Position numbers and translations under genes: made by a program. DNA of 64,000 bases from Terriglobales bacterium (lineage in GTDB: Bacteria; Acidobacteriota; Terriglobia; Terriglobales; Acidobacteriaceae): assembly GCA_035651655.1 (NCBI GenBank), contig DASRFG010000002.1, forward strand, positions 186,001-250,000, given 5' to 3'. The notes below the pieces were generated by a model, which saw only the letters and a list, made by a program, of their open reading frames with translations, did not search any database and was not told where the DNA came from. This document shows positions 1 to 64,000 of the stretch, piece after piece (positions within the stretch are counted from its first letter, which is position 1; every line of letters starts with the position of its first letter).

Positions 1-193
1 CGGTGTTGGCAACAATGAACTCGATGCCTTCCACCCCGGCGTCAATCATGCGATTGACGGCGTTGCCGCCGCCACCACCGACGCCGATTACCTTGATGTT
101 GGCATCGTTGCGCGCCTCCTCGTGGAAGCTGATCCGGATTCCACTCTTGGGCGTGTCCGACGGCGAAAGCGTGTTCTCTCTTTTTGGCGTCAT
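1..193 (-). CDS. ftsZ: cell division protein FtsZ (N-terminal part, runs off the window)
   Basis: This is the first 64 residues of the tubulin-like GTPase that forms the cytokinetic Z ring. The visible protein reads [20 protein letters not shown]-like: a short basic N-terminal tail, then [19 protein letters not shown] and [11 protein letters not shown], which is the start of the FtsZ GTP-binding fold. The ATG at 193 follows a GGAGAG ribosome site. It is the last visible gene of the dcw cluster, 61 bases after ftsA, the usual order. The C-terminus lies outside the window, so the GTPase signature GGGTGTG cannot be checked. Confidence 0.95.
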
Positions 194-254
194 GGTTTGC
201 TCTCCGTTCCTCGCATAGATTGTTCTTGCTACGTCTCGATTCCGGTCTCTTCGC

Positions 255-1472
255 TCAGGACTTCGCGAACAAGGCCCGCAGTCGCGCTACTCCCCACTTC
301 TCTTCTTCTTTGCCACGAACCAGCCGTGCCCGATGGCCATAAAAGATCATTCCGATCACGGTAGTGAACTCGGGCTCAGCCAGCAGAGCCGGCATTTTCG
401 CCAGTGGAGCTGGCCATGCCATGCGCACCGGCTTTCGCAGGATTGAATCTGCGATTTCGAGCATGCCCGGTAGCCGGGCCCCGCCTCCGGTGAGCACTAC
501 GCCCGCGCCGCACATCTCTAACATGCCGGAATGGCGAAGATTGTCGCGTAGCATCTCAAAAAGCTCGCGACTCCGCGGTTCAAGAATTTCCCCCAGTACG
601 CGCTGTTGCACCATACGTGACGGCCGGTCGCCCACCGAGGGCACTTCCACTTCATGTCCTTCGGGAATGCGGGTAACCACCGCCGACCCGAAATTGCATT
701 TCAGTCTTTCGGCCTCAATCAGCGCGGTGCGCAGCCCTACAGAGATATCGCCGGTGAAGTGGTCGCCTCCCACCGGGAGAACCGCCGTGTGCACCACGGC
801 GCCTTCTACGAATGCGATCAATTGTGTAGATCCGGCGCCAATGTCCACCAGACATACGCCCAGTTCCCGTTCTTCGGATCGCAATGCCGCATCGGCACAG
901 GCAAGGGGCTCGAATACCGTGTCATCTACGTGGATTCCGGCGCGGTTTATGGCAGTAACCACGTTCTGGGTGGCGCTTCCAGCGGCGGTCACCAGGTGGA
1001 CGCGCACTTCCAGCTTGCTCCCGATCATGCCCAGGGGATCGCGTATTCCAGGTTGATCGTCGAGTATGAACTCCTGCGGAAGCAGATGCAGCACATCTCG
1101 GTCTGCCGGAAGGGAAATCGCGCGCGCTTTCTCCACCGCGTGACGGATCTCTTCGCGGGTGATCTCCCGGGGGCGGGTTCCCAAACTGATTCCACCCAGG
1201 CTATTCACGCCGCGCACATGAGAGCCGGCTATTCCGACTATGGCGCGCTCGATCGGCGCTCCAATACCGTTCTCGGCTTCTTCCACTGCCCGTTGAATGG
1301 AACCAACCGCCCGTTCCAAATCAACGATCATGCCCTTGCGCGAGCCCAGCGAGTCAACGATGCCGTGACTGCGATAGCGCAGACCGGCGTCGGTGATCTC
1401 CGCCACCAGAGCGCAGGTCTTGGCGCTGCCTACATCAATTGCGGTCAGCAGATGCTCGTTCAGATTGCTCAT
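255..1472 (-). CDS. ftsA: cell division protein FtsA
   Basis: FtsA is an actin-like ATPase that tethers FtsZ filaments to the membrane and recruits later divisome proteins. The 405-aa product starts with [17 protein letters not shown] (phosphate-1 motif of the actin/Hsp70 fold). It continues through an SHF2-like 1C region (about 80-160), a [14 protein letters not shown] phosphate-2 motif (about 205-220) and [13 protein letters not shown] (adenosine motif, about 325). The length is typical. Unlike many FtsA proteins, the C-terminus here (LRALFAKS) is a short, weakly amphipathic tail. It sits between ftsQ (24 bases upstream) and ftsZ, in the standard order. Confidence 0.97.
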
Positions 1473-1496
1473 GCGCGGTGCTTCCTCATGTTCGGC

Positions 1497-2639
1497 CTAA
1501 TGTCTCCAGTCCTGACGGGTCTTGGTTAGCCTCACCGGCTTTTTCTTGTGCCAGCGATGCGCCGGACGGGTTGAAATAATGACCCGCTTCACTGGTTTTC
1601 TGGCGTTCGTCGCCGGGGCGCGCACTTCGGCTGCGATCAAAGCCGTAGGCTTTACCCCCGCCGCGATGGCGGCACGCGCTGCTGGCTTTGAAAGCGGCTT
1701 TTGAGCCACCAGCTTGCCGTCAGGATTGACTATGATCTGGTGGTCATAGCGCAGGTCTACCGAATCTACTTTTTGAAATTGCTGGCGCCACTCCGCCACG
1801 TGGGTCACGTAAATTTTGTAGCGGTCCAGGTAATTGGAAGCCCCCAGATGCACTAATACGGCACCTGAAGGATCATTGACCGTCACCTTCGCATCGTCAG
1901 GATCAGAGAGATCAACTTCGCTCAGGTCCTGAGAGTAATTGGCGCCCCCGGCATCAAGTTGCCGGACAAGCTCGCCGTAAATCTTCATGCGCGCGGCCCG
2001 GGTGGAGATCGGCTCCGCCTCTCCCATGCCGACAATCACCGGAAACGAATACTTCTGGTGACTGCTCGCCGGCAGGTCCATGACCACGCCGCTCGCGTCC
2101 ATCAGCTCGATTCGGGGACCCAGGCGTGCGAAGGCCACCGGGGTGCGCTCATGCAAGTCCACGTGCAGGCGGTTAGGAAAGAAGCGCATGACGGTCGCGC
2201 TCTCCACCCACGGAATTTCTTCAAGCTGGCGTTTCCGGTCGGCCAGCGGCACGAAGAAGATATTGCGTCCGATGTCGCCGCCCATCACTTCCATGACTTG
2301 CGCGCGAGGAACATTGTGGGTGCCGGAAATTTCGATGTCGTCGCTTGAATTTATGGCGAATCGCCAGGAGTGTGCGCCATACGAATAGGCCACTCCGGCC
2401 AGCGCCGCGATGGCGAACATCACTCCGGCAGCGACGGCCACCATCATCAGGCGAGTGGCTGTTTTCTTGGGAATTGATCCACGACGAACTGAGACGCGCT
2501 TTTGCGCGCGCAGGAATGGCGATTCTGCGTCGGACTCGAGATTGACCAGTCGAGAGTCATCCAGCGTAGCCGGAACGAACTCCTGCCCTGGCGTAAGTTC
2601 CAAGTCTTCCTGAGACAGGGAAACACTCTTGCGCGCCAT
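1497..2639 (-). CDS. ftsQ: cell division protein FtsQ (POTRA/FtsQ domain)
   Basis: FtsQ is a bitopic inner-membrane protein that links the cytoplasmic divisome to the periplasmic peptidoglycan synthases. The 380-aa product has a long cytoplasmic N-terminus (about 1-60), one membrane segment (about 64-88, rich in Ala/Val/Met), and a POTRA domain (INSSDDIEISGTHNVPRAQV, about 95-165). An FtsQ beta domain follows with SVDLRYDHQIIVNPDG near 300. A basic, Lys/Arg-rich C-terminal tail of about 70 residues is longer than in most FtsQ proteins. The 225 bases upstream, between it and murC, are unusually long for this cluster and could hold a secondary promoter. Confidence 0.93.
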   Translation of the reverse strand: MARKSVSLSQEDLELTPGQEFVPATLDDSRLVNLESDAESPFLRAQKRVSVRRGSIPKKTATRLMMVAVAAGVMFAIAALAGVAYSYGAHSWRFAINSSDDIEISGTHNVPRAQVMEVMGGDIGRNIFFVPLADRKRQLEEIPWVESATVMRFFPNRLHVDLHERTPVAFARLGPRIELMDASGVVMDLPASSHQKYSFPVIVGMGEAEPISTRAARMKIYGELVRQLDAGGANYSQDLSEVDLSDPDDAKVTVNDPSGAVLVHLGASNYLDRYKIYVTHVAEWRQQFQKVDSVDLRYDHQIIVNPDGKLVAQKPLSKPAARAAIAAGVKPTALIAAEVRAPATNARKPVKRVIISTRPAHRWHKKKPVRLTKTRQDWRH

Positions 2640-2864
2640 TACCTGCTAGTTGTCGCCGTGAATCGCCGAGTGCCTTCACTATAACGTCAATGTCCAAATT
2701 TGAGACAAGGAATTTTTCCACAGAGTTGTCGCACGTGCGGCCAAGTTCGGGACAGCGGTTGGACGCAATTCGATCAGCGGCAAGCAACCATGGTTGCCAC
2801 AGAAACTCCGGGACGACGTCCAGCTTTCGTGGCTCCGTGTGCGCGTTGGTCCGGAAAAAAGAAA

Positions 2865-4277
2865 CTATGTGGCTTGGACTTTTGCAGTCCCGGCAAGGGC
2901 AGTGAGCTGCTCGAGGAGTTGAGGCGCAAGCTGCGAGATGTTACCAGCGCCCATGGTAAGGATGGCATCGCCTTCTTCGGCCACCGAAGCCGCGGCTGAT
3001 GCGGCTTCCGCAAATGACTCGACGTAGAGCGCTGTTTTACCGGCCCTGACGATGCGCTCCGCCAACGACTGCGCGGTCACGCCGGGGATGGGCTGCTCGC
3101 TCGCAGGATAGATGTCCAGAACGAACACGGAGTCCGCATCTCCGAAAGCAGTGGCGAACTGATCCAGCAGAAGTTGAGTGCGGGTATAGCGGTGAGGTTG
3201 GAAGACCACGTGGACTCGGCGATATCCGCACTCTCGGGCGGCTGCCAGGGTGGCACGGATCTCCGTAGGGTGGTGACCATAGTCGTCAACAACGCTGATC
3301 CCGGCTATCTGTCCGCGCACCTGGAATCTGCGGTCCACCCCCCTGAAATTCTCCAGCGCAGATCGGATCTCATTAACGTTGATGTCCAATCCCACGCCAA
3401 CCGCAACTGCCGCCGTGGCATTCAGTACGTTGTGTGCCCCGGGAACGTTCAGATGAAACTCCCCGAGTTCCTGTCCGCGATAGATCACCTGAAAGCGGCT
3501 GCCCGGCACGGCTGGAGAACTTCCTGATTGCTTGAGCGGCAAAATACGAAAGTCTGAATCGGGCCGGGTGCCGTAGCTCACCGCCCGTCTCTTGAGTTGA
3601 GGCAAGAGCGCCCGCAGTTGGGAGTCGTCGTTACACAGCACCACCATCCCGTAAAACGGCACTCGATCCATGAACTCCAGAAAGGTGCGTTTCACGTCCC
3701 GCATGTCGCGATAGCAGTCCATGTGCTCGCGGTCAATATTCGTAACCACTGCAAGAATGGGCGATAAAGAGAGGAAGGAACGGTCACTCTCATCGGCTTC
3801 GGCCACGAGGTACTGCGATTTTCCCAGGCGCGCGTTGGAGCCCATGGCATCAACCCTGCCGCCAACCACAACCGTGGGATCAAGGCCGCCCGCCGCCAGG
3901 ACTGCCGCAACCATCGAAGTGGTCGTGGTCTTTCCGTGCATCCCGGCAATGGCAATTCCATACTTCAGCCTCATCAGTTCCGCCAGCATTTCCGCCCGTC
4001 GGATGACGGGAATGTGCAGGCGCTGTGCCTCTACGACTTCAGAGTTGTCGGGACGTACGGCGGAACTGGTCACCACCACATCAGCGCCAGCGACATTGCC
4101 GACGGAATGCCCCTCAAAGATGGTGGCTCCCAGGCCGGCAAGGCGCTGAGTAACGGGCGATATTCTCAGATCGGAGCCGGAAACTTTGTAGCCGAGGGTC
4201 AGCAGCACCTCGGCGATACCGCTCATGCCGATTCCACCAATGCCTACGAAGTGAACGCGTTGGATTTTGGCAAACAT
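2865..4277 (-). CDS. murC: UDP-N-acetylmuramate--L-alanine ligase
   Basis: MurC adds L-alanine to UDP-MurNAc, the first cytoplasmic peptide-stem step, using ATP. The 470-aa protein shows FVGIGGIGMSGIAEVL (N-terminal Rossmann loop, about 9-24), the ATP-binding GMHGKTTTTSMVAAVL (about 113-128), YLVAEADESDRSFL (about 157-170), and DDYGHHPTEIRATL (about 343). All are characteristic of MurC. The start lies one base after the murG stop, so translation is probably coupled. In many genomes murB and ddl follow murC; here only a 225-base gap separates it from ftsQ. Confidence 0.97.
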   Translation of the reverse strand: MFAKIQRVHFVGIGGIGMSGIAEVLLTLGYKVSGSDLRISPVTQRLAGLGATIFEGHSVGNVAGADVVVTSSAVRPDNSEVVEAQRLHIPVIRRAEMLAELMRLKYGIAIAGMHGKTTTTSMVAAVLAAGGLDPTVVVGGRVDAMGSNARLGKSQYLVAEADESDRSFLSLSPILAVVTNIDREHMDCYRDMRDVKRTFLEFMDRVPFYGMVVLCNDDSQLRALLPQLKRRAVSYGTRPDSDFRILPLKQSGSSPAVPGSRFQVIYRGQELGEFHLNVPGAHNVLNATAAVAVGVGLDINVNEIRSALENFRGVDRRFQVRGQIAGISVVDDYGHHPTEIRATLAAARECGYRRVHVVFQPHRYTRTQLLLDQFATAFGDADSVFVLDIYPASEQPIPGVTAQSLAERIVRAGKTALYVESFAEAASAAASVAEEGDAILTMGAGNISQLAPQLLEQLTALAGTAKVQAT

Positions 4278-4278
4278 T

Positions 4279-5358
4279 TCACCTATTCGCTACACCTGCC
4301 AGCCTTGCCGCGAGGTTCGCAATCTCCGCCGCGGCATCGGGATGAGCTAAACCACGCGCGGCCTCTGCCATTCGACGCAGTCTGGGGCGATCCAGCAATA
4401 GCGCCCTGATCTCGTCAAGTAAACGCTCACCCGTCAACTCATTTTCGGTAATCAGCGCCGCCGCACCGGCGCTTGCCAAAGCCTCCGCATTCCGCCTTTG
4501 GTGGTCATCGGCGGCACGTGGAAAGGGAACGAAAACGGCAGTCCGGCCCGCCGCAGTCACCTCCGCTACCGTGCTCGCCCCCGAGCGGCAGACCAACAGA
4601 TCGGCGCGGGCAAATGCCCCTGGCATATCTTCTATAAAAGGATGTACCTCAGCCGAAATGCCGGAACGAAGATACGCTGCTTGCGCCTGATTATAGTCAC
4701 GCTCCCCGGTCTGATGAATGATGTAAATCTCCGGCAGCCGCGCTTTGAAACTACTTAGCGATTCCACCATCACCCGGTTCAAAGCCGCTGCCCCCTGGCT
4801 GCCTCCAAAGACCAGCAAAGTAGGCCTGCCGTGGGGTACGGCCGCGACCGGGGGAATGGGGAAGAATTCTCGCCGCACCGGAACCCCGGTCACTACTGCG
4901 CGACGAAAAAAACGGGAGGTCTCTTCAAAGTGCACCGCCGCCATGGTCACTATCGGGGCCACAACCTTATTAGCAAAGCCGGGAACGAAGTTAGGCTCGA
5001 ACGCTAGTGTGGGCACATCCCGCAGAGCGGCTGCCAGCATGGCTGGACCGGACGCATAACCACCCACGCCAATGACCACATCCGGTCGAAAGTGACTCAG
5101 CATATGGCCCGAATCAAGAATCGCCCGCGGCAAATTGAATAAGGTCTTTAGCCGAGTGGCCAGGCTGACGCTCTTCAGGCCTCCCACTTCGATCAGCTCC
5201 AGTTGAAATCCTGCAGCCGGTACCAGACGGGTCTCGATGCCCCGCCCCGTGCCGATGAACAGCACTTCGGCGTCAAATCGCTCCTGAAGTTCACGGGCTA
5301 TGGCCAGGGCCGGTATGACGTGCCCACCCGTCCCGCCGCCCGCCAGGATCGCGCGCAT
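4279..5358 (-). CDS. murG: UDP-GlcNAc:lipid I N-acetylglucosaminyltransferase MurG
   Basis: MurG transfers GlcNAc from UDP-GlcNAc to lipid I, making lipid II on the inner membrane face. The 359-aa protein begins with the donor-family loop [16 protein letters not shown], followed by [14 protein letters not shown] and [18 protein letters not shown] (acceptor domain). It then has the second glycine loop [16 protein letters not shown] (about 187-202) and [24 protein letters not shown] (donor site, about 258). It is of typical length, a few bases after ftsW and one base before murC. Confidence 0.97.
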
Positions 5359-5361
5359 GGG

Positions 5362-6456
5362 CTAATCCGTTTGCTGCGTGATGTTGAGCAAGACTCCGAC
5401 GCAGGCCAAGGTGACGAAAAGCGAAGTTCCCCCATAGGAGATGAAGGGCAGCGGTATGCCTTTGGTGGGTAACAGCCCTAGCACCACGCTGATGTTGAAA
5501 AGGGCCTGCAACACCACCATGCTGGTTATGCCAGTGGCGAGAAAGCGACCGAAACTGTCGTCCGTGAGTACAGCAGCACGAATCCCCCGGTATAGGAACG
5601 CCGCAAACAAACTGACCACGATGACCGCACCCACCAACCCGACCTCCTCCGCCGTGACCGCAAAAATGAAATCAGTGTGCGGCTCAGGAAGGTAGAAGAG
5701 CTTTTCTTTGCCTTCCATCAATCCCATACCGGTGACGCCGCCCGTGCCCACTGCAATCATGGATTGAATAATATGAAAACCGCGGCCCTGCGGATCGGCG
5801 TAAGGATTTAAGAAGGCTAGGATTCGCTCGTAGCGCCAGCTCACCCGGAAAATCAGCATATACAGCGGCAGCACCGAGGCGGCCAGCCCGTATCCGAAGT
5901 AGCGCAACCGCATTCCCGCTACATAAAGGATGGTGGCAGTGATGCCGGCGCACGCGATGGCTGTTCCCAGATCTGGCTCCTTCACGATCAAGCCAAGGAA
6001 GGCCAGGGTGGGGACGATGGCTGGAATGAGGGTGTTGCGCACATCGTCCATGAGCTTGGTCCGGGTCTCAAGGAAATAGGCGAGAAACAGGATGAGTGTC
6101 GGCTTCGCAAGCTCCGAAGGCTGCAGCGAAAACCATCCCCCAAAACGAATCCAGCGGTGGGTGTTGTGCGAACGGTCCAGGAAGAAGACTGAAATCAGCA
6201 GCAGCGTTGTGATACCCAGCGCCGAAAACACCACCGCCGGTTGCTTATAGCGGCGATAGTCAATCTTCATGGCGGCAAACATTGCGATCAGCCCCGCCAC
6301 TGCCCAAGCGATCTGCTTGATCAAAAAAGTGTACGGCGAGCCGTAACGGTCTTTCGCCAGCACGGCGGAGGCACTGAAGACCATCACCAGGCCGATAAAT
6401 ACCAGCAGCAAGGTGACGGTGAATAAAGGTCTATCTACGCTGACTCTCTTGGCCAT
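5362..6456 (-). CDS. ftsW: SEDS-family peptidoglycan glycosyltransferase FtsW
   Basis: FtsW polymerises lipid II at the septum together with the class B PBP FtsI. The 364-aa protein has about ten membrane segments and SEDS motifs: RWIRFGGWFSLQPSELAKP (about 102-120), YADPQGRGFHIIQSMIAVGTGG (about 221), LPEPHTDFIFAVTAEEVGL (about 255) and LPFISYGGTSLFVTLACVG near the C-terminus. FtsW is preferred over RodA because of its place between murD and murG and its partner ftsI in the same operon. Confidence 0.95.
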   Translation of the reverse strand: MAKRVSVDRPLFTVTLLLVFIGLVMVFSASAVLAKDRYGSPYTFLIKQIAWAVAGLIAMFAAMKIDYRRYKQPAVVFSALGITTLLLISVFFLDRSHNTHRWIRFGGWFSLQPSELAKPTLILFLAYFLETRTKLMDDVRNTLIPAIVPTLAFLGLIVKEPDLGTAIACAGITATILYVAGMRLRYFGYGLAASVLPLYMLIFRVSWRYERILAFLNPYADPQGRGFHIIQSMIAVGTGGVTGMGLMEGKEKLFYLPEPHTDFIFAVTAEEVGLVGAVIVVSLFAAFLYRGIRAAVLTDDSFGRFLATGITSMVVLQALFNISVVLGLLPTKGIPLPFISYGGTSLFVTLACVGVLLNITQQTD

Positions 6457-6468
6457 GCTTCTCCCGGA

Positions 6469-7845
6469 TCAGGCTGCTCCTTCTCCGCCTGCCTGCTCAG
6501 CTAATGTCTGCACCGCGTGCTTGAATACCCGTCCCCGGTGCTCGTAATTCTCAAACTGGTCGAAGCTGGCACAGGCCGGCGCTAAAAGCACAATGTCCCC
6601 CGTTGAGGCTGTGCTCGCCGCACGCCGCACCGCGGACTCCAGTGTGCCCGCGCGCAGCACTTCTGCGGCCTGCGAGATTTGACCCTCGATTTTTTCAGCC
6701 GCTGCTCCAATGGTGTAGACCCGCTTCACCCGTTTGCGCAATAACTCATTCAGCACCGTGTAGTCGCTACCTTTATCCTTGCCCCCCAAAATCAGGTGGA
6801 TATTGGCCGGGAACGCCTCCAGCGCCTTGATGGTGGCATCCACATTTGTGGCTTTGGAATCGTTGTAGTACTCGACGCCGCGCACCGTGGCCACATATTC
6901 CAGGCGGTGCTCGACGGCCTTGAACTCCTGCACTGCGCGACGGATGCTCTGCGGCTGCGAGTGCGCCAGCATGCCCACGCAGACCGCCGCCAGCACGTTC
7001 TCCAGATTGTGCGTCCCCTTCAGCGTGATCTCGCTGAGCGGCATGATTTCGCGGGTGGAGGCCTCGTTCCTGTAAGCAATCTTGCCGGCTTTGACGAACG
7101 CACCCCGTTCTACTTCCCTTTTCCGGCTGAACCAGATTTTCTGCCCAGGGGTGCGCTCCGCAAGCCCCGCCGAAGTCGGATCATCAGCATTGAGCACCGT
7201 GAAGTCGCCGGGCGTCTGGTTCTCAAAAATCCGCGCTTTGGCATCCACGTAAGCTTGGAAATTGCTGTGACGGTCGAGATGATCGGGAGTGATGTTGAGC
7301 ACCACGCAGATCTTTGGGTGAAAGCTATCAATCGTCTCCAACTGAAAGCTGGAGACCTCCAGAACTACCCAACTGTCCGACGTGGATTCCTCCACCATGG
7401 AGATAGCGGGAGTTCCGATGTTGCCGCCCACCAGAGCCTTGATGCCACCCGTCGAAATCACCTCGCCGGTGAGTGCTGTGGTGGTAGTTTTGCCGTTTGA
7501 ACCGGTGATGGCGACGATCTTGCCTTTCAGGAATCGCGCCGCCAGCTCGATTTCCCCAATCACCGGAATTCCCAGCTGCCGTGCCTGCGCCAATTGCGGT
7601 ACGTTCACCGGCACCCCTGGGCTAACCACGATCAAATCTTGAGTACGAAATGTACGCTCGCCGTGGCCGCCAGTCTCGACGGTAATACCCTGGTCGAGCA
7701 ACCGGGGAATCTCACTGCGTAGCTGGTCCTCACTTTTGGAATCGGAGACAGTCACCCGCGCTCCACGGGCGTGCAGAAAGAGCGCCGAGGCTACGCCTGA
7801 CTTCCCCAGCCCGACTACCAGTACGCGTTTGCCTTTAAGGTCCAC
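6469..7845 (-). CDS. murD: UDP-N-acetylmuramoyl-L-alanine--D-glutamate ligase
   Basis: MurD adds D-glutamate to UDP-MurNAc-L-Ala. The 458-aa sequence has an N-terminal Rossmann fold (VLVVGLGKSGVASALFL), the Mur-ligase ATP loop ITGSNGKTTTTALTGEV (about 113-129), LEVSSFQLETID (about 158-169), NITPDHLDRHSNFQAYVDAK (about 184), and a C-terminal domain with YNDSKATNVDATIKAL and LILGGKDKGSDY. These are the classic MurD motifs. It lies 21 bases after mraY and 12 before ftsW. Confidence 0.97.
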   Translation of the reverse strand: MDLKGKRVLVVGLGKSGVASALFLHARGARVTVSDSKSEDQLRSEIPRLLDQGITVETGGHGERTFRTQDLIVVSPGVPVNVPQLAQARQLGIPVIGEIELAARFLKGKIVAITGSNGKTTTTALTGEVISTGGIKALVGGNIGTPAISMVEESTSDSWVVLEVSSFQLETIDSFHPKICVVLNITPDHLDRHSNFQAYVDAKARIFENQTPGDFTVLNADDPTSAGLAERTPGQKIWFSRKREVERGAFVKAGKIAYRNEASTREIMPLSEITLKGTHNLENVLAAVCVGMLAHSQPQSIRRAVQEFKAVEHRLEYVATVRGVEYYNDSKATNVDATIKALEAFPANIHLILGGKDKGSDYTVLNELLRKRVKRVYTIGAAAEKIEGQISQAAEVLRAGTLESAVRRAASTASTGDIVLLAPACASFDQFENYEHRGRVFKHAVQTLAEQAGGEGAA

Positions 7846-7866
7846 GATTGGCGACGTTTCCGCGTT

Positions 7867-9000
7867 CTAACGCAACTTCAAGGTGGTTAAAGCAAACAGT
7901 GCAAATACCAGCGAGGCAATCCAGAAGCGCACAATTATTTTTGACTCCGACCAACCCAGCAGTTCGAAGTGGTGGTGCAGGGGCGCCATTTTGAAGATTC
8001 GCTTTTTACGCAGCTTGTACGAAGCCACCTGCAAGATCACCGAGATCGCCTCGATCACAAATATTCCGCCGATAAAGGGCAGAAGGAGTTCCTGCTTGAT
8101 GGTGACGGCCACCGTACCTATCGCGCCACCGAGCGCGAGGGAGCCCACGTCTCCCATGAAGATCTCAGCGGGGTGCGCGTTATACCAAAGGAAACCGATG
8201 GCGGAGCCGACCATCGCTCCGCAAAAGATAGTCAACTCGCCGACCTGGGGCATGCGCTGCAATTCGAGATAGCTGGAGAAGGTCGCGTGCCCGCTCACAT
8301 AGGTAAGCACCGCCAGCGCGCTGGCAGCAATGATGGTGCAGCCGATAGCCAGGCCGTCCAGACCGTCGGTGAGATTCACCGCGTTGCTGGCGCCCACAAT
8401 CACAACCACTACAAAACCAATGAACGGCAGAAAAGCCAGCGGCCAGATGTGAGGTGAACCCAGCAGCCGGTGGATCACCAGGTCCGGCCGAAAGGTCTTA
8501 TCGAACGGCATGATCAGATGCGTCGAGTAGAGTCCCTGGGTCTGAAAGGCGATCAGCGCTACTGCGATCAGAATGCTGGTGCTGATCTGCAAAAGCAGCT
8601 TGGTGCGCCCGGTGAGGCCAAGATTGCGATGGTGAATCGTTTTCAGATAATCGTCGGCGAATCCAATGCTGGCGAACGCGATCGTGGAAATCACCGCCAG
8701 CCATATGAACTTGTTGCTGAGGTCAGCCCAGAGCAAGGTCGGCACCACGATGGCGATCGCGATCAGCACTCCGCCCATGGTGGGCGTTCCCGCTTTTTTC
8801 TGGTGAGCTTGTGGGCCCTCTTCGCGGATGTACTGGCCAATCTGGAATTCACGCAGCCGTTTGATCACAAATGGCCCGATCACTAACGCCGTGAACAGCG
8901 CGGTCAGGCTGGCAAAGGCCGTGCGGAAGGTAAGGAATCGGAATATGCGGAAGGGCGAAAAGTAATGAAACAGCTTTAAATACAAAAGCCAATAAAGCAA
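7867..9000 (-). CDS. mraY: phospho-N-acetylmuramoyl-pentapeptide-transferase MraY
   Basis: MraY transfers phospho-MurNAc-pentapeptide to undecaprenyl phosphate, making lipid I in the inner membrane. The 377-aa protein has about ten membrane segments and the conserved motifs KKAGTPTMGGVLI (about 68-80), FADDYLK (catalytic Asp pair, about 115), NAVNLTDGLDGLAIG (about 206-220), FMGDVGSLALGGAIG (about 281) and MAPLHHHFELLGWSE (about 336). It lies between murF and murD as in most dcw clusters. The upstream gap to murF is 25 bases. Confidence 0.98.
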   Translation of the reverse strand: MLYWLLYLKLFHYFSPFRIFRFLTFRTAFASLTALFTALVIGPFVIKRLREFQIGQYIREEGPQAHQKKAGTPTMGGVLIAIAIVVPTLLWADLSNKFIWLAVISTIAFASIGFADDYLKTIHHRNLGLTGRTKLLLQISTSILIAVALIAFQTQGLYSTHLIMPFDKTFRPDLVIHRLLGSPHIWPLAFLPFIGFVVVVIVGASNAVNLTDGLDGLAIGCTIIAASALAVLTYVSGHATFSSYLELQRMPQVGELTIFCGAMVGSAIGFLWYNAHPAEIFMGDVGSLALGGAIGTVAVTIKQELLLPFIGGIFVIEAISVILQVASYKLRKKRIFKMAPLHHHFELLGWSESKIIVRFWIASLVFALFALTTLKLR

Positions 9001-9025
9001 TCTGCCTCCCCGTTCCGACTTTGTT

Positions 9026-10435
9026 CTAGTGCCTGACCGCGACTGCCTGGCCCGGTTTCTGCTGCAACTGTGTTTGCCAGCGCTCTAGCGCTCGCTCCAG
9101 CCGCACCCCGCGTGATGCCTTCAGGAGCACGGCATCGCCGATTTTCACTTCACGTGAGAGCCAGTCTCCCGCCTGTTCCGGCGTGGCAAAAAACTCCGCG
9201 GCGACTCCGGCTTCTTTTGCACCCTCGACAATCTCGCGTGCCGTGCCGCGCACTCCGATAACTACATCGATCTTTCGCTGTGCCATCTGTGCGCCGCACG
9301 CGCGATGCAATTCGGCGGCAGCCGGGCCGAGTTCGAGCATTTCCCCAGCGATGACAATACGGCGTTTGGCCTTCATGGCCGCCAGCGCTTCCACCATTGC
9401 ATCCAGAGCTTTTGGATTTGAATTGTAGCAATCGTTGATTACGGTTGCGCCAGCTAGTTTGATGATCTCGCCGCGCTTGTCCGCGGGAGTCAGAGTGGCG
9501 AGGGAACCTGCCGCATCGGTTAACGTAATCCCGTTCTCCATCGCCACGGCAACTGCGGCCAGCGCGTTGTAGACATTATGGCGCCCGATCAATGGAAGAG
9601 TGGCGCTCTGCCGGCTTCCTCCAACCACAATCTCGAAGTTGGATCCCCCCGCGCCAAGCTCTTCGATCTTCTCCGCTCGCACTTTGGCGGATGCACCCAG
9701 GCCAAAGGTCATTACTTTGCCTCTAAATCCCTCCCCAAAGTGTGAGACGTACGCATCGTCCGCGTTCAAGACTGCTGTGCCATTCGCGGGCAAAGCCTCG
9801 ATGAGCTCTCTCTTAGCCGCAGCTATCTCCGCCAACGACTTGAAGAACTCCAGGTGCACAGGCGCTACTGCTGTCACAACACCGATGCCGGGCTCTGCAA
9901 TCGCTGCCAAGGCGCGTATTTCGCCAGCGTGCGACATTCCCATCTCGATCACCGCAATATCGTGCTCTGGTTCGAGCCTCAGCAACATCAGCGGGAGTCC
10001 GAACTGATTGTTTAAATTCCCCTCCGATTTCAGGACCTTGAATCGCAAGCCCAACAAATGCGCAATCGCCTCTTTGGTGGTAGTTTTTCCTACGGAGCCA
10101 GTCACGCCGACAACTTTCTTGCCCCACATCCTGCGCACTTCGCGTGCCAGTGTCTGCAAGGAATCCAGGGTGTCTTGAACCGGAATCAATTTTGCGTTTT
10201 TGCCGGGATACCTAGCCGCCTGATCGGCACGGACCACCGCCGCCGTCGCTCCTTTATCAAGCGCCTGCTCTACAAAATCGTGCCCGTCCAGGTGTTCCCC
10301 TTTTACGGCGAAGAACAGCTCCCCGGGACGGACGGTACGCGAATCAATCGAATATCCCGTCGCCAACGCGCCACGATTAATCGCGGCTGTATTCGAAGAG
10401 AGTAGCTGAGCGATGCGGCCCAGAGGGAGCTTCAA
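9026..10435 (-). CDS. murF: UDP-N-acetylmuramoyl-tripeptide--D-alanyl-D-alanine ligase
   Basis: MurF adds the D-Ala-D-Ala dipeptide, the last cytoplasmic step of the stem peptide. The 469-aa protein has an N-terminal domain with SIDSRTVRPGELFFAVKGE HLDGHDF-type sequence (about 29-53), the ATP loop VTGSVGKTTTKEAIAHLL (about 109-126), IEMGMSHAGEIRAL (about 163) and INDCYNSNPKALDAM (about 332-346). Its start overlaps the end of murE by four bases, so the two ligases are translationally coupled. The ddl gene for its dipeptide substrate is not in this cluster. Confidence 0.97.
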   Translation of the reverse strand: MKLPLGRIAQLLSSNTAAINRGALATGYSIDSRTVRPGELFFAVKGEHLDGHDFVEQALDKGATAAVVRADQAARYPGKNAKLIPVQDTLDSLQTLAREVRRMWGKKVVGVTGSVGKTTTKEAIAHLLGLRFKVLKSEGNLNNQFGLPLMLLRLEPEHDIAVIEMGMSHAGEIRALAAIAEPGIGVVTAVAPVHLEFFKSLAEIAAAKRELIEALPANGTAVLNADDAYVSHFGEGFRGKVMTFGLGASAKVRAEKIEELGAGGSNFEIVVGGSRQSATLPLIGRHNVYNALAAVAVAMENGITLTDAAGSLATLTPADKRGEIIKLAGATVINDCYNSNPKALDAMVEALAAMKAKRRIVIAGEMLELGPAAAELHRACGAQMAQRKIDVVIGVRGTAREIVEGAKEAGVAAEFFATPEQAGDWLSREVKIGDAVLLKASRGVRLERALERWQTQLQQKPGQAVAVRH

Positions 10436-11958
10436 GATTTGCTCCCCACGGGATCAACAGATGGCGCGGAATCCGCGCCATACCCGAGCGACGCCAGCAC
10501 TTCGCGCGCGACCTGCACGTCGTCGAAAGGTAGCGTCCCGCTTTTGGTGACCTGCACCTTTTCGTGACCTTTGCCGGCCAGAAGCACGATGTCGCCCGGT
10601 TGGGCCTCTTGAATGGCGAGCGCGATGGCCTTACGGCGGTCTGGCTGGGTCGCGTAGCGAGTTCTGGTGCGCTGCAGTCCGGTCAGCGCGTCATTGATGA
10701 TGGCCAGCGGGTCCTCACTGCGAGGGTTATCCGAAGTAAGCACCACGAAATCGCTGCCCTTTCCCGCAGCTTCGCCCATCAGCGGGCGCTTGGCACGATC
10801 GCGGTCGCCGCCGCAGCCGAACAGCGTAATCACCCTGCCTTTTCTGGTGTGAGCGAGAAGTTCACGCGCCAGTGCCGTCAAGTTGCGCAAAGCGTCATCA
10901 GTATGTGCGTAGTCCACTACAACGGTGAAAGCCTGACCGGCGTCCACTCGCTCAAAACGGCCGGGCACCCGGGTCAGCGACGCAATGCCCTGCGCAATGG
11001 CATCACGTTTGCACCCTCGCGCATATCCCGCCGCAGATGCAGCAAGCACGTTGTAAACGTTGACTCTTCCGATCAGTGGAGAAAAGAGTCCCATGTCGCC
11101 CTCGGGCGTGACTAGCCTAAAACGGGTGCCCCGCTGAGTGATGTCCAGATCTCGTGCCTTAAAGTCTCCATGACCGATACCGTAAGTCAGCACTTGAGAG
11201 CCATGCTGTTTGGAAAACTTCACGAGTTTCGCGCCGTACTCGTCATCCATGTTCAACACGGCCACACGCGGCGGCTCTGTACCGCTTCCCTCAAACAGCT
11301 TGCGCTTGGCCGCGAAATAGGCCTCGAAGGTGAGGTGGTAATCGAGATGATCGCGCGTGAGGTTCGTGAAAACGGCCGCGTCGAAGGGAATACCGAATAC
11401 GCGCTCCTGAGCCAGAGCGTGTGAGGAGACCTCCATCACGGCCTCGGTGGCGCCCGCCTGCAGGGCTTCCGAGAACAGCCGGTTCAGTTCCAGCGATTCT
11501 GGCGTGGTATGGGGAGCAGGCAGAACTTTTCCGGCCACATGATATTCAATGGTCCCCACCAACATGCTGCGCCTGCCGGCGGCGCGAAAGATGGATTCGA
11601 CCAGGAACGTGGTCGTGCTCTTGCCATTGGTGCCGGTTACGCCGGTCACCGCCAATTTTTCTGCCGGCCGATTGTAAAAATTCGCGCTGATGCGCGCCAG
11701 CGCGCGTCGGCCATGGGAAACTCGCGCCCAGGCGACTCCTGGTGGCGGCGAGAAATTCTGTGCATCGCTGACCACGGCAACCGCTCCCGCGGCCACAGCG
11801 GCATCAATGAAGCGATTCCCGTCGTTGGTTTCCCCGCGAATGGCAACGAACAAACATCCCGGACTCAGACGGCGGGAGTCGTATTCCACAGCCGTGACCT
11901 CCGCATCGCCGGATAGCGACACGACCTCCGCGCCACTCAGAACATCTTGGAAGGTCAT
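10432..11958 (-). CDS. murE: UDP-MurNAc-L-Ala-D-Glu--meso-diaminopimelate ligase
   Basis: MurE adds the third stem residue. The 508-aa protein carries VTGTNGKSTTTFLVESI (ATP loop, about 105-121), MEVSSHALAQERV (about 174-186), NLTRDHLDYHLTFEAYF (about 197) and VVDYAHTDDALRNL (about 338). The motif SDNPRSEDP (about 400) is the DNPR signature of meso-diaminopimelate-adding enzymes rather than lysine-adding ones, so the cell wall is predicted to be mDAP type. The C-terminal half overlaps murF by four bases. It starts 34 bases after ftsI. Confidence 0.97.
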   Translation of the reverse strand: MTFQDVLSGAEVVSLSGDAEVTAVEYDSRRLSPGCLFVAIRGETNDGNRFIDAAVAAGAVAVVSDAQNFSPPPGVAWARVSHGRRALARISANFYNRPAEKLAVTGVTGTNGKSTTTFLVESIFRAAGRRSMLVGTIEYHVAGKVLPAPHTTPESLELNRLFSEALQAGATEAVMEVSSHALAQERVFGIPFDAAVFTNLTRDHLDYHLTFEAYFAAKRKLFEGSGTEPPRVAVLNMDDEYGAKLVKFSKQHGSQVLTYGIGHGDFKARDLDITQRGTRFRLVTPEGDMGLFSPLIGRVNVYNVLAASAAGYARGCKRDAIAQGIASLTRVPGRFERVDAGQAFTVVVDYAHTDDALRNLTALARELLAHTRKGRVITLFGCGGDRDRAKRPLMGEAAGKGSDFVVLTSDNPRSEDPLAIINDALTGLQRTRTRYATQPDRRKAIALAIQEAQPGDIVLLAGKGHEKVQVTKSGTLPFDDVQVAREVLASLGYGADSAPSVDPVGSKS

Positions 11959-11991
11959 TGATTACCGCAATTATAAAGGGATACCCAATGC

Positions 11992-14217
11992 CTATCGTTC
12001 GAAGCGTACCGCCACGTGCGATCCGGCGGCCACGTGACTTCCCGCTGCCGGAGACTGCTCGCGCGCGATGCCGCTCCCCATGGCGTCAACTTCTACTCCA
12101 CTGCTTTGCGCTGTCTCGATCACCGCTCGCAGCGGTTTGCCAATAAAAGATGGCACAACGATGCCGCCCTGCTCCACGTCCAACACGACCGTGCCCCGTG
12201 TGGGCAGGGAATCCGCGCGCTGCGAGGCGGCGAACGCGGCAGAGGGCGTCATTGCGGCCGCCGCGGTGGCGATCGGTATGCTTTCGCGCGCGGCCACCGG
12301 GGTGGGTTCTAATAACCCGGCCTCCGGCTTGGGTTCCGGTGGGGTGTCCGCCGACTTTGAACGTTGTGTCGCGGCCCGGGCATCAACGCGGGCTTGCGCG
12401 CCAACTTCAGCAGGTGGGGAAGGCAATTCCAGGGGAGCGCCCAGACGATCAGGAGAACTCTCGGCAACATCCTCGTCCTTTACAGCCCGGTTGGCCAGCA
12501 GCAACTGTCGTTGTTTGGGGAGGTCCACGTCGTGCGGCACATTCAAGTAGGCCAGCGTCTGTTGCGCGATGCGCTGAAAGACAGGGCCGGCAACTTCTCC
12601 TCCATGGTGGGGTCCAACCGGCGAATCCAGAATCACCAGGACTGTGATCGCCGGATTATTGACCGGTGCAAATCCTCCGAATGAAGCAATGTACTTACTG
12701 CGCGAGTATGTTCCAGTAGCGGGATCAACCTTCTGCGCCGTTCCGCTCTTGCCCGCCGCGCTATAGCCCTCCAAAGTGGCTTTGCGTCCAGTGCCGAACA
12801 GCACCACCCCTTCCATCATGGACTTCATCTGTGCCGCGGTAAGCGGCGCCACCACTCGCCTTTCCATGGCGGGATGGAAAGCGATCGTCTGCGGCGTACT
12901 GCCCGGCTCAGTGGTCGCGGCTACAATCCGCGGCGCCACCCAGACTCCATCATTGCCTATGCTGGAGATCATGGCTGCCAGCTGTAGTGGCGAAACTCCG
13001 ATCTCCTGTCCCATGGAAATTGCCCCGATCGAAACCTTCGTCCAGCGGCTCACCGGCTTGGTAAGGCCGCGGGTCTCGCCCGGCAGTTCAATCCCGGTTT
13101 GCTGGCCGAATCCAAAACCACGAATGTAGTTGTAGAGGCGGTCGTCTCCTAATCGCAGAGCAATCTTGATAGCGCCGACATCGCTCGAGTGCGCCAGCAC
13201 CTCTGAAACTTTCAGGGCGCCAAAGCGCTTCCAGTCGTGGATTCGACGGCCACCCACAACAATGGAGCCCATCTGGCAATCAACTACTTCATTCGGATTC
13301 GTCAGCTTCTGGTCCAGGGCGGCAGAAAGGGTCACTACTTTGAATGTCGAACCCGGTTCGTAGACATCGCTAACGGCATGGTTCTTCAGCGCCTCCGGCC
13401 TGATACCCTTGGACCAATTGGGATTGAATGTCGGGCGGTTCACCAGCGCCAGAATTTCCCCGGTGCGCGGGTTCTCAACCACCACCGTGCCGGAAGCAGC
13501 GTGAGTCTGCTGCATGGCCGCATACAGCTCGCGCTCAGCAATGTACTGAATTGCCTCGTCCACCGTGAGGACGACATTTTCGCCAGGCTCAGGCTGGCGC
13601 TCCGCCCGTCCGAACCATCGCCGGTGGGCATCCACCGAAATCAGCATCTGTCCCGGGCGGCCCTGCAGCCGTTCCTGGTAAGCACGCTCTATCCCGCTCA
13701 AACCCTCGTCATCCATGCCGACGTATCCCAGCACCTGGGCAGCAAGCTCACGTTTGGGGTAGAAACGCTTAGATTCTTTTTGGAAATAGATGCCGCGCAA
13801 ATTCAGCGCGCGGAGACGGTCACTGGTCTGGGCGTCAACCTTGCGGGCCACCCAGCAGAACGTTCGAGCGGCGCGGAACCTGGCGCGCAGTTCAATGGGA
13901 TCAGCTTTAAGTACTCGGGCCAGCAGGTGGGCGGTGTTGTCAGGATCGGGAATTTCGCTCGGCACCGCAAAGACGGAGTCCACGGATATGGACATCGCCA
14001 GCTCATTGCCATGACGGTCATAGATGATGCCGCGCGCCGGGGCCACATCAATGGTGCGCTGCTGCTGGCGTTGCGCGTGCTGGACAAACTGACCGTAGCG
14101 GAAGACTTGCAGGTCAACCAACCGCACGCAAACAATGGCCGCCCATGCCAGGAAGATCGCGCCCAGAATGTAGAGTCGCTTCTGGGTCGCGTCCTTAAGA
14201 GAGTTGCTCGCAGCCAC
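11992..14217 (-). CDS. ftsI: septal transpeptidase FtsI (class B PBP with C-terminal PASTA domain)
   Basis: FtsI cross-links septal peptidoglycan with FtsW. The frame could extend to a TTG at 14265, but the GTG at 14217 has a GAGG ribosome site eight bases upstream and places the single membrane anchor (LYILGAIFLAWAAIVCVRLV) near residue 15-35; this gives 741 aa. The transpeptidase domain has all three active-site motifs: STFK (YEPGSTFKVV), SSD (AHSSDVGAI) and KSG (AAGKSGTAQK). After it come a Pro/Ala-rich linker and a terminal PASTA-like module (GGIVVPSFIGKPLRAVIETA). The linker and PASTA make it about 150 residues longer than the E. coli protein. Confidence 0.95.
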   Translation of the reverse strand: MAASNSLKDATQKRLYILGAIFLAWAAIVCVRLVDLQVFRYGQFVQHAQRQQQRTIDVAPARGIIYDRHGNELAMSISVDSVFAVPSEIPDPDNTAHLLARVLKADPIELRARFRAARTFCWVARKVDAQTSDRLRALNLRGIYFQKESKRFYPKRELAAQVLGYVGMDDEGLSGIERAYQERLQGRPGQMLISVDAHRRWFGRAERQPEPGENVVLTVDEAIQYIAERELYAAMQQTHAASGTVVVENPRTGEILALVNRPTFNPNWSKGIRPEALKNHAVSDVYEPGSTFKVVTLSAALDQKLTNPNEVVDCQMGSIVVGGRRIHDWKRFGALKVSEVLAHSSDVGAIKIALRLGDDRLYNYIRGFGFGQQTGIELPGETRGLTKPVSRWTKVSIGAISMGQEIGVSPLQLAAMISSIGNDGVWVAPRIVAATTEPGSTPQTIAFHPAMERRVVAPLTAAQMKSMMEGVVLFGTGRKATLEGYSAAGKSGTAQKVDPATGTYSRSKYIASFGGFAPVNNPAITVLVILDSPVGPHHGGEVAGPVFQRIAQQTLAYLNVPHDVDLPKQRQLLLANRAVKDEDVAESSPDRLGAPLELPSPPAEVGAQARVDARAATQRSKSADTPPEPKPEAGLLEPTPVAARESIPIATAAAAMTPSAAFAASQRADSLPTRGTVVLDVEQGGIVVPSFIGKPLRAVIETAQSSGVEVDAMGSGIAREQSPAAGSHVAAGSHVAVRFER

Positions 14218-14301
14218 GATTGCGCCTCTGTAGCGCCGCCGTCCGGCGGCCGCGACGACCGGCAAGTGCCGGCGGATTATTCATGAATGTTGCGCGCTGA
14301 G

Positions 14302-14766
14302 TTATCGCGCCGGCACTACTGAGAACTGCGAAATGCGGGCCATTTCCGGTGCGCTCGAATCCGGCAACGCCGTGTCCATCATTAATACCTGTCCGGCCTG
14401 GGGCGACTGCAGCCCCATGCGCTTCGCCAATGTGTCAATCCGGCCAGGATCGCGCAACGATGCATCCTCAAGTCGCAGCGCGCGGTTCATTTCAACCAAG
14501 CCATCGCGCTGCACCTTTAGGGCTTCGATCTTGTAGCCGTATTCGATCGCACTGAAGTGCTGCCAGGCGAAAGTCATCACCAGCAGGAACAGGCAGCAGA
14601 TTGAACCGAGCATCATCCTTAGCTCTCGGCTGCGCTGCGGGTCGGCCACTTTGACCACTCTCGAGTTATCAATGGGCTTGGTGAAATACACCTCAGGCGT
14701 TCCCATCCAGCACGACTTGCGCCGCGCCGGAACTGCTCGTCCCACAGCCAGGGCCGGAGCTGCCAT
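14302..14766 (-). CDS. ftsL: FtsL-like small divisome membrane protein
   Basis: The 154-aa protein has a cytoplasmic N-terminus of about 50 residues and one membrane helix (SICCLFLLVMTFAWQHF, about 55-72). A short coiled-coil region follows (IEALKVQRDGLVEMNRALRLEDASLRD) and then a RIDTLAKRMGLQSPQAGQV segment typical of FtsL/DivIC-type proteins. Sequence conservation of FtsL is always low, so the assignment rests on topology and position between rsmH and ftsI. Its ATG shares one base with the stop codon of the 53-aa ORF upstream (TAATG), implying coupled translation. Confidence 0.88.
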   Translation of the reverse strand: MAAPALAVGRAVPARRKSCWMGTPEVYFTKPIDNSRVVKVADPQRSRELRMMLGSICCLFLLVMTFAWQHFSAIEYGYKIEALKVQRDGLVEMNRALRLEDASLRDPGRIDTLAKRMGLQSPQAGQVLMMDTALPDSSAPEMARISQFSVVPAR

Positions 14767-14927
14767 TAGGCCACCCCTGCCAGGCTTGACTCAGGCGTGT
14801 AGTCGTTAGCGATGGCGTAGTACGCCGTCTCTGCGGCTTCATCGCCAGGCGTGACTTCAAAATGTGAATGCTCTTCCACTTTTGCGACCGTTGCCATCAG
14901 CTGGTCAATCATCGTTCCCGTAAACAT
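14766..14927 (-). CDS. 53-aa small protein inside the dcw cluster, function unknown
   Basis: An uninterrupted 53-codon frame lies between rsmH and ftsL. It has the best ribosome site in the neighbourhood (GGAGGTGA, six bases before the ATG at 14927), and its TAA overlaps the ftsL ATG by one base. The peptide is acidic, starts MFTGTMIDQLMATV and contains VEEHSHFEVTPGDEAAETAYY; no membrane segment, no cysteines. I do not recognise a family. The strong start signal and coupling to ftsL argue that it is translated. It may be a small divisome partner, or merely a leader that loads ribosomes for ftsL. Confidence 0.75.
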   Translation of the reverse strand: MFTGTMIDQLMATVAKVEEHSHFEVTPGDEAAETAYYAIANDYTPESSLAGVA

Positions 14928-14981
14928 CTGCTCACCTCCGACCTACCTACAACCCTTAGTTTCGTGGACAGAGTGTCCGCG

Positions 14982-15938
14982 TTACACTTTTTCCGCCGCC
15001 CGCAACTTTGCACTGCGCGAGCGCGGGTTTGAAGCGATCTCTTCTGCCTTCGGCCTGACCGGTTTCTTTGTCATCGGCCGATAGATGCCTGCGCTACTTC
15101 CTTCACGGAACGCGTCTTTCACAATGCGGTCCTCCAGCGAGTGAAAGCTGATAATCACCAGCCGTCCTCCCGGCCTGAGCACCCGGGACGCCGCGCCTTC
15201 GGCTAGCAACGCCCGCAGGTCGTCTAATTCGCGGTTTACGAAGATTCGGATTGCCTGGAAAGTGCGCGTCGCGGGATGAATGCCCTTTACGTATTTCATT
15301 GGCCGGGCCGCGGCCGAAACCACCTCTGCAAGTTGTGCAGTTGTGCGAATCGGTCGCGACCGGACAATGGCTCTGGCGATTCTCCGCGACCTCCTTTCCT
15401 CACCGAATTCGTAAATCAGATCGGCGAGAGTTTTCTCGTCGACGCGATTTACCACTTGTTCGGCGGTCAGCTCTGACTGCGGGTCCATTCGCATGTCGAG
15501 CGCTCCTTCCGCCTGAAAACTGAATCCGCGCGCCGCATCTTGCAGTTGCAAGCTGCTCAATCCCAGATCCGCCAGCAGCCCGTCTGCCGAAGCAGGATCG
15601 AGCCGCTCTCCAACCTGGGCGAACGAACCCTGCAACAGCATGATCCGCGGCCAGTCCTCTTTCCTTTCTGGGAATGGCTGCAGTCGCTGACGCGCTATCT
15701 CCAGCGCTTGCGGATCTTTATCGAGCCCAATCAAATGACCCTGTGCGCCCAGGCGTCTTGCGATTTCGTAACTGTGCCCGCCTGCGCCCACCGTAGCGTC
15801 GATATAGGTCCCACCACGCCGGATGGCTAAAAAGTCGATCGCTTCTTTTAAAAGAACCGAAACATGGCCAGGCTTTTCTGGCTTGGCCGTGCCGCCCCGC
15901 TGAGGGGCTTCTTCCTGCTCCCCAAAACCTTTGCCCAC
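14982..15938 (-). CDS. rsmH: 16S rRNA (cytosine-1402 N4)-methyltransferase RsmH
   Basis: RsmH (MraW) methylates N4 of C1402 in the 16S rRNA P site using SAM. The 318-aa protein has HVSVLLKEAIDFL (about 25-37), the SAM loop YIDATVGAGGHSYEIARRL (about 46-64), LGLSSLQLQDAARGFSF (about 144-160), ATRTFQAIRIFVNREL (about 226) and LVIISFHSLEDRIVKDAF (about 262). The start codon is a GTG whose G is the last base of the mraZ TAG (TAGTG), so it is coupled to mraZ. Confidence 0.97.
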   Translation of the reverse strand: MGKGFGEQEEAPQRGGTAKPEKPGHVSVLLKEAIDFLAIRRGGTYIDATVGAGGHSYEIARRLGAQGHLIGLDKDPQALEIARQRLQPFPERKEDWPRIMLLQGSFAQVGERLDPASADGLLADLGLSSLQLQDAARGFSFQAEGALDMRMDPQSELTAEQVVNRVDEKTLADLIYEFGEERRSRRIARAIVRSRPIRTTAQLAEVVSAAARPMKYVKGIHPATRTFQAIRIFVNRELDDLRALLAEGAASRVLRPGGRLVIISFHSLEDRIVKDAFREGSSAGIYRPMTKKPVRPKAEEIASNPRSRSAKLRAAEKV

Positions 15939-16378
15939 TAGATGCCCAGTTCGTCGAGGGTCTTCTCATCCTCAGGAGTGAATGGGTTCTCCTTCATCTC
16001 CTTGACGAACGCGTCGTTGTTGCGCACATCCAGATAGGTCAGATTGCCCAGCACCGCCACTTCTCCGCGAATCTGCGCTGAGTCCCGTAACACCGTGGGG
16101 ACCAGCAAGCGCCCCTGAGCATCCATCTCCACTACCTGGCCGTAATAGTTGGTGCGCTCCAAGAACTTCTTTTTTGTGGGATTGAAGGTCGAGAGCCCTG
16201 CCAGCTTCTGCTCGATCCGCTCCCACTCCTCGAAGGGATATATCTGGGCACTCTTGCCGTCGAGGCTGGTTATGTAAAATTGCGTTCCGTACTTCTCGTC
16301 GATCACCCGCTTGAATTCCGCGGGGACTTTGAGCCGTCCCTTTTCGTCGACGCGAGTTGGGTGATTGCCGCGAAACAT
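15938..16378 (-). CDS. mraZ: transcriptional regulator MraZ
   Basis: MraZ is an AbrB-fold DNA-binding protein that represses its own dcw operon. The 146-aa product carries two SpoVT/AbrB-like repeats: MFRGNHPTRVDEKGRLKVPAEFK (1-23) and YYGQVVEMDAQGRLLVPTVLRD (about 78-99), both with the conserved DxxGRLxxP core. It is the first gene of the operon. Periodic GTGG boxes at 16533-16577, directly downstream of a good promoter, are the expected autoregulatory operator. Confidence 0.97.
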   Translation of the reverse strand: MFRGNHPTRVDEKGRLKVPAEFKRVIDEKYGTQFYITSLDGKSAQIYPFEEWERIEQKLAGLSTFNPTKKKFLERTNYYGQVVEMDAQGRLLVPTVLRDSAQIRGEVAVLGNLTYLDVRNNDAFVKEMKENPFTPEDEKTLDELGI

Positions 16379-16532
16379 GTGTTCTGCCCCGCTTTGGGGC
16401 TATCTTTCGGGCGGCTGCAAGTGCGGCCGCAGAGGTCAAAAGCGTCATGAATTCCTGGAGGTTTGGTCGGCTGGGGCTGTTTGGGGTGTCAGCTCTAAAT
16501 CCCACTGGCGCTCCTGAATTCGTTTACATCGC

Positions 16533-16577
16533 CCACGACTCACCACCTGAAGACCACTTTCAACCACTTTTGTCCAC
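16533..16577 (-). promoter_or_regulatory. MraZ operator: five GTGG boxes at about one helical turn
   Basis: On the minus strand GTGG occurs at + coordinates 16574-16577, 16564-16567, 16554-16557, 16543-16546 and 16533-16536, spacing 10, 10, 11 and 10. A sixth copy at 16502-16505 sits 31 bases further, in phase. Two of the boxes read AAGTGG/AAAGTGG, like MraZ boxes described in mollicutes, and the geometry resembles the TGGG-type repeats of E. coli. The boxes start immediately after the predicted -10, covering the transcription start, which fits repression by ring-shaped MraZ. The assignment is by pattern and context. Confidence 0.8.
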
Positions 16578-16605
16578 ATCCTACTCCTAAGTTTCTCTCT
16601 GTCAA
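16578..16605 (-). promoter_or_regulatory. predicted sigma70-type promoter of the dcw operon
   Basis: On the minus strand a perfect -35 TTGACA (16600-16605) is followed after 16 bases by TAGGAT (16578-16583), which matches four of six -10 positions. It points to mraZ with a leader of about 190 bases and abuts the GTGG boxes. Confidence 0.7.
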
Positions 16606-17013
16606 CAGGAATTTTTAGGTACCTCTGGCCCTTTTTCCGCCTACATGCTGCTACACGAGTAATTGCGATTTTTCCCAAGGCGACCCCAATGAGGTGGGGT
16701 TTACTAGCGTGGTTCAGCTGGGGGCGCTCTCTGGGGGTGGTGATTTTCGAGTTAAACAGGGGATGAGAGCTGCAGTATCCACCTAAGATTCTGGAATCAA
16801 TAGACTTGCCTGATGGACCCGCTTTTCTAGAGCCCTTGCGGTTGCATTCCGGCGTGTCCAACTGACGATTTTGAGGCTGTTTTGCATGGATTGTGAGCCA
16901 AACGGAGGTCGTTGAGGGGTTGTATGCGTCAATTACGAACGTAGCACCTGAAGATTTTGGTGGTACACTCCGGCGCGGGTCAGTATCGCAACCTAATAAC
17001 GAGGAGGCAGTCC
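16606..17013. other. 408-base intergenic region between the divergent dcw operon and a membrane-protein gene
   Basis: I see no convincing coding frame, RNA gene or repeat here. Apart from the dcw promoter just to its left, the only functional signal is the ribosome site GAGGAGG at 17001-17007 belonging to the gene at 17014. It must also contain a plus-strand promoter, which I cannot place with confidence. Confidence 0.5.
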
Positions 17014-17466
17014 ATGGGAATCAACAAGTCACGCGTCCTGTTGGGCGGCTTTTTAGGCGGAATCGTCTGGTTAGGGTGGAGTTTTTTTATTAACAGCAGA
17101 ATTTCGCCTCTACTTACGGTAGCTCAACAGAAGGGGCTTTTCCTGGCAAAACCTCGTTATTCTTATTTCCCCATTGCCTGGATCATTACTCTGTTTGTGC
17201 TGGCGATCTTGGTTTCGTATCTTTATGCAGCCGTGCGGAACACCCTGGGGCCGGGCCCCTGGACAGCATTTAAGGTTGGCGCCCTGTTCGGATTTGCGGC
17301 CGGTTTCCCTGACAATTTTGGGATGGCCTCTTGGTCGCCCGCTGATCGCGTAATTCCTCTGGGCTTTATGCTGGAGATGTGGGCGGGAGCAATCCTGGCT
17401 ACCGTAGTTGCTGGCTGGATCTACAAGCAGGCGGGCAGCGAAAAAGCGGCGCGCGCAGCGGCGTAG
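17014..17466 (+). CDS. small membrane protein, four predicted helices, function unknown
   Basis: The ATG at 17014 is chosen because GAGGAGG lies seven bases upstream; the frame itself extends further. The 150-aa product has four hydrophobic segments: about 8-27 (LLGGFLGGIVWLGWSFFI), 50-70 (PIAWIITLFVLAILVSYLYA), 84-97 (FKVGALFGFAAGF) and 114-136 (GFMLEMWAGAILATVVAGWI). A charged tail follows. I do not recognise a named family. It is convergent with the YbjQ-like gene, 16 bases apart. Confidence 0.8.
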   Translation: MGINKSRVLLGGFLGGIVWLGWSFFINSRISPLLTVAQQKGLFLAKPRYSYFPIAWIITLFVLAILVSYLYAAVRNTLGPGPWTAFKVGALFGFAAGFPDNFGMASWSPADRVIPLGFMLEMWAGAILATVVAGWIYKQAGSEKAARAAA

Positions 17467-17482
17467 GTATTGGTTGGGACAA

Positions 17483-17848
17483 TTACGCTTTTTCTACCAC
17501 CACCGCGGTGCCGTACGCCAGCACTTCGGTGACACCCTGCATGATCTCAGTCGCGTCATAGCGGGCGCCGACCACCGCGTTGGCGCCGAGTTCGGACGCG
17601 TGCTGCAGCATTAGATCGAAAGATTCCTCCCGGGTCTTCTCGCAGAGCTTCGTCAAAAGTGTGATGTTGCCTCCAACCAGAGTCTGCAGCGCGGCGCCGA
17701 TGGTTCCTACGACGGAGCGCGAGCGCACGGTGATTCCCCGCACCACACCCAAGCTGCGAACAATGCGATAGCCGTCCAGTTCAAAGCAGGTCGTAACCAG
17801 CCGATGATCAATCACACTGGATCGCGGCGCTCCGGGCATGCTGCTCAT
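17483..17848 (-). CDS. YbjQ/UPF0145 family protein
   Basis: The 121-aa product matches the heavy-metal-binding-like YbjQ (DUF74) fold: [52 protein letters not shown], and a closing [11 protein letters not shown]. The frame can be extended upstream to a TTG at 17899. The ATG at 17848 is preferred because it has GAGGAG six bases before it, and the family normally starts close to the equivalent of [12 protein letters not shown]. YbjQ proteins form pentameric rings of unknown role. It follows the CPXCG gene on the same strand. Confidence 0.88.
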
Positions 17849-17902
17849 GATTTGCTCCTCAATATAGATCAGACTATCGCGCTCAACTTTCGTCGGCAAT
17901 GC

Positions 17903-18082
17903 TCATTCAAGTTCTGCCCGGATGACGTAGTCCTGAGCGCCCGCGTCATACTCAATGTGCAGCACATTGGGCTTGCAGCAAATCTGGCAATCTTCCACGT
18001 AGCTCTGCTGGCGGCCGGCAGAGTCATCCACCGTGGTCTCGTTCCACTCTCCGCAGCCAGCGCATTGAAAACCCGCCTGCAT
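17903..18082 (-). CDS. CPXCG-motif cysteine-rich small protein
   Basis: The 59-aa product has two cysteine pairs, FQCAGCGEWNETTVD near the N-terminus and YVEDCQICCKPNVLHIEY in the middle. This is the layout of the Cys_rich_CPXG family, thought to bind a metal ion; the first motif is CAGC rather than CPxC. The ATG at 18082 is used instead of the TTG at 18088; neither has a strong ribosome site. It is divergent from the M24 peptidase 41 bases away and probably in one unit with the YbjQ gene. Confidence 0.8.
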   Translation of the reverse strand: MQAGFQCAGCGEWNETTVDDSAGRQQSYVEDCQICCKPNVLHIEYDAGAQDYVIRAELE

Positions 18083-18123
18083 TATCAACGAATATAATGC
18101 GACTTCCCTGTTAAGGAGAGCCG

Positions 18124-19416
18124 ATGGTTTCTCGACGTCAATTCCTTCATGGCAGCGCGCTGGCTGCGGCAGCGATTCCCGGTATTCCGCTCATCGCAAT
18201 TGACGCTCCGAAAGAAACAAGCTGCAAACCGTTGCCCGCGTCGATAGCGGCGTTGACCTCGTGGAAGGACAAAGCCCGCCCCATCACATCCGACGAACGG
18301 CGCGTCCGCCTGGACAAAGCACGGCGGCTGATGGTCGAAAACAAGTTGGACGCGATCATGCTCACCACTGGAACATCTCTGAATTACTTTACGGGAATCA
18401 AGTGGTGGGGCAGCGAACGCCTGTTCGCAACATTAATCCCCGCCAAGGGCGAGCCATTTTTCGTCTGCCCAGCTTTCGAACAGGACCGCGCACAGGAGCA
18501 GATTTCAAACGGTCCGCTGGCGAAGGCGGAGATTCTCCTGTGGCCCGAGGACGAATCGCCTTACCAGCGCATTGCCCAGGGATTGAGGGACGGGGGTATT
18601 GTCACCGGCACGCTTGGCGTCGAAGAAACCACCCCGTTCGTCTTCAGTCAGGGGGTGTCTTTTACCGCCCCGCAGTTGACGCTTGCGAGCGCAACACCGG
18701 TGACGGCCGGCTGCCGCATGATCAAAGACGCGCACGAAGTTGAGTTAATGCGCTTGGCTGCCAAGGTCACACTTGCTGCCTACGAGGCAACATACAGAGC
18801 GCTGCGCGAAGGCATGTCCCAGAACGACGTCGCCGATCTGGTTGCGGCGGCGCACCGGCAACTCGGCTTCGAAGGTGAGGCTGACGTTCAAGTCGGACAA
18901 TATTCCGCCCTCCCGCACGGGTCGCGCACACCACAGATCATCCGCAACGGAACCATCCTGCTGATGGATGGGGGCTGCAAGGTCGAAGGCTACACCTCAG
19001 ATATCACCAGGACATACGTACTTGGGAAAGCCACCGACAAGATGAAACGCGTGTTCGACGTGGTACATCGTGCACAAAGCGCGGCGCTGGCGACTGCCCG
19101 GCCAGGAACTTCCTGTGAAGTTGTGGATGCGGTTGCGCGCAACGTTATCAGTGATGCCGGCTTTCGTCCCGTTTATAAGTATTTCACGCACCGCGTGGGT
19201 CACGGCATGGGCATGGATGGACACGAGTGGCCATATCTCGTGCACGGCAACACGCTTCCCTTGGCACCCAACATGGTCTTTAGTGATGAACCTGGCATTT
19301 ACATCCGCGGCGAATTCGGAGTAAGGCTGGAAGACGATATGCACATCACGGAAAACGGCGCTGAGCTGTTCACTGCGCAGAGTCCATCTCTCGAACAGCC
19401 CTTCGGCGCCATATAA
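18124..19416 (+). CDS. M24-family Xaa-Pro peptidase with Tat signal
   Basis: The 430-aa protein begins with a twin-arginine signal (SRRQFLHGSALAAAAIPGIP), so it is probably exported folded. An N-terminal creatinase-like domain (about 55-200) precedes the pita-bread M24 domain (about 205-415). Metal ligands are recognisable: LMDGGCKVEGYTSDITRT (two Asp), HRVGHGMGMDGHEWP (His), DEPGIYI (Glu) and VRLEDDMHIT (Glu). These fit a dinuclear-metal aminopeptidase releasing a residue before proline. AAGGAG lies seven bases before the ATG. Exact substrate is unknown; related exported M24 proteins are common in Acidobacteriota. Confidence 0.92.
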   Translation: MVSRRQFLHGSALAAAAIPGIPLIAIDAPKETSCKPLPASIAALTSWKDKARPITSDERRVRLDKARRLMVENKLDAIMLTTGTSLNYFTGIKWWGSERLFATLIPAKGEPFFVCPAFEQDRAQEQISNGPLAKAEILLWPEDESPYQRIAQGLRDGGIVTGTLGVEETTPFVFSQGVSFTAPQLTLASATPVTAGCRMIKDAHEVELMRLAAKVTLAAYEATYRALREGMSQNDVADLVAAAHRQLGFEGEADVQVGQYSALPHGSRTPQIIRNGTILLMDGGCKVEGYTSDITRTYVLGKATDKMKRVFDVVHRAQSAALATARPGTSCEVVDAVARNVISDAGFRPVYKYFTHRVGHGMGMDGHEWPYLVHGNTLPLAPNMVFSDEPGIYIRGEFGVRLEDDMHITENGAELFTAQSPSLEQPFGAI

Positions 19417-19626
19417 AGAAATGAATATCTGCTTTTGGTCAGAGATACAGCCCAAAAATGTGCAAACAATTGCACAGCCCTTGCCGATCAGCGACTTTAC
19501 AGGAACCAAATTTGCAGGACCGGGAATGTGCCATTGCGGTTCAAATCGGAATCGTCAATTCCGTTTTTTGGAAAAAAAACCATGAGGTGCTGGACTCGGG
19601 TAATTCGTTCATCTAAACTCCGCGTT

Positions 19627-19650
19627 AAGCCCGTATCTTCCTGCGGGCTT
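19627..19650 (+). other. perfect 7-bp stem-loop ahead of the Cys-rich gene
   Basis: AAGCCCG (19627-19633) pairs exactly with CGGGCTT (19644-19650) across a 10-base loop. It ends 11 bases before the ATG at 19662, next to the GAGG ribosome site. There is no T-run, so it is not a clear terminator; it could affect translation of the small gene. Confidence 0.4.
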
Positions 19651-19661
19651 CTCGAGGCACT

Positions 19662-19883
19662 ATGTTGCAATGCAGCTACAAACCGGGGCGGGCAGGAATG
19701 CCCAATGACGAGGGTATTGTCTGTGGTTCCCCGGTCCTGACCGCACGCGTTTGCAATGAATGCGGGGGCGCCTTCTGCTCTGAGCACATTGGCAACTGCG
19801 ACTTCTGCGGCGAACTATTTTGTGCGCATTGTGCGTTTCATCACGGCAAGGCTTGTACTTATAACGAGGCGGAGGCGTCCTAG
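19662..19883 (+). CDS. small Cys/His-rich zinc-finger-like protein
   Basis: The 73-aa protein has a dense metal-ligand pattern: a lone Cys at about 21, then CNECGGAFCSEHIGNCDFCGELFCAHCAFHHGKAC, arranged as repeated Cx2C units with His residues, as in B-box or AN1-like fingers. No catalytic motif is visible. GAGG lies five bases before the ATG. It stands alone between the M24 peptidase and the regulator block. It resembles small zinc-ribbon proteins seen in Acidobacteriota, but the family is not identified. Confidence 0.7.
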   Translation: MLQCSYKPGRAGMPNDEGIVCGSPVLTARVCNECGGAFCSEHIGNCDFCGELFCAHCAFHHGKACTYNEAEAS

Positions 19884-20142
19884 CTTTGCGGTTGGGACTT
19901 CCTTATTTTTTTTATTTTGATGGCTGCTACTTTGTTCAGATTTAAGAATTAAAGTGGAATTATTTGAGGCGTCGCAAACCGCAGTAAATAGTGGGTTTGC
20001 CCACAGCCCCCACTGCACCCTTGCCACCCGAGCGCTTCTCTCTCTAACAGGTACGGCCCGACCCAACCCATCCTGGAGGGCCAGTTGTTCCGGAACAACG
20101 ACAGGCAAAATCAATCCGAGTAACCTCTCCAGCTACATTAGA

Positions 20143-21744
20143 ATGAAGTTGTTAAGTGTTTCCGGGAAAGCTCGGCCCAGCCTGCTGGAATCTAGTTCTC
20201 GCCGCGTTTTCGATCCACGCCGCCATCCTTCACTACTTTCTAGTCTCGGTGTCTGGAACAGACTTGGTTCTCCCCGGGACCTCGCGATCCTGCAGCGCTT
20301 GGCCGCGCAATTGACGCGCGCTGGGTCCCAGGTAGACCAAGGTCCAAACTTGTTACCAGCCGCCAGTTGGGCATGGAATGTCTCCACTGGCGAACTATTC
20401 TGGTCAAGAGACATCTTCGGCATGTTGGGCTTCGAGCCCAACGATGCTAGTCTCCGCTATTCAGCTTTCCTTGAAAGAGTGCACCCGGAAGATCGCACCC
20501 GCGTCGACCAATTCTGGGTCCGTGTGGCGCGCCAGAAGGAGGACTATGAGCTGGACTACCGTTTCGTTTCTCCTGCTGGAGACATCAAGTACCTTCATAC
20601 GGAGGGACATCCGGTCCTGAACGAGGCCGGTGAAGTCGTCTTTTTTGTGGGTACGGCGGTAGATGTTACCCAGGGACGGCTGGTCCAAACCGCACTGAAC
20701 AAGGCATGGGAGGAAGTGAAGGCCGCAGAGGACGAACTCTACACAGAAAATCTGCCACTGCAGACAGTTCAGCCCTCAATGGGGGACGAAATCGTGGGGG
20801 CCTCCGCGGCTTGGCAGAATGTGCTCGCCAGGGTAGATAAAGTTGCTCCCACCGAACTCGCGGTCTTAATTACTGGCGAGACCGGCACCGGGAAGGAATT
20901 GATCGCTCGTGCCATTCATGCTCGCTCACAACGCTCTGGTCGCGCTTTCGTCAGCGTAAATTGCGCCGCCCTGTCTTCATCTTCAGTGGGCCCCGAGTTG
21001 TTTGGAATCGACACTGGAACTGGAGCTCTCTCGTCCGAAGAGTTGCAGCCTCTTGGCCGTTTTAATCTCGCAACGAGCTGCACCATATTTCTGGACAAAA
21101 TCGCGGAACTCCCTCCCAATTGCCAAACTGCTCTTCTGAAATTGCTCGAAGAACGCAAGGTTGAACGAGAAGCTGAGAACAGGTCCATTCCTCTCGACGT
21201 CCGATGGATTGCGGCTACCGATCTCGATTTGCATACGGAAGTAGCCGAAGGCAGATTTCGCAAGGATCTGTTCTACCGGCTTAACGTTTTTCCCATCGAA
21301 CTGCCCCCGCTACGGGAACGCAAAGAAGACATCCCTTTGCTGGTGAAACACTTCGTCGATCGCTATGCCAAGAATGCAGACAAACGCTTTCTAGCCATTG
21401 ATGAGGCTACGCTTGAGTTATTCGCCTCTTACCCTTGGCCGGGTAATGTGCGGGAGTTGCAAAATGTCATCGAGGGATCAGTGATCATTTGTGAAGGTGA
21501 GACCTTTACCGTAGAGCCGAACTGGCTCGCCAGGGAATCCTCTCAACTGCGCCCAGCAGTCGGCTCGATTACTCAAAGACTTCTGCAATACGAGAAGCAA
21601 ATCATCGAAGCGGCGCTGGCTGAGAGCAAGGGGCGCGTTGCCGGACGACTCGGCGCCGCTGCCAGGCTCGGCATGCCGCAATCCACCCTCGACTCCAGGA
21701 TCAAAGCCCTCAAAATTGATAAGAACCGGTTCAGGTCACGATAG
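20143..21744 (+). CDS. PAS - degenerate sigma54-type AAA+ - HTH regulator
   Basis: A 533-aa protein from the ATG at 20143; the frame extends upstream to 19954, but that extension looks non-coding. A PAS/PAC domain (about 75-190: SWAWNVSTGELFWSRDIFGM and YLHTEGHPVLNEAGEVVFFVG) leads to an AAA+ domain (about 220-450) and a Fis-like HTH (RLGAAARLGMPQSTLDSRI). Walker A (GETGTGKE) and the arginine-finger segment (FYRLNVFPIELPPLRER) are intact. However, the GAFTGA loop that contacts sigma54 is replaced (ELFGIDTGTGALSSEE), and the Walker B glutamate is lysine (IFLDKIAEL). It probably cannot hydrolyse ATP normally or activate sigma54. A role as a DNA-binding modulator is inference. Confidence 0.85.
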   Translation: MKLLSVSGKARPSLLESSSRRVFDPRRHPSLLSSLGVWNRLGSPRDLAILQRLAAQLTRAGSQVDQGPNLLPAASWAWNVSTGELFWSRDIFGMLGFEPNDASLRYSAFLERVHPEDRTRVDQFWVRVARQKEDYELDYRFVSPAGDIKYLHTEGHPVLNEAGEVVFFVGTAVDVTQGRLVQTALNKAWEEVKAAEDELYTENLPLQTVQPSMGDEIVGASAAWQNVLARVDKVAPTELAVLITGETGTGKELIARAIHARSQRSGRAFVSVNCAALSSSSVGPELFGIDTGTGALSSEELQPLGRFNLATSCTIFLDKIAELPPNCQTALLKLLEERKVEREAENRSIPLDVRWIAATDLDLHTEVAEGRFRKDLFYRLNVFPIELPPLRERKEDIPLLVKHFVDRYAKNADKRFLAIDEATLELFASYPWPGNVRELQNVIEGSVIICEGETFTVEPNWLARESSQLRPAVGSITQRLLQYEKQIIEAALAESKGRVAGRLGAAARLGMPQSTLDSRIKALKIDKNRFRSR

Positions 21745-22033
21745 TTGCCATTGCCGTTTGCCCCCGTTGCAACCCTCAAATCGTCATGAAGCGACTATTC
21801 TCTCCTAATTCTTTTTCCGATAATGTGGAAATTTACGAAAAGCAGTGCTCTCGCCCCGTTCTCCTCGTGACATCTTGTTCCATTTTTGAAATAAACAAAA
21901 ATAATGTTCGTCATGAGGCTCCAACAGGTGATATGTAGGCTGCAATGGACAAATCAGCTATATATATCAATTGATATCAACTGAATGGCAACACAATGTA
22001 TTTAATCGCAAATCGCGGGAAAAAGGCTCAACG

Positions 22034-24136
22034 ATGTCAGAAGTACAGGTCGCCCAACCTGACCTTGAGCAGCAGCGCTACCAAGCTCTGCTGTGCGTGA
22101 CGGATTCCGTATCTCTCAACGACGATCCCAATGCATTGCTGCATGAGATTGCTAAGCCCCTCATGGGCACGGTCAGCTTCGATTTTCTCCACTTCGTTCT
22201 TCATGACCCTCTTACCAACAGCATGTGCCTGAAGGCCTCGGAAACACTGGGAGCACCCCAACTGCCACTTCCCGAGAGTTTGCCGCTCGATGAAACCCCT
22301 AGCGGCTGGGTGTGGGAGCACCGTCAACCCTTGCTGCTCCATGAGATAAAAAGCGAGACTCGATACCCCCAAGTCATGGAGGTTTTGCGCGCCAGCGGGA
22401 TACAGTCAGGATGCATTCTGCCCCTGGCCACGCGTCGGCAGAGTCTAGGCGCACTGGGATTCTTGAGTCGCAAGGAAAAGGCGTATCAGGATAGCGACAT
22501 TCAATTCTTGCAACGCGTGGCGGGGCAGGTCTCTCTGGCAGTGGACAATGTGACCCACAGAAAGAACGCCCTGGCCTACCAACAGCAATTAGCCGCTGAC
22601 CGCGATCAATTGCAGTTGCTCCTGGAAGTCAATAACCTGCTGGTCTCAAATCTTGAGGTCAGCGAATTGTTCCCGGCTGTAGCCGCTTGTTTGCGCCGCG
22701 TCATCCGGCACAATTATGTCAGCCTCTCTTTGCTGGAAGCTGGCCCACGGCGTCCCGGCTTAGAAAAAGAGCCACAATTACTTCGCGTGCGAGGCATAGT
22801 CTTTCCAGACAGTAAAGGGTTAATCCATAACGATCTGATCGTCCCCCTTGAGAACTCACCTAATGAGTGGGTGCTGGCACATCGCGAGCCCCTGCTTCTG
22901 GATCCCTTCGATACGAAAAAGTTCTCGGGCGGTGTGACAACCCAGATGTGGGCTGAGGGTGTGCGCTGCGCTTACTGGCTGCCTTTGATCGGACGCAATG
23001 GCCCGCTGGGCACCTTGAGCGTTGGCAGCTTGCAGGCCCACGCATTCACGGTGCGCGACTTTGATTGGTTGAAGCGAGTCGCGAGCCAAATCGCCATCGC
23101 GGTGGAAAATGCGCTCGCTTTCCGGGAAATTGCAGAGCTCAAAGATAGGTTCGCCCACGAAAAGCTTTATCTGGAAGAGGAGATTCGTTCCGAGTACAAC
23201 TTCACCGAAATTGTCGGCCATAGTCCAGTGCTGCAGCGCATCTTGCGTCAGGTTAAGACAGTTGCGGATACTAATGCCACGGTGCTGGTGCTCGGTGAAA
23301 CCGGGACCGGCAAGGAACTGATCGCACGCGCCATTCACGATCTAAGCCGCCGGCGCGATCAGACCTTTGTTAAGTTGAACTGCGCTGCGATTCCTACCGG
23401 CCTGCTCGAAAGTGAGCTTTTCGGGCACGAAAGGGGCGCCTTTACCGGTGCTATTTCGCAAAAGATTGGGCGTCTCGAACTGGCGCACAAAGGAACATTA
23501 TTTCTGGATGAAGTGGGCGACATCCCACTCGAACTGCAGCCCAAACTGCTGCGTGCCCTGCAAGAGCGCGAGTTCGAGCGCCTGGGGAGTACCAAAACCA
23601 GGCGCATCGATTCCAGGCTGATCGCAGCTACTAACCGTGACCTGGCGCACATGGTTGCTGAAGGCAGCTTCCGGAGTGACCTCTACTATCGCCTGAGCGT
23701 GTTTCCTCTGCGCATACCACCTTTGCGCGAACGGCGGGAAGATATTCCCCTTTTGGTCCGCTATTTTACCCAGAAATATTGCCGAATTCTGAATCGCAAG
23801 GTGGAGATCATTCCCACTGAGACGATGGCGGCCCTGGTGCGCTGGGAGTGGCCGGGGAACATCCGTGAACTGGAAAACTTGATTGAACGAGCGGTCATCC
23901 TTTCACCTGCTTCCGTGCTTAATGTCCCCCTCCCCGAGCTGTTTGTCAGCAGCAACGGGCACAACCCGAAACTCGACCGGCTGGAGAGTGCAGAACGCGA
24001 GCAGATATTGCGCGTACTTCGCGAAACTGCCGGAGTGATCGGCGGTCCTGCGGGAGCGGCCGCCCGGCTTGGGGTGAAGCGCACCACCCTTAACTTCAAG
24101 ATGAAGAAGCTCGGCATCAGCCGCGCCGATCTGTGA
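22034..24136 (+). CDS. GAF-GAF sigma54-dependent transcriptional activator (FhlA-like)
   Basis: The 700-aa protein has two GAF sensor domains (about 15-175 and 200-370), a full sigma54-interaction AAA+ domain (about 395-625) and a Fis-type HTH at the end (AAARLGVKRTTLNFKMKKLGI). The AAA+ motifs are intact: GETGTGKE, ELFGHERGAFTGA, LFLDEVGDI and FYRLSV-type sensor with LRERREDIP. It should therefore activate sigma54 promoters in response to a small ligand or redox signal sensed by the GAF domains. The ATG at 22034 is preferred over the one at 21971 because the extra 21 residues look random. It lies 289 bases after the degenerate paralogue. Confidence 0.93.
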   Translation: MSEVQVAQPDLEQQRYQALLCVTDSVSLNDDPNALLHEIAKPLMGTVSFDFLHFVLHDPLTNSMCLKASETLGAPQLPLPESLPLDETPSGWVWEHRQPLLLHEIKSETRYPQVMEVLRASGIQSGCILPLATRRQSLGALGFLSRKEKAYQDSDIQFLQRVAGQVSLAVDNVTHRKNALAYQQQLAADRDQLQLLLEVNNLLVSNLEVSELFPAVAACLRRVIRHNYVSLSLLEAGPRRPGLEKEPQLLRVRGIVFPDSKGLIHNDLIVPLENSPNEWVLAHREPLLLDPFDTKKFSGGVTTQMWAEGVRCAYWLPLIGRNGPLGTLSVGSLQAHAFTVRDFDWLKRVASQIAIAVENALAFREIAELKDRFAHEKLYLEEEIRSEYNFTEIVGHSPVLQRILRQVKTVADTNATVLVLGETGTGKELIARAIHDLSRRRDQTFVKLNCAAIPTGLLESELFGHERGAFTGAISQKIGRLELAHKGTLFLDEVGDIPLELQPKLLRALQEREFERLGSTKTRRIDSRLIAATNRDLAHMVAEGSFRSDLYYRLSVFPLRIPPLRERREDIPLLVRYFTQKYCRILNRKVEIIPTETMAALVRWEWPGNIRELENLIERAVILSPASVLNVPLPELFVSSNGHNPKLDRLESAEREQILRVLRETAGVIGGPAGAAARLGVKRTTLNFKMKKLGISRADL

Positions 24137-24501
24137 CACGCGGTTGTCATGGTGACTGCGGGCGGTCACCAAAGAAGTGCCCATGCCAAAACCACTAAAT
24201 CCTATTAGCGCTCGAAAGTACTGCACGTATGGGTGTGCTTTGATCACGAGAACGTGTGACCCGATTGGTAAGCAACGTGCCATCTTCACAGCATGTCAGG
24301 GAAGTTCCACGTGTCGCATTGCGACCCATCAGGGAGAAATCGAATCTGTGGGGAGGAGAACGGTCTTTCGGTGACAGTAGCGTGGGAAAGCCGTTGATGC
24401 GCCAGAACACCAAGCGAGGCGCGCATGACCGCCACCAAGGGTTGTGCGCGTCCCGCAACGGGAAAATTGACCAAAGTTTCCAGCTGAGAGGAGCATGATT
24501 A
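24137..24501. other. 365-base intergenic region
   Basis: No frame with coding character. A perfect 6-bp stem-loop (GGTGAC 24151-24156, GTCACC 24165-24170) sits 14 bases after the stop of the sigma54 activator and may end or stabilise its transcript, though there is no T-run. GAGAGGAGC at 24486-24494 is the ribosome site of the Crp/Fnr gene. I find no clear TGTGA-N6-TCACA or TTGAT-N4-ATCAA operator. Confidence 0.4.
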
Positions 24502-25401
24502 ATGTTACCCACCGAGAGCACGTACAACTGGGAGATGGCGGACTCCTGCCTCAACTGCACACTGCGCGCCGATCACTTTTTTTGTGGTTTATCCGCTGTG
24601 GGATTGCAATCACTGGCTGCCATCTCTTATCCCAGCATATATCCCGAGCGCGCGGTGCTCTTTGTCCAGGGGCAATCGCCGCGCGGCGTCTATGTGCTCT
24701 GCCATGGACGGGCAAAACTTTCTATGGTCTCCAGTGAGGGACGCAGCCTGATCATGCGCGTGGCTGAGGCGGGAGATATGCTTGGTCTGAGCGCCTGTAT
24801 TCTCGGGCAATCTTATCCCGTTACGGTAGAGACTCTTACGCCGTGCCAGATGAACTTTGTTCGGCGTGACGATTTTATCCGTTTCGTACGGGAGAATAGT
24901 GAGGCCACGTTCCGGGTGGCGCAGTTCCTGAGTACGGAATATCAGTCGGCCTGCAAGGAGATCGGCTCCCTGGGCTTGGCCAGTTCAGCGGCGCAGAAGC
25001 TCGCCCGTTTATTGCTGCGCTGGAATACGCACCGTAACGCCAGCGCCAATTCGCAGTACATAAGACTTAATTTGACCCATGAAGAGATGGCGCAGATGAT
25101 CGGCGCCAGCCGGGAGACGGTTACACGTATGCTGGCGAGATTTCGCCGGCGCGATTACATCGAGGTCCATGGACCCACCTTGATCATCCGTAACCGCGCA
25201 GCTTTGGAATCTCTGGCGGGGCAGAACAGCTCCGCCCAACAGCAGGACCTTGTTCCGATGTCTGCGCTTAATCAGCCAGCACCATCACGGAAGCCGAGCA
25301 ACGGGTGCGCAGTCCTGCCACCGCCTGCTCTCGCTCGTATAGCCCTCGGCCGCACATTCAAACGTAGCAGTTCGGCTGGGACCTTGGGGGCAGATCGCTA
25401 G
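24502..25401 (+). CDS. Crp/Fnr-family transcriptional regulator
   Basis: The 299-aa protein has a cyclic-nucleotide-binding-type beta-barrel (about 45-130), a dimerisation helix and a Crp HTH (LTHEEMAQMIGASRETVTRMLARFRRRDYIEV, about 193-224). The N-terminus has C16-x2-C19-x8-C28, recalling the Fe-S ligands of FNR (C-x2-C-x5-C), with a further Cys near 98, so redox sensing is possible. A C-terminal tail of about 60 residues beyond the HTH looks disordered. GAGAGGAGC lies upstream of the ATG. It is preceded by two other regulators on the same strand. Confidence 0.92.
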   Translation: MLPTESTYNWEMADSCLNCTLRADHFFCGLSAVGLQSLAAISYPSIYPERAVLFVQGQSPRGVYVLCHGRAKLSMVSSEGRSLIMRVAEAGDMLGLSACILGQSYPVTVETLTPCQMNFVRRDDFIRFVRENSEATFRVAQFLSTEYQSACKEIGSLGLASSAAQKLARLLLRWNTHRNASANSQYIRLNLTHEEMAQMIGASRETVTRMLARFRRRDYIEVHGPTLIIRNRAALESLAGQNSSAQQQDLVPMSALNQPAPSRKPSNGCAVLPPPALARIALGRTFKRSSSAGTLGADR

Positions 25402-25427
25402 ACCGCTGCCCGAAGTCGAGGTAGTTT

Positions 25428-25819
25428 ATGAGTCACGATGGAAACGACACCTGTGACATCTGCGGTATTGAACGAGACAAATCCGACCGCTGGTTCTTAT
25501 TGTTAGAGGACCGCTGGCAGGACACGCTGAAGATCCTCAGATGGGGATCGCAGCTTGCACCGGAGTTTGGAACACAACGTCTGTGCTGTTCGGCCCATCT
25601 TCAGCAGGTGGTGTGCAGTGGATGTTGGCTGGCAGCCTGGCGCATGTTCCAGCTGGCATGCCCCTCAAGGATTTATCAGCCCCCAAGAGCGATACACTAC
25701 TGCAGAATATTGCCTGTGAGCCAGAGATGACATTGGCCCTCCTGGATGTGATTAATGCTCTGCTGGAAAATTTCAAAAATGACAGCGTAGAAACCGATTC
25801 GATAATTTGTGACGCCTGA
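25428..25819 (+). pseudogene. small Cys-containing protein gene, apparently frameshifted near 25612
   Basis: The first frame starts at the ATG 25428 (GAGG upstream) and reads DTCDICGIERDKSDRWFLLLEDRW ... CCSAHLQQVV. It then degenerates into low-quality sequence to a stop at 25730. In the -1 frame the sequence continues as VQWMLAGSLAHVPAGMPL ... LLDVINALLENF to 25819, a sensible C-terminal half. The change lies in GGTGGTGTG around 25606-25614. Joined, it would be about 130 aa, with a CxxC zinc-type N-terminus. I recall similar proteins from Acidobacteriota with an HWMxxGSL-like centre, which supports the join. A sequencing error, a real lesion or programmed slippage are all possible. Confidence 0.6.
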
Positions 25820-25841
25820 ACTCTCCATTGCCTACCGCAGG

Positions 25842-26963
25842 CTAAGCGCCGCCCACCATTTCACAAGCCACATCCAGAACTTCTTCGTACAGAGCGTCTC
25901 GGCCGATAATTTCCAGCTCTTTGCGGACCATCACGTCCGGCGACTGGTCCCGTTCCCGCACGATCCTGCGTACCGGAGGATTGCCCTTAATTTCCGCCCG
26001 CGTCTCCATGCCGCCCCTCTGCATGCTTACCACTCTGAAGCTAGCCGACGGACTCCCTTCGGAGATCAGCTCAAGGCGTGATAGTCCGGGTCTTGCCTGC
26101 GGGGCTGACTGAAGCTCAATGGAGAGCGAACCGCCCACTCGTTGTAACTGCCAACTTAGTTTCCCGCCTTGTGCTGGGAGACCTTTCGGCTCACTCCTGG
26201 CGGGCCTGGCACATTGCAACCGGCTGGCGAACCAGGCCGCAAACAAGATCGCTTCCGCGGGGATTCCTTTTCCGCTACTCCCAGGCGCAGCGTGCTCCAC
26301 CACTACCCGATTCAAGCGTTGTAAATAAACTGCGCCCTGCGCACCATCAAAGAATTGCGCGGTCAGCTCGCGCCAAACGGTGAGTCGCGACCATGCGAGA
26401 TCGCTCACTGCCTGTCGCGGGCAAATATGTTTCACCACTTGCTGAAGCCGGGCAAGATCCCCTGCGTGAGCAAGTTCTGTGGAATCCACAATGATCCGCC
26501 GCGCCTTTGAAGAGAACTTCTGGAACAATTTGGCATCCAGACTGTCAAGGTCCCGCCACCATAGAAAAACCGGCAAGTCCGGCACGAGCAGACCCTCTAC
26601 CATGCTGGGCAACCGATCGTAAGCCGATGGTTTGGCCTCGATGACAATCAGTTCTCTGCCAAATATGCGGCTGCCGGCTCGCGAACTCAGACACGACGCG
26701 CAAACCCGCACCTGCACTTCCTGATTACTCGTGGTTGCCGGGGGCGTGATCACAATGGTACGGCCGGGAGAGTGCGCGGTTACCAACTCCAGCAGCTCGG
26801 CGGTACTTTGCGCGTGCTCAACATCCGAACACGCGATCAGGTTGAGAGTGCGGGCTCGCACTACGGGTTCGGCCTGTGATTGCTGGGACTCGCCCTTCCA
26901 GAGTCGTCGCAGTTCGCGCTCAATGTTGCCGACCTCAGCCGGAATGTAGTGCAGAGTGCTCAT
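25842..26963 (-). CDS. opcA: glucose-6-phosphate dehydrogenase assembly protein OpcA
   Basis: OpcA-type proteins act as allosteric or assembly factors for G6PDH. The 373-aa product starts IPAEVGNIERELRRLWKG and has a central LLVPDLPVFLWWRDLD (about 186-201), ARRIIVDSTELAH (about 212-224) and LAWSRLTVWRELTAQFFD (about 249), which are typical of the family. The C-terminal third is less conserved. It lies 26 bases downstream of zwf, its functional partner, and ends a four-gene pentose-phosphate operon. It converges with the frameshifted gene, 22 bases apart. Confidence 0.92.
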   Translation of the reverse strand: MSTLHYIPAEVGNIERELRRLWKGESQQSQAEPVVRARTLNLIACSDVEHAQSTAELLELVTAHSPGRTIVITPPATTSNQEVQVRVCASCLSSRAGSRIFGRELIVIEAKPSAYDRLPSMVEGLLVPDLPVFLWWRDLDSLDAKLFQKFSSKARRIIVDSTELAHAGDLARLQQVVKHICPRQAVSDLAWSRLTVWRELTAQFFDGAQGAVYLQRLNRVVVEHAAPGSSGKGIPAEAILFAAWFASRLQCARPARSEPKGLPAQGGKLSWQLQRVGGSLSIELQSAPQARPGLSRLELISEGSPSASFRVVSMQRGGMETRAEIKGNPPVRRIVRERDQSPDVMVRKELEIIGRDALYEEVLDVACEMVGGA

Positions 26964-26989
26964 GATTACGTTCTATAGGCTTCTGCAAT

Positions 26990-28522
26990 TCACGATAACC
27001 GCCAATTACACCCTCCTTGCAACAAGCTTTCGGCTTCCGGAGGACCCCAACTCCCCGCCGGATAATTGGGGAATTTAGCCGGCGGCTGTCTCTGCCAGGC
27101 ACGCAGGATGGGAGTCACCAATGCCCACGCAGCCTCAACCCCTTCGCGGTCTGCAAACAGCGTGGGGTCACCCAGCATGCAATCCAGCAGCAGGCGTTCG
27201 TACGCGTCAGCCGTAGCCACTCCGAATGAGCTTGCGTAGCGAAAATCCATGGTGACCGGCCGAATATGGATCGCCGGACCCGGCACCTTGGCCGAAAATT
27301 TTAGCGAAATACCTTCGTCCGGCTGAATGCGAACGATCAACTGATTGGGAGTGATCTGGTCCAAAGGCGTGTGCTCGAACAGCATCAGCGGGGCTGACTT
27401 GAAGTGAATCGCTACTTCGGTGACCCGCTTGGGCATTCGCTTGCCGGCTCGGAGATAAAAAGGCACGCCCGCCCAGCGCCAGTTTTCCACGAAAAGTTTC
27501 AGGGCAACAAAAGTTTCGGTCGAGGAGTTGGGATTGACCCCGGGTTCTTCGCGATAACCCGGTACCTTCACGCCCTCCACCCATCCCGGGCCATATTGTC
27601 CGCGGACCACACAACCATCAACGTTGGGTCCCACCGGGACAATCGAGCGTAAAAGCTTGGCTTTTTCTGCCCGTATCGAATCAGCGGCAATGCTGGTTGG
27701 CGGCTCCATTCCGGTCAACGCCATTACCTGAAGGAGATGGTTCTGCACCATGTCCCGCAATTCGCCTGCTTCTTCAAAATATGCAGCCCGATTCTCCACT
27801 CCCACGGTCTCCGCCGCCGTGATCTGGATGTTATCAACGTATCGGCGGTTCCAGATCGGCTCAAAGATGCCATTGGCAAAACGAAACACCATGAGGTTCT
27901 GGACGGTCTCTTTACCAAGGTAATGATCAATTCGGTAGATCTGATCTTCGTCAAAAACCCGCGCGATCCTCTCGTTCAACTGCCTGGCGGAGTCCAGATC
28001 GTGTCCGAAAGGTTTTTCAATAATGATGCGAGTCCACCCTTGTGGAGTACGCGCCAGCTTGGCGGCATCGAGTTGCCTTACGATCTCCAGGATGGAACTG
28101 GGGGGGACGGCAAGATAGAAGAGCCGATTGCTGCCGGTGCCGCGCTCATGATCCACACGTTCCAACTCCTTCGCCAGCTCGCGGTAGTGGTCGGGTTGAT
28201 CAGTCTGGGCAGTCAGATACGATAGGCCTTCCGCAAAGCTCTCCCATGCCGACTCATCATGCGACGCTTCTTCATCGAATTCCTGAATGGCTTTCTTCAT
28301 CGCGGCACGAAACTGCTCGCTAGACATTTGGGTTCGGGAAACTCCGACGATCGAAAATCCAGCGGGCAGCAGGTGCTCCCGATAAAGGTTATAAAGAGCG
28401 GGCATCAGCTTGCGGCGCATGAGGTCTCCGGTGGCGCCGAAGATCACCATCGCGCACGGCTCGGGAGTTCGCTCCAGGCGTATCCCCGCGCGCAAAGGAT
28501 TTTCGAGGGTCGCTACGGCCAC
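26990..28522 (-). CDS. zwf: glucose-6-phosphate 1-dehydrogenase
   Basis: Zwf oxidises glucose-6-phosphate to 6-phosphogluconolactone with NADP, the entry to the oxidative pentose-phosphate pathway. The 510-aa protein has the nucleotide loop VIFGATGDLMRRKLMPALY (about 27-45), EKPFGHDLDSARQLN (about 169), the active-site RIDHYLGKETVQNLMVFRFAN (about 197-217), the His in that motif, and RAGKRMPKRVTEVAI (about 360). Length is standard. It follows tal-pgi by 37 bases and precedes opcA. Confidence 0.97.
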   Translation of the reverse strand: MAVATLENPLRAGIRLERTPEPCAMVIFGATGDLMRRKLMPALYNLYREHLLPAGFSIVGVSRTQMSSEQFRAAMKKAIQEFDEEASHDESAWESFAEGLSYLTAQTDQPDHYRELAKELERVDHERGTGSNRLFYLAVPPSSILEIVRQLDAAKLARTPQGWTRIIIEKPFGHDLDSARQLNERIARVFDEDQIYRIDHYLGKETVQNLMVFRFANGIFEPIWNRRYVDNIQITAAETVGVENRAAYFEEAGELRDMVQNHLLQVMALTGMEPPTSIAADSIRAEKAKLLRSIVPVGPNVDGCVVRGQYGPGWVEGVKVPGYREEPGVNPNSSTETFVALKLFVENWRWAGVPFYLRAGKRMPKRVTEVAIHFKSAPLMLFEHTPLDQITPNQLIVRIQPDEGISLKFSAKVPGPAIHIRPVTMDFRYASSFGVATADAYERLLLDCMLGDPTLFADREGVEAAWALVTPILRAWQRQPPAKFPNYPAGSWGPPEAESLLQGGCNWRLS

Positions 28523-28559
28523 GTTTACTCCTTAGTTCTTGCCTTTTCCGAAATTATTC

Positions 28560-31355
28560 TCATGCGACGGCAAGCGATCCCGCAGCCACTTCCTTCATTG
28601 AAGATGCCGTGACTACAAGGTTCTCCAGCCCGCTCTTTACCTTGTCTTCGAGTTGGATTCGGAGCACGCGACGCCCCCGCTGCTTTAACGCCTGGAAGTC
28701 CCCCAGCGCTTGCGCCCTAATCAGTTGGCCGAAGGTGTAGTTGGTTTCAGGAACTGCCAGATCGTCCGAAGGCTCATCGACTAATTGCAGGAACAAGCCA
28801 GTGTTCGGACCACCTTTATGAAGCTGTCCCGTCGAGTGGAGGAATCGCGGACCGTATCCGGCAGTGGTAGCCAGCCTCGACTTGCTGCGAATTATTGTCC
28901 GCAGCTGCGTTAATGCCGCGTCGGTCTCGGCACTCGGCCGCAGGTATGCCTGCAACGAAACGTAGTCATTGGGCCGTGCACTAGCCAGCCATCCCAGCAA
29001 CGCGCGGGAAAGCTCTTGTGCGTCCGATGCCGCAGTCGGTGCTGCCTCAGCTGAATCGGCGCTGCTGGTCTTCTTCGCGCTGAGTGCTTCCATCGCCTTC
29101 TTAGCCAGTTCTTTGGCCAACTGCACGTCGGGTTGATCAAAGGGATTGATGCCCAGAACTGAGCCTGCAGCCGCCACCGCGATCTCCCACCGGAAGAACT
29201 CCTGGCCAAGCTCGTATTTATCTTGCAAAAGAATGCGGACGATTGGATGCCCCGCGGTTTCGAGCGCGGCGGCGCGCCTTTCCAAGTCCTGGTCCTCACC
29301 CGGAACGTGCAAGAGCACGAAAAAGCGGTCTTCGCCATAAACAGATGGATCGGCCAAGGGCTCATCGGCAACTGGCACGATGCCTTTGCCGTGTTTCCCC
29401 GTGCTTTCCGCTATCAGCTGCTCCACCCACACGGGAAACGCAGCCAGCGACCGCGACGCAAGGAAAGTGACTTTGTCGCGTTTGGCCAGCGCCAGCTCAC
29501 CCAGGGCAGCACCCAAAGTTAAACCCGGACATTGCCTGGGGGACAAGCAGGAAACGCTGGCTTCGGACATCTTCCGGGCTTCATCCAGCAGGCGCTTCAC
29601 ATTCACTCCAATCAGCGCTGCTGGCACCAGACCGAATAAAGAGAGCGCCGCGTATCGTCCGCCCACCTCCGGCGAGCCCGGAAAAACGCGACGGAACCCG
29701 CGCTCCCTGGCAAGTTTTTCTAGCGGCGTACCCGGATCAGTAATGGCGACAAAATTCTTACCGGCTGCCCGGTCCTTCGCGCTCACCTGTTTCCAGAAGT
29801 AATAAAAAAAGGAGAGCATCTCGGTCGTGGTCCCCGACTTGCTGGACACCAGAAAAAGGGTGTGCTGCAGATCAATGCGCTTCTCTACTGCCCGGACCGC
29901 TTCCGGATGGGTGCTGTCGAGCACGACCAGTTCCGGATATCCGGTAGCGTTGCCAAAGGTGCGCTGGTAGACCTCGGGGGCCAGACTCGAGCCGCCCATG
30001 CCGAGCAATACAATGTATCTGTAGCCCGCGGACTTGATTTCTTGCGAAAACGACTCCAGGTCCTTCACGTGCTGCTGCATGGAGTCCGGCAACGTGAGCC
30101 AGCCCATACGGTCAGTGAGTTCGGGAACCGGCGTTGCCGACCAAAGTTTGTAGTCCTTATCCCAGAGTCGCCGATTGAAATTATCTTTCTCCCAAGCAGT
30201 GAGTCGCTGCTCCACTGCCGACTGCGCTGCGCCCAGGTTCATCGGCTGACGGTCAAGATTTGATGCCCGCAATTTTTTTCGTTTCTCGTCAAGGGTGTGC
30301 AGCAACTCCGTCATTGATTTGTCGAAAGCGGCGATGCCCTCAACTGATAATTCCTCGGCGATGGCGTCTAAGTTGACGCCCACTCTCTCCAGCTGCGCCA
30401 GTTGCGCTTCGGCCTCTTCGATGCCGGCGTCGAGGGTAGGCGCCGCACGTCCATGATCGCGGAATGCCTCCAGCGTTGCCGGCGGCAAGGTATTGACCGT
30501 ATGCGGTCCAATGAGTTCGTCGACGTACATCAAATCTGGGTAGGCAGGATTCTTTGTGCTGGTGCTGGCCCACAACGGCCGTTGCACTCGGGCGCCGCGC
30601 CGTTTGAATTCGTCGAAACCAGCGCTTAAGAAGATTTCCTTAAACCGCCGATACACGCGTTTGCAATTTGCAATGCCAATCTTTCCCAAGAGCGCTTTGG
30701 CTTCAGGCGTTCCGATCTTTTCCAACGCTGCGTCGACCTTGGTATCCACGCGGCTCACAAAAAACGACGCTACCGAAGCCACCTGCTGCGGTTTCGCAGT
30801 GCGCTTCAGCCCACGCAAATATGCCGCCGCCACGGCTTCGTAGTGGCGCAGCGAAAACATCAGAGTGATATTCACGTTAATCCCGCCTGCGATCAGTTCT
30901 TCGACTGCCGGCATGCCTTCCGGAGTGGCAGGGACCTTGATCATTACATTCGGACGATTCACCGCTTTCCAAAGTCGCCGGGCTTCTTTGATTGTCGCAT
31001 CAGTCTGGTGCGCCAAGGACGCCGGAACTTCCATGCTGACGTACCCATCTTCTCCGCCGGTCTGGTCGTAAATGGGCCGCAAGACATCCGCAGCCATCTG
31101 AATGTCTTCAATTTCGATGCGGTCGAAAAGCATTTCCGGCGTGGCGTTCGGATTTTCAGACAATGCGGCGCGCAAGCTTTCGTCGTAATCGGAACCGCCG
31201 CCGATCGCCTTGTCGAAGATAGTTGGGTTGCTGGTCATGCCGGTCAACCCATCATCCACCAGGCGTTTCAAATCACCGCTCGTGATCAGATTGCGGCGGA
31301 TGTAGTCGAGCCAAATGGACTGCCCGTACTTGTGCAACTCTTTTATTGAAGCCAT
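28560..31355 (-). CDS. bifunctional transaldolase / glucose-6-phosphate isomerase
   Basis: A 931-aa fusion. Residues 1 to about 365 are transaldolase: MTSNPTIFDKAIGGG, the Schiff-base lysine segment VMIKVPATPEGMPAVEELI, and VASVASFFVSRVDTKVD. Residues about 385-931 are phosphoglucose isomerase: LLGMGGSSLAPEVYQ, VSSKSGTTTEMLSFFYYF, AITDPGTPLEKLA and a C-terminal GYGPRFLHSTGQLHKGG. One chain thus links sedoheptulose-7-P/glyceraldehyde-3-P interconversion with fructose-6-P/glucose-6-P isomerisation, feeding zwf. Such Tal-Pgi fusions are known from several phyla. It lies between tkt and zwf with gaps below 40 bases. Confidence 0.96.
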   Translation of the reverse strand: MASIKELHKYGQSIWLDYIRRNLITSGDLKRLVDDGLTGMTSNPTIFDKAIGGGSDYDESLRAALSENPNATPEMLFDRIEIEDIQMAADVLRPIYDQTGGEDGYVSMEVPASLAHQTDATIKEARRLWKAVNRPNVMIKVPATPEGMPAVEELIAGGINVNITLMFSLRHYEAVAAAYLRGLKRTAKPQQVASVASFFVSRVDTKVDAALEKIGTPEAKALLGKIGIANCKRVYRRFKEIFLSAGFDEFKRRGARVQRPLWASTSTKNPAYPDLMYVDELIGPHTVNTLPPATLEAFRDHGRAAPTLDAGIEEAEAQLAQLERVGVNLDAIAEELSVEGIAAFDKSMTELLHTLDEKRKKLRASNLDRQPMNLGAAQSAVEQRLTAWEKDNFNRRLWDKDYKLWSATPVPELTDRMGWLTLPDSMQQHVKDLESFSQEIKSAGYRYIVLLGMGGSSLAPEVYQRTFGNATGYPELVVLDSTHPEAVRAVEKRIDLQHTLFLVSSKSGTTTEMLSFFYYFWKQVSAKDRAAGKNFVAITDPGTPLEKLARERGFRRVFPGSPEVGGRYAALSLFGLVPAALIGVNVKRLLDEARKMSEASVSCLSPRQCPGLTLGAALGELALAKRDKVTFLASRSLAAFPVWVEQLIAESTGKHGKGIVPVADEPLADPSVYGEDRFFVLLHVPGEDQDLERRAAALETAGHPIVRILLQDKYELGQEFFRWEIAVAAAGSVLGINPFDQPDVQLAKELAKKAMEALSAKKTSSADSAEAAPTAASDAQELSRALLGWLASARPNDYVSLQAYLRPSAETDAALTQLRTIIRSKSRLATTAGYGPRFLHSTGQLHKGGPNTGLFLQLVDEPSDDLAVPETNYTFGQLIRAQALGDFQALKQRGRRVLRIQLEDKVKSGLENLVVTASSMKEVAAGSLAVA

Positions 31356-31393
31356 GAATGCGCCCCTTACCAGATTAGTGAATCAGCCGGAGC

Positions 31394-33466
<2,073 letters not shown>

Positions 33467-33656
33467 CTTCCTCCACCTGAACGACGGATAGATCGGTTCA
33501 CATCAGCCACGGCCAGGCTCGACTTTGCATTGTAGTTTATGGGGGCTGGCGATTAACAGCTATTGGATGACAGCCCGCAGTGCGAAGAAGCTCAGTTTAT
33601 TGACCCCTATTTCGGAGAATTCCCGTGTTCTTGCCCAGAGCCTCTACAATAAGGTT

Positions 33657-34349
33657 GTGAAGCCCACGATCTTTGTGGTTGAGGACGACGCCGACATCGG
33701 ACGCCTGGTGCGCCATAATTTAGAAGCGGCTGGATTCGCGGTGCGCTGGTTTCCAAGCGCCGCCACCGTTCTAGCGGAGGCCGAAAAGCAACGGCCCGCG
33801 CTGTTGCTATTGGACATCATGGTGCCCGGGGGGGACGGCCTCGACCTCTGCCGCCGTATTCGGCAATCCGCCGCTCTCGCGCCTACTCCGGTAATCTTCC
33901 TGACGGCTAAAACCGGCGAGTCGGACCGCGTTCTCGGTCTCGAGTTGGGAGCGGACGACTATATTACTAAGCCGTTCAGCCCACGGGAGTTGGTCGCGCG
34001 CGTCAAAGCCGTACTTCGCCGCTTCGAGCATCCTTTGCAACCCGCAATGCTGCGGCTCAATGACATTGAAATTGACACCAGCGCCATGCTCCTGACGGTA
34101 CGCGGCAAGGGGGTCCCGGCAACCGCTACAGAGTTCAGGCTCCTGGAGTACCTGGCCACCCATTCGGGCCGCGTGTTCACACGTGACCAGCTGCTCGATG
34201 CGGTATGGCGCGACACGCACTACGTCACCCCGCGCTCGGTTGACGTTTATGTACGTCGCATACGCGAGAAGATCGAGCGCGATCCGGAAAACCCTCGTTT
34301 TCTGAAAACCGTACGTGGAGCCGGCTACCGCTTCGAGGTGCCCAAGTGA
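33657..34349 (+). CDS. PhoB/OmpR-family response regulator
   Basis: The 230-aa protein has a receiver domain with the acidic pair in FVVEDDADIGRLVRHNLE, the phospho-acceptor Asp in LLLLDIMVPGGDGLDL (about 50-56), the Thr/Lys switch residues (VIFLTAKTGE, DDYITKPFS), and a winged-helix domain (about 130-228) ending FLKTVRGAGYRFEVP. The frame runs upstream to 33525, but the first 44 residues are not receiver-like. The GTG at 33657 puts the protein start at VKPTIFVVEDD as in relatives. It is divergent from tkt and 19 bases before the kinase gene. Confidence 0.94.
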   Translation: MKPTIFVVEDDADIGRLVRHNLEAAGFAVRWFPSAATVLAEAEKQRPALLLLDIMVPGGDGLDLCRRIRQSAALAPTPVIFLTAKTGESDRVLGLELGADDYITKPFSPRELVARVKAVLRRFEHPLQPAMLRLNDIEIDTSAMLLTVRGKGVPATATEFRLLEYLATHSGRVFTRDQLLDAVWRDTHYVTPRSVDVYVRRIREKIERDPENPRFLKTVRGAGYRFEVPK

Positions 34350-34368
34350 AGAACTACTCGGGGGCGAT

Positions 34369-36111
34369 GTGAAGCGCCGCATCTTCTTCAAATTGCTCGG
34401 CGCCTTCCTCCTGGTGATTGCGGCGGCCACTTTGACCCTCGACTTCACTGTCCGCAAAGCATGGGAGAGTTCCCTTCAGCAACAACTTCAGATTACGCTA
34501 ACCCAGAAGACCAAGCTGTTCGCGGACGCAGTCGAACGCGAGCGTACCCGCCGTTCCCTTCAGCAGATCGCTGACGAAGTCTCGCAAGCGGCTGATGCCC
34601 GCGCCACGATCATCGATGCCAGTGGGCGCGTGCTCGCCGACACGAGTGCCGATCCATCCAAAATGGAGAACCACGCTGCGCGTCCCGAGTTCGTTGCGGC
34701 GCTGCACGGCCAAATCGGCAACTCGCAGCGGGTGAGCCGCACCCTAGGCATTCCTTTTTTGTATGTAGCCGTACCCGTTCGCGGAGGCGCGGTGCGACTG
34801 GCGTACCCCTGGGAATCAGTTCGCCCCAGAATTCGCCATATACATCTGACTTTGCTGCTGGCCTCAGTGCTGGGTGTGCTGATCGCGACCGTGCTGGCGG
34901 CGCTGATTGCCGCCGGGCTGGCACGCCGGTTACACAGGATTGTCGCTTTTGCAGAAAAGTTGGCGGCGGGTGACCTGACCGCACGCATTGACGAAGCTGG
35001 GTCGGATGAGATTGCCCATGTGGCGGATGCTCTCGATCGCACGGCAGCGCGCCTGCAAGAAAGCTTCGCCGCTCTGGAAACTGGGCGAAAGCAGCTCGAG
35101 ACACTGCTCAACAGCATGCAGGACGCGGTGCTGGCCGTCGGGCCCGATGGACGTGTCGCATGGGCGAACGGTGTTATGGAGCGTCTTGTGGGGCGCGTCC
35201 GAATAGGCTCGCTGATGGTGGAGACGGTGCGGGACCCCGATTTTCTTCGGGCTGTGGATGAAGTCCTGCGCACTCGTGAGGTCCGCCGCTCACGGGCTAT
35301 TGCCGTGGTCCCCGGACGAATCTTTGATGTAGCGGCCGCCCCTATGTCCGGGGGTGGCGCCGTGGCGGTGCTCCACGACTTGAGTGAAGTAGAGCGCGTG
35401 GAGAAGACACGACGCGACTTCATCGCCAATGTCTCCCACGAACTACGGACTCCGCTCACCTCGATCCAGGGTTACACGGAGACCCTGCTTGATTCCGGGA
35501 CAAACGGCAGCACTCGCGAATTTCTTGAAATCATCCGCAAAAACGCTTCCCGCATGGCTCGTTTAACGGAGGACCTGCTGACCTTGGCACGGGTTGAATC
35601 TGGAGAGACCGAATTCGCACTGCAGCCGCAACCCGCGGCCGAACTTCTGCGCGAGGCTGCAGAAAGTTTTCAAGAGGCGGCAAAATCCGCCGGAGTACAG
35701 ATCGAGATTCAGCAATCCACGCAGACCATGGTGATGGCCGATGTGGATGCCATCCAGCAGGTGCTCGGTAACTTGATTGATAACGCCGTGAAATACGCCG
35801 GCTCGGGTGGGCAAATCGAGTTGGGGGCCCAGGATGGAAACGGGGCAGTTAAGTTCTATGTGCGCGACTTCGGCCGCGGAATCTCTTCCGAACATCTGCC
35901 ACGTCTTTTTGAACGTTTCTATCGGGTGGACAAGGCCCGCTCGCGCGAGTCTGGGGGGACCGGTCTCGGCCTGGCTATCGCCAAACACATTGTGATGGCA
36001 CACGGCGGCAGCATCCGCGTGGAAAGCACCCTGAACCATGGCTCGACATTTATCTTTACGCTGCCAGTAGCTACTGTCAGCGCCGAAATTCAGCTTCGCA
36101 CCTCATCCTGA
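34369..36111 (+). CDS. PhoR-like sensor histidine kinase
   Basis: The 580-aa protein (GTG at 34369 after a GGGGG-rich ribosome site; the frame opens earlier inside the regulator gene) has two membrane helices (about 6-28 and 160-185) around a periplasmic sensor. A HAMP linker (about 186-240), a PAS domain (about 250-345), the HisKA box FIANVSHELRTPLTSIQGY with its phospho-His, and a HATPase domain (NLIDNAVKYAG, DFGRGISSEHLPRLFERFYR, GGTGLGLAIAKHIV) follow. It is the cognate kinase of the preceding regulator. The architecture resembles PhoR, but with no pst/phoU genes nearby, the signal is not established. Confidence 0.94.
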   Translation: MKRRIFFKLLGAFLLVIAAATLTLDFTVRKAWESSLQQQLQITLTQKTKLFADAVERERTRRSLQQIADEVSQAADARATIIDASGRVLADTSADPSKMENHAARPEFVAALHGQIGNSQRVSRTLGIPFLYVAVPVRGGAVRLAYPWESVRPRIRHIHLTLLLASVLGVLIATVLAALIAAGLARRLHRIVAFAEKLAAGDLTARIDEAGSDEIAHVADALDRTAARLQESFAALETGRKQLETLLNSMQDAVLAVGPDGRVAWANGVMERLVGRVRIGSLMVETVRDPDFLRAVDEVLRTREVRRSRAIAVVPGRIFDVAAAPMSGGGAVAVLHDLSEVERVEKTRRDFIANVSHELRTPLTSIQGYTETLLDSGTNGSTREFLEIIRKNASRMARLTEDLLTLARVESGETEFALQPQPAAELLREAAESFQEAAKSAGVQIEIQQSTQTMVMADVDAIQQVLGNLIDNAVKYAGSGGQIELGAQDGNGAVKFYVRDFGRGISSEHLPRLFERFYRVDKARSRESGGTGLGLAIAKHIVMAHGGSIRVESTLNHGSTFIFTLPVATVSAEIQLRTSS

Positions 36112-36132
36112 ATTTATGTGGAGCAGCGGCGG

Positions 36133-36762
36133 CTATTGGCCGTAGGTGATGACCGGCGCCTGTCGCAGATAAAAATCGTTGGTCAATTGCTGGCTAAGAA
36201 ATTCAACCAGGTCAGCACGCGAGATCTTGCTGGCCTTGAAATTCTTCAGGTCGGTGATCATCAGGTACTGGCCGGTAGCCTTTCCGCCCGTAATTTTGGC
36301 AGGGCGAACAATCACCCAGTCCAAATCCGTGCCGCTTACCAATTCTTCCTGGCGGTCCCGGTCCTCATATACTTTCCTCAGAAACAGCGGCTGCACAATG
36401 CGATCGCGCCAGAATCCGCAGTGACCCCGGCTGTCGCCCGCGCCGCAGACGGAAACACAAATCAGGCGTCGCACCCGATGTTTCTGCATTGCCCGCACCA
36501 CGTTGGCCGTGCTTTCCCACAAGAAGGTCGTCGTCTTCCGCCTCGGTTTCAACCAGCAGATCACGGCATCCTGCCCAGTCATCGCCGGGGTGAGCAAGGC
36601 CGCATTGCGGACATCGCCTTCAACTTTGCGAAAGCGTTTTGTGCGTCGTCCAAACCAGCCCACTTTGCGCTCTAACACCGTGACCTGGTGACCCGCGGCA
36701 AGGGCTTCCTCCCGCAGAAGACGCCGCTCCCGTCGCGCAGATGCAATGATTAGAACCTTCAT
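36133..36762 (-). CDS. NAD(P)-binding SDR-like protein with an altered glycine loop
   Basis: The 209-aa protein follows the atypical SDR / NAD(P)H-binding pattern: MKVLIIAS..., EEALAAGHQVTVLER, EGDVRNAALLTPAMTGQDAVI, VRRLICVSVCGAGDS and DLDWVIVRPAKITGG, ending in a hydrophilic DLVEFLSQQLTNDFYLRQAPVITYG tail. The usual GATGxxG dinucleotide loop after the first strand is replaced by ASARRERR, so cofactor binding is doubtful. It is convergent with the histidine kinase (21 bases). The role is unknown; relatives are oxidoreductases or regulators. Confidence 0.85.
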   Translation of the reverse strand: MKVLIIASARRERRLLREEALAAGHQVTVLERKVGWFGRRTKRFRKVEGDVRNAALLTPAMTGQDAVICWLKPRRKTTTFLWESTANVVRAMQKHRVRRLICVSVCGAGDSRGHCGFWRDRIVQPLFLRKVYEDRDRQEELVSGTDLDWVIVRPAKITGGKATGQYLMITDLKNFKASKISRADLVEFLSQQLTNDFYLRQAPVITYGQ

Positions 36763-37092
36763 GTCCCTGGGATAATGTTATGCCCGGGTCCGGCGGAACC
36801 ATAGGTCACGGCAGTAGCACGCGCACTGTGCTTTCGTGCTACGCCTTGATGGGAAAAAGGAGTAGGCGGATGTGAGCGGCGGCGGAGGAGCAGGCGACGG
36901 GAGAGATGGAATCGCCGTGAACGGCAAGGCACCCCGCAGATTGTTCGCTCAGCGCCTAAACCGAAAATTCGTGAGACTGGATTATGGCTGCCGTTTAACG
37001 CTGAGCTCGCTGTCGACAACGAGGACTGCATTGTTGGTATCCGGATTCGGGTTGGCCAAGGCGGCGTTCACCAGCAAGGGGCCGGCAGATCT
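36763..37092. other. 330-base intergenic region with a perfect inverted repeat
   Basis: No coding frame is convincing on either strand. GTAGCAC (36814-36820) and GTGCTAC (36836-36842) form a perfect 7-bp stem. The loop contains a second GTGCT, so two alternative pairings compete. It lies upstream of the minus-strand SDR-like gene and downstream of the DUF2339 gene, so it could be a terminator, an attenuator or a binding site. Confidence 0.4.
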
Positions 37093-38472
37093 TTACCGCA
37101 GTCGGGAAGTTGGGTCTTTTCCGATTTTGGAAACTAAGGAGAAGCCGTGTCGCTGGTACGCAAATGATATGACGAGTAAGAGAGCTCCCAATCCGATAAA
37201 GCTGATGGTCCGGTATCCTAGGCCAAGTCTCCAAATGTCATACACGAATGCTTTTACGATTGCTACGCACATGAGCAGCAGTGCGCCCCAGCGAAGCCAG
37301 GACAAATCTTGCCAAAAGCCGATTGCCATTACGAATGCTGCAGTCAAGAACCAGCCCAAAGAGAGCCACTGAACCTCTACAAGAAGAGCGACGGCGATGG
37401 CCACGAAACTGATACCCAAACCACCGTAGACAGGCATTAAGCTGGTTGCGCCGAAACTTGCACTGTGCTGCGCCTTCCACGCAAACCTAAAATACAGGGC
37501 GGACAGGCCGAGCGCTGCTAAGGCTAGCGCGCCACGACTCAGGTGATGCAGCAATAGGTACAACCCGATAAAGTAAAGCGCGGGATTCGCCACCCCTAAC
37601 ACCGGCCGAATCCATAGTGCACCGCGAGAAGCCGCAGGGCGAATCCACGTAGTCCCGACACAGAACAGGACGAAGAACACTGTAGCTGCAGTTATAGTCA
37701 AAACTAATTCAGCCTGCCTGTAACGCTCGAAATACCAAACCATGTACAGCAGCACGGTTCCCAGGAAACTAACCGCAAGCAGCTTCGACCAGCCCCGCAG
37801 CAGCGTGACCGTTACTGTGGCGCAGTCCAGAATAGCGAGGTATAAGAATAGATGTCCCTCGCGGGACGGGATTGAGATCAGTAAAGGCGTCGTGAAAGCG
37901 CCGATGAGAGCCAATGTGGCCAGTATCTCTGCGTATTCCCGAAACGCCAGAACACCAGTCAAAACCGTGAGCGCTACCAATCCCAAAAAGGTTTTAGGAC
38001 CGGAGAGCACTTGGTAGAGTTGGAATCCCGCCCATAAAGACAGGTAGATCACACCGATGCCAATCGCCTTGATAGACAGTGAGAGCACGCGGTAACCGCG
38101 TGCCCGGAACCACTCACTGATCAGGATGACGCCGATACCTGCGCAGACTCCAAGCCAAACTCGCGCGCCTGCCGAGATCCACTCACTCACAAATGCGTAA
38201 CGCAGCAAATAGGAAACGCCGACTAGGATGGCTACCACGCCGACTCTGTTCAGCCACTGTGATCCGATGTGCGATTCTAGCGAACCGCCCCGCGATACCG
38301 ACGAGTTCGGGCCTGGAACGTGAGCCGGTTCACGTAGGGGTGTCTCCGTTGTGTGGGCGAGTTCGTTTTCAAATTGCCGCTCCAGTCGCTGCATCCGTAC
38401 GGTCAAGTCGCGCACTGCACGGACGAGTTCTTCGAACCTTGCACCATTGTCTCTCTGGGGCTTGTCTGCCAA
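37093..38472 (-). CDS. DUF2339 multi-pass membrane protein
   Basis: The 459-aa protein begins with a soluble coiled-coil-like stretch (VRDLTVRMQRLERQFENEL), then SHIGSQWLNRVGVVAILVGVSYLLRYAF, the family hallmark near residue 67-95, followed by about twelve membrane helices. This is the layout of DUF2339 predicted membrane proteins. Family members often run to 600-1000 residues, so this is a short version. The function is unknown. It is the last host gene before the tRNA-Glu integration site. Confidence 0.88.
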   Translation of the reverse strand: MADKPQRDNGARFEELVRAVRDLTVRMQRLERQFENELAHTTETPLREPAHVPGPNSSVSRGGSLESHIGSQWLNRVGVVAILVGVSYLLRYAFVSEWISAGARVWLGVCAGIGVILISEWFRARGYRVLSLSIKAIGIGVIYLSLWAGFQLYQVLSGPKTFLGLVALTVLTGVLAFREYAEILATLALIGAFTTPLLISIPSREGHLFLYLAILDCATVTVTLLRGWSKLLAVSFLGTVLLYMVWYFERYRQAELVLTITAATVFFVLFCVGTTWIRPAASRGALWIRPVLGVANPALYFIGLYLLLHHLSRGALALAALGLSALYFRFAWKAQHSASFGATSLMPVYGGLGISFVAIAVALLVEVQWLSLGWFLTAAFVMAIGFWQDLSWLRWGALLLMCVAIVKAFVYDIWRLGLGYRTISFIGLGALLLVISFAYQRHGFSLVSKIGKDPTSRLR

Positions 38473-38620
38473 GCACGCCTCGTCCCACTGCTATTCACGT
38501 GAATGTGATGCAAACACATTATGCTCCAGTTTCGATGAAGGCCGCATTACTCGCGAGAACTCCGGATGATACCGACGATGAGTCCGACCGCGAGCACGGC
38601 CTGATTACATTTGGGCGGCG

Positions 38621-38642
38621 ACTGTGCCCCAAACTGTGCCCC
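38621..38642 (+). repeat. pair of ACTGTGCCCC repeats outside the left attachment site
   Basis: ACTGTGCCCC occurs at 38621-38630 and 38633-38642, a 12-base period. The last copy ends 101 bases before the left 49-bp core. This mirrors the right end of the element, where two TGTCACCCC copies with a 12-base period end 91 bases before the core. It may be the remaining arm-site pair of an older element integrated at the same tRNA. Confidence 0.45.
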
Positions 38643-38742
38643 ATACCTCGCGCCATTGTGCTCCACCAGGTGACACGATGTGGCGTGAGCCATTTTTCGA
38701 TGCGGGGGAATTGCAAGAAGTAGCAGGTGATGACAGGAGAGG

Positions 38743-38791
38743 GTTGGTAGCGCTACCGGGAATCGAACCCGGGTTTGAAGATTGAGAATCT
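38743..38791. repeat. attachment site (left copy), 49-bp remnant of tRNA-Glu 3' part
   Basis: Identical to 44709-44757. It covers the anticodon loop, anticodon 3' strand, variable loop, T arm, acceptor 3' strand and CCA of tRNA-Glu; sequence diverges right after GAGAATCT, so the 5' half of a tRNA is absent and this copy is not a functional gene. It marks the far end of the element. Confidence 0.92.
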
Positions 38792-38831
38792 CCACACGCT
38801 TGCTGTGTTCTCAATACGTTACAGAGTACTT

Positions 38832-38861
38832 TGTCACCCCTGTCACCCCTACTGTCACCCC
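38832..38861 (+). repeat. three TGTCACCCC direct repeats (putative integrase arm sites, left end)
   Basis: TGTCACCCC at 38832-38840, 38841-38849 and 38853-38861, 41 bases inside the left core. The same 9-mer occurs twice at the right end of the element (44598-44606, 44610-44618). Short direct repeats flanking the core on both sides are typical of arm-type binding sites of tyrosine integrases. Confidence 0.6.
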
Positions 38862-39049
38862 AAACAGTAGTCTTGCACTAATCTCACAGTAGTCACGCTC
38901 TGCATAGCAATTGGTAGCAAAGCATTCTTTGCTCGGCCAGAAATGAAGGGGTGCAGGACTCGCCGGGGTGCCGCGTGTCCAAGGCCAAGTGCCTAGCACC
39001 CGAGCAAGGGGTACAATTCTGCCCTATGCCGGGAAGGAGCCACGCAAAG

Positions 39050-39187
39050 ATGTTCCACTATGTTTCTGCCCCTATGTTGCTTGTGTTCCTCGGTTCAGCA
39101 CTGTGCATTGCTGGAGCGATTTGGGGCCAAAGACGGTTGATGGCTCCTACTACGCCATGGCAGCAGCTTCTGATACGGGCAAAGTAG
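39050..39187 (+). CDS. 45-aa putative membrane peptide
   Basis: ATG at 39050 follows AAGGAG ten bases upstream. The product MFHYVSAPMLLVFLGSALCI... has one hydrophobic helix (about 8-26) and a basic tail. It overlaps the start of the next frame by about 30 bases. No family recognised; it is part of the small-gene cargo of the element. Confidence 0.5.
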   Translation: MFHYVSAPMLLVFLGSALCIAGAIWGQRRLMAPTTPWQQLLIRAK

Positions 39188-39414
39188 CCAAACAGGATTT
39201 GGAACAAATTCGCTCTGCACTAAAGACGCAGTCCCACGTTTCAGGTGCTGACACTGATCTATTGAAGCTGATGCTCTACAACCGCGACATTCTTGATGAT
39301 CTGAACCAGACAAGCACTCGATTGAACACTGTCCTAATCGTTCTAACCGGAGTACTGATCGTTATAGGACTCGTTCAGGTTGGCCTTGCTGCGCTGCTTA
39401 TTGTTAGGCATTAG
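39157..39414 (+). CDS. 85-aa protein with C-terminal membrane anchor
   Basis: The frame from the ATG at 39157 gives a hydrophilic N-terminus (VAKQDLEQIRSALKTQ, LLKLMLYNRDILDDLNQTST, helical) and one strong C-terminal helix (VLIVLTGVLIVIGLVQVGLA). The layout is like a phage-encoded tail-anchored or holin-adjacent protein, but no family is recognised. The frame is open further upstream, without a better start. It overlaps the preceding small ORF, so at least one of the two starts may be wrong. Confidence 0.6.
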   Translation: MAAASDTGKVAKQDLEQIRSALKTQSHVSGADTDLLKLMLYNRDILDDLNQTSTRLNTVLIVLTGVLIVIGLVQVGLAALLIVRH

Positions 39415-39475
39415 CCCATAAGAAAGGAGCCAGCAGGTTGCCCTACCAGCCCCAAGCTCGACAGGGACTCAACCC

Positions 39476-39898
39476 TCAGTCAGAATAAATTGGACAGTGT
39501 TCAAGCAGCCCTGGCCCGTTCCAGTACCACCACAAGCGCATGCCGTAATAGATGAGCCGACTGGTGAGCGCCTGCCGTGGCATATAGCGGATTAGCAACT
39601 CCCCTTCGACTGTTAATGCGGTCTCCACGGGGATGCCAAGGCGCACGCCGGTAAAGAAGAACTGTCTTTCTACGTCCCTGATAGATTCCCACTTCGTCGG
39701 CTTGAACACCAGACTATACCCGTGGCGAGTATGTTCCTGGTCGCTCTCCGTCTGTAGCACAGCGAAGAATATCCGCTGAACAGTAGCCCTGGAGAGAGTC
39801 TGGGTGAAGTTGATGAGCCTTACTCGATTGTAGAGCCGGTCTATTTCATACGGCTCTGGGTGCGACAGGTCATTATTTGATACTGTTTGTGTAGCCAT
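39476..39898 (-). CDS. 140-aa protein of unknown function
   Basis: The ATG at 39898 is used because AAAGGAG lies 11 bases upstream; a GTG at 39910 would overlap that site. The product is rich in aromatics and arginines (EIDRLYNRVRLINFTQTLSRATVQRIFF, LTSRLIYYGMRLWWYWNGPG) and lacks a clear membrane segment. No known motif. It is transcribed opposite to the membrane peptides to its left. Confidence 0.65.
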   Translation of the reverse strand: MATQTVSNNDLSHPEPYEIDRLYNRVRLINFTQTLSRATVQRIFFAVLQTESDQEHTRHGYSLVFKPTKWESIRDVERQFFFTGVRLGIPVETALTVEGELLIRYMPRQALTSRLIYYGMRLWWYWNGPGLLEHCPIYSD

Positions 39899-40166
39899 AT
39901 TGGAAAGCACTCCTTTCTAATTTGGTTAGGGCAGTGTCAGTACTCGCGGTATTGGCGCTGCCCGTTTTGTTTCAGCCCGAATACTAGAATCCAGAGTAGC
40001 TGGATTTCAACAGAAATATTTTTGTAACTATCTGAGCCGTAATGGTTTATAATCGCTATACTTTCCCGCCATTTCACGCGCCCTGACCCCAATCTAGTGA
40101 CACTGGTGACATTGCTGACACTCGGGGGTAAGCATAGCTCGATATAGCGGCGAATCATCACACCGT

Positions 40167-40400
40167 TTAGCCGCGAGACATGCTGCTGATCTTGTATCCC
40201 TTACTAGCATCCACTTGCACACTCAGTTCGCCATCATCAGCTAGATAGAGCAATTCACTGCCAGCGTGATTGGCAATAATCGCTCGGACTTCACCGGCGT
40301 TGTACTCTCCATCCGTTAGTTGGAACAATGCTGATACATCTTCTTGATCTGGCTTTCCGTAAAGCAATCTGTCTGCCTCATAAACCGTCAGTATCTTCAT
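40167..40400 (-). CDS. 77-aa acidic protein of unknown function
   Basis: Starts MKILTVYEADRLLYGKPDQED with GTGAGGG close to the ATG, continues through a helical segment to LLYLADDGELSVQVDASKGYKI. The predicted alpha-beta composition and lack of cysteines or membrane helices suggest a small soluble protein. No family recognised. The gap to the next gene on the same strand contains no convincing frame. Confidence 0.6.
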   Translation of the reverse strand: MKILTVYEADRLLYGKPDQEDVSALFQLTDGEYNAGEVRAIIANHAGSELLYLADDGELSVQVDASKGYKISSMSRG

Positions 40401-40542
40401 AAACCCTCACATCCATTGTATTGCGCGATGTTGCGAATCGAGTATGCAGACAGAAATTATTTGTCAAGCAGTATGTGCTCGCATGACAGGTGTCCTCTCG
40501 AACTGCGCTACACTATATCGGTCAACTAGCACAAAGCTGACA

Positions 40543-40584
40543 GCGCCCGCTTGCTTTGCCTGATGAGCGTTCAGGTGAGGGCGC
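40543..40584 (+). other. nested stem-loop in the leader of the 80-aa membrane protein gene
   Basis: GCGCCC (40543-40548) pairs with GGGCGC (40579-40584); inside, CCTGA (40559-40563) pairs with TCAGG (40571-40575). The ATG of the next gene follows 20 bases later. It could control translation or be a terminator remnant; no T-run follows. Confidence 0.4.
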
Positions 40585-40603
40585 GGGTTCTAGAAGTTGA
40601 ACA

Positions 40604-40846
40604 ATGACCAAGAAACCTCCACAATTCACTCCAATAGAACAAACGGCAGCTGGTAGTTGGTTCTACCTGGTATTCGGAGTGTTGGTCATTGCTGGTGGTG
40701 TGATAACTCTTAGCCTGGGCAAGCTTCATTATCAGAACTATCGAGGGGATAACGTCTTCGCGCCATTTGGAATTGTCATTGGTATCCTGGCTATCGTGAT
40801 CTATATTCGTAATCGCAAACCCCGCTCGCCCCGGAAATCAAACTGA
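40604..40846 (+). CDS. 80-aa membrane protein, two predicted helices
   Basis: The product has two hydrophobic segments (about 20-40, WFYLVFGVLVIAGGVITL, and 54-69, FGIVIGILAIVIYI) and a basic C-terminus (RNRKPRSPRKSN). It starts MTKKPPQFTPIEQTAAGS. No Shine-Dalgarno stronger than GAAG precedes it. Not recognised; part of the membrane-rich cargo of the element. Confidence 0.65.
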   Translation: MTKKPPQFTPIEQTAAGSWFYLVFGVLVIAGGVITLSLGKLHYQNYRGDNVFAPFGIVIGILAIVIYIRNRKPRSPRKSN

Positions 40847-40956
40847 CCACTGTCAGTCACAGTCTTCTACGCCGCTGATTTATTTTAAGGGGGCGAATCT
40901 TCCAAGCTCTATAATCCCCCTGCTGTCTAACGGGAGATAGCACCCCGCGTCAATGC

Positions 40957-41517
40957 TCAAGCTCTGAACTCACCTTTGTAGATGGCGCGGGTTCTCAGTG
41001 ACCGACTGGGCTCCCCCCGAACCGGTCTTGCACAGCGCTTAAGAAGAATCTCATCAATCTTCTGCTTCGCTTGTTCGGTATTGAACTTGCCAGCTCGGGA
41101 CAACTCGTTCAAACGTGCGAATGTTCCAGGGTCATCCTTAAGTAACCGCCTTAGTAGTCCCATAGCATTCGTTGACGCGGTTGGAGTTTGCGCGTTCTCC
41201 CGCTGATCAAGTCTTACGCTTCGGCCTACGATCTTTTGCGGTCGTTGCCTTCTCTTGATCTCCTTTGCGGCTTGATCTGCCGCGTACAACTTCTGAGCGA
41301 TCCGCAAGCGTTTGTGGTAGTCATGAATAAGGTAAGGAACTACAACGAGTGCTAATGGCGGGAAGGCGCAAGAAAGCAATAACATGAAAAGTGTTCCAAT
41401 ATTGCTCGACTGAGGCTTCTGTGCCTTCAAGTACTTGTCATATTTACGCAACCTGTTAGTCAGCGCCCATCTGAACTGTCTTCGCGCTCCGAAGAATGCT
41501 CCATTGCTCCAACCCAT
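40957..41517 (-). CDS. 186-aa basic protein with one or two membrane segments
   Basis: The N-terminal third is basic (FGARRQFRWALTNRLRKYDKYLKAQ) and precedes a hydrophobic stretch (IGTLFMLLLSCAFPPLALVVVPYLI, about 40-64). The rest is highly charged with many Arg/Lys, ending in a RLLKDDPGTFARLNELSRAGKFNTEQAKQKIDEIL helix. GGAAGAAG precedes the ATG. No family recognised. The anchored basic cytoplasmic tail could bind nucleic acid, which is speculation. Confidence 0.65.
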   Translation of the reverse strand: MGWSNGAFFGARRQFRWALTNRLRKYDKYLKAQKPQSSNIGTLFMLLLSCAFPPLALVVVPYLIHDYHKRLRIAQKLYAADQAAKEIKRRQRPQKIVGRSVRLDQRENAQTPTASTNAMGLLRRLLKDDPGTFARLNELSRAGKFNTEQAKQKIDEILLKRCARPVRGEPSRSLRTRAIYKGEFRA

Positions 41518-41582
41518 TTGCTTCTTCCTGTTTCCTGGAATCGCCGCGCAACAAGAGTAATATCAACTGAAGCAAAAGAAAA

Positions 41583-41626
41583 GCCGCTATTAGCACAGGT
41601 CTCAACAAACCTGTGACAACAGCGGC
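41583..41626. other. nested perfect stem-loop in the element
   Basis: GCCGCT (41583-41588) pairs with AGCGGC (41621-41626); five unpaired bases on each side follow, then CACAGGT (41594-41600) pairs with ACCTGTG (41609-41615) around an 8-base loop. Thirteen perfect pairs interrupted by a symmetric 5x5 internal loop. It lies between divergent genes (start at 41517 on minus, 41693 on plus). It could be a structured leader RNA, a replication or recombination hairpin. Confidence 0.55.
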
Positions 41627-41692
41627 CAGTGCTAACCCCGCCAGCGCTAAGCGTTACTCGGGCAGTGCCTCAGTCGTACAATGCCATCCATA

Positions 41693-41830
41693 ATGGCTGA
41701 AGGCAACTCGACAATCCGGTGGAAGCGCCGCGCTGTTGCGACGCTAATTATTCTCATCGTAATCACTGTTTTCCTTTGGATGTTGTGGATGATTGGCGAA
41801 GCTGCCTATAATCAGAGCGTGCCGCGCTAG
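41693..41830 (+). CDS. 45-aa single-helix membrane peptide
   Basis: The frame (ATG 41693, in-frame alternative ATG 41681) encodes a basic N-terminus (STIRWKRRAVA), one strong helix (LIILIVITVFLWMLWMI) and a short tail. No clear ribosome site is seen, so translation is uncertain. The composition matches phage- or island-encoded single-pass peptides. Its stop overlaps the end of the convergent 86-aa gene. Confidence 0.4.
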   Translation: MAEGNSTIRWKRRAVATLIILIVITVFLWMLWMIGEAAYNQSVPR

Positions 41831-42087
41831 GCATTATCAGTTGCGCCCATATACCCATCCTGCTTGAGTGCGGCGTGCCGTGCGCGTGCATCAGCATCGC
41901 CAGCAGCCGTCTCGCGTGCATCTTCCTTCCGAGCCTTGGCAACGTCAGCAGAGGCATCGAAGTGGTATTCCTCGCTGCCGACTGTGTTGCGGTACTGAGG
42001 CTTACCGGCTGGTGTTTCCGGCTCAGGCTCAGGTGAAACTTCATCCGGCGTGAACTCATATTGCCCATAATTGATTGCTACTTGCAT
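41827..42087 (-). CDS. 86-aa acidic protein, unknown function
   Basis: AAAGGAG lies nine bases before the ATG at 42087, a strong site. The product has a Pro/Glu-rich centre (PDEVSPEPEPETPAGKP) and an Ala/Asp/Arg-rich helical tail (ASADVAKARKEDARETAAG). It is hydrophilic and likely partly disordered. No known family. It is divergent from the DUF3592-like gene 44 bases away. Confidence 0.7.
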   Translation of the reverse strand: MQVAINYGQYEFTPDEVSPEPEPETPAGKPQYRNTVGSEEYHFDASADVAKARKEDARETAAGDADARARHAALKQDGYMGATDNA

Positions 42088-42131
42088 TTGTGGGACTCCT
42101 TTAGAATTGTGGTGCTACTCTGCCGATCCCG

Positions 42132-42545
42132 ATGCGCCCTAATCACATGAGACATGGACACCGCCTAAAGTTCATCGGCTGGCTTATTGCATTTGGAACG
42201 GTCGCTTTACTTATCTACGGTGTGATCGCTGGCAACACAGATTCGTGGCCAGTCGCCAAGGATTGCACAATCGTAGACAGTCGCGTAGTACGTTATTACG
42301 TTGCATACGGGCGAGAGAATGGTCTGCCGTTGTACCGAGGGGAATACGACGTCCGATACACCGTAAACGGACGTGAGTACGACATCTGGACGTTCTCCGG
42401 GTACATGGACAAAGATCAATGGTTCGTTAAAGACCTCGTTAGGGTGTCCGAGCAGGAGCGATGCGACTTTCATATTCGCTACAATCCCAAGAATCCGCAA
42501 GACGCGTTAGTAACGCGACAGACTTCTAGCGCGCACTCCCGCTGA
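42132..42545 (+). CDS. membrane-anchored protein with DUF3592-like domain
   Basis: The 137-aa protein has one N-terminal helix (FIGWLIAFGTVALLIYGVIAG, about 14-34) and an extracytoplasmic beta-rich domain: DCTIVDSRVVRYYV, YRGEYDVRYTVNGREYDIWTF and CDFHIRYNPKNPQDALV. The last motif (YNPxNPxxA) and layout are those of DUF3592 proteins. The function is unknown. An alternative ATG lies five codons in. Its last 20 bases overlap the end of the convergent truncated gene. Confidence 0.7.
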   Translation: MRPNHMRHGHRLKFIGWLIAFGTVALLIYGVIAGNTDSWPVAKDCTIVDSRVVRYYVAYGRENGLPLYRGEYDVRYTVNGREYDIWTFSGYMDKDQWFVKDLVRVSEQERCDFHIRYNPKNPQDALVTRQTSSAHSR

Positions 42546-43680
42546 GAATCGCAGCAGCATTGCTATCAGATTGAGACTCAGTTGCAGGAGCAGCCTGAAC
42601 CCCGCGTTTCAGTGTTGATTTCAGTACGCCGCCAACACCACTCTCAGCTCCTTTGTTGGCATCGAACGCACTCTTCGCGGCTCTGTTCGCTGCATCGAGC
42701 TGCCAGCTACCACCACCAAACAGATTGCTTGCAAGCTGTCGAATACCGACAACGGGATGCACAGAGATAACGTGCTTGGCAACATCCCAGAATTTCGTCG
42801 TGATGACCTGGCCGCGCAGCCGTGCATCCCTGAGAGTCAGCTTGTTCAAGTTCTCCTCAGCAGCATCATGAATATCGCGGATTGAGCCTTGCAGCCTCTT
42901 GAGGGACTTCATGTCAGCGCCAGTCTGCTCCCGAAGTGTGTTGTACTCCAGATCACGGATGGCGTCGGCTTCTGCGACCTGATGAGCAACGGTTGGGTCT
43001 TTCAGCGCAGCCGCTCGATTAAGATTGTTCTTGGTATAAAAGCTCTCCAGTTCGCCGTTAATGCCACGCCGGAAATCATCGAGTTCACCAAGGGTCATTT
43101 GCTTGTCGCGGTAGAAAGAAGCGTTCTCTCTGATCTTCTCCGCGATATCGGGGTACTTCTGTTCAACGTATCGCGTGATCTTGGACTCGATGGCATCAGC
43201 AACAGGAGTTGTGTCCAGCTTCACATCTCGCACAGGGTCAAGCGTTGACTGGAAAGTGTTCTCTAGTTTTTCTCCGGCTTGTTCGGTCAGCAGCTTGACT
43301 CCAGCCAGATCACGCGGCGATGTCATGCCGGAATCAATCATCTTCTGCAATTCTGGGACGGCGCTCTGTGCGTGCTGGAGGAAGTCGCCAGCAGTCTTGG
43401 TGGGTGGATTCGTGGCTGCAACTACGCGGTCAACTGCGCTGGCACTCTTCGGCAGAACGGCACTGGTAACTTTACCTGCAAGCTCAGGAGCAACGATTGA
43501 GCCAATGAGTCCGGTTGCTTCGCCTAGTCCTTGGCCGGTTTTGCCAGCTCCAATGTCTTCACCGGCTTTGGCAGCAGCAGGGCCGATGCCAGGCAATATG
43601 GCTGCCAGTCCGTGTCCCATCGCCTCTGAAGCACTCCGCACAACCTCAGCACCGGCGGCCTCAGCCGATTCCAAGCTGCC
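42526..43680 (-). pseudogene. phage-like helical protein gene lacking its 5' end
   Basis: The open frame runs to 43788, but its first about 35 codons are antisense to integrase coding sequence and are not a real start. The genuine part begins near SLESAEAAGAEVV and reads through Gly/Ala-rich segments (ILPGIGPAAAKAGEDIGAG) and long charged helices (TRYVEQKYPDIAEKIRENAS, AAEENLNKLTLRDARLRGQV) to a Ser/Ala tail, about 385 residues. It resembles phage internal or tape-measure-type proteins in composition, but I cannot name a family. The 5' part was lost at the palindromic junction 43681-43700. Confident that it is coding-derived, less so on function. Confidence 0.6.
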
Positions 43681-43700
43681 CGATCTCTGAGGAGAGATCG
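43681..43700. other. perfect 8-bp palindrome at the deletion junction
   Basis: CGATCTCT (43681-43688) and AGAGATCG (43693-43700) flank GAGG. The TGA inside it (43688-43690) closes the integrase frame upstream, and the truncated phage-like gene ends its genuine sequence here on the other strand. It may be a recombination scar. Confidence 0.55.
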
Positions 43701-44464
43701 TCGCCAAATACGTAAGCTGGCGGCAGTCACAATCACCGCATCCTTCAATTACTCGCATCAATGGCGAATTGCGGACACTTCGCCGCATGCTTACTCTGGC
43801 TTTTGAGTGGGGACTGATAACCAGACCCGTCCTGATTCACGAGCTGCCCGGAGAGCTACGCCGCGAACGTACCCTCAGTTTTGCAGAGGAGGCACGATAT
43901 CTGAATGTCGCATCATCCACGTTGCGAGATGTGACGATTCTGGGAGTTGACTGCGGCTTGCGGCCTAACTCTGAACTGTTCCCGCTGAAATGGGAGAATG
44001 TTCATCTTAAGCCAGCGCCCGATGCCGGAAACGGTTTCATCCACATCATTGATGGCAAGACCAAGAGTGCCGTCCGCAATATCCCGCTGACAGATCGCGC
44101 ACGTGAAGTGCTACAGCGGCGACAACAGTCTAATGGCAGCTCGCCCTATGTCTTTCCAGGCGGCGGTCAGACAGGCCATCTCATCACTGTCCAGCACGCA
44201 CATGAACGCGCCTCCAAGAAAGCCGGTCTGGAGCCATTTGAGTTCTACTGCTGGCGTCATACATTCGGCACCCGCGCTGCTCAGGCTGGTGTTGATCGCT
44301 TTGCCCTGGCGCGATTGATGGGACATTCCAGCCCGAGCGTTGCTGAGCGCTACTACATCCACGTATCCGAGCAGCACGTAGCTGCTGGCTTTGAGAAGTT
44401 CCAGGCATACCAGAAGAGAAATCAAATACAGGCATTCCCACAGTGCACCACAGCGCTACAGTAG
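43691..44464 (+). pseudogene. tyrosine integrase, 5'-truncated
   Basis: The frame is open from just after a TGA at 43688 and reads a core-binding domain (EIVAKYVSWRQSQS, TRINGELRTLRRMLTLAFEWGLI) and a complete-looking catalytic domain. That domain has the Arg in DCGLRPNSEL, Lys in DGKTKSAVRNIP, the RHTFGTRAAQAG box, LMGHSSPSV and the nucleophile in AERYYIHV. The N-terminal arm-binding domain is missing. The first possible start is a TTG at 43769, inside the core-binding domain. It is 245 bases from the tRNA-side attachment site. Probably inactive for site-specific recombination because it cannot bind arm sites. Confidence 0.8.
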
Positions 44465-44597
44465 GCTCCAGGAAGGGCTGACAAGGCTTACAACCTAATC
44501 AGCCCTATTCTTTTGCGTCCAGCGTCCCACGAAGGCGCACGCGGCGTTTCCGCTCATCTGGCTGAAAATGCGCTTCTCTTTTCATTCGCTTTAGCAC

Positions 44598-44618
44598 TGT
44601 CACCCCAATTGTCACCCC
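44598..44618 (+). repeat. two TGTCACCCC direct repeats (putative integrase arm sites, right end)
   Basis: Copies at 44598-44606 and 44610-44618, 12-base period, 91 bases before the core. Matches three copies at the left end. Confidence 0.6.
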
Positions 44619-44708
44619 ATCTGACTGCTACTGAGGAATACGCACTGCGACCGGCAAATCGAGGCTGAGAGCTATGTGTTTGAAAATAGTGAGAGATCGT
44701 AAGAGGTA

Positions 44709-44757
44709 GTTGGTAGCGCTACCGGGAATCGAACCCGGGTTTGAAGATTGAGAATCT
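44709..44757. repeat. attachment site (right copy) inside tRNA-Glu
   Basis: Exact 49-bp match to 38743-38791; lies within the intact tRNA-Glu gene and restores its 3' half, so the tRNA survived integration. Confidence 0.93.
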
Positions 44758-44785
44758 TCCGTCCTAACCCCTAGACGATAGCGCC
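44710..44785 (-). tRNA. tRNA-Glu (anticodon CTC)
   Basis: On the minus strand a 76-nt cloverleaf folds with CCA encoded. The acceptor is GGCGCTA/TAGCGCT (first pair G-U), the D stem GTC/GAC, and the anticodon stem GAAGA/TCTTC with loop TTCTCAA giving anticodon CTC (Glu, GAG codons). The T stem is CCGGG/CCCGG with TTCGATT. Length and arms match bacterial tRNA-Glu. It is the integration target of the element to its left. Confidence 0.93.
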
Positions 44786-44863
44786 GCTCAGAAGTAGTGA
44801 TTATAACAAAGCAGTTGCGGCCGATCGGCGCTCAAAAGTTCGACAAAAGTGTGGCAACGCGGC

Positions 44864-45661
44864 TCACCACGCGGCAAGCCGGCCGTAATAGATCTTGGTT
44901 TCATACTCAAACCCCACTACGCCACCAACCGCGTGCCGCTCAAAAATTTCGCTAAGCGCGCGTAGTGCTTCTTCGTGCCCTGTCTCGCCCTCCACCGGAA
45001 CATAGGAAGAGGAGAGGAGCCGTCCCTTCAAAGCCGCGAAGTCGAAGCGCTGCCGGTTGGGCAGGATCGCCGACGCAAAAGATCCCGGATGATAGAACTC
45101 TGCCAGCACCGGCCCGGTGATCTGACGATGGTCCACGTGTTCGTAGTCTTTTGAGTAGCGCTGCAGCATCTCTTCGTAGGCGGCAAGAAATGGAGTCAGG
45201 GTCAGCCGCTCGTTCCATACCAGCACCACCCACCCCCGCGGTTTCAGAATGCGCTCGAATTCCTGGCGCGCCTGGCTGCGATTGAACCAATGGAAGGCCT
45301 GTCCGGCGATGACGAAATCCATGCTCTGGGACTCAAGCGAAGTGGCTTCGGCCGTGGCCGCCACGCTGCTGAAATTCGGATATTTGGACAAGAGCCTTTC
45401 GCCGGCCTCCCGCATAGCGTCGTTGGGCTCGATCCCAAAAACGCGGTTGCCGTTTTCGAGGAAAAGTTCCGCCAGCTTGCCCGTGCCTGAGCCCACATCG
45501 GCAATCCTGGAGTTTTGGGTGAGGCCACAATTCTGGCGCAGACAATCCACCAACTCCGACGGATATCCCGGCCTGTAGCGGATGTAGTTTTCCACCCGAT
45601 TGGAAAAGCGTTCCGTAGGCCGCAAATCAGGTTTTGGATTGTTCTTAGGCGGTGTTTCCAT
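44864..45661 (-). CDS. class I SAM-dependent methyltransferase
   Basis: The 265-aa protein has motif I IADVGSGTGKLAELFLENG (about 54-72), the acidic motif VFGIEPNDAMREAGERLL, SMDFVIAGQAFHWFN (about 118-132) and LKPRGWVVLVWNE. This is a Methyltransf_11/25 fold with FSNRVENYIRYRPGYP at the N-terminus, a pattern common in uncharacterised methyltransferases. Substrate unknown. It is the first host gene after the tRNA, divergent from imuA. Confidence 0.9.
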   Translation of the reverse strand: METPPKNNPKPDLRPTERFSNRVENYIRYRPGYPSELVDCLRQNCGLTQNSRIADVGSGTGKLAELFLENGNRVFGIEPNDAMREAGERLLSKYPNFSSVAATAEATSLESQSMDFVIAGQAFHWFNRSQARQEFERILKPRGWVVLVWNERLTLTPFLAAYEEMLQRYSKDYEHVDHRQITGPVLAEFYHPGSFASAILPNRQRFDFAALKGRLLSSSYVPVEGETGHEEALRALSEIFERHAVGGVVGFEYETKIYYGRLAAW

Positions 45662-45739
45662 CTTCAGCAGAATAAATTATTTCAATTCGTCGGGTTGATT
45701 GCGGAATCGGGTAATTGGGAAATTGAAGAATGGATCGGT

Positions 45740-45768
45740 TTGACAACCCGCCCTCCCAGGAGCAGAAT
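45740..45768 (+). promoter_or_regulatory. predicted promoter of the imuA-imuB-dnaE2 operon
   Basis: TTGACA (45740-45745), 17-base spacer, CAGAAT (45763-45768; four of six matches to TATAAT), about 100 bases before imuA. I see no convincing LexA box over it; the weak dyad AGTACCTGGTTACT at about 45795-45808 is the only candidate. Confidence 0.5.
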
Positions 45769-45869
45769 CCTACTAGGCGAATAAAAAGCGAAAGTACCTG
45801 GTTACTCCCGCCGTCACCCCTGGGAGCGTTGGCCGGATACCCGCTCCAGTTGCCGATTCCGAGGTCCTC

Positions 45870-46718
45870 ATGTCGTCCGCCGTCATATCCGCCGTAGCCG
45901 TCCCGCAGCCATTTACTGCTGAAATTCTAACCAAGCCGGCGCCTCATCCGAAACCAGCTCGCGTCATTCAAATCCCAACCGGAGTCACCATTGCATCGCG
46001 CCTTAAGCTAAGGCCCGACCCCGCACTGGTGCCCACTGGCATCGCGGAACTTGACGCTCAAATTGGCGGCCTGCCGCGCGGCGCGCTCACCGAAATTTTT
46101 GGGCCGACTTCTTCCGGACGAACCAGCCTGCTGCTCGCGTCTTTGGCCGGAGCTACTCGACGCCAGGAAATTTGCGCTCTGGTGGACGCTGGCGATGCCT
46201 TCGATCCCCAATCCGCCGTGGCTGCCGGCCTCGATCTCGAGCGGCTGTTGTGGGTACGCTGCGGATCTTCTAGCCAACGCTCCGGTGAAAAATGCCTGGA
46301 GCAAACCCTCAAGACTACCGACCTGCTGTTGCAGAGCGGCGGCTTCGGAATGGTGGTGGTGGATTTAGGTGACATCCCGGCGCAGGTCGCGCGCCGTATC
46401 CCACTGACCTCATGGTTTCGCTTTCGCCGCGCGGTTGAAAACACTCCGACCGTGCTGCTGGTGCTCGAGCAGGAGCCCTATGCGAAAACTTGTGCGTCGC
46501 TGGTTTTAAGAATGAATGCGATGAAGACGCAGCCATTAGCATTCAGCAGTCAGCATTCAGTCACTCAGCAATCGGAAACTGCGGCGGACCAGCCGGCGCA
46601 TGCGCAAATCCTGCGCGGAATACCCGTACAAGCGGAGGTCGTCCATGCCCGCATTCAGCGCAAACCGGTACGCTCCGCGACTATCGCATTCGAAGCTCGC
46701 ACAGTCTGGGCAGGTTGA
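45870..46718 (+). CDS. imuA: ImuA-like RecA-fold protein of the mutasome
   Basis: ImuA proteins act with ImuB and DnaE2 in damage-induced translesion synthesis. The 282-aa protein has an N-terminal region with GIAELDAQIGGLPRGALTEIFGPTSSGRTSLLLA (RecA-type loop, about 54-87), followed by ICALVDAGDAFDPQSAVAAGLDLERLLWVRC (about 92-122) and VVVDLGDIPAQVARRIPL. The P-loop has GRT instead of GKT. A tract of short CAGCATTCAG repeats near 46538-46575 is read through in frame (about residues 223-235). The ATG follows GAGG by five bases. It is the first gene of imuA-imuB-dnaE2. Confidence 0.88.
   Translation: MSSAVISAVAVPQPFTAEILTKPAPHPKPARVIQIPTGVTIASRLKLRPDPALVPTGIAELDAQIGGLPRGALTEIFGPTSSGRTSLLLASLAGATRRQEICALVDAGDAFDPQSAVAAGLDLERLLWVRCGSSSQRSGEKCLEQTLKTTDLLLQSGGFGMVVVDLGDIPAQVARRIPLTSWFRFRRAVENTPTVLLVLEQEPYAKTCASLVLRMNAMKTQPLAFSSQHSVTQQSETAADQPAHAQILRGIPVQAEVVHARIQRKPVRSATIAFEARTVWAG
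46538..46575. repeat. short CATTCAG/CAGCA repeats inside imuA
   Basis: AGCATTCAGCAGTCAGCATTCAG-type direct repetition followed by a related CACTCAGCAATCGG, in frame in the imuA 3' region. It resembles the low-complexity intergenic repeats seen next to imuB and dnaE2. Confidence 0.45.
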
Positions 46719-46720
46719 AC

Positions 46721-46752
46721 ACTGAGAACTGCGAACTGGGTACTGAGTACTG
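46721..46752. repeat. ACTGAGAACTG / ACTGAGTACTG repeat between imuA and imuB
   Basis: Copies of a short near-palindromic unit (ACTGAGAACTG, GCGAACTGGG, TACTGAGTACTG) fill the 42-base gap, replacing a normal ribosome site for imuB. Related copies lie before dnaE2 (48384-48461) and at 62659-62680. Confidence 0.65.
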
Positions 46753-46760
46753 CCGTCAAA

Positions 46761-48383
46761 ATGTCTTTCGCTTGCATCTTCGTTCCCGATTTTCCTGTGG
46801 AGGCGGTGGTGCGCGCCGAACCTCAGTTACGTGAACAGCCGGTAGCGGTGCTGCACGGCACCCCGCCATTAATAAAAGTTTTCGCCGCGAACCAGGCAGC
46901 CCGCGATCACGGGGTTGAACTTGGAATGACCAAGCTGCAGGCTGAAATTTGTCCGCAAGTAGCGCTGCGTAGCCGCTCGCCGCTGGCGGAAGCTGCCGCG
47001 CACGCCGCGCTGCTGGACTGCGCGCAGTCGTTCTCGCCGAACATTGAGGACACCGCTGACGACACCGTCCTGCTCGACCTCGACGGATTGGAACGCCTGT
47101 TCGGCCCCGTGGCCGCGATTGCGCGCGATCTAGCCCGCCGCGCCTCCGATCTGGGCGTGGAAAGTACTGTGGCGGTCGCTTCCAATCCCGACGCTGCCAT
47201 TTGCGCTGCCCGGGGCTTTCCCGGCGTGACCGTCATTCCTACCGGCAAAGAGGCAGAGCGGCTGGGCGATCTGCCGCTGGAGGTTTTGCTCTCCCTTCGC
47301 CAATTTCCCGGCGACTTCGAGCCGTCCGAAATACTAGAGACTTTCGATCGCTGGGGAGTGCGCAACTTTCGCACTCTCGCCGCTTTACCTCAAATTCCGC
47401 TCAGCGAACGCATGGGCCAGCAAGGCGTTCGCCTGCAGACACTCGCACGAGGTGCTGCCAAGCGCACGCTGTCATTGGCCGAGCCGCCACTTCACTTTGA
47501 AGAAGCCGTAGAGCTGGAGTATCCGGTGGCGCTGCTCGAGCCGCTGGCATTCATCCTCAATCGTATGCTCGAGCAACTCTGCGGACGTCTTGGCGCGCGC
47601 GCTCTCGCGACCAACCAGCTGCGTTTAAAGATGGAACTGGAGAGATTGAGCGATGAAATCAATTTACCACCGAGGCACGGAGACACAGAGAAACCAAAGT
47701 GTTCTCAAGAAAAACAATTCTCCGTGACTCCGTGTCTCCGTGGTGAAGAGATTTATGACCGCTCGCTCCACTTTCCCGTCCCGATGCTGAACCCGAAAAC
47801 TTTCATAAAGCTGCTGCAGCTCGAGCTACAGTCGCATCCGCCGGGAGCCCCGGTGGCTAAAATCTGGTTGTCGGCCGAGCCAGTAAAACCTCGCGCTGCG
47901 CAGACTGGGCTTTTTCTGCCGCTCACGCCGGAGCCGGAGAAGCTGGCGCTCACTTTGGCGCGCATCAGCGGTGTGGTAGGCGAGGGTCGCTGCGGCGCGC
48001 CAGAAATTTTGGACACGCATAGGCCAGAAGCATTTCGCATGCGAAGCTTCGCTCCAGCTGCGCCCAAAACAAATCCGCCGCAGCCAGCATCGTCTCCGTT
48101 TCCCATGGCTGCGCTGCGCGTGTTTCGACCGCCGCTGCACGCGTCGGTCATCCTGCACGCCGGCGCCCCGGTGCGGCTGTCCGTCACCATGCACCAAATC
48201 CTGCGCGGCGAAATCATGTGGGCCGCTGGCCTTTGGCGCGCTTCTGGCGATTGGTGGACAGAAAATGCCTGGGTCCGCGAGGAATGGGACATCGCGGTTC
48301 ACAACCAAAATAGCGTCACGCTTTGCCGGCTCTATCGTGACCTGAGAAGTGGGCAGTGGTTCGTCGAGGGAACCTATGACTAA
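46761..48383 (+). CDS. imuB: ImuB, Y-family-like mutasome adaptor
   Basis: The 540-aa protein has a Y-family polymerase N-terminal fold: FACIFVPDFPVEAVVRAEP, FAANQAARDHGVELGMTKLQAE and a VLLDLDGLERLFGPV segment in place of the catalytic SxDE motif, so polymerase activity is unlikely. ImuB instead binds the sliding clamp and recruits DnaE2. The C-terminal half has a little-finger-like region and GEIMWAAGLWRASGDWW (about 489). About residues 302-329 are encoded by a palindromic repeat inserted in frame. There is no clear ribosome site; translation probably depends on coupling. Confidence 0.88.
   Translation: MSFACIFVPDFPVEAVVRAEPQLREQPVAVLHGTPPLIKVFAANQAARDHGVELGMTKLQAEICPQVALRSRSPLAEAAAHAALLDCAQSFSPNIEDTADDTVLLDLDGLERLFGPVAAIARDLARRASDLGVESTVAVASNPDAAICAARGFPGVTVIPTGKEAERLGDLPLEVLLSLRQFPGDFEPSEILETFDRWGVRNFRTLAALPQIPLSERMGQQGVRLQTLARGAAKRTLSLAEPPLHFEEAVELEYPVALLEPLAFILNRMLEQLCGRLGARALATNQLRLKMELERLSDEINLPPRHGDTEKPKCSQEKQFSVTPCLRGEEIYDRSLHFPVPMLNPKTFIKLLQLELQSHPPGAPVAKIWLSAEPVKPRAAQTGLFLPLTPEPEKLALTLARISGVVGEGRCGAPEILDTHRPEAFRMRSFAPAAPKTNPPQPASSPFPMAALRVFRPPLHASVILHAGAPVRLSVTMHQILRGEIMWAAGLWRASGDWWTENAWVREEWDIAVHNQNSVTLCRLYRDLRSGQWFVEGTYD
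47664..47747. repeat. palindromic CACGGAG-type repeat read in frame inside imuB
   Basis: Arm 47664-47692 (ACCGAGGCACGGAGACACAG core) is an imperfect inverted copy of 47718-47747 (CTCCGTGTCTCCGTGGTGAA core), with a 25-base loop. The 84-bp unit adds 28 codons without stop or frame change. Part of the same family recurs in dnaE2 at 51284-51311 and 51031-51040. Confidence 0.75.
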
Positions 48384-48461
48384 ACAGTTTCCGGTTTCGA
48401 GTTTCACAACTGGAAACCTGAAACCGAAACTTCGCTACTGAGAACTGACAACTGAGAACTG
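48384..48461. repeat. repeat tract between imuB and dnaE2
   Basis: The gap is made of a GTTTC-type inverted repeat (CAGTTTCCGGTTTCGAGTTTC versus GAAACCTGAAACCGAAAC) followed by two ACTGAGAACTG-type units ending right at the dnaE2 ATG. No Shine-Dalgarno sequence is left. Confidence 0.7.
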
Positions 48462-51400
48462 ATGTACATCGAACTCCATTCCCGCTCTGCGTTCAGCTTC
48501 CTCGAAGGCGCCTCCTTGCCCGAGGAACTGGCGGGAATGTGTGCCGAACTCGGCATGTCGGCGATGGCGCTGCTCGACCGCGATGGCGTATATGGCGCGC
48601 CCCGCTTCCATCTGGCCGCAAAAAAGCTTGGCGTGCGGGCGCACATCGGGGCAGAGATAACCTATTCACCACAGTTTCAAGTTTCAGGTTTCAAGTTTCA
48701 CAAACAGCCAGCCCGACCCGAAACTCGAAACTTGAAACTTGAAACTCTCCCCCGTCTTCCGTTACTCGTCGCTTCCCGCACCGGCTATCAGAATCTCTGC
48801 CGACTGATTACGCGCATGAAAATGCGTGGCCCAAAAGATTCTCCGCCAAACGTCATCGCTGCTTCTGAAAAAGACTTGGCAGAGCATGTCGAAGGCCTCA
48901 TCTGCCTCACCGGCGACGAGCAAGGGCTCCTCGCAGACGCTCTCGCCCGCGGCGGCATCGACGAGGGTCTCCGTTGCGTCGAGCAGCTAATCGAAATTTT
49001 CGGGCACGAGAACGTCTATGTAGAACTGCAGCGGCATTTCCATCGTGAAGAAGAAGCGCGCAACCAGGCTGCTATTGAGATCGCGTCGTCGCTCGGCTTG
49101 CCGCTGCTCGCGACCAACGGCGTGTGCTATGGCGCGCGGGTTCGCGGGGTGGGCGATGGCACCCGCAGCCTGGAAGAACGGGAAATTCTCGACGTCTTCA
49201 CCTGCATTCGCAACCATCGCACTCTGGAGACCGCCGGCCGGCTGCTCGCCCGCAATTCCGAGCGTTACCTGAAGACGCCCGCAGAAATGGCAAATCTTTT
49301 TTCCGATCTGCCGCAGGCCATCGCCGCCACCCCAGAGCTTTCTTCGCGTCTCGAATTCACGCTCAACGATCTCGGCTATGAATTCCCGCGCTATCCGGTG
49401 CCCGATGGCGACACCATGATGTCATTCCTGCGCAAGCGCACCGAAGAAGGTTTTCGGGCGCGCTACGGCTACGCCGATCAGGACATGCGCCAGCGCGCCA
49501 AACGGCAGATCGAGCGCGAGCTCGCGCTGATCGATCGCCTCGAATTGGCGGGATATTTCTTGATTGTCTGGGACATCGTTAGCTTCTGCGGCAAACAAGG
49601 CATTCTGGTCCAGGGGCGCGGCTCGGCCGCGAACAGCGCCGTCTGCTACTCGCTCGGTATTACGGCTGTAGATCCTGTCGCCATGGACCTGCTCTTCGAG
49701 CGTTTTCTCTCTGAAGAGCGCGGCGAGTGGCCCGACATTGATCTCGACCTGCCCAGCGGCGACCAGCGCGAGCGTGCCATCCAGTACGTGTATCAGCGAT
49801 ATGGCCAGCTCGGCGCCGCGATGACCGCCAACGTCATTACTTATCGCGGACGCATGGCCGCGCGCGAAATGGGCAAAGCACTGGGCTTCGATCCTGAAAC
49901 GCTCAATCGCCTTTCCCCCCTGGTCGGCTCATGGGAATACAAAGATCCGAACGACACGCTTGAGCGCCAGTTCCGTGATGCCGGCTTCGACCTTCGCCAT
50001 CCCCGCATGCAGAAATACTTCGAGCTGTGTCTCGCGGTGCAAGATCTGCCTCGCCATTTGGGCCAGCACTCCGGCGGCATGGTGATCTGCCAGGGCCAGC
50101 TCGATTCAGTTGTGCCGTTGGAACCAGCCACTATGCCCGGCCGTGTCGTGGTGCAGTGGGACAAAGAGGATTGCGCCGACATGGGCATTATTAAGGTTGA
50201 CCTCCTTGGCCTGGGAATGATGGCGGTGCTGGAGGATTGTCTCGATCTGATTCCAGCTCACTACGGCGAAGAAGTTGACCTCGCGCACTTGCCGGCAAAC
50301 GATCCCGAAGTTTACGCCGCGCTCTGTGAGGCTGACACCATCGGCATGTTTCAGATCGAAAGCCGGGCGCAGATGTCCTGCCTGCCACGACTTCGTCCCG
50401 CATGCTTTTACGACATTGTTGTGCAGGTGGCGATTATCCGCCCCGGCCCGATCGTCGGCGAAATGGTGAATCCTTATATAAAGCGTCGCCAAGGCCGCGA
50501 GGAGATTACTTATCCGCATCCCTCGCTCGAGCCGGTGCTGGCGCGCACTCTTGGTGTGCCGCTTTTCCAGGAGCAGTTGCTGCGCATGGCAATGATTGCC
50601 GCGGGATTCACCGGCGGCGAAGCCGAGGAATTACGCCGCGCTTTCGGCTTCAAGCGTTCGGAAGCTCGCATGCGCGATATCGAGGTCAAGCTTCGCCGCG
50701 GCATGGAGCACAACGGCATTGCTCCCGACGCGCAGGAGCAGATCATAAATTCAATAACTTCTTTTGCGCTGTATGGATTTCCCGAATCCCACGCTGCCAG
50801 CTTCGCGCTGCTGGCCTATGCCAGCGCATATTTGAAATGCCATTACCTGGCGGCCTTTACTGCCGCGCTGCTCAACAATCAGCCGATGGGCTTCTACGCT
50901 CCTTCGACCATCGTAAAAGACGCGCAGCGCCACGGACTGAAGATCAGGCCCATTGATGTGATGAAATCAGATTGGCTGTGCACCATAGAAGAAGTTTCGA
51001 GTTTCCAGTTTCCAGTTTCGAGTGCAATCCACCACGGAGACGAAACTCGAAACTGTCTTCGCCTTGGCCTCCGTTATTCCAAAGGCCTACGCGAAGAAGC
51101 TGCTCAGGGAATTGTGCGCGAACGTCAAAAACGTCCGTTCACTTCCATAGAAAACTTGGTACAGCGGGTGCCCGAATTGCGTCGAAACGAATTGGTGCTG
51201 TTGGCGGAAATCGGAGCGCTCAATTCAATAAAAACATCAGAAGAGGTTTCAAGTTTCGAGTTTCACGTTTCCGACCCAAAGAACTCTGTGCCTCCGTGTC
51301 TCCGTGGTGCATTGCACTCGAAACTTCACCGCCGAGAAGCTCTGTGGCAAGTCGAGCGCGCGTTGCGGCCCGCCGGCCCCCTGCTTGAAGGTGTTGTCGA

Positions 51401-51845
51401 ACAAATTTCCTCTTCGCCCCTGGCGCGCATGACCGATGAAGAGCGCCTGGTGGCCGATTTTCGCGGCACTGGCATGACGGTCGGACCGCATCCCATGTCG
51501 TACCACCGCGCTGAAATGCATGCCCGGGGCGTGCGTGCGGCCATCGACCTCAAACAACTTCCTAACGGTAAATATGTACGCGTGGCCGGCGGCGTAATTG
51601 CACGGCAGCGTCCCGGCACGGCCCATGGATTTGTTTTCCTCAGCCTGGAAGACGAGACCGGAGTGGCCAACGCCATCATTACTCCAGATTTGTTCGAAAA
51701 GAACCGCATATTGCTGGTGCGCGAGCAGTTTTTGCTGATCGAGGGAAAATTGCAGAACCTGGATAATGTTATCTCCGTCAAAGCCGACCGTGTATTGCCG
51801 CTGCGTGTGACCAATGCTCCTACGGAATCACACGATTTTCACTGA
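48462..51845 (+). CDS. dnaE2: error-prone DNA polymerase III alpha subunit DnaE2
   Basis: DnaE2 (ImuC) is the C-family polymerase of the mutasome. The 1127-aa protein has an N-terminal PHP domain (MYIELHSRSAFSFLEGAS, LLDRDGVYGAPRFH), the catalytic core with RGSAANSAVCYSLGIT and WPDIDLDLPSGDQRERAIQY (about 424-443), LPRHLGQHSGGMVIC, LLGLGMMAVLEDCL and FPESHAASFALLAYASAYLK. A C-terminal OB fold follows (GVIARQRPGTAHGFVFLSLEDE). It is longer than the usual 1030-1080 because three palindromic repeats are read in frame at about residues 71-95, 844-864 and 929-956. Whether the protein tolerates them is unknown; they fall between conserved blocks. Confidence 0.95.
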   Translation: MYIELHSRSAFSFLEGASLPEELAGMCAELGMSAMALLDRDGVYGAPRFHLAAKKLGVRAHIGAEITYSPQFQVSGFKFHKQPARPETRNLKLETLPRLPLLVASRTGYQNLCRLITRMKMRGPKDSPPNVIAASEKDLAEHVEGLICLTGDEQGLLADALARGGIDEGLRCVEQLIEIFGHENVYVELQRHFHREEEARNQAAIEIASSLGLPLLATNGVCYGARVRGVGDGTRSLEEREILDVFTCIRNHRTLETAGRLLARNSERYLKTPAEMANLFSDLPQAIAATPELSSRLEFTLNDLGYEFPRYPVPDGDTMMSFLRKRTEEGFRARYGYADQDMRQRAKRQIERELALIDRLELAGYFLIVWDIVSFCGKQGILVQGRGSAANSAVCYSLGITAVDPVAMDLLFERFLSEERGEWPDIDLDLPSGDQRERAIQYVYQRYGQLGAAMTANVITYRGRMAAREMGKALGFDPETLNRLSPLVGSWEYKDPNDTLERQFRDAGFDLRHPRMQKYFELCLAVQDLPRHLGQHSGGMVICQGQLDSVVPLEPATMPGRVVVQWDKEDCADMGIIKVDLLGLGMMAVLEDCLDLIPAHYGEEVDLAHLPANDPEVYAALCEADTIGMFQIESRAQMSCLPRLRPACFYDIVVQVAIIRPGPIVGEMVNPYIKRRQGREEITYPHPSLEPVLARTLGVPLFQEQLLRMAMIAAGFTGGEAEELRRAFGFKRSEARMRDIEVKLRRGMEHNGIAPDAQEQIINSITSFALYGFPESHAASFALLAYASAYLKCHYLAAFTAALLNNQPMGFYAPSTIVKDAQRHGLKIRPIDVMKSDWLCTIEEVSSFQFPVSSAIHHGDETRNCLRLGLRYSKGLREEAAQGIVRERQKRPFTSIENLVQRVPELRRNELVLLAEIGALNSIKTSEEVSSFEFHVSDPKNSVPPCLRGALHSKLHRREALWQVERALRPAGPLLEGVVEQISSSPLARMTDEERLVADFRGTGMTVGPHPMSYHRAEMHARGVRAAIDLKQLPNGKYVRVAGGVIARQRPGTAHGFVFLSLEDETGVANAIITPDLFEKNRILLVREQFLLIEGKLQNLDNVISVKADRVLPLRVTNAPTESHDFH
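48673..48746. repeat. GTTTCAAGTTTC palindromic repeat in frame in dnaE2 (PHP domain)
   Basis: Arm 48673-48699 (AGTTTCAAGTTTCAGGTTTC core) and inverted arm 48720-48746 (GAAACTTGAAACTTGAAAC core) with a 20-base loop. Adds about 25 residues (QVSGFKFHKQPARPETRN) between ITYSPQF and LPRLPLLV of the PHP domain. Confidence 0.8.
50993..51054. repeat. GTTTCGAGTTTCCAG palindromic repeat in frame in dnaE2
   Basis: Arm 50993-51023 (AGTTTCGAGTTTCCAGTTTC core) pairs with GAAACTCGAAACT (51042-51054); the loop carries CCACGGAGACG, a piece of the second repeat family. Encodes about residues 844-864. Confidence 0.75.
51246..51331. repeat. composite GTTTC / CTCCGTG repeat in frame in dnaE2
   Basis: Arm 51246-51273 (GGTTTCAAGTTTCGAGTTTC core) and ACTCGAAACTTCACC (51317-51331) flank a CTCTGTGCCTCCGTGTCTCC unit of the other family (51284-51311). 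Encodes about residues 929-956. Confidence 0.75.
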
Positions 51846-52125
51846 GTCATACGTTGCCGACCATCTCACCTTAACCTTTTGCCGGTTCAAATCAGTACTT
51901 CGCTCAAGCTTGATTCCGAGAACCCGTTTGTTCGCTACCACATACACTCGCTACCCGATTTGAACTCTTCCCAACCTAAGTAGAGGATCAACAAAAAAAT
52001 TTTCTATGTCAGGATTTCTCCGGCAATTCCGGTTTATAGTATTCGCATACTCACCGGCCAAACAGTTTTTAGTTGCACAGCAACTTTGGAGCTGTGGCCA
52101 TATTTCTTTTTATAGGAGTTGCAAC

Positions 52126-52356
52126 ATGGCCAAAGCAAGAGCACCCCGTACCGATTCCTCCTCGGTCACCCCGATCAATCGCAAACCGAATTCAGAGTTA
52201 AGGAAATCCAATGGAAACAATGGAAACGTAGAGGAAGCGATCCGCACCCGCGCCTATGAATTGTTTCTACAGCGTGGTTGTGAGCACGGACGCGACCAGG
52301 AAGACTGGGTCCGTGCCGAGGCCGAAGTACTCCAACGAGTGAATCGTTCTGCTTAA
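52126..52356 (+). CDS. DUF2934 family small protein
   Basis: The 76-aa product from the ATG at 52126 (TAGGAG nine bases upstream; the frame opens at 52006) has a disordered Lys/Ser/Asn-rich N-terminus. It then has the family core EEAIRTRAYELFLQRGCEHGRDQEDWVRAEAEVL (about 37-70). DUF2934 proteins are small, mostly found in Acidobacteriota and Proteobacteria, with no established role. It is monocistronic by spacing. Confidence 0.88.
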   Translation: MAKARAPRTDSSSVTPINRKPNSELRKSNGNNGNVEEAIRTRAYELFLQRGCEHGRDQEDWVRAEAEVLQRVNRSA

Positions 52357-52397
52357 CAGGTTGCGGAGCCTGCACCTACACGATTTACGTTACAATT

Positions 52398-52799
52398 GTG
52401 GCGGTTGGTCCTTCCGTCCAGGAGCCTTGTTTGCGCGAAGTATTGTTGATTGATGACAACCCAGCGCAGTTGACTATCCGTGAGTTAGTCCTCCGCGACG
52501 CCGGTTTTCCGGTTTCGATTGCCACTACCGTAGAGGGAGCGCTGGCAATCCTCCGCTCCCCGGGCCTTTCCGGTCGGCTGGGGGTCATTGTCACTGACCA
52601 CGTCATGCCCGGAGCCAGTGGCGCCGATTTCGTTCGCGAGCTGCGCCGGATCAACACCGTGGTTCCGGTAATCGTGGTCACCGGCATGGCCGAGGCAGAG
52701 GAGGAGTACGTCGGTCTTAATGTCAAGTTTTTGCAGAAACCGTGCCCGCCTCCGGAACTGATTCAATCAGTGCGCACGGCTCTCGAAATAAGCGCCTGA
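52398..52799 (+). CDS. single-domain response regulator receiver
   Basis: The product is just a CheY-like receiver: VLLIDDNPAQLTIRELVL (acidic pair), VIVTDHVMPGASGADFV with the phospho-acceptor Asp, PVIVVTGMAEAEEEYV, FLQKPCPPPELIQSVRTAL with the switch Lys. No output domain. Two starts are plausible: GTG at 52398 (133 aa) or TTG at 52431 with CAGGAG ahead, which begins exactly at the domain (LREVLLIDD). No kinase lies next to it, so partner unknown. Confidence 0.85.
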   Translation: MAVGPSVQEPCLREVLLIDDNPAQLTIRELVLRDAGFPVSIATTVEGALAILRSPGLSGRLGVIVTDHVMPGASGADFVRELRRINTVVPVIVVTGMAEAEEEYVGLNVKFLQKPCPPPELIQSVRTALEISA

Positions 52800-52910
52800 G
52801 TCCGACGCTTCCCTCCCTGGGATATCTTTCCGCTTCTGTGGGCAATTGCGGCCTATTGGATTTGCCTCAACTGATTGTTTTTGAAAGAATAACCTCAGAG
52901 TCACTCCCTA

Positions 52911-54932
52911 ATGCCTCAGCTTGGCAGTTATTCGCTGCTTCTCGCCCTGGCGCTTAGTATTTACGCTCTCTTGGCTGGCGCCCTCGCGCTCTGGCGACCC
53001 GACGCCCCCTCCGAGCGGTTGGGTGAAACCGCACGCCGTGCCGGCATTGCCACCTTTTTTTCTATCACCCTCGCCGCTTTGGCGCTGGTAACCGCCGCAT
53101 TTCAAAACGACTTCTCGGTCGCTTACATATTTCACCATAGCAATCGCGATCTTCCCGCGCCCTACAAGTTTGCCGCGCTCTGGTCTGGACAGGAAGGTTC
53201 GCTGCTCTTTTGGTCGTGGCTGCTGGCGACTTATGGCTTGGTGCTGCGTTTACGACATCGGCTGGATGCGCGCCTGTTTGCGTACGCATCGGTGATCATT
53301 GCCGGGGTGCAGACCTTCTTCTTGCTGCTGGTCAATTTCGCCGCCCACCCGTTTGCCATGATGCAGGGTCAGCTTCCGGCTGACGGTAACGGTCTGAACC
53401 CGCTGCTGCAATATCCCGAGATGGTGATCCACCCGCCCATGCTCTATCTCGGCTACGTCGGTTTCACCGTGCCGTTTGCCTTCGCCTTGGCTGCACTCGT
53501 TATGCGCTATCCGGGTGAAAAATGGATTCACATTACCCGCCGCTGGACCATGGTGACCTGGGGCTTTCTAACTTGTGGGATCTTTCTCGGCGCGCACTGG
53601 GCCTACTCGGTGCTCGGCTGGGGTGGCTACTGGGGTTGGGACCCCGTAGAAAACGCGTCGCTTATGCCGTGGCTAACCGGCACGGCGTTTTTGCATTCTG
53701 TGATGATGCAGGAGAAGCGCGGCATGCTGAAGGTGTGGAATATGTGGCTGATTTTTTCCACCTTCATGCTTTCGATCTTCGGTACTTTCCTGACCCGCAG
53801 TGGCGTTGTCAGCTCGGTTCATGCGTTTGCTCAATCTTCGATTGGCACCTGGTTCCTCATATTCCTCGGCATCATTCTCGCGGTTTGCACCTTCTTCTTT
53901 ATGAAGAACCGCTCTCACTTGCGGAGCGAGCACAAGCTGGAATCGTTGGTCTCGCGCGAATCTAGCTTCGTATTCAATAACCTGCTTCTGCTGGTGGCAT
54001 GTTTTACCGTTTTATGGGGGACCCTCTTTCCCGTACTGTCAGAATGGGTACAGGGACACAAAGTTACCGTCGGTCCGCCATTCTTTAATCGGGTAAATAT
54101 CCCCGTCGCATTGCTGCTGCTCTTGTTGACCGCCGTCGGCCCGCTCCTTGCCTGGCGCAAGACTTCGCTCGAAAGCCTCAAGCGCAACTTCTCGATTCCC
54201 GCCATCGGTGCGCTGCTGGTGGGCGTGCTGCTCATTGCATTCGGCCTTAGGCCATGGAAAGAGAGTTCAGCCTTTTACTCGCTGATGACCATTTGCCTTT
54301 CGGCGATGGTGGCCCTCACCGTGTTCTCCGAATTTGTTCGCGGGGGACGCGTGATCTCGCGTCACACCGGACGCAATCTGCTCTCTTCCATCGTCCACCT
54401 GGTACACCGCAATACCAGGCGCTACGGCGGATACATCGTGCACTTCGGCGTGGTGGTTGTGATGATTGGCCTAGCGGGCTCCGCCTTTAATCAGGACCGC
54501 GAAAAAGAGCTGGGCTACGGCGACCGCATGAGCATCGGCGTATACACCCTGACTTGTCGCTCCTATACTCAGGACGACAAGCCCAATTACAGCAGTGAAT
54601 GGGCCATCATTGATGTTTCCAAGAACGGTAAGCCGGTGGCCACTATGTTTCCCGAGCGGCGCTTTTACAAAGCCAGCCAGCAGACCTCGACCATGGTGGC
54701 AAATCGTTCAACCATGAAGGAAGACCTTTACCTTGTCTATGAGGGCATGAACCAGGACACCGGCCGTCCCATAATCAAAGCCCACCTCAATCCCCTGGTA
54801 ATGTGGATCTGGGTGGGGCTGCTGGTCATGGTAGCGGGAACCGTGATTGCATTGGTTCCGAATGCTGCGGCCGTGCGCCTGACGGCCACTGCCCCGGTGC
54901 GCGTCGCCGCCACCGCGGAGGCGGGTGACTGA
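52911..54932 (+). CDS. ccmF: cytochrome c heme lyase subunit CcmF
   Basis: CcmF, with CcmH, attaches heme from holo-CcmE to apocytochromes c on the outer side of the inner membrane (System I). The 673-aa protein has about 14-15 membrane helices. It has the WWD heme-handling motif WGGYWGWDPVENASLMPWL (about 236-254), LNPLLQYPEMVIHPPMLYLGY (about 160) and a HTGRNLLSSIVHLVHRNTRRYGGYIVHFG region near 480-510. The stop overlaps the start of ccmH (TGATG). The companion ccmABCDE genes are not in the window. Confidence 0.95.
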   Translation: MPQLGSYSLLLALALSIYALLAGALALWRPDAPSERLGETARRAGIATFFSITLAALALVTAAFQNDFSVAYIFHHSNRDLPAPYKFAALWSGQEGSLLFWSWLLATYGLVLRLRHRLDARLFAYASVIIAGVQTFFLLLVNFAAHPFAMMQGQLPADGNGLNPLLQYPEMVIHPPMLYLGYVGFTVPFAFALAALVMRYPGEKWIHITRRWTMVTWGFLTCGIFLGAHWAYSVLGWGGYWGWDPVENASLMPWLTGTAFLHSVMMQEKRGMLKVWNMWLIFSTFMLSIFGTFLTRSGVVSSVHAFAQSSIGTWFLIFLGIILAVCTFFFMKNRSHLRSEHKLESLVSRESSFVFNNLLLLVACFTVLWGTLFPVLSEWVQGHKVTVGPPFFNRVNIPVALLLLLLTAVGPLLAWRKTSLESLKRNFSIPAIGALLVGVLLIAFGLRPWKESSAFYSLMTICLSAMVALTVFSEFVRGGRVISRHTGRNLLSSIVHLVHRNTRRYGGYIVHFGVVVVMIGLAGSAFNQDREKELGYGDRMSIGVYTLTCRSYTQDDKPNYSSEWAIIDVSKNGKPVATMFPERRFYKASQQTSTMVANRSTMKEDLYLVYEGMNQDTGRPIIKAHLNPLVMWIWVGLLVMVAGTVIALVPNAAAVRLTATAPVRVAATAEAGD

Positions 54933-55417
54933 TGCAGAGATTCCTTGCCATGGGGAAAAATCGCGCGCTGCAGGTTGCTCTGCTCTCGCTTGCGGTGATT
55001 GCCCTCATGGGCGCTGGTGATGATGCCCGCTTCAACGATCTCGGACATCGCGTCATGTGCGTGTGCGGCTGCCGTCAGATTCTGCTCGAGTGCAATCACG
55101 TGGGCTGCACGTACTCTGACCGTATGCGCGATGAATTAGCGGCGGCAATCAACCGTGGCGACAGCGACGACCTCACTCTGCAAGCCTTCGTCCAGAAATA
55201 CGGCACCATTGTGCTCGCCGCGCCCACCACCAGCGGCTTCAACCGTGTGGCATGGATTGCGCCCTACATGGCACTGGTGTTCGGCTTGACCGCGGTTGTG
55301 GTAGTGATTCGAGGATGGAGAAGACCGACTGCAGGCTCACTCGCGGCCAGGTCTGGCTCCCCCGACCCCGCATTAGATCCATTTCGCAAACAGGCGCGCC
55401 GGGAGACTGAATTATGA
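54932..55417 (+). CDS. ccmH: CcmH-type cytochrome c maturation protein
   Basis: The 161-aa protein has an N-terminal membrane segment or signal (LQVALLSLAVIALMGAG), a CcmH domain with a redox motif in MCVCGCRQILLECNHVGC (about 43-60), YSDRMRDELAAAINRGDSDD and LQAFVQKYGTIVLAAP, then a C-terminal helix (IAPYMALVFGLTAVVVVIRGW). CcmH normally uses LRCxxCQ to keep the apocytochrome thiols reduced; here the motif is CVCGC, a variant I associate with this lineage. It overlaps both neighbours by a few bases. Confidence 0.9.
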   Translation: MQRFLAMGKNRALQVALLSLAVIALMGAGDDARFNDLGHRVMCVCGCRQILLECNHVGCTYSDRMRDELAAAINRGDSDDLTLQAFVQKYGTIVLAAPTTSGFNRVAWIAPYMALVFGLTAVVVVIRGWRRPTAGSLAARSGSPDPALDPFRKQARRETEL

Positions 55418-55728
55418 TCTTCGCCGCCTGTTCAGCATTCACATTAGCCGTCCTGGTTTACATTTTCTGGGTACCAGGGGAAGTGATATCCACTCCTGAG
55501 AAAACTCGTCTGGCCTATCTTCTTGAACGCAAAGATGTGGTTTACGAGAACCTCCGCGATCTGAATTTCGAATACAACGCTGGCAAGCTGCCGGAGGCGG
55601 ACTACCAATCCATGAAGTCGTCATTAGAAGATGAAGCCGCCAAGTTGCTGGCCGAAATTTCTGCCCTGGAAGTTATTCCGCACGCCTCCTATGCGATCTC
55701 AGGTCGCCAGAAGGGAGCGCGGAATTGA
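55414..55728 (+). CDS. CcmI-like small membrane protein
   Basis: The 104-aa product has an N-terminal helix (FAACSAFTLAVLVYIFWVPG) followed by a cytoplasmic coiled-coil-type domain (LLERKDVVYENLRDLNFEYNAGKLPEADYQSMKSSLEDEAAKLLAEIS). This is like the membrane-proximal part of CcmI/CycH, which holds apocytochromes, but without the TPR half. Its ATG overlaps the ccmH stop (ATGA), and it is followed directly by the carboxypeptidase-regulatory-like gene. Confidence 0.8.
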   Translation: MIFAACSAFTLAVLVYIFWVPGEVISTPEKTRLAYLLERKDVVYENLRDLNFEYNAGKLPEADYQSMKSSLEDEAAKLLAEISALEVIPHASYAISGRQKGARN

Positions 55729-55742
55729 GCCTCGAGGTTTTC

Positions 55743-57023
55743 ATGCCGTCCCCACGGTCGCCAATCCGACCTCTGCTGTTTATAGTCCTGAGCACGTTGC
55801 TGCTGGCTGGTCTCGCTGCCGCCGAAGACCTCACTGGGACGGTCACCAATAAGACCACAGGCAAGCCGTCTGCCGGCGATGATGTGGTTCTAATCAAACT
55901 GGCGCAGGGCATGGAAGAGGGGGCACGAACCAAGACCAATGCCAAGGGCGAGTTCACGCTGCCGCTGGACAATGCCGCCAATCCTCACCTGGTACGGGTC
56001 AATCATCAGGCGGTAAATTACTTCCGCCAGGCTCCCCCGGGAACCAGCGCGGTTGACGTAGAGGTATATGACGTCGCCAAAAAAATCCCCGGTATTGCCA
56101 CCCCGATTGACATTATGGCGTTCCAGACTGACAAAGGTTTCCTTGAAGTAGTAGAGAAGTTCGTAGTCAGGAACACTTCCACGCCGCCGCGAACGCAGAT
56201 GAACGAAAACAATTATGAGTTCCAGCTGCCCAACGGCGCAATCGTAGATTCGGGCCTCGCTAAAGGACCCAACGGTCAGCCGGTAAACAGCGCCCCCGTG
56301 CCACTTGCGCAGAAAAACCGCTACGCCTTTGCCTTTCCTTTACGTCCCGGCGAAACTCAGTTTCAGGTTTCCTATCACTTGCCTTATAGCGGCCAGGCGC
56401 GCATTGAGCCCAAGCTCCTTTCGGCCATGGAGCACTTTGTGGTGATGCTGCCGAAGGAGATGCAATTCAAGCCCGAGGCCGGGAGTTTCCAGTCCATTCC
56501 TGATGAGACCGGCGCAAATGTACAGGTGGTCACTGGAGTGCAGCCCAGCCAGCCTCTTGCCTTCACCGTTGCCGGGAACGGCACATTGCACCTTGGAGAT
56601 GAGCAGGCCCAAGGAGGCGGAGGCGAATCCGGCGCGGCATCGGGCCCGGAAGTTGCCAATAGCCGTCGACCTGGCGGCGGCCTTGGTCCACCCACCGACT
56701 CGCCAGATCCGTTGCACCAGTATCGCTGGTTCATCCTCTCCGGCTTTGTTGCGGTGTTGGCTTTCGGTGCGGTGTACATTGCCACCCGCAGTGCCTCTGC
56801 TCCTCGTGCGGCTGCCGGTGCGGCCGGAAACGGTGGCGCCGGTTCGCGCTCCGCGGCTCTGCAGCAACCCAATCGCTCCGCTCTGTTGCTGGAAGCTCTA
56901 AAAGAAGAAATGTTTGAACTGGAAGTCGAGCGCCAGCAGGGCCGCATCTCCCACCAGGATTACGAAAAGTCCAAGGCTGCTCTCGACCAGACCCTCCAGC
57001 GAGCGATCACCCGCAAGAAGTAA
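55743..57023 (+). CDS. exported carboxypeptidase-regulatory-like protein of the ccm operon
   Basis: The ATG at 55743 has GAGG upstream; a TTG at 55725 is in frame, but the signal peptide (PLLFIVLSTLLLAGLAAAED) starts cleanly from the ATG. The 426-aa protein then has an Ig-like carboxypeptidase regulatory domain (LTGTVTNKTTGKPSAGDDVVLIKL ... NHQAVNYFRQ), a beta-rich middle, a Gly/Pro linker, one helix (WFILSGFVAVLAFGAVYIA) and a cytoplasmic tail EEMFELEVERQQGRISHQDYEKSKAAL that resembles the coiled region of the CcmI-like protein just upstream. That resemblance and the spacing tie it to cytochrome maturation. The exact role is unknown. Confidence 0.85.
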   Translation: MPSPRSPIRPLLFIVLSTLLLAGLAAAEDLTGTVTNKTTGKPSAGDDVVLIKLAQGMEEGARTKTNAKGEFTLPLDNAANPHLVRVNHQAVNYFRQAPPGTSAVDVEVYDVAKKIPGIATPIDIMAFQTDKGFLEVVEKFVVRNTSTPPRTQMNENNYEFQLPNGAIVDSGLAKGPNGQPVNSAPVPLAQKNRYAFAFPLRPGETQFQVSYHLPYSGQARIEPKLLSAMEHFVVMLPKEMQFKPEAGSFQSIPDETGANVQVVTGVQPSQPLAFTVAGNGTLHLGDEQAQGGGGESGAASGPEVANSRRPGGGLGPPTDSPDPLHQYRWFILSGFVAVLAFGAVYIATRSASAPRAAAGAAGNGGAGSRSAALQQPNRSALLLEALKEEMFELEVERQQGRISHQDYEKSKAALDQTLQRAITRKK

Positions 57024-57199
57024 GCTCATTGTGGACTCCGGGGCACCGGCCCTTTGCTCCTTCAATGCGAGTTGGCCGTAGCTTCGGTGGAATTACCTGT
57101 CACAGCGGTTGACTTTGCAGCGTACGAACATGAGATTTGGACAGGCGTGAGCGCTTGTCTGCAATTGCAGTAGCCTTGTATTTTGGAAAGAGGAAAGGG

Positions 57200-57577
57200 A
57201 TGACGTACAAAAGAGGTTTCATCCTCGTGCTCGTCCTTACAGCCGCTTGCGGCTTTGGGCTTACATGGATGGCCATTCACCCAACCAGCATTCGTCATTT
57301 GAATCAAAGTCGCGTGCTGCTGTTTATGTTGCTAATCTTTGCGGTTATTCCGATCTATCCCCTCTATAGGCGGTTTAAAGGGATGCATTCATTTCGTTAT
57401 CTGCTGTTAATCGTGACGATCCTAACCACTACAGCGAGCGTTGTTGCAGAGTACGTCCTTCCCTCCGATGCTGGTTTAAGTGACGCCTTATTTAAAATTG
57501 GCACACTGCTGATCGTAACAACCTGCGTGGTCTTCATCTGGAATAGCCTCGTGAAACGACGGCCCGGATCACAATAG
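57200..57577 (+). CDS. small four-helix membrane protein, function unknown
   Basis: The ATG at 57200 is preferred (AGAGGAAAGG just upstream) over the frame opening at 57137. The 125-aa product has four hydrophobic helices (FILVLVLTAACGFGLTWMAI, VLLFMLLIFAVIPIYPLY, YLLLIVTILTTTASVVAEYVL, FKIGTLLIVTTCVVFIWNSL) and a basic C-terminus (VKRRPGSQ). No family recognised. Confidence 0.75.
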   Translation: MTYKRGFILVLVLTAACGFGLTWMAIHPTSIRHLNQSRVLLFMLLIFAVIPIYPLYRRFKGMHSFRYLLLIVTILTTTASVVAEYVLPSDAGLSDALFKIGTLLIVTTCVVFIWNSLVKRRPGSQ

Positions 57578-57593
57578 CTGGTTTGTACCGATC

Positions 57594-57743
57594 ATGGAAC
57601 AAGACGAAAAGCTGAATAGAAAAGTCGAGACGTTAAGAGGCATTTACGGTAGCAAAGGCATAGACCTCAATGAAGACGAAGTAAAGGCTCTCGCACATCA
57701 CTGGGAAGCAATCCGCTTCGTGCTGCCATTCTGTGCTGCCTAA
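57594..57743 (+). CDS. 49-aa putative small protein
   Basis: An uninterrupted frame, ATG at 57594 to TAA at 57741, just after the membrane gene. The peptide is charged and helical (EQDEKLNRKVETLRGIYGSKG, LNEDEVKALAHHWEAIRFV). There is no clear ribosome site, but codon use and the amphipathic pattern look protein-like. Possibly translated with the preceding gene. Moderate doubt. Confidence 0.4.
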   Translation: MEQDEKLNRKVETLRGIYGSKGIDLNEDEVKALAHHWEAIRFVLPFCAA

Positions 57744-57968
57744 TCATTCTTGCGCTTGTGGCGTTCTTAATCTTAGGTTTGTATTGTGAACCTGGCCTTC
57801 AATCGCGAACAAAGGCAATACTCCCGCTAATGGCTCAAGGCAATGATAGATTTTAATTGTGAACCGATTCTCTTAAACCGCAATTAAGGGCACCCCACCT
57901 CGACGTAATCTCGTCCTCGTTACCAGAGTGACGCTTCTCGAATCCTCATTGTCAGGTATGCTGGTGAT

Positions 57969-58210
57969 GCATCGAGAGCAGCGTGAACTCGCTTCACGCT
58001 CCGCAACCTGCGGATAACGCAAGGTGCGTTGAACGCTTTTAACCGCGTTCGATGTGGTGAAGAAAACTTCACAACAGAATCACTCCATCTCGATGCGCTG
58101 AAAGGAAGCGCATCAATGTAGCCCATCAACCCTGGTGTCCATACCTGCATCGAGCAGCCTCGGGATCTGCTCTTTGGCTCTTCGCAATTTTCAGAGCTCT
58201 TTCTGAGCTC
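57969..58210 (+). ncRNA. candidate structured RNA: six hairpins and a long-range pairing
   Basis: In 242 intergenic bases I find these stems. GCGTGAA/TTCACGC (57981-57999), ACCTGCG/CGC-A-AGGT with one bulge (58006-58025) and GAACGC/GCGTTC (58031-58050). GTGAAG/CTTCAC with an AAAA loop (58057-58072), GATGCGCT/AGCGCATC (58092-58114) and GAGCTC/GAGCTC (58194-58210). In addition GCATCGAG (57969-57976) is exactly complementary to CTCGATGC (58089-58096), which would close a multibranch loop around the first four and compete with the fifth hairpin. A second GCATCGAG at 58147-58154 is an alternative partner. It lies ahead of the plus-strand gene at 58269, so it may be its leader or an independent RNA. 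The strand is inferred. Confidence 0.5.
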
Positions 58211-58268
58211 CTCAGTTCCCGCCAACTCCCTTGATTGTTCCGGCATCCTCTTCAGCTGGAGGTTTTAT

Positions 58269-58709
58269 ATGGCTCTCCTGGACGTTGGTGTGAAGATGCT
58301 AGCGAATCGCATGCCCAAGGTTCTTTCGCCTAAGACACATGCCATCATTGATTACGCCACCGCCGGCGCATTCTTCGTTATGGCGCCCATCCTGTGGAAG
58401 CGGAACAGGCGGGCGGCCATTGCGTCGCTGGCCTGCGGCGCGGCTGCAACCACTGCCGCCGTGCTGGCTGACCATCCAGGCGGAGCAGCAAAAATCGTGA
58501 ATTTCCCCACTCACGGCAAAATGGAAGCCGGATTCTCGGGGGTTGTGGCCTCCCTGCCCAGCTTGCTCGGATTCAGCGGCGAGTGGCCGGCCATCTTCTT
58601 CCGCAGCCAGGGTTTGGCGATCGCTGCTATCAACGGCTTGACTGAATTCGAGAGCGAACTCGAAGAAGAAGAGCCTGGCTTCCGCCGTCGAGGCCGCTTC
58701 GCCGCCTAA
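58269..58709 (+). CDS. small membrane protein, function unknown
   Basis: GGAGG lies seven bases before the ATG. The 146-aa protein starts with a conserved-looking KVLSPKTHAIIDYATAGAFFVMAPILW, has helices at about 25-43, 50-66 and 88-105 (FSGVVASLPSLLGF), a HPGG turn, and an acidic then basic tail (ELEEEEPGFRRRG). It resembles SPW-repeat-like small membrane proteins of Acidobacteriota, but I do not assign a family. It sits directly downstream of the hairpin-rich region. Confidence 0.75.
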   Translation: MALLDVGVKMLANRMPKVLSPKTHAIIDYATAGAFFVMAPILWKRNRRAAIASLACGAAATTAAVLADHPGGAAKIVNFPTHGKMEAGFSGVVASLPSLLGFSGEWPAIFFRSQGLAIAAINGLTEFESELEEEEPGFRRRGRFAA

Positions 58710-58764
58710 AGCCGGGCAGAACCACGTAGGCACAGGCGCCCTCTCCTGGCTGGGGAACCATAAA

Positions 58765-58812
58765 TCACGTGGGCACAGGCGCCCTCGCCTGTGCGGGCGA
58801 GCGTAGCTCGCC
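58765..58812. repeat. 48-bp REP-like repeat, copy 1
   Basis: Identical to 58865-58912, exactly 100 bases apart. Contains two perfect hairpins, GCACAGGCG/CGCCTGTGC and GGCGAGC/GCTCGCC. A diverged partial copy starts at 58723 (GGCACAGGCGCCCTCTCCTG). Confidence 0.85.
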
Positions 58813-58864
58813 TTGAGCCCAGGGCGGATGCTCCTGCGTAAGTCGATGAGTGCATTCACCCAAC

Positions 58865-58912
58865 TCACGTGGGCACAGGCGCCCTCGCCTGTGCGGGCGA
58901 GCGTAGCTCGCC
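58865..58912. repeat. 48-bp REP-like repeat, copy 2
   Basis: Exact copy of 58765-58812; ends 62 bases before the htpX start. Double-hairpin structure typical of REP doublets or exported non-autonomous elements. Confidence 0.85.
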
Positions 58913-58974
58913 ACGCCACAAAGCACCCCGGGGAACTGAATCCCCCTCTCCGGCGTATCATCTACATAGTAGAC

Positions 58975-59835
58975 ATGGGAAACGCCTTTAAAACCGCATC
59001 TCTGCTTACCGCCCTTACTCTGGTTCTGCTGTTTATTGGGGAGTACTTTGGTGGGCGCAACGGCCTGGTCACGGCGCTGATTTTCGCCGCGCTGATCAAT
59101 TTTGTCTCTTATTTCTTCTCCGACAAGATCTCCCTTGCCATGTATCGTGCGCGGCCAGTGACGCGCGAAGAGTTGCCGCGGGTTTACTCCGTGGTGGAGC
59201 GGATCACGCAGCGCGTCGGACTGCCTATGCCGAAGATTTTCGTGATTCCCACCGAGTCGCCCAACGCCTTCGCCACCGGACGCAACCCGTCGCATGCGTC
59301 AGTAGCTGTGACGCAAGGCATCCTGGATTTGCTGAATGATGAGGAACTGGAGGGCGTGCTGGCGCATGAACTCGGGCACGTACGCAACCGTGACATCCTC
59401 ATCAGTTCCGTTGCTGCTACCCTCGCGGGCGCGATTACTTTCCTGGCCCGTATGGGCTATTGGGCCGGACTCTTTGGAGGTTTCGGCGGCCGCGACGACG
59501 ATCGGAACCGTGGCGGGTTGGGAGCGTTGCTCATGATCATCCTCGCGCCCCTTGCCGCCATGCTGATCCAGTTGGCGGTTTCGCGCTCGCGTGAATACCA
59601 GGCCGATGAAACCGGCGCCCACTTCACCGGAAACCCTTACGCTCTCGCTAGTGCGCTGCGCAAGCTGGACGCATACTCACGGCGCGTCCCGATGGTGGCA
59701 ACGCCTTCTACTGCGCACCTATTCATTATTCAGCCGGTGCTGGGGATGAATCTGGGCAGCTTGTTCTCCACGCATCCACCGATCGCAAAACGGATCGAGC
59801 GCCTCACCGGACGGCCGGCAGAATTTACCCAATAA
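58975..59835 (+). CDS. htpX: HtpX-family membrane zinc metalloprotease
   Basis: The frame opens at 58813, but that extension runs through the REP repeats. The ATG at 58975 gives the usual 286 aa and starts before the first helix. Membrane segments (about 8-26, 31-48, 150-172, 188-205) surround the M48 site [13 protein letters not shown] (HExxH, about 126-138) and a downstream Glu in [13 protein letters not shown]. HtpX degrades damaged membrane proteins, complementing FtsH. It stands alone after the repeats. Confidence 0.95.
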
Positions 59836-59922
59836 TGGTTGTGAAACGCCGTCTGCCCAACACTCTCGTAATCATTCGCCTCGTTAGCGCAGTCTGCTCT
59901 CCATAGTAAAATCAAAGCATCC

Positions 59923-60876
59923 ATGTCAACGCAAACCGTCACCGCGTCACGCGCGGCACAACTGGAGAACCTGCTGCGCACGGTCATTCGCGGCAAGGAT
60001 GATGTGGTCCGCCTGGCGCTGGTGGCGTTGTTTGCCCGCGGCCATCTGCTGATTGAAGGCGTTCCCGGCGTGGGCAAGACCACGCTTGCCCAGGCGCTCG
60101 CCCGCGCTATTGACTGCACCTTCCAGCGCGTGCAGTTCACCAGCGACATGCTTCCCAGCGACGTCCTCGGAATTTCCATTTATTCGCCGATGGAACAGAA
60201 GTTCGAGTTTCGTCGCGGCCCGGTGTTCACCAACATTCTGCTGGCCGACGAAATCAACCGCACTACTCCGAAGACACAATCCGCCCTACTTGAAGCCATG
60301 AACGAAGGGCAGGTCACCGTGGATGGCCACGCCTATTCACTCCCTCAACCTTTCCTGGTGATCGCGACCCAGAATCCCGTGGAGCACCACGGAACTTATC
60401 CGCTGCCGGAATCGCAGATGGACCGCTTCCTGATTCGCGCGCGCATGGGTTACCCGGAAGGTGACCATGAGCGCGCGATTTTGCGTTCCGAAGCCGGAGT
60501 TTCGCGGCTGGAAGAACTGCAGCCGGTGCTGAGCTCTGCCGACGTGCTCGCTATTCAACACGAAGTCATTCACGTGCACGTGGATGATTCGCTGGTCAGT
60601 TACACCCTGGAAATTGTCCGCCGCACCCGTGAATCCGAGTACTTGTCGCTGGGCGTCTCGCCGCGCGGGGCGCTCATGCTCTATCGCGGCGCTCAGGCAA
60701 TGGCCTTTCTCGAAGGCCGCACCTTCTGCACTCCGGAAGACTTCAAGCCGCTCGTGGTTCCCGTGTTTGCGCATCGCGTGGTGGTGAATGCGCTCTACTC
60801 CTCGACTCTAAAGAAGACCGAGCAGGCCGAGCAGGTGCTGCGCGAGATCGTGGATAGCGTGCCCGTACCGGTCTAG
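59923..60876 (+). CDS. MoxR-family AAA+ ATPase
   Basis: The 317-aa protein has Walker A EGVPGVGKTTLAQALA (about 45-60), Walker B ILLADEINRTTPKTQSALLEAMNE (about 105-128), FLVIATQNPVEHHGTYPLPESQMDRF (sensor 1, about 145-170) and VSPRGALMLYRGAQAMA (about 243). MoxR proteins are chaperone-like ATPases that usually work with DUF58 and VWA proteins. No such partner is adjacent here; the next gene encodes DUF4149. It follows htpX by 87 bases. Confidence 0.94.
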   Translation: MSTQTVTASRAAQLENLLRTVIRGKDDVVRLALVALFARGHLLIEGVPGVGKTTLAQALARAIDCTFQRVQFTSDMLPSDVLGISIYSPMEQKFEFRRGPVFTNILLADEINRTTPKTQSALLEAMNEGQVTVDGHAYSLPQPFLVIATQNPVEHHGTYPLPESQMDRFLIRARMGYPEGDHERAILRSEAGVSRLEELQPVLSSADVLAIQHEVIHVHVDDSLVSYTLEIVRRTRESEYLSLGVSPRGALMLYRGAQAMAFLEGRTFCTPEDFKPLVVPVFAHRVVVNALYSSTLKKTEQAEQVLREIVDSVPVPV

Positions 60877-60921
60877 TCGTCTGTTCTTTCGCTCACCATC
60901 CCAGATGTAGATAATGGCGCG

Positions 60922-61395
60922 ATGTCTATCTTGCGCTTTTTCATGTTGCTCTCGCTGGTGGTCTGGCTGGGCGGAATCATCTTTTTCGCCTTCGTCGTCG
61001 CGCCTACGGTCTTTTCGGTTCTCCCCACCCGCCATCTGGCCGGACTGGTGGTCGCCCGCGCGCTTTCAGTCCTTCACTGGATGGGCATCATCTCCGCAGT
61101 GGTATTCCTCTGCACTTCCATCGCGTATTCGCGACTGGCGGTCGGCGACCCGCATCCTTTCGCAGCGAGGCACATTCTGGTCATCGTTATGCTGGCGCTG
61201 ACTCTGATCTCGCAGTTTGGGGTCACACCGCGTCTGCACGCCTTGCGAACATCTATAGGAGAGATAGACGCTGTGCCGCCCGACAATCCGGCGCGAGTCC
61301 ATTTCAATCAGCTACACGTTTGGTCCACGCGACTTGAAGGAGGAGTGTTTCTGCTGGGATTGATTGTGCTTTATCTCACCGCACGACAACTGTAA
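60922..61395 (+). CDS. DUF4149 membrane protein
   Basis: The 157-aa protein has four membrane helices (FMLLSLVVWLGGIIFFAFVVAP, about 7-28; LHWMGIISAVVFLCTSIAY; ILVIVMLALTLISQF; GGVFLLGLIVLYLTA). It has the motif FNQLHVWSTRLEGGVF near the C-terminus, characteristic of DUF4149 (related to eukaryotic TMEM205). Function unknown. It is convergent with ychF. Confidence 0.88.
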   Translation: MSILRFFMLLSLVVWLGGIIFFAFVVAPTVFSVLPTRHLAGLVVARALSVLHWMGIISAVVFLCTSIAYSRLAVGDPHPFAARHILVIVMLALTLISQFGVTPRLHALRTSIGEIDAVPPDNPARVHFNQLHVWSTRLEGGVFLLGLIVLYLTARQL

Positions 61396-61418
61396 CTGAG
61401 CACGAAGAACTGCTTCCC

Positions 61419-62504
61419 TCACCCACTATGTCTGATGTGCAAAATATCCCCATCCTGCACAATGTAGTCTTTGCCCTCCAGCCTCAGCGTACCTTTGGCG
61501 CGGGCATTCGCTTCGGATCCGGCGTCCAGCAGCGCGTCCCAGCGAATCGTCTCGGCTCGAATGAAATGCTTCTCCAAATCAGAGTGGATCGCTCCTGCCG
61601 CCTGAGGGGCGCGGGTATTACGCGGAATGGTCCAGGCGCGGCATTCATCTTCTCCCACCGTAAAAAATGAAATCACGCCAAGCAGCTCGTAGGTCTTGCG
61701 CACCAGCCGCACCAGGCCACTTTCTTTCAAACCATAGCTGGAGAGAAACTCAGCCGCATCTTCGTCGTTCATCTCCGCCAGCTCAGCCTCAACTTTGCCG
61801 CAAATGGCCGTCGCACCGGCGTTCGGGCGTGAGGCCACCTCGTCCAGTTTGTATTTTGAAATGGCATTCTCCAGTTCGCGACCCAACTCACTCGTCTCGG
61901 TTACGTTGAGCACATAAAGGATCGGCTTTTCGCTTAGGAACATGAAGCCGCGCACGCGTTTCTTGTCCTCTGCCGTCATCTCCATCTCTCGTAGAGGCCG
62001 CTCGGTTTCAAGGTGGGCTTTGGCGCGTTTCAACAGGTCGAACTCGCGCTCCAGTTCGGCGGAACGCATTTTCTTCAGGTCTTTTTCCACCCGCTCGAGG
62101 CGCTTCTCCACTTGACCGAGGTCGCTGACCATCAAATCAAAATCCACATTCTTGATGTCGCGCAGCGGATTGATGTCGCCGACGTGCGGAATCGAAGGAT
62201 CGTCGAATGCCCGCACTACATGCGCCAGGGCATCTACATTGCGCAAATGGCCAATGTAGGCAGACTCCTTGAGCGCCTCCTGCCCAATTGCGCCCACATC
62301 CGCATAATCAATTGCGGCGTGTACCAGTTTGCGCGGATTGTAGAGCGCGGCCAGCCGGTCGAGCCGATCGTCCGGAACTTTCGCCACCCCAATGTGCGCC
62401 TCTCTTGGATTAGCGAGCGCGTGTTCGGAGAGCTTTGCCTTGGTAAGAATGCGAAATAGTGATGTCTTGCCTACCTGCGGCAGGCCGATGATGCCAGTTT
62501 TCAT
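61419..62504 (-). CDS. ychF: ribosome-binding ATPase/GTPase YchF
   Basis: The ATG at 62504 puts the protein at the P-loop KTGIIGLPQVGKTSLFRIL as in relatives; an upstream start at 62540 is also in frame. The 361-aa protein has REAHIGVAKVPDDRLD, an Obg-type switch region, VLNVTE near residue 200, ICGKVEAELAEMNDEDAAEFL and the C-terminal TGS domain (ISFFTVGEDECRAWTIPRNTRAPQAAGAIHSDLEKHFIRAE ... KDYIVQDGDILHIRH). YchF (OLA1) binds ribosomes and prefers ATP. Confident on family. Confidence 0.95.
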   Translation of the reverse strand: MKTGIIGLPQVGKTSLFRILTKAKLSEHALANPREAHIGVAKVPDDRLDRLAALYNPRKLVHAAIDYADVGAIGQEALKESAYIGHLRNVDALAHVVRAFDDPSIPHVGDINPLRDIKNVDFDLMVSDLGQVEKRLERVEKDLKKMRSAELEREFDLLKRAKAHLETERPLREMEMTAEDKKRVRGFMFLSEKPILYVLNVTETSELGRELENAISKYKLDEVASRPNAGATAICGKVEAELAEMNDEDAAEFLSSYGLKESGLVRLVRKTYELLGVISFFTVGEDECRAWTIPRNTRAPQAAGAIHSDLEKHFIRAETIRWDALLDAGSEANARAKGTLRLEGKDYIVQDGDILHIRHSG

Positions 62505-62658
62505 ATGGAGAGAAAATGATAACAGTAGCGCGGTGCCCAAACCCTGGGCTTCCTAAAGATTGAAGTCGCAGGGCGGCTGCTTGCGATAGCCGAGGAGTTC
62601 GGCAAAATATTCAATGGCCTAATTACATCTGTTCAAGCTCGCCATGGCTGAACGATCT

Positions 62659-62680
62659 CGAGTACTGAGTACTGGAACTG
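62659..62680. repeat. ACTGAGTACTG-type repeat before the ZIP gene
   Basis: GAGTACTGAGTACTGGAACTG, the same short unit as between imuA and imuB and before dnaE2. Confidence 0.5.
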
Positions 62681-62710
62681 CCTCTCTGCTATTCTTGCGC
62701 ACTACAAACA

Positions 62711-63442
62711 ATGCACCCCATTGCTCTCAGCATTCTGCTGGGCCTCACGGCTGCCCTGGCCAACGTCGCCGGCGGAGCCGTAATCATGCGGCGGCGCTGG
62801 GAGCACTCTTTTCTCCGATACTTCGTTGCCCTGGGTGCTGGCTTCATGCTGGCAACCGCGATCGTTGAAATGGTCCCTGAGAGCGTGCGCCTGCGTGGTC
62901 TTCGCGCTGGATATCTTGTGCTGCTGGGGTATTTGATCATCCATTTTTTTGAGCACACGGTGACCCCGCACTTTCATTTTGGCGAGGAAACCCACGCCGC
63001 CGAATTTGTTCATGCGCACAAAAGTTACTCGGTGCTGCTGGGACTGCTGATCCACACCTTCTTCGACGGCATCGCTATCACCTCCGGCTTTCTTCTCTCC
63101 AATGCGCTGGGGTGGATAATCTTTGTCGCCATTTTCTTGCACAAAATTCCGGAAGGCTTCACCGTGGCCTCGGTTATGCTGGCCAGCGGACGAAGCCGAG
63201 CTATGGCCTGGGCATCTTCGGTGTTGCTGGGCGCCGCCACCCTGGCTGGAGTATTGGTAATGGCAGTTTTCCGCCATGCGGTTGCTGCTGGCTTGCCGCT
63301 CTCAGCCGGGGTCACGATTTACGTAGCGGCTACCGATTTGATGCCCGAGGTCAACAAAGAGCCGGGCGTGCGAATGGCGCTGCTGGTCTTCTTTGGAGTC
63401 GGTTTACTGTTCGTTCTTGACAATTTTTTACACGTGCACTGA
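62711..63442 (+). CDS. ZIP-family metal transporter
   Basis: The 243-aa protein has about eight helices with the ZIP metal-site motifs HTFFDGIAITSGF (about 117-129) and HKIPEGFTVASVML (about 143-156), and a His-rich region (HTVTPHFHFGEETHAAEFVHAH, about 81-102) that may sense or bind zinc. It likely imports zinc or iron; substrate cannot be read from sequence alone. There is no clear ribosome site before the ATG. Confidence 0.93.
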   Translation: MHPIALSILLGLTAALANVAGGAVIMRRRWEHSFLRYFVALGAGFMLATAIVEMVPESVRLRGLRAGYLVLLGYLIIHFFEHTVTPHFHFGEETHAAEFVHAHKSYSVLLGLLIHTFFDGIAITSGFLLSNALGWIIFVAIFLHKIPEGFTVASVMLASGRSRAMAWASSVLLGAATLAGVLVMAVFRHAVAAGLPLSAGVTIYVAATDLMPEVNKEPGVRMALLVFFGVGLLFVLDNFLHVH

Positions 63443-63487
63443 CGTCATTTCAGCTGCCTGCGGTAGTAAAATTATTTTCTGAAGAAC

Positions 63488-63964
63488 ATGCACGCGTCAT
63501 TTCCCCATCCACCCAATCCCCCAGACCCGAAACCTTTCCGGCCCATGGCAGCCGGGGAGCTTCGTGTCCCGCCTAAGCGCCATTTGCTGTCAAGCCGCGT
63601 CCGTAATCTCCTTTTCGCAGCTCTGTTCTCGTTGTTTGTGTTTGCAACCAGCCTGGTGTTGGATTACACCCTTTTGGTGCACAAGGATTCGGCGCTGGCC
63701 ACGGTAGAAATCTCCGACATCTTTGCCGGGCTATTGGCGGGTATTTTATTTTTCAAGATTCTGCAGGCCTGGAGGGCGCAACGGCAGCAAATCCTTAACC
63801 GCTTACACACTATTGACGAAATGAACCATCACATTCGCAATGCGTTGCAGGTGATTTCGCTGACCGTCCATGCCAATCCTCAGCACGCCCAAGAGCTCGC
63901 CCACATTGATCAGTCGGTCAATCGCATCCAATGGACGCTGCGAGAAATCCTACCCAAGTTCTGA
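63488..63964 (+). CDS. membrane protein with a DHp-like helix but no kinase domain
   Basis: The 158-aa protein has a Pro-rich cytoplasmic N-terminus and two membrane helices (NLLFAALFSLFVFATSLVLDY, about 40-60, and ISDIFAGLLAGILFFKIL, about 76-93). It then has a soluble helical tail with DEMNHHIRNALQVISLTVH, closely like the H-box of HWE/HisKA_2 kinases (NHRxKNxLQ). It ends with no HATPase domain, and the stop is well inside the window. It could be a phosphorelay intermediate, an inhibitor dimerising with a kinase, or a truncated kinase. Confidence 0.7.
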   Translation: MHASFPHPPNPPDPKPFRPMAAGELRVPPKRHLLSSRVRNLLFAALFSLFVFATSLVLDYTLLVHKDSALATVEISDIFAGLLAGILFFKILQAWRAQRQQILNRLHTIDEMNHHIRNALQVISLTVHANPQHAQELAHIDQSVNRIQWTLREILPKF

Positions 63965-64000
63965 AGGCCACTCCAGAGCTGGCCTGAGCTAGTCCACAGT

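Follow-up and report, generated by a model that had tools for sequence, protein, structure and literature searches.

The window, the whole 64-kb stretch of DNA that we analyzed, contains an imuA-imuB-dnaE2 operon in which repeats lie both inside the genes and in the gaps between them. The features, in order, are:

45870..46718, + strand: imuA-like gene, RecA fold (open reading frame; Pfam RecA, E 9.2e-19)
46534..46570, + strand: CATTCAG heptamer array within imuA, a length-variable segment
46721..46752, + strand: ACTGAGA heptamer array that fills the imuA-imuB gap
46761..48383, + strand: imuB, Y-family homologue (open reading frame; Pfam IMS, E 1.4e-19)
47664..47747, + strand: CACGGAG...CTCCGTG palindrome with CACGGAG octamer arms, in frame in ImuB
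48386..48431, + strand: GTTTC...GAAAC palindrome in the imuB-dnaE2 gap
48437..48462, + strand: ACTGAGA heptamer array that reaches the dnaE2 start codon
48462..51845, + strand: dnaE2, error-prone C-family polymerase (open reading frame; Pfam PHP, DNA_pol3_alpha, finger, HHH_6 and OB-fold)
48673..48746, + strand: site S1, GTTTCNN palindrome that separates two strands of the PHP domain
50993..51054, + strand: site S2, GTTTCNN palindrome whose loop includes a CACGGAGAC piece; lies between two strands, inside the HHH_6 match
51246..51331, + strand: site S3, GTTTCNN and CTCCGTG arrays in an inter-helix loop where the HHH_6 match ends

The four units inside imuB and dnaE2 are real and in frame, as a sequence-only reading of this DNA had proposed; each gene is one uninterrupted open frame that spans its units. 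ImuB is presumably catalytically inactive, as is usual for its family. DnaE1, the replicative paralogue of DnaE2, is located apart from dnaE2. As to a horizontal gain of the operon, judged by closest hits, one other genome (G004) gives the top non-self match for both polymerases. By eye, there was no clear Shine-Dalgarno sequence in the gaps 5' of imuB and dnaE2. These gaps had been described as filled by the same units that lie inside the genes; they are filled, and the arrays in them are of ACTGAGA and GTTTC. At Rfam gathering scores, the 64-kb window contained a tRNA and a SAM riboswitch and nothing else. The 73 upstream regions of imuA that were searched gave no shared LexA box: six LexA-box-like patterns matched 0, 0, 0, 3, 1 and 3 of them, and every gapped palindrome recurred in fewer than 12.

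The arms of the units are tandem arrays of 7 nt, sometimes 8 nt, and belong to at least four repeat types: GTTTCNN, CACGGAGN, a CATTCAG type found within imuA, and an ACTGNNN type that both gaps contain. The count of two families proposed earlier does not stand. S1 is an inverted repeat with 27-nt arms that are 93% complementary, and the S2 and ImuB units are also palindromic, but the S3 unit is palindromic only in part and its RNA folding is ordinary (z about 0). The heptamer arrays of S2 and S3 are AGTTTCC and GTTTCAA. The arrays exceed chance: scanned strictly for a period of 7, the window yielded three stretches, every one in dnaE2.

The DnaE2 units occupy loops that are predicted to be disordered and that vary among relatives. 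In the predicted structure, pLDDT was below 50 at residues 74-93 (S1), 847-862 (S2), and 926-953 (S3); the HHH_6 match covers residues 825-926. We compared 119 full-length Acidobacteriota DnaE2 homologues, picked for their similarity to that of the window (130 loci included 10 duplicates, and L060, incomplete at the edge of a contig, was left out). Sites S1-S3 are expanded in many genomes of this set, with repeat families that differ, and a short form of the loop (nine residues or fewer) was present in 41/119 (S1), 55/119 (S2), and 57/119 (S3). The ImuB loop has 33 residues between anchors here and 3 in 17 of 56 aligned ImuB proteins, and the imuA CATTCAG segment encodes 30 residues, within a range of 9-60 among 34 aligned ImuA (own included). 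Measured against the short forms in relatives, DnaE2 gains about 25, 15, and 28 residues and ImuB about 30, so that for one unit the gain is below the 20-29 residues first proposed.

The common property of the inserts is their period. Periodicity of 7 nt was found in 42% of 158 variable DnaE2 inserts versus 0 of 895 control segments, and a lag of 8 in 7% of the 158; apart from 7 and 8, lags from 4 to 16 showed only 14 and 16. Tandem 7-nt units are a feature shared with heptamer STRR-like repeats. Inserts of this kind span two or more groups within a single phylum. Many metagenome-assembled genomes with names of their own show the pattern (the carriers checked were all of this kind), and we rejected an assembly artefact.

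The DnaE2 inserts are under selection for reading frame. None of the 158 inserts has a stop in frame 0, compared with 80 and 123 inserts in the other two frames, and no stop or frame break was present in the 119 full-length dnaE2 genes, which are best-match loci, a choice that favors intact genes. The loop peptides are probably produced. Slippage by one heptamer would shift the frame, 7 not being divisible by 3, and could in principle switch the mutator between off and on states; phase variation by heptamers is reported for HMW1A (PMC8262952). We regard such a switch as hardly credible here: the window's arrays have about 3-5 imperfect copies each, and off alleles were absent from all 119 genes, each represented by one consensus assembly, although best-match picking and consensus assembly would hide such alleles.

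The inserts change while their sites stay constant. Congeners have the same sites, often with different inserts, and replacement between congeners was seen. Close relatives also differ by presence versus near absence (L030 and L032 at S2, L008 and L010 at S3). These alignments support the earlier proposal of lineage-specific insertions into proteins. One composite element, found at S1 of genome G108, recurs in the congener G054 at S3, with 84% identity over 145 nt, and has further copies at three other places in G108 (73-75% identity); G108 has many related matches.

In the genome that contains the window (4.07 Mb), the motifs are scarce and concentrated in the operon. GTTTCNNGTTTCNNGTTTC had 13 exact matches, 9 of them in the operon, and CTCCGTGNCTCCGTG had three, all in the operon (13 with up to one mismatch, 6 of them in the operon). 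The GTTTC type is low-copy, with four exact matches of the GTTTC triple outside the operon. We read 14 of the 16 places outside the operon; ten of the 14 were outside called ORFs, and nine of those ten were no more than 32 nt from an ORF end. These whole-genome counts do not support a single high-copy mobile family like that of Rickettsia.

The repeat load on the operon exceeds that of the other genes and intergenic DNA sampled. There were 77 arrays in 100 kb of thirty DnaE2 genes (best matches among 150 genomes, thus non-random, and including the near copies L101 and L102) and 0-1 in 105 kb of DnaE1 (the 30 best DnaE1 matches in the same 150 genomes, a set of genomes partly different from that for DnaE2). 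In 20 genomes chosen for an insert-carrying dnaE2, the array counts were 0/57 for UvrA, 1/56 for PolA (a weak one), and 1/49 for LeuS, after exclusion of LeuS fragments (L320-L330) and PolA N-terminal pieces (L298-L300). With UvrA and UvrA2 array-free and one weak array in PolA, we rejected a general bias toward repair genes in these genomes. The dnaE2 gene was denser in arrays than intergenic DNA in 8/8 sampled genomes; the densities are approximate, as genes were called by a crude longest-ORF rule in stretches selected non-randomly, by contig number and known positions. Array density drops sharply at both ends of the operon (imuA and imuB bounds set by BLAST matches, hence approximate) and is high in the internal gaps. 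One other stretch, in G026, equals the operon load (6 vs 6). Y1_Tnp genes were present in 10/10 genomes tested (1 to 12 each) with no obvious tracking of repeat load, and their presence failed as a discriminator.

For the genes and stretches sampled, these densities argue against units that are equally frequent in all genes, and they support the view that a whole mutasome collects repeats. That observation is confirmed and is wider than was stated; the accompanying interpretation is partly supported. It offered a tolerant sink or a structural role. A purely passive sink, in which dispensable loops in a dispensable operon gather elements at a neutral rate, fits the repeat-rich G108, where dnaE2 (2.36 arrays/kb) is close to intergenic DNA (1.85/kb) and which contributes 100 of the 122 intergenic arrays. 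In the other seven genomes, pooled, there were 30 arrays in 23.5 kb of dnaE2 versus 22 in 95 kb of intergenic DNA. Tolerance with random insertion is too weak alone because dnaE2 exceeds intergenic DNA in every genome sampled and the window's own genome is nearly array-free between genes (3 in 39.4 kb). The excess is hard to account for by passive tolerance alone, which we consider very improbable.

A structural role in DNA or RNA is possible. In a second alternative, selection could keep the repeats because the extra loops, or hairpins formed in DNA or in mRNA, tune expression or assembly of the mutasome. The sharp change in density at the operon ends, the dense internal gaps, and the continued occupancy of sites whose sequence changes are consistent with this, as is the strong RNA folding of S1 (z -5.8), S2 (z -5.7), and 48 of 157 inserts (z below -4). 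In addition, S1 is in the PHP domain and S2-S3 are in or at the end of the HhH region, and the part of a 2026 modelling paper available to us has these two DnaE2 regions in contact with ImuB (PMC12926913). However, several inserts are one-armed, the median z is -1.7, S3 folds no better than expected, and 79/119 DnaE2 genes, presumably working, have no insert of period 7 or 8. We find selection for tuning doubtful.

The mutasome might instead build its own repeats, if DnaE2, once induced, filled gaps or switched templates close to the transcribed operon that encodes it and left heptamer arrays and palindromes there. The restriction to the operon, the excess over intergenic DNA, the near absence from UvrA, PolA, and DnaE1 (0, 1, and 1 arrays), and the many sequences with only two periods all favor such an origin. 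It is nonetheless unlikely: the same motif types are found elsewhere in the genome and relatives of the composite element at many other loci, which points to copying of existing elements, and a 21-row DnaE2 clade with Granulicella, Edaphobacter, and Acidicapsa has no insert of period 7 or 8.

We give an even chance to the explanation that dispersed REP-like elements land in, swap within, and persist in the operon and the disordered loops of DnaE2. Such hairpins, their arms made of 7- or 8-nt tandem units, would repeatedly land and exchange within imuA-imuB-dnaE2, and the DnaE2 copies, which keep the frame at the three disordered loop tips, would be translated as unstructured extra loops. A loop that holds an element may then turn into a landing and recombination site for further elements; comparison of the relatives suggests this, and it would explain both the nested palindromes and the constant sites with changing sequence. 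The mutasome is non-essential and rarely used in other bacteria, and by analogy the operon could retain elements for that reason. Because operon density exceeds that of intergenic DNA, preferential insertion or retention probably acts on top of plain tolerance. Counting against this explanation are that same excess, the Y1_Tnp genes that gave no link to the elements, the search upstream of imuA that gave no sign of conditional expression, and the equally loaded stretch in G026. More tentatively, given that excess, the sharp operon borders, and the constantly refilled loops, the mutator operon may itself be a targeted or selected site for hairpins, through self-inflicted mutagenesis in cis or as a structural brake that is conserved although its sequence may vary.

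In this soil group of Acidobacteriota, in-frame hairpin repeats are much more frequent in mutasome genes than in the rest of the genes sampled. The system can serve as a natural experiment on the uptake of palindromes by repair and mutator genes, a bias noted in 2013 and left without explanation in the part of that paper available to us (PMC3733652). If the excess is targeted or selected, the mutator would carry its own sequence-independent brake or the scars of its own action; if it reflects tolerance, the sites mark three insertion-tolerant loops of DnaE2. Searches for single motifs overlook such inserts because it is mainly the 7- or 8-nt period that is common to them.

Three known systems resemble these repeats, going by the parts of the cited papers that we had. 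Rickettsia RPEs are also palindromic, in frame, and in proteins that are likely functional (PMC3733652), so that the comparison first drawn with them holds for the effect. It does not hold for the family: by description, RPEs occupy many ORFs of R. conorii, whereas among the genomes sampled here a single operon predominates, with 7- or 8-nt arms whose sequence changes from genome to genome. The heptamer repeats of Beggiatoaceae, cyanobacteria, and Xanthomonas share the period of 7 and a location mostly in gaps, near start or stop codons and partly over the expected ribosome site; unlike those here, they are direct gap repeats or G-rich units, and the mutasome is unmentioned in the portions available (PMC4679880, PMC4692102). 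We found no publication on repeats in the acidobacterial mutasome in a search of titles and abstracts, with most subscription journals and bioRxiv outside it. The third system is that of the GTAG/CGTC REPs, described in 2013 within genes for DNA repair, dnaE2, uvrA, and recB among them; these REPs are in-frame palindromes in repair and polymerase genes, often of 20-30 residues, and otherwise mostly intergenic (PMC3733652). Those REPs have GTAG or CGTC at one terminus, and by eye none of the window's units has these termini or their complements; here there are 7- or 8-nt arrays that vary by genome and site. Their hosts, in the part available, include uvrA, and the load here is on imuA-imuB-dnaE2 and not on UvrA or PolA. 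Since REPs within DnaE2 of other bacteria have been known since 2013, the acidobacterial case is a striking variant and not new in kind.

The mutasome operon lies in the window (G000:C2:186001-250000), which comes from a genome of 4.07 Mb in 39 contigs whose nearest named relatives are Acidobacteriota. Its three genes, each called from an ORF and Pfam, are:

45870-46718, imuA
46761-48383, imuB
48462-51845, dnaE2 (error-prone C-family polymerase)

The sequence-only reading had placed palindromic units inside imuB and dnaE2 with the frame kept, and the window sequence and ORFs bore out both the positions and the intact frame. Within dnaE2 the units occupy three loop sites, S1 (48673-48746), S2 (50993-51054) and S3 (51246-51331). 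The arms are made of tandem 7-nt repeats (GTTTCNN, ACTGNNN, CATTCAG) or 8-nt repeats (CACGGAGN). A strict scan of the 64 kb gave three stretches at period 7, every one in dnaE2, and no stretch at periods 4-6 and 8-12. A 28-nt junction of S2 (51014-51041) recurs in inverted orientation (96%) in S3 (51298-51325), and either insert could be a copy of the other. The window also contains a SAM-I/IV riboswitch (57964-58088) scoring above the gathering score.

The data from relatives show recurrent insertion at fixed loops of DnaE2, selected for frame. We reduced 130 dnaE2 loci to 120 distinct proteins, 119 of them full length, and found no stop codon in these 119. The distance between fixed anchors was at most nine residues at S1 in 41, at S2 in 55 and at S3 in 57 of the 119, with maxima of 69, 135 and 92 residues; S1 was 24 residues long in 24 proteins. 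Setting aside 21 of the 179 segments of at least 15 residues (the fixed 24-residue S1 loop, more distant rows) left 158 variable inserts. None had an in-frame stop, compared with 80 in the +1 frame and 123 in the +2 frame. Periodicity of at least 0.8 was present at lag 7 in 42% of inserts, lag 14 in 24%, lag 8 in 7%, lag 16 in 4% and the remaining lags from 4 to 16 in 0%; 895 control segments from the same genes gave 0% at every lag from 4 to 16. An inverted-repeat score of at least 12 was reached by 35% of inserts versus 0.1% of control segments. Overall, 54% were 7/8-periodic or reached that inverted-repeat score, and 46% fitted neither description, part of the latter carrying other repeat types.

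Palindromes of the TCATTCCGA...GGAATCT type occur in addition to heptamers or in their place in inserts of L004, L011, L017 and L224, indicating that other repeat families use the same DnaE2 loops. Some palindromes are nested within one of a different heptamer family (L086 S1, L223 S3, L236 S3). ImuB and ImuA vary in length at sites of their own; heptamer arrays are present in several and missing from others.

In an AlphaFold model of the window's DnaE2 (mean pLDDT 74.5, pTM 0.64), pLDDT fell below 50 at residues 74-93, 847-862 and 926-953, which are the three inserts, and also at ten further stretches; S1 and S2 are each placed between two strands. RNA folding of 157 inserts (one long insert left out) had a median z of -1.7, and in the window S1 and S2 were unusual and S3 ordinary.

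Inserts differed between close relatives. L099 and L222, loci from the same genus with 90.8% core nucleotide identity, have different S1, partly common S2 and 91% identical S3 inserts. Within one genus (L085, L086, L223), S1 and S3 had differing inserts or none, and S2 of L086 and L223 had related GTCGAYG arrays. An insert was present in one locus and nearly absent from the other in L030/L032 (S2) and L008/L010 (S3), and other close pairs, e.g., L031/L102, have decaying inserts in common. The composite S1 element of genome G108 matched the S3 element of its congener G054 (84% over 145 nt), with copies at three other G108 places (73-75%). The elements are probably mobile. On a DnaE2 tree of 119 rows built without insert columns, 7/8-periodic inserts were present in 40 rows, including Blastocatellia (L029, L039) and Pyrinomonadaceae (L021), and needed at least 17 changes, of which starred branches force 13. 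Each of 500 shuffles required more than 17, indicating that the trait is clustered and often changed.

We compared arrays (score at least 34; periods 7, 8, 14, 16) among genes. DnaE2 had 77 in 100.0 kb (30 genes; 21 of 30 loci), and 30 genes of the replicative paralogue DnaE1 had none when delimited by their matches (104.4 kb) and one, lying 21 nt from its ORF start, when delimited as ORFs (105.4 kb). There were none in UvrA (56.6 kb) or UvrA2 (29.8 kb), one in PolA (56.2 kb; score 34) and one in LeuS (48.8 kb; 30 nt from the ORF start). UvrA2 matches from about ten genomes split near model position 150-163 into two parts that share a frame and lie approximately 90-170 nt apart, a pattern that an insert at this place would give; the UvrA2 genes of two such rows, L269 and L270, had no 7/8-nt arrays.

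The data also show an array excess across the whole operon in sampled genomes; we infer its cause, and rare expression of the mutasome. Across 76 loci, 38 with at least one array in the operon, arrays per kb were 0.05 upstream, 0.49 in imuA, 2.24 in the following gap, 0.26 in imuB, 4.25 in the imuB-dnaE2 gap, 0.33 in dnaE2 and 0.08 downstream; same-direction gaps elsewhere had 0.34 without G108 and 1.03 with it. In sampled stretches of eight genomes (score 36), we found 38 arrays in 26.9 kb of dnaE2, 122 in 149.1 kb of intergenic DNA and 73 in 1301.5 kb of other ORFs. Density was higher in dnaE2 than in intergenic DNA in all eight, with just 2.2 kb of intergenic DNA for G074. The G108 operon had 30 arrays in 7.1 kb versus at most 10 in any other sampled 6-kb stretch. 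The six in the G026 operon tied with the best other stretch, which counts against the operon's uniqueness. Sampled G108 stretches had 24 arrays deep inside other ORFs, which include a polyA-polymerase-like gene and these with heptamer or octamer arrays:

L183 14485-15648, queuosine synthesis gene
L184 6249-7289, formyltransferase gene
L132 4526-5428, HhH-GPD base-excision repair gene

In the window's own genome, 9 of 13 exact matches to GTTTCNNGTTTCNNGTTTC and all three to CTCCGTGNCTCCGTG were within the operon, as were 6 of 13 matches to CTCCGTGNCTCCGTG with at most one mismatch. We read 14 of the 16 places beyond the operon. Ten were outside called ORFs, nine of them no more than 32 nt from an ORF end, and four were inside (L332, L335, L336, L338), with the L332 and L338 copies at the extreme end or start.

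Contacts between DnaE2 and ImuB are described in PMC12926913. PMC4679880 and PMC4692102 locate heptamer repeats in gaps, and REPs inside DnaE2 and other repair genes were already reported in PMC3733652.
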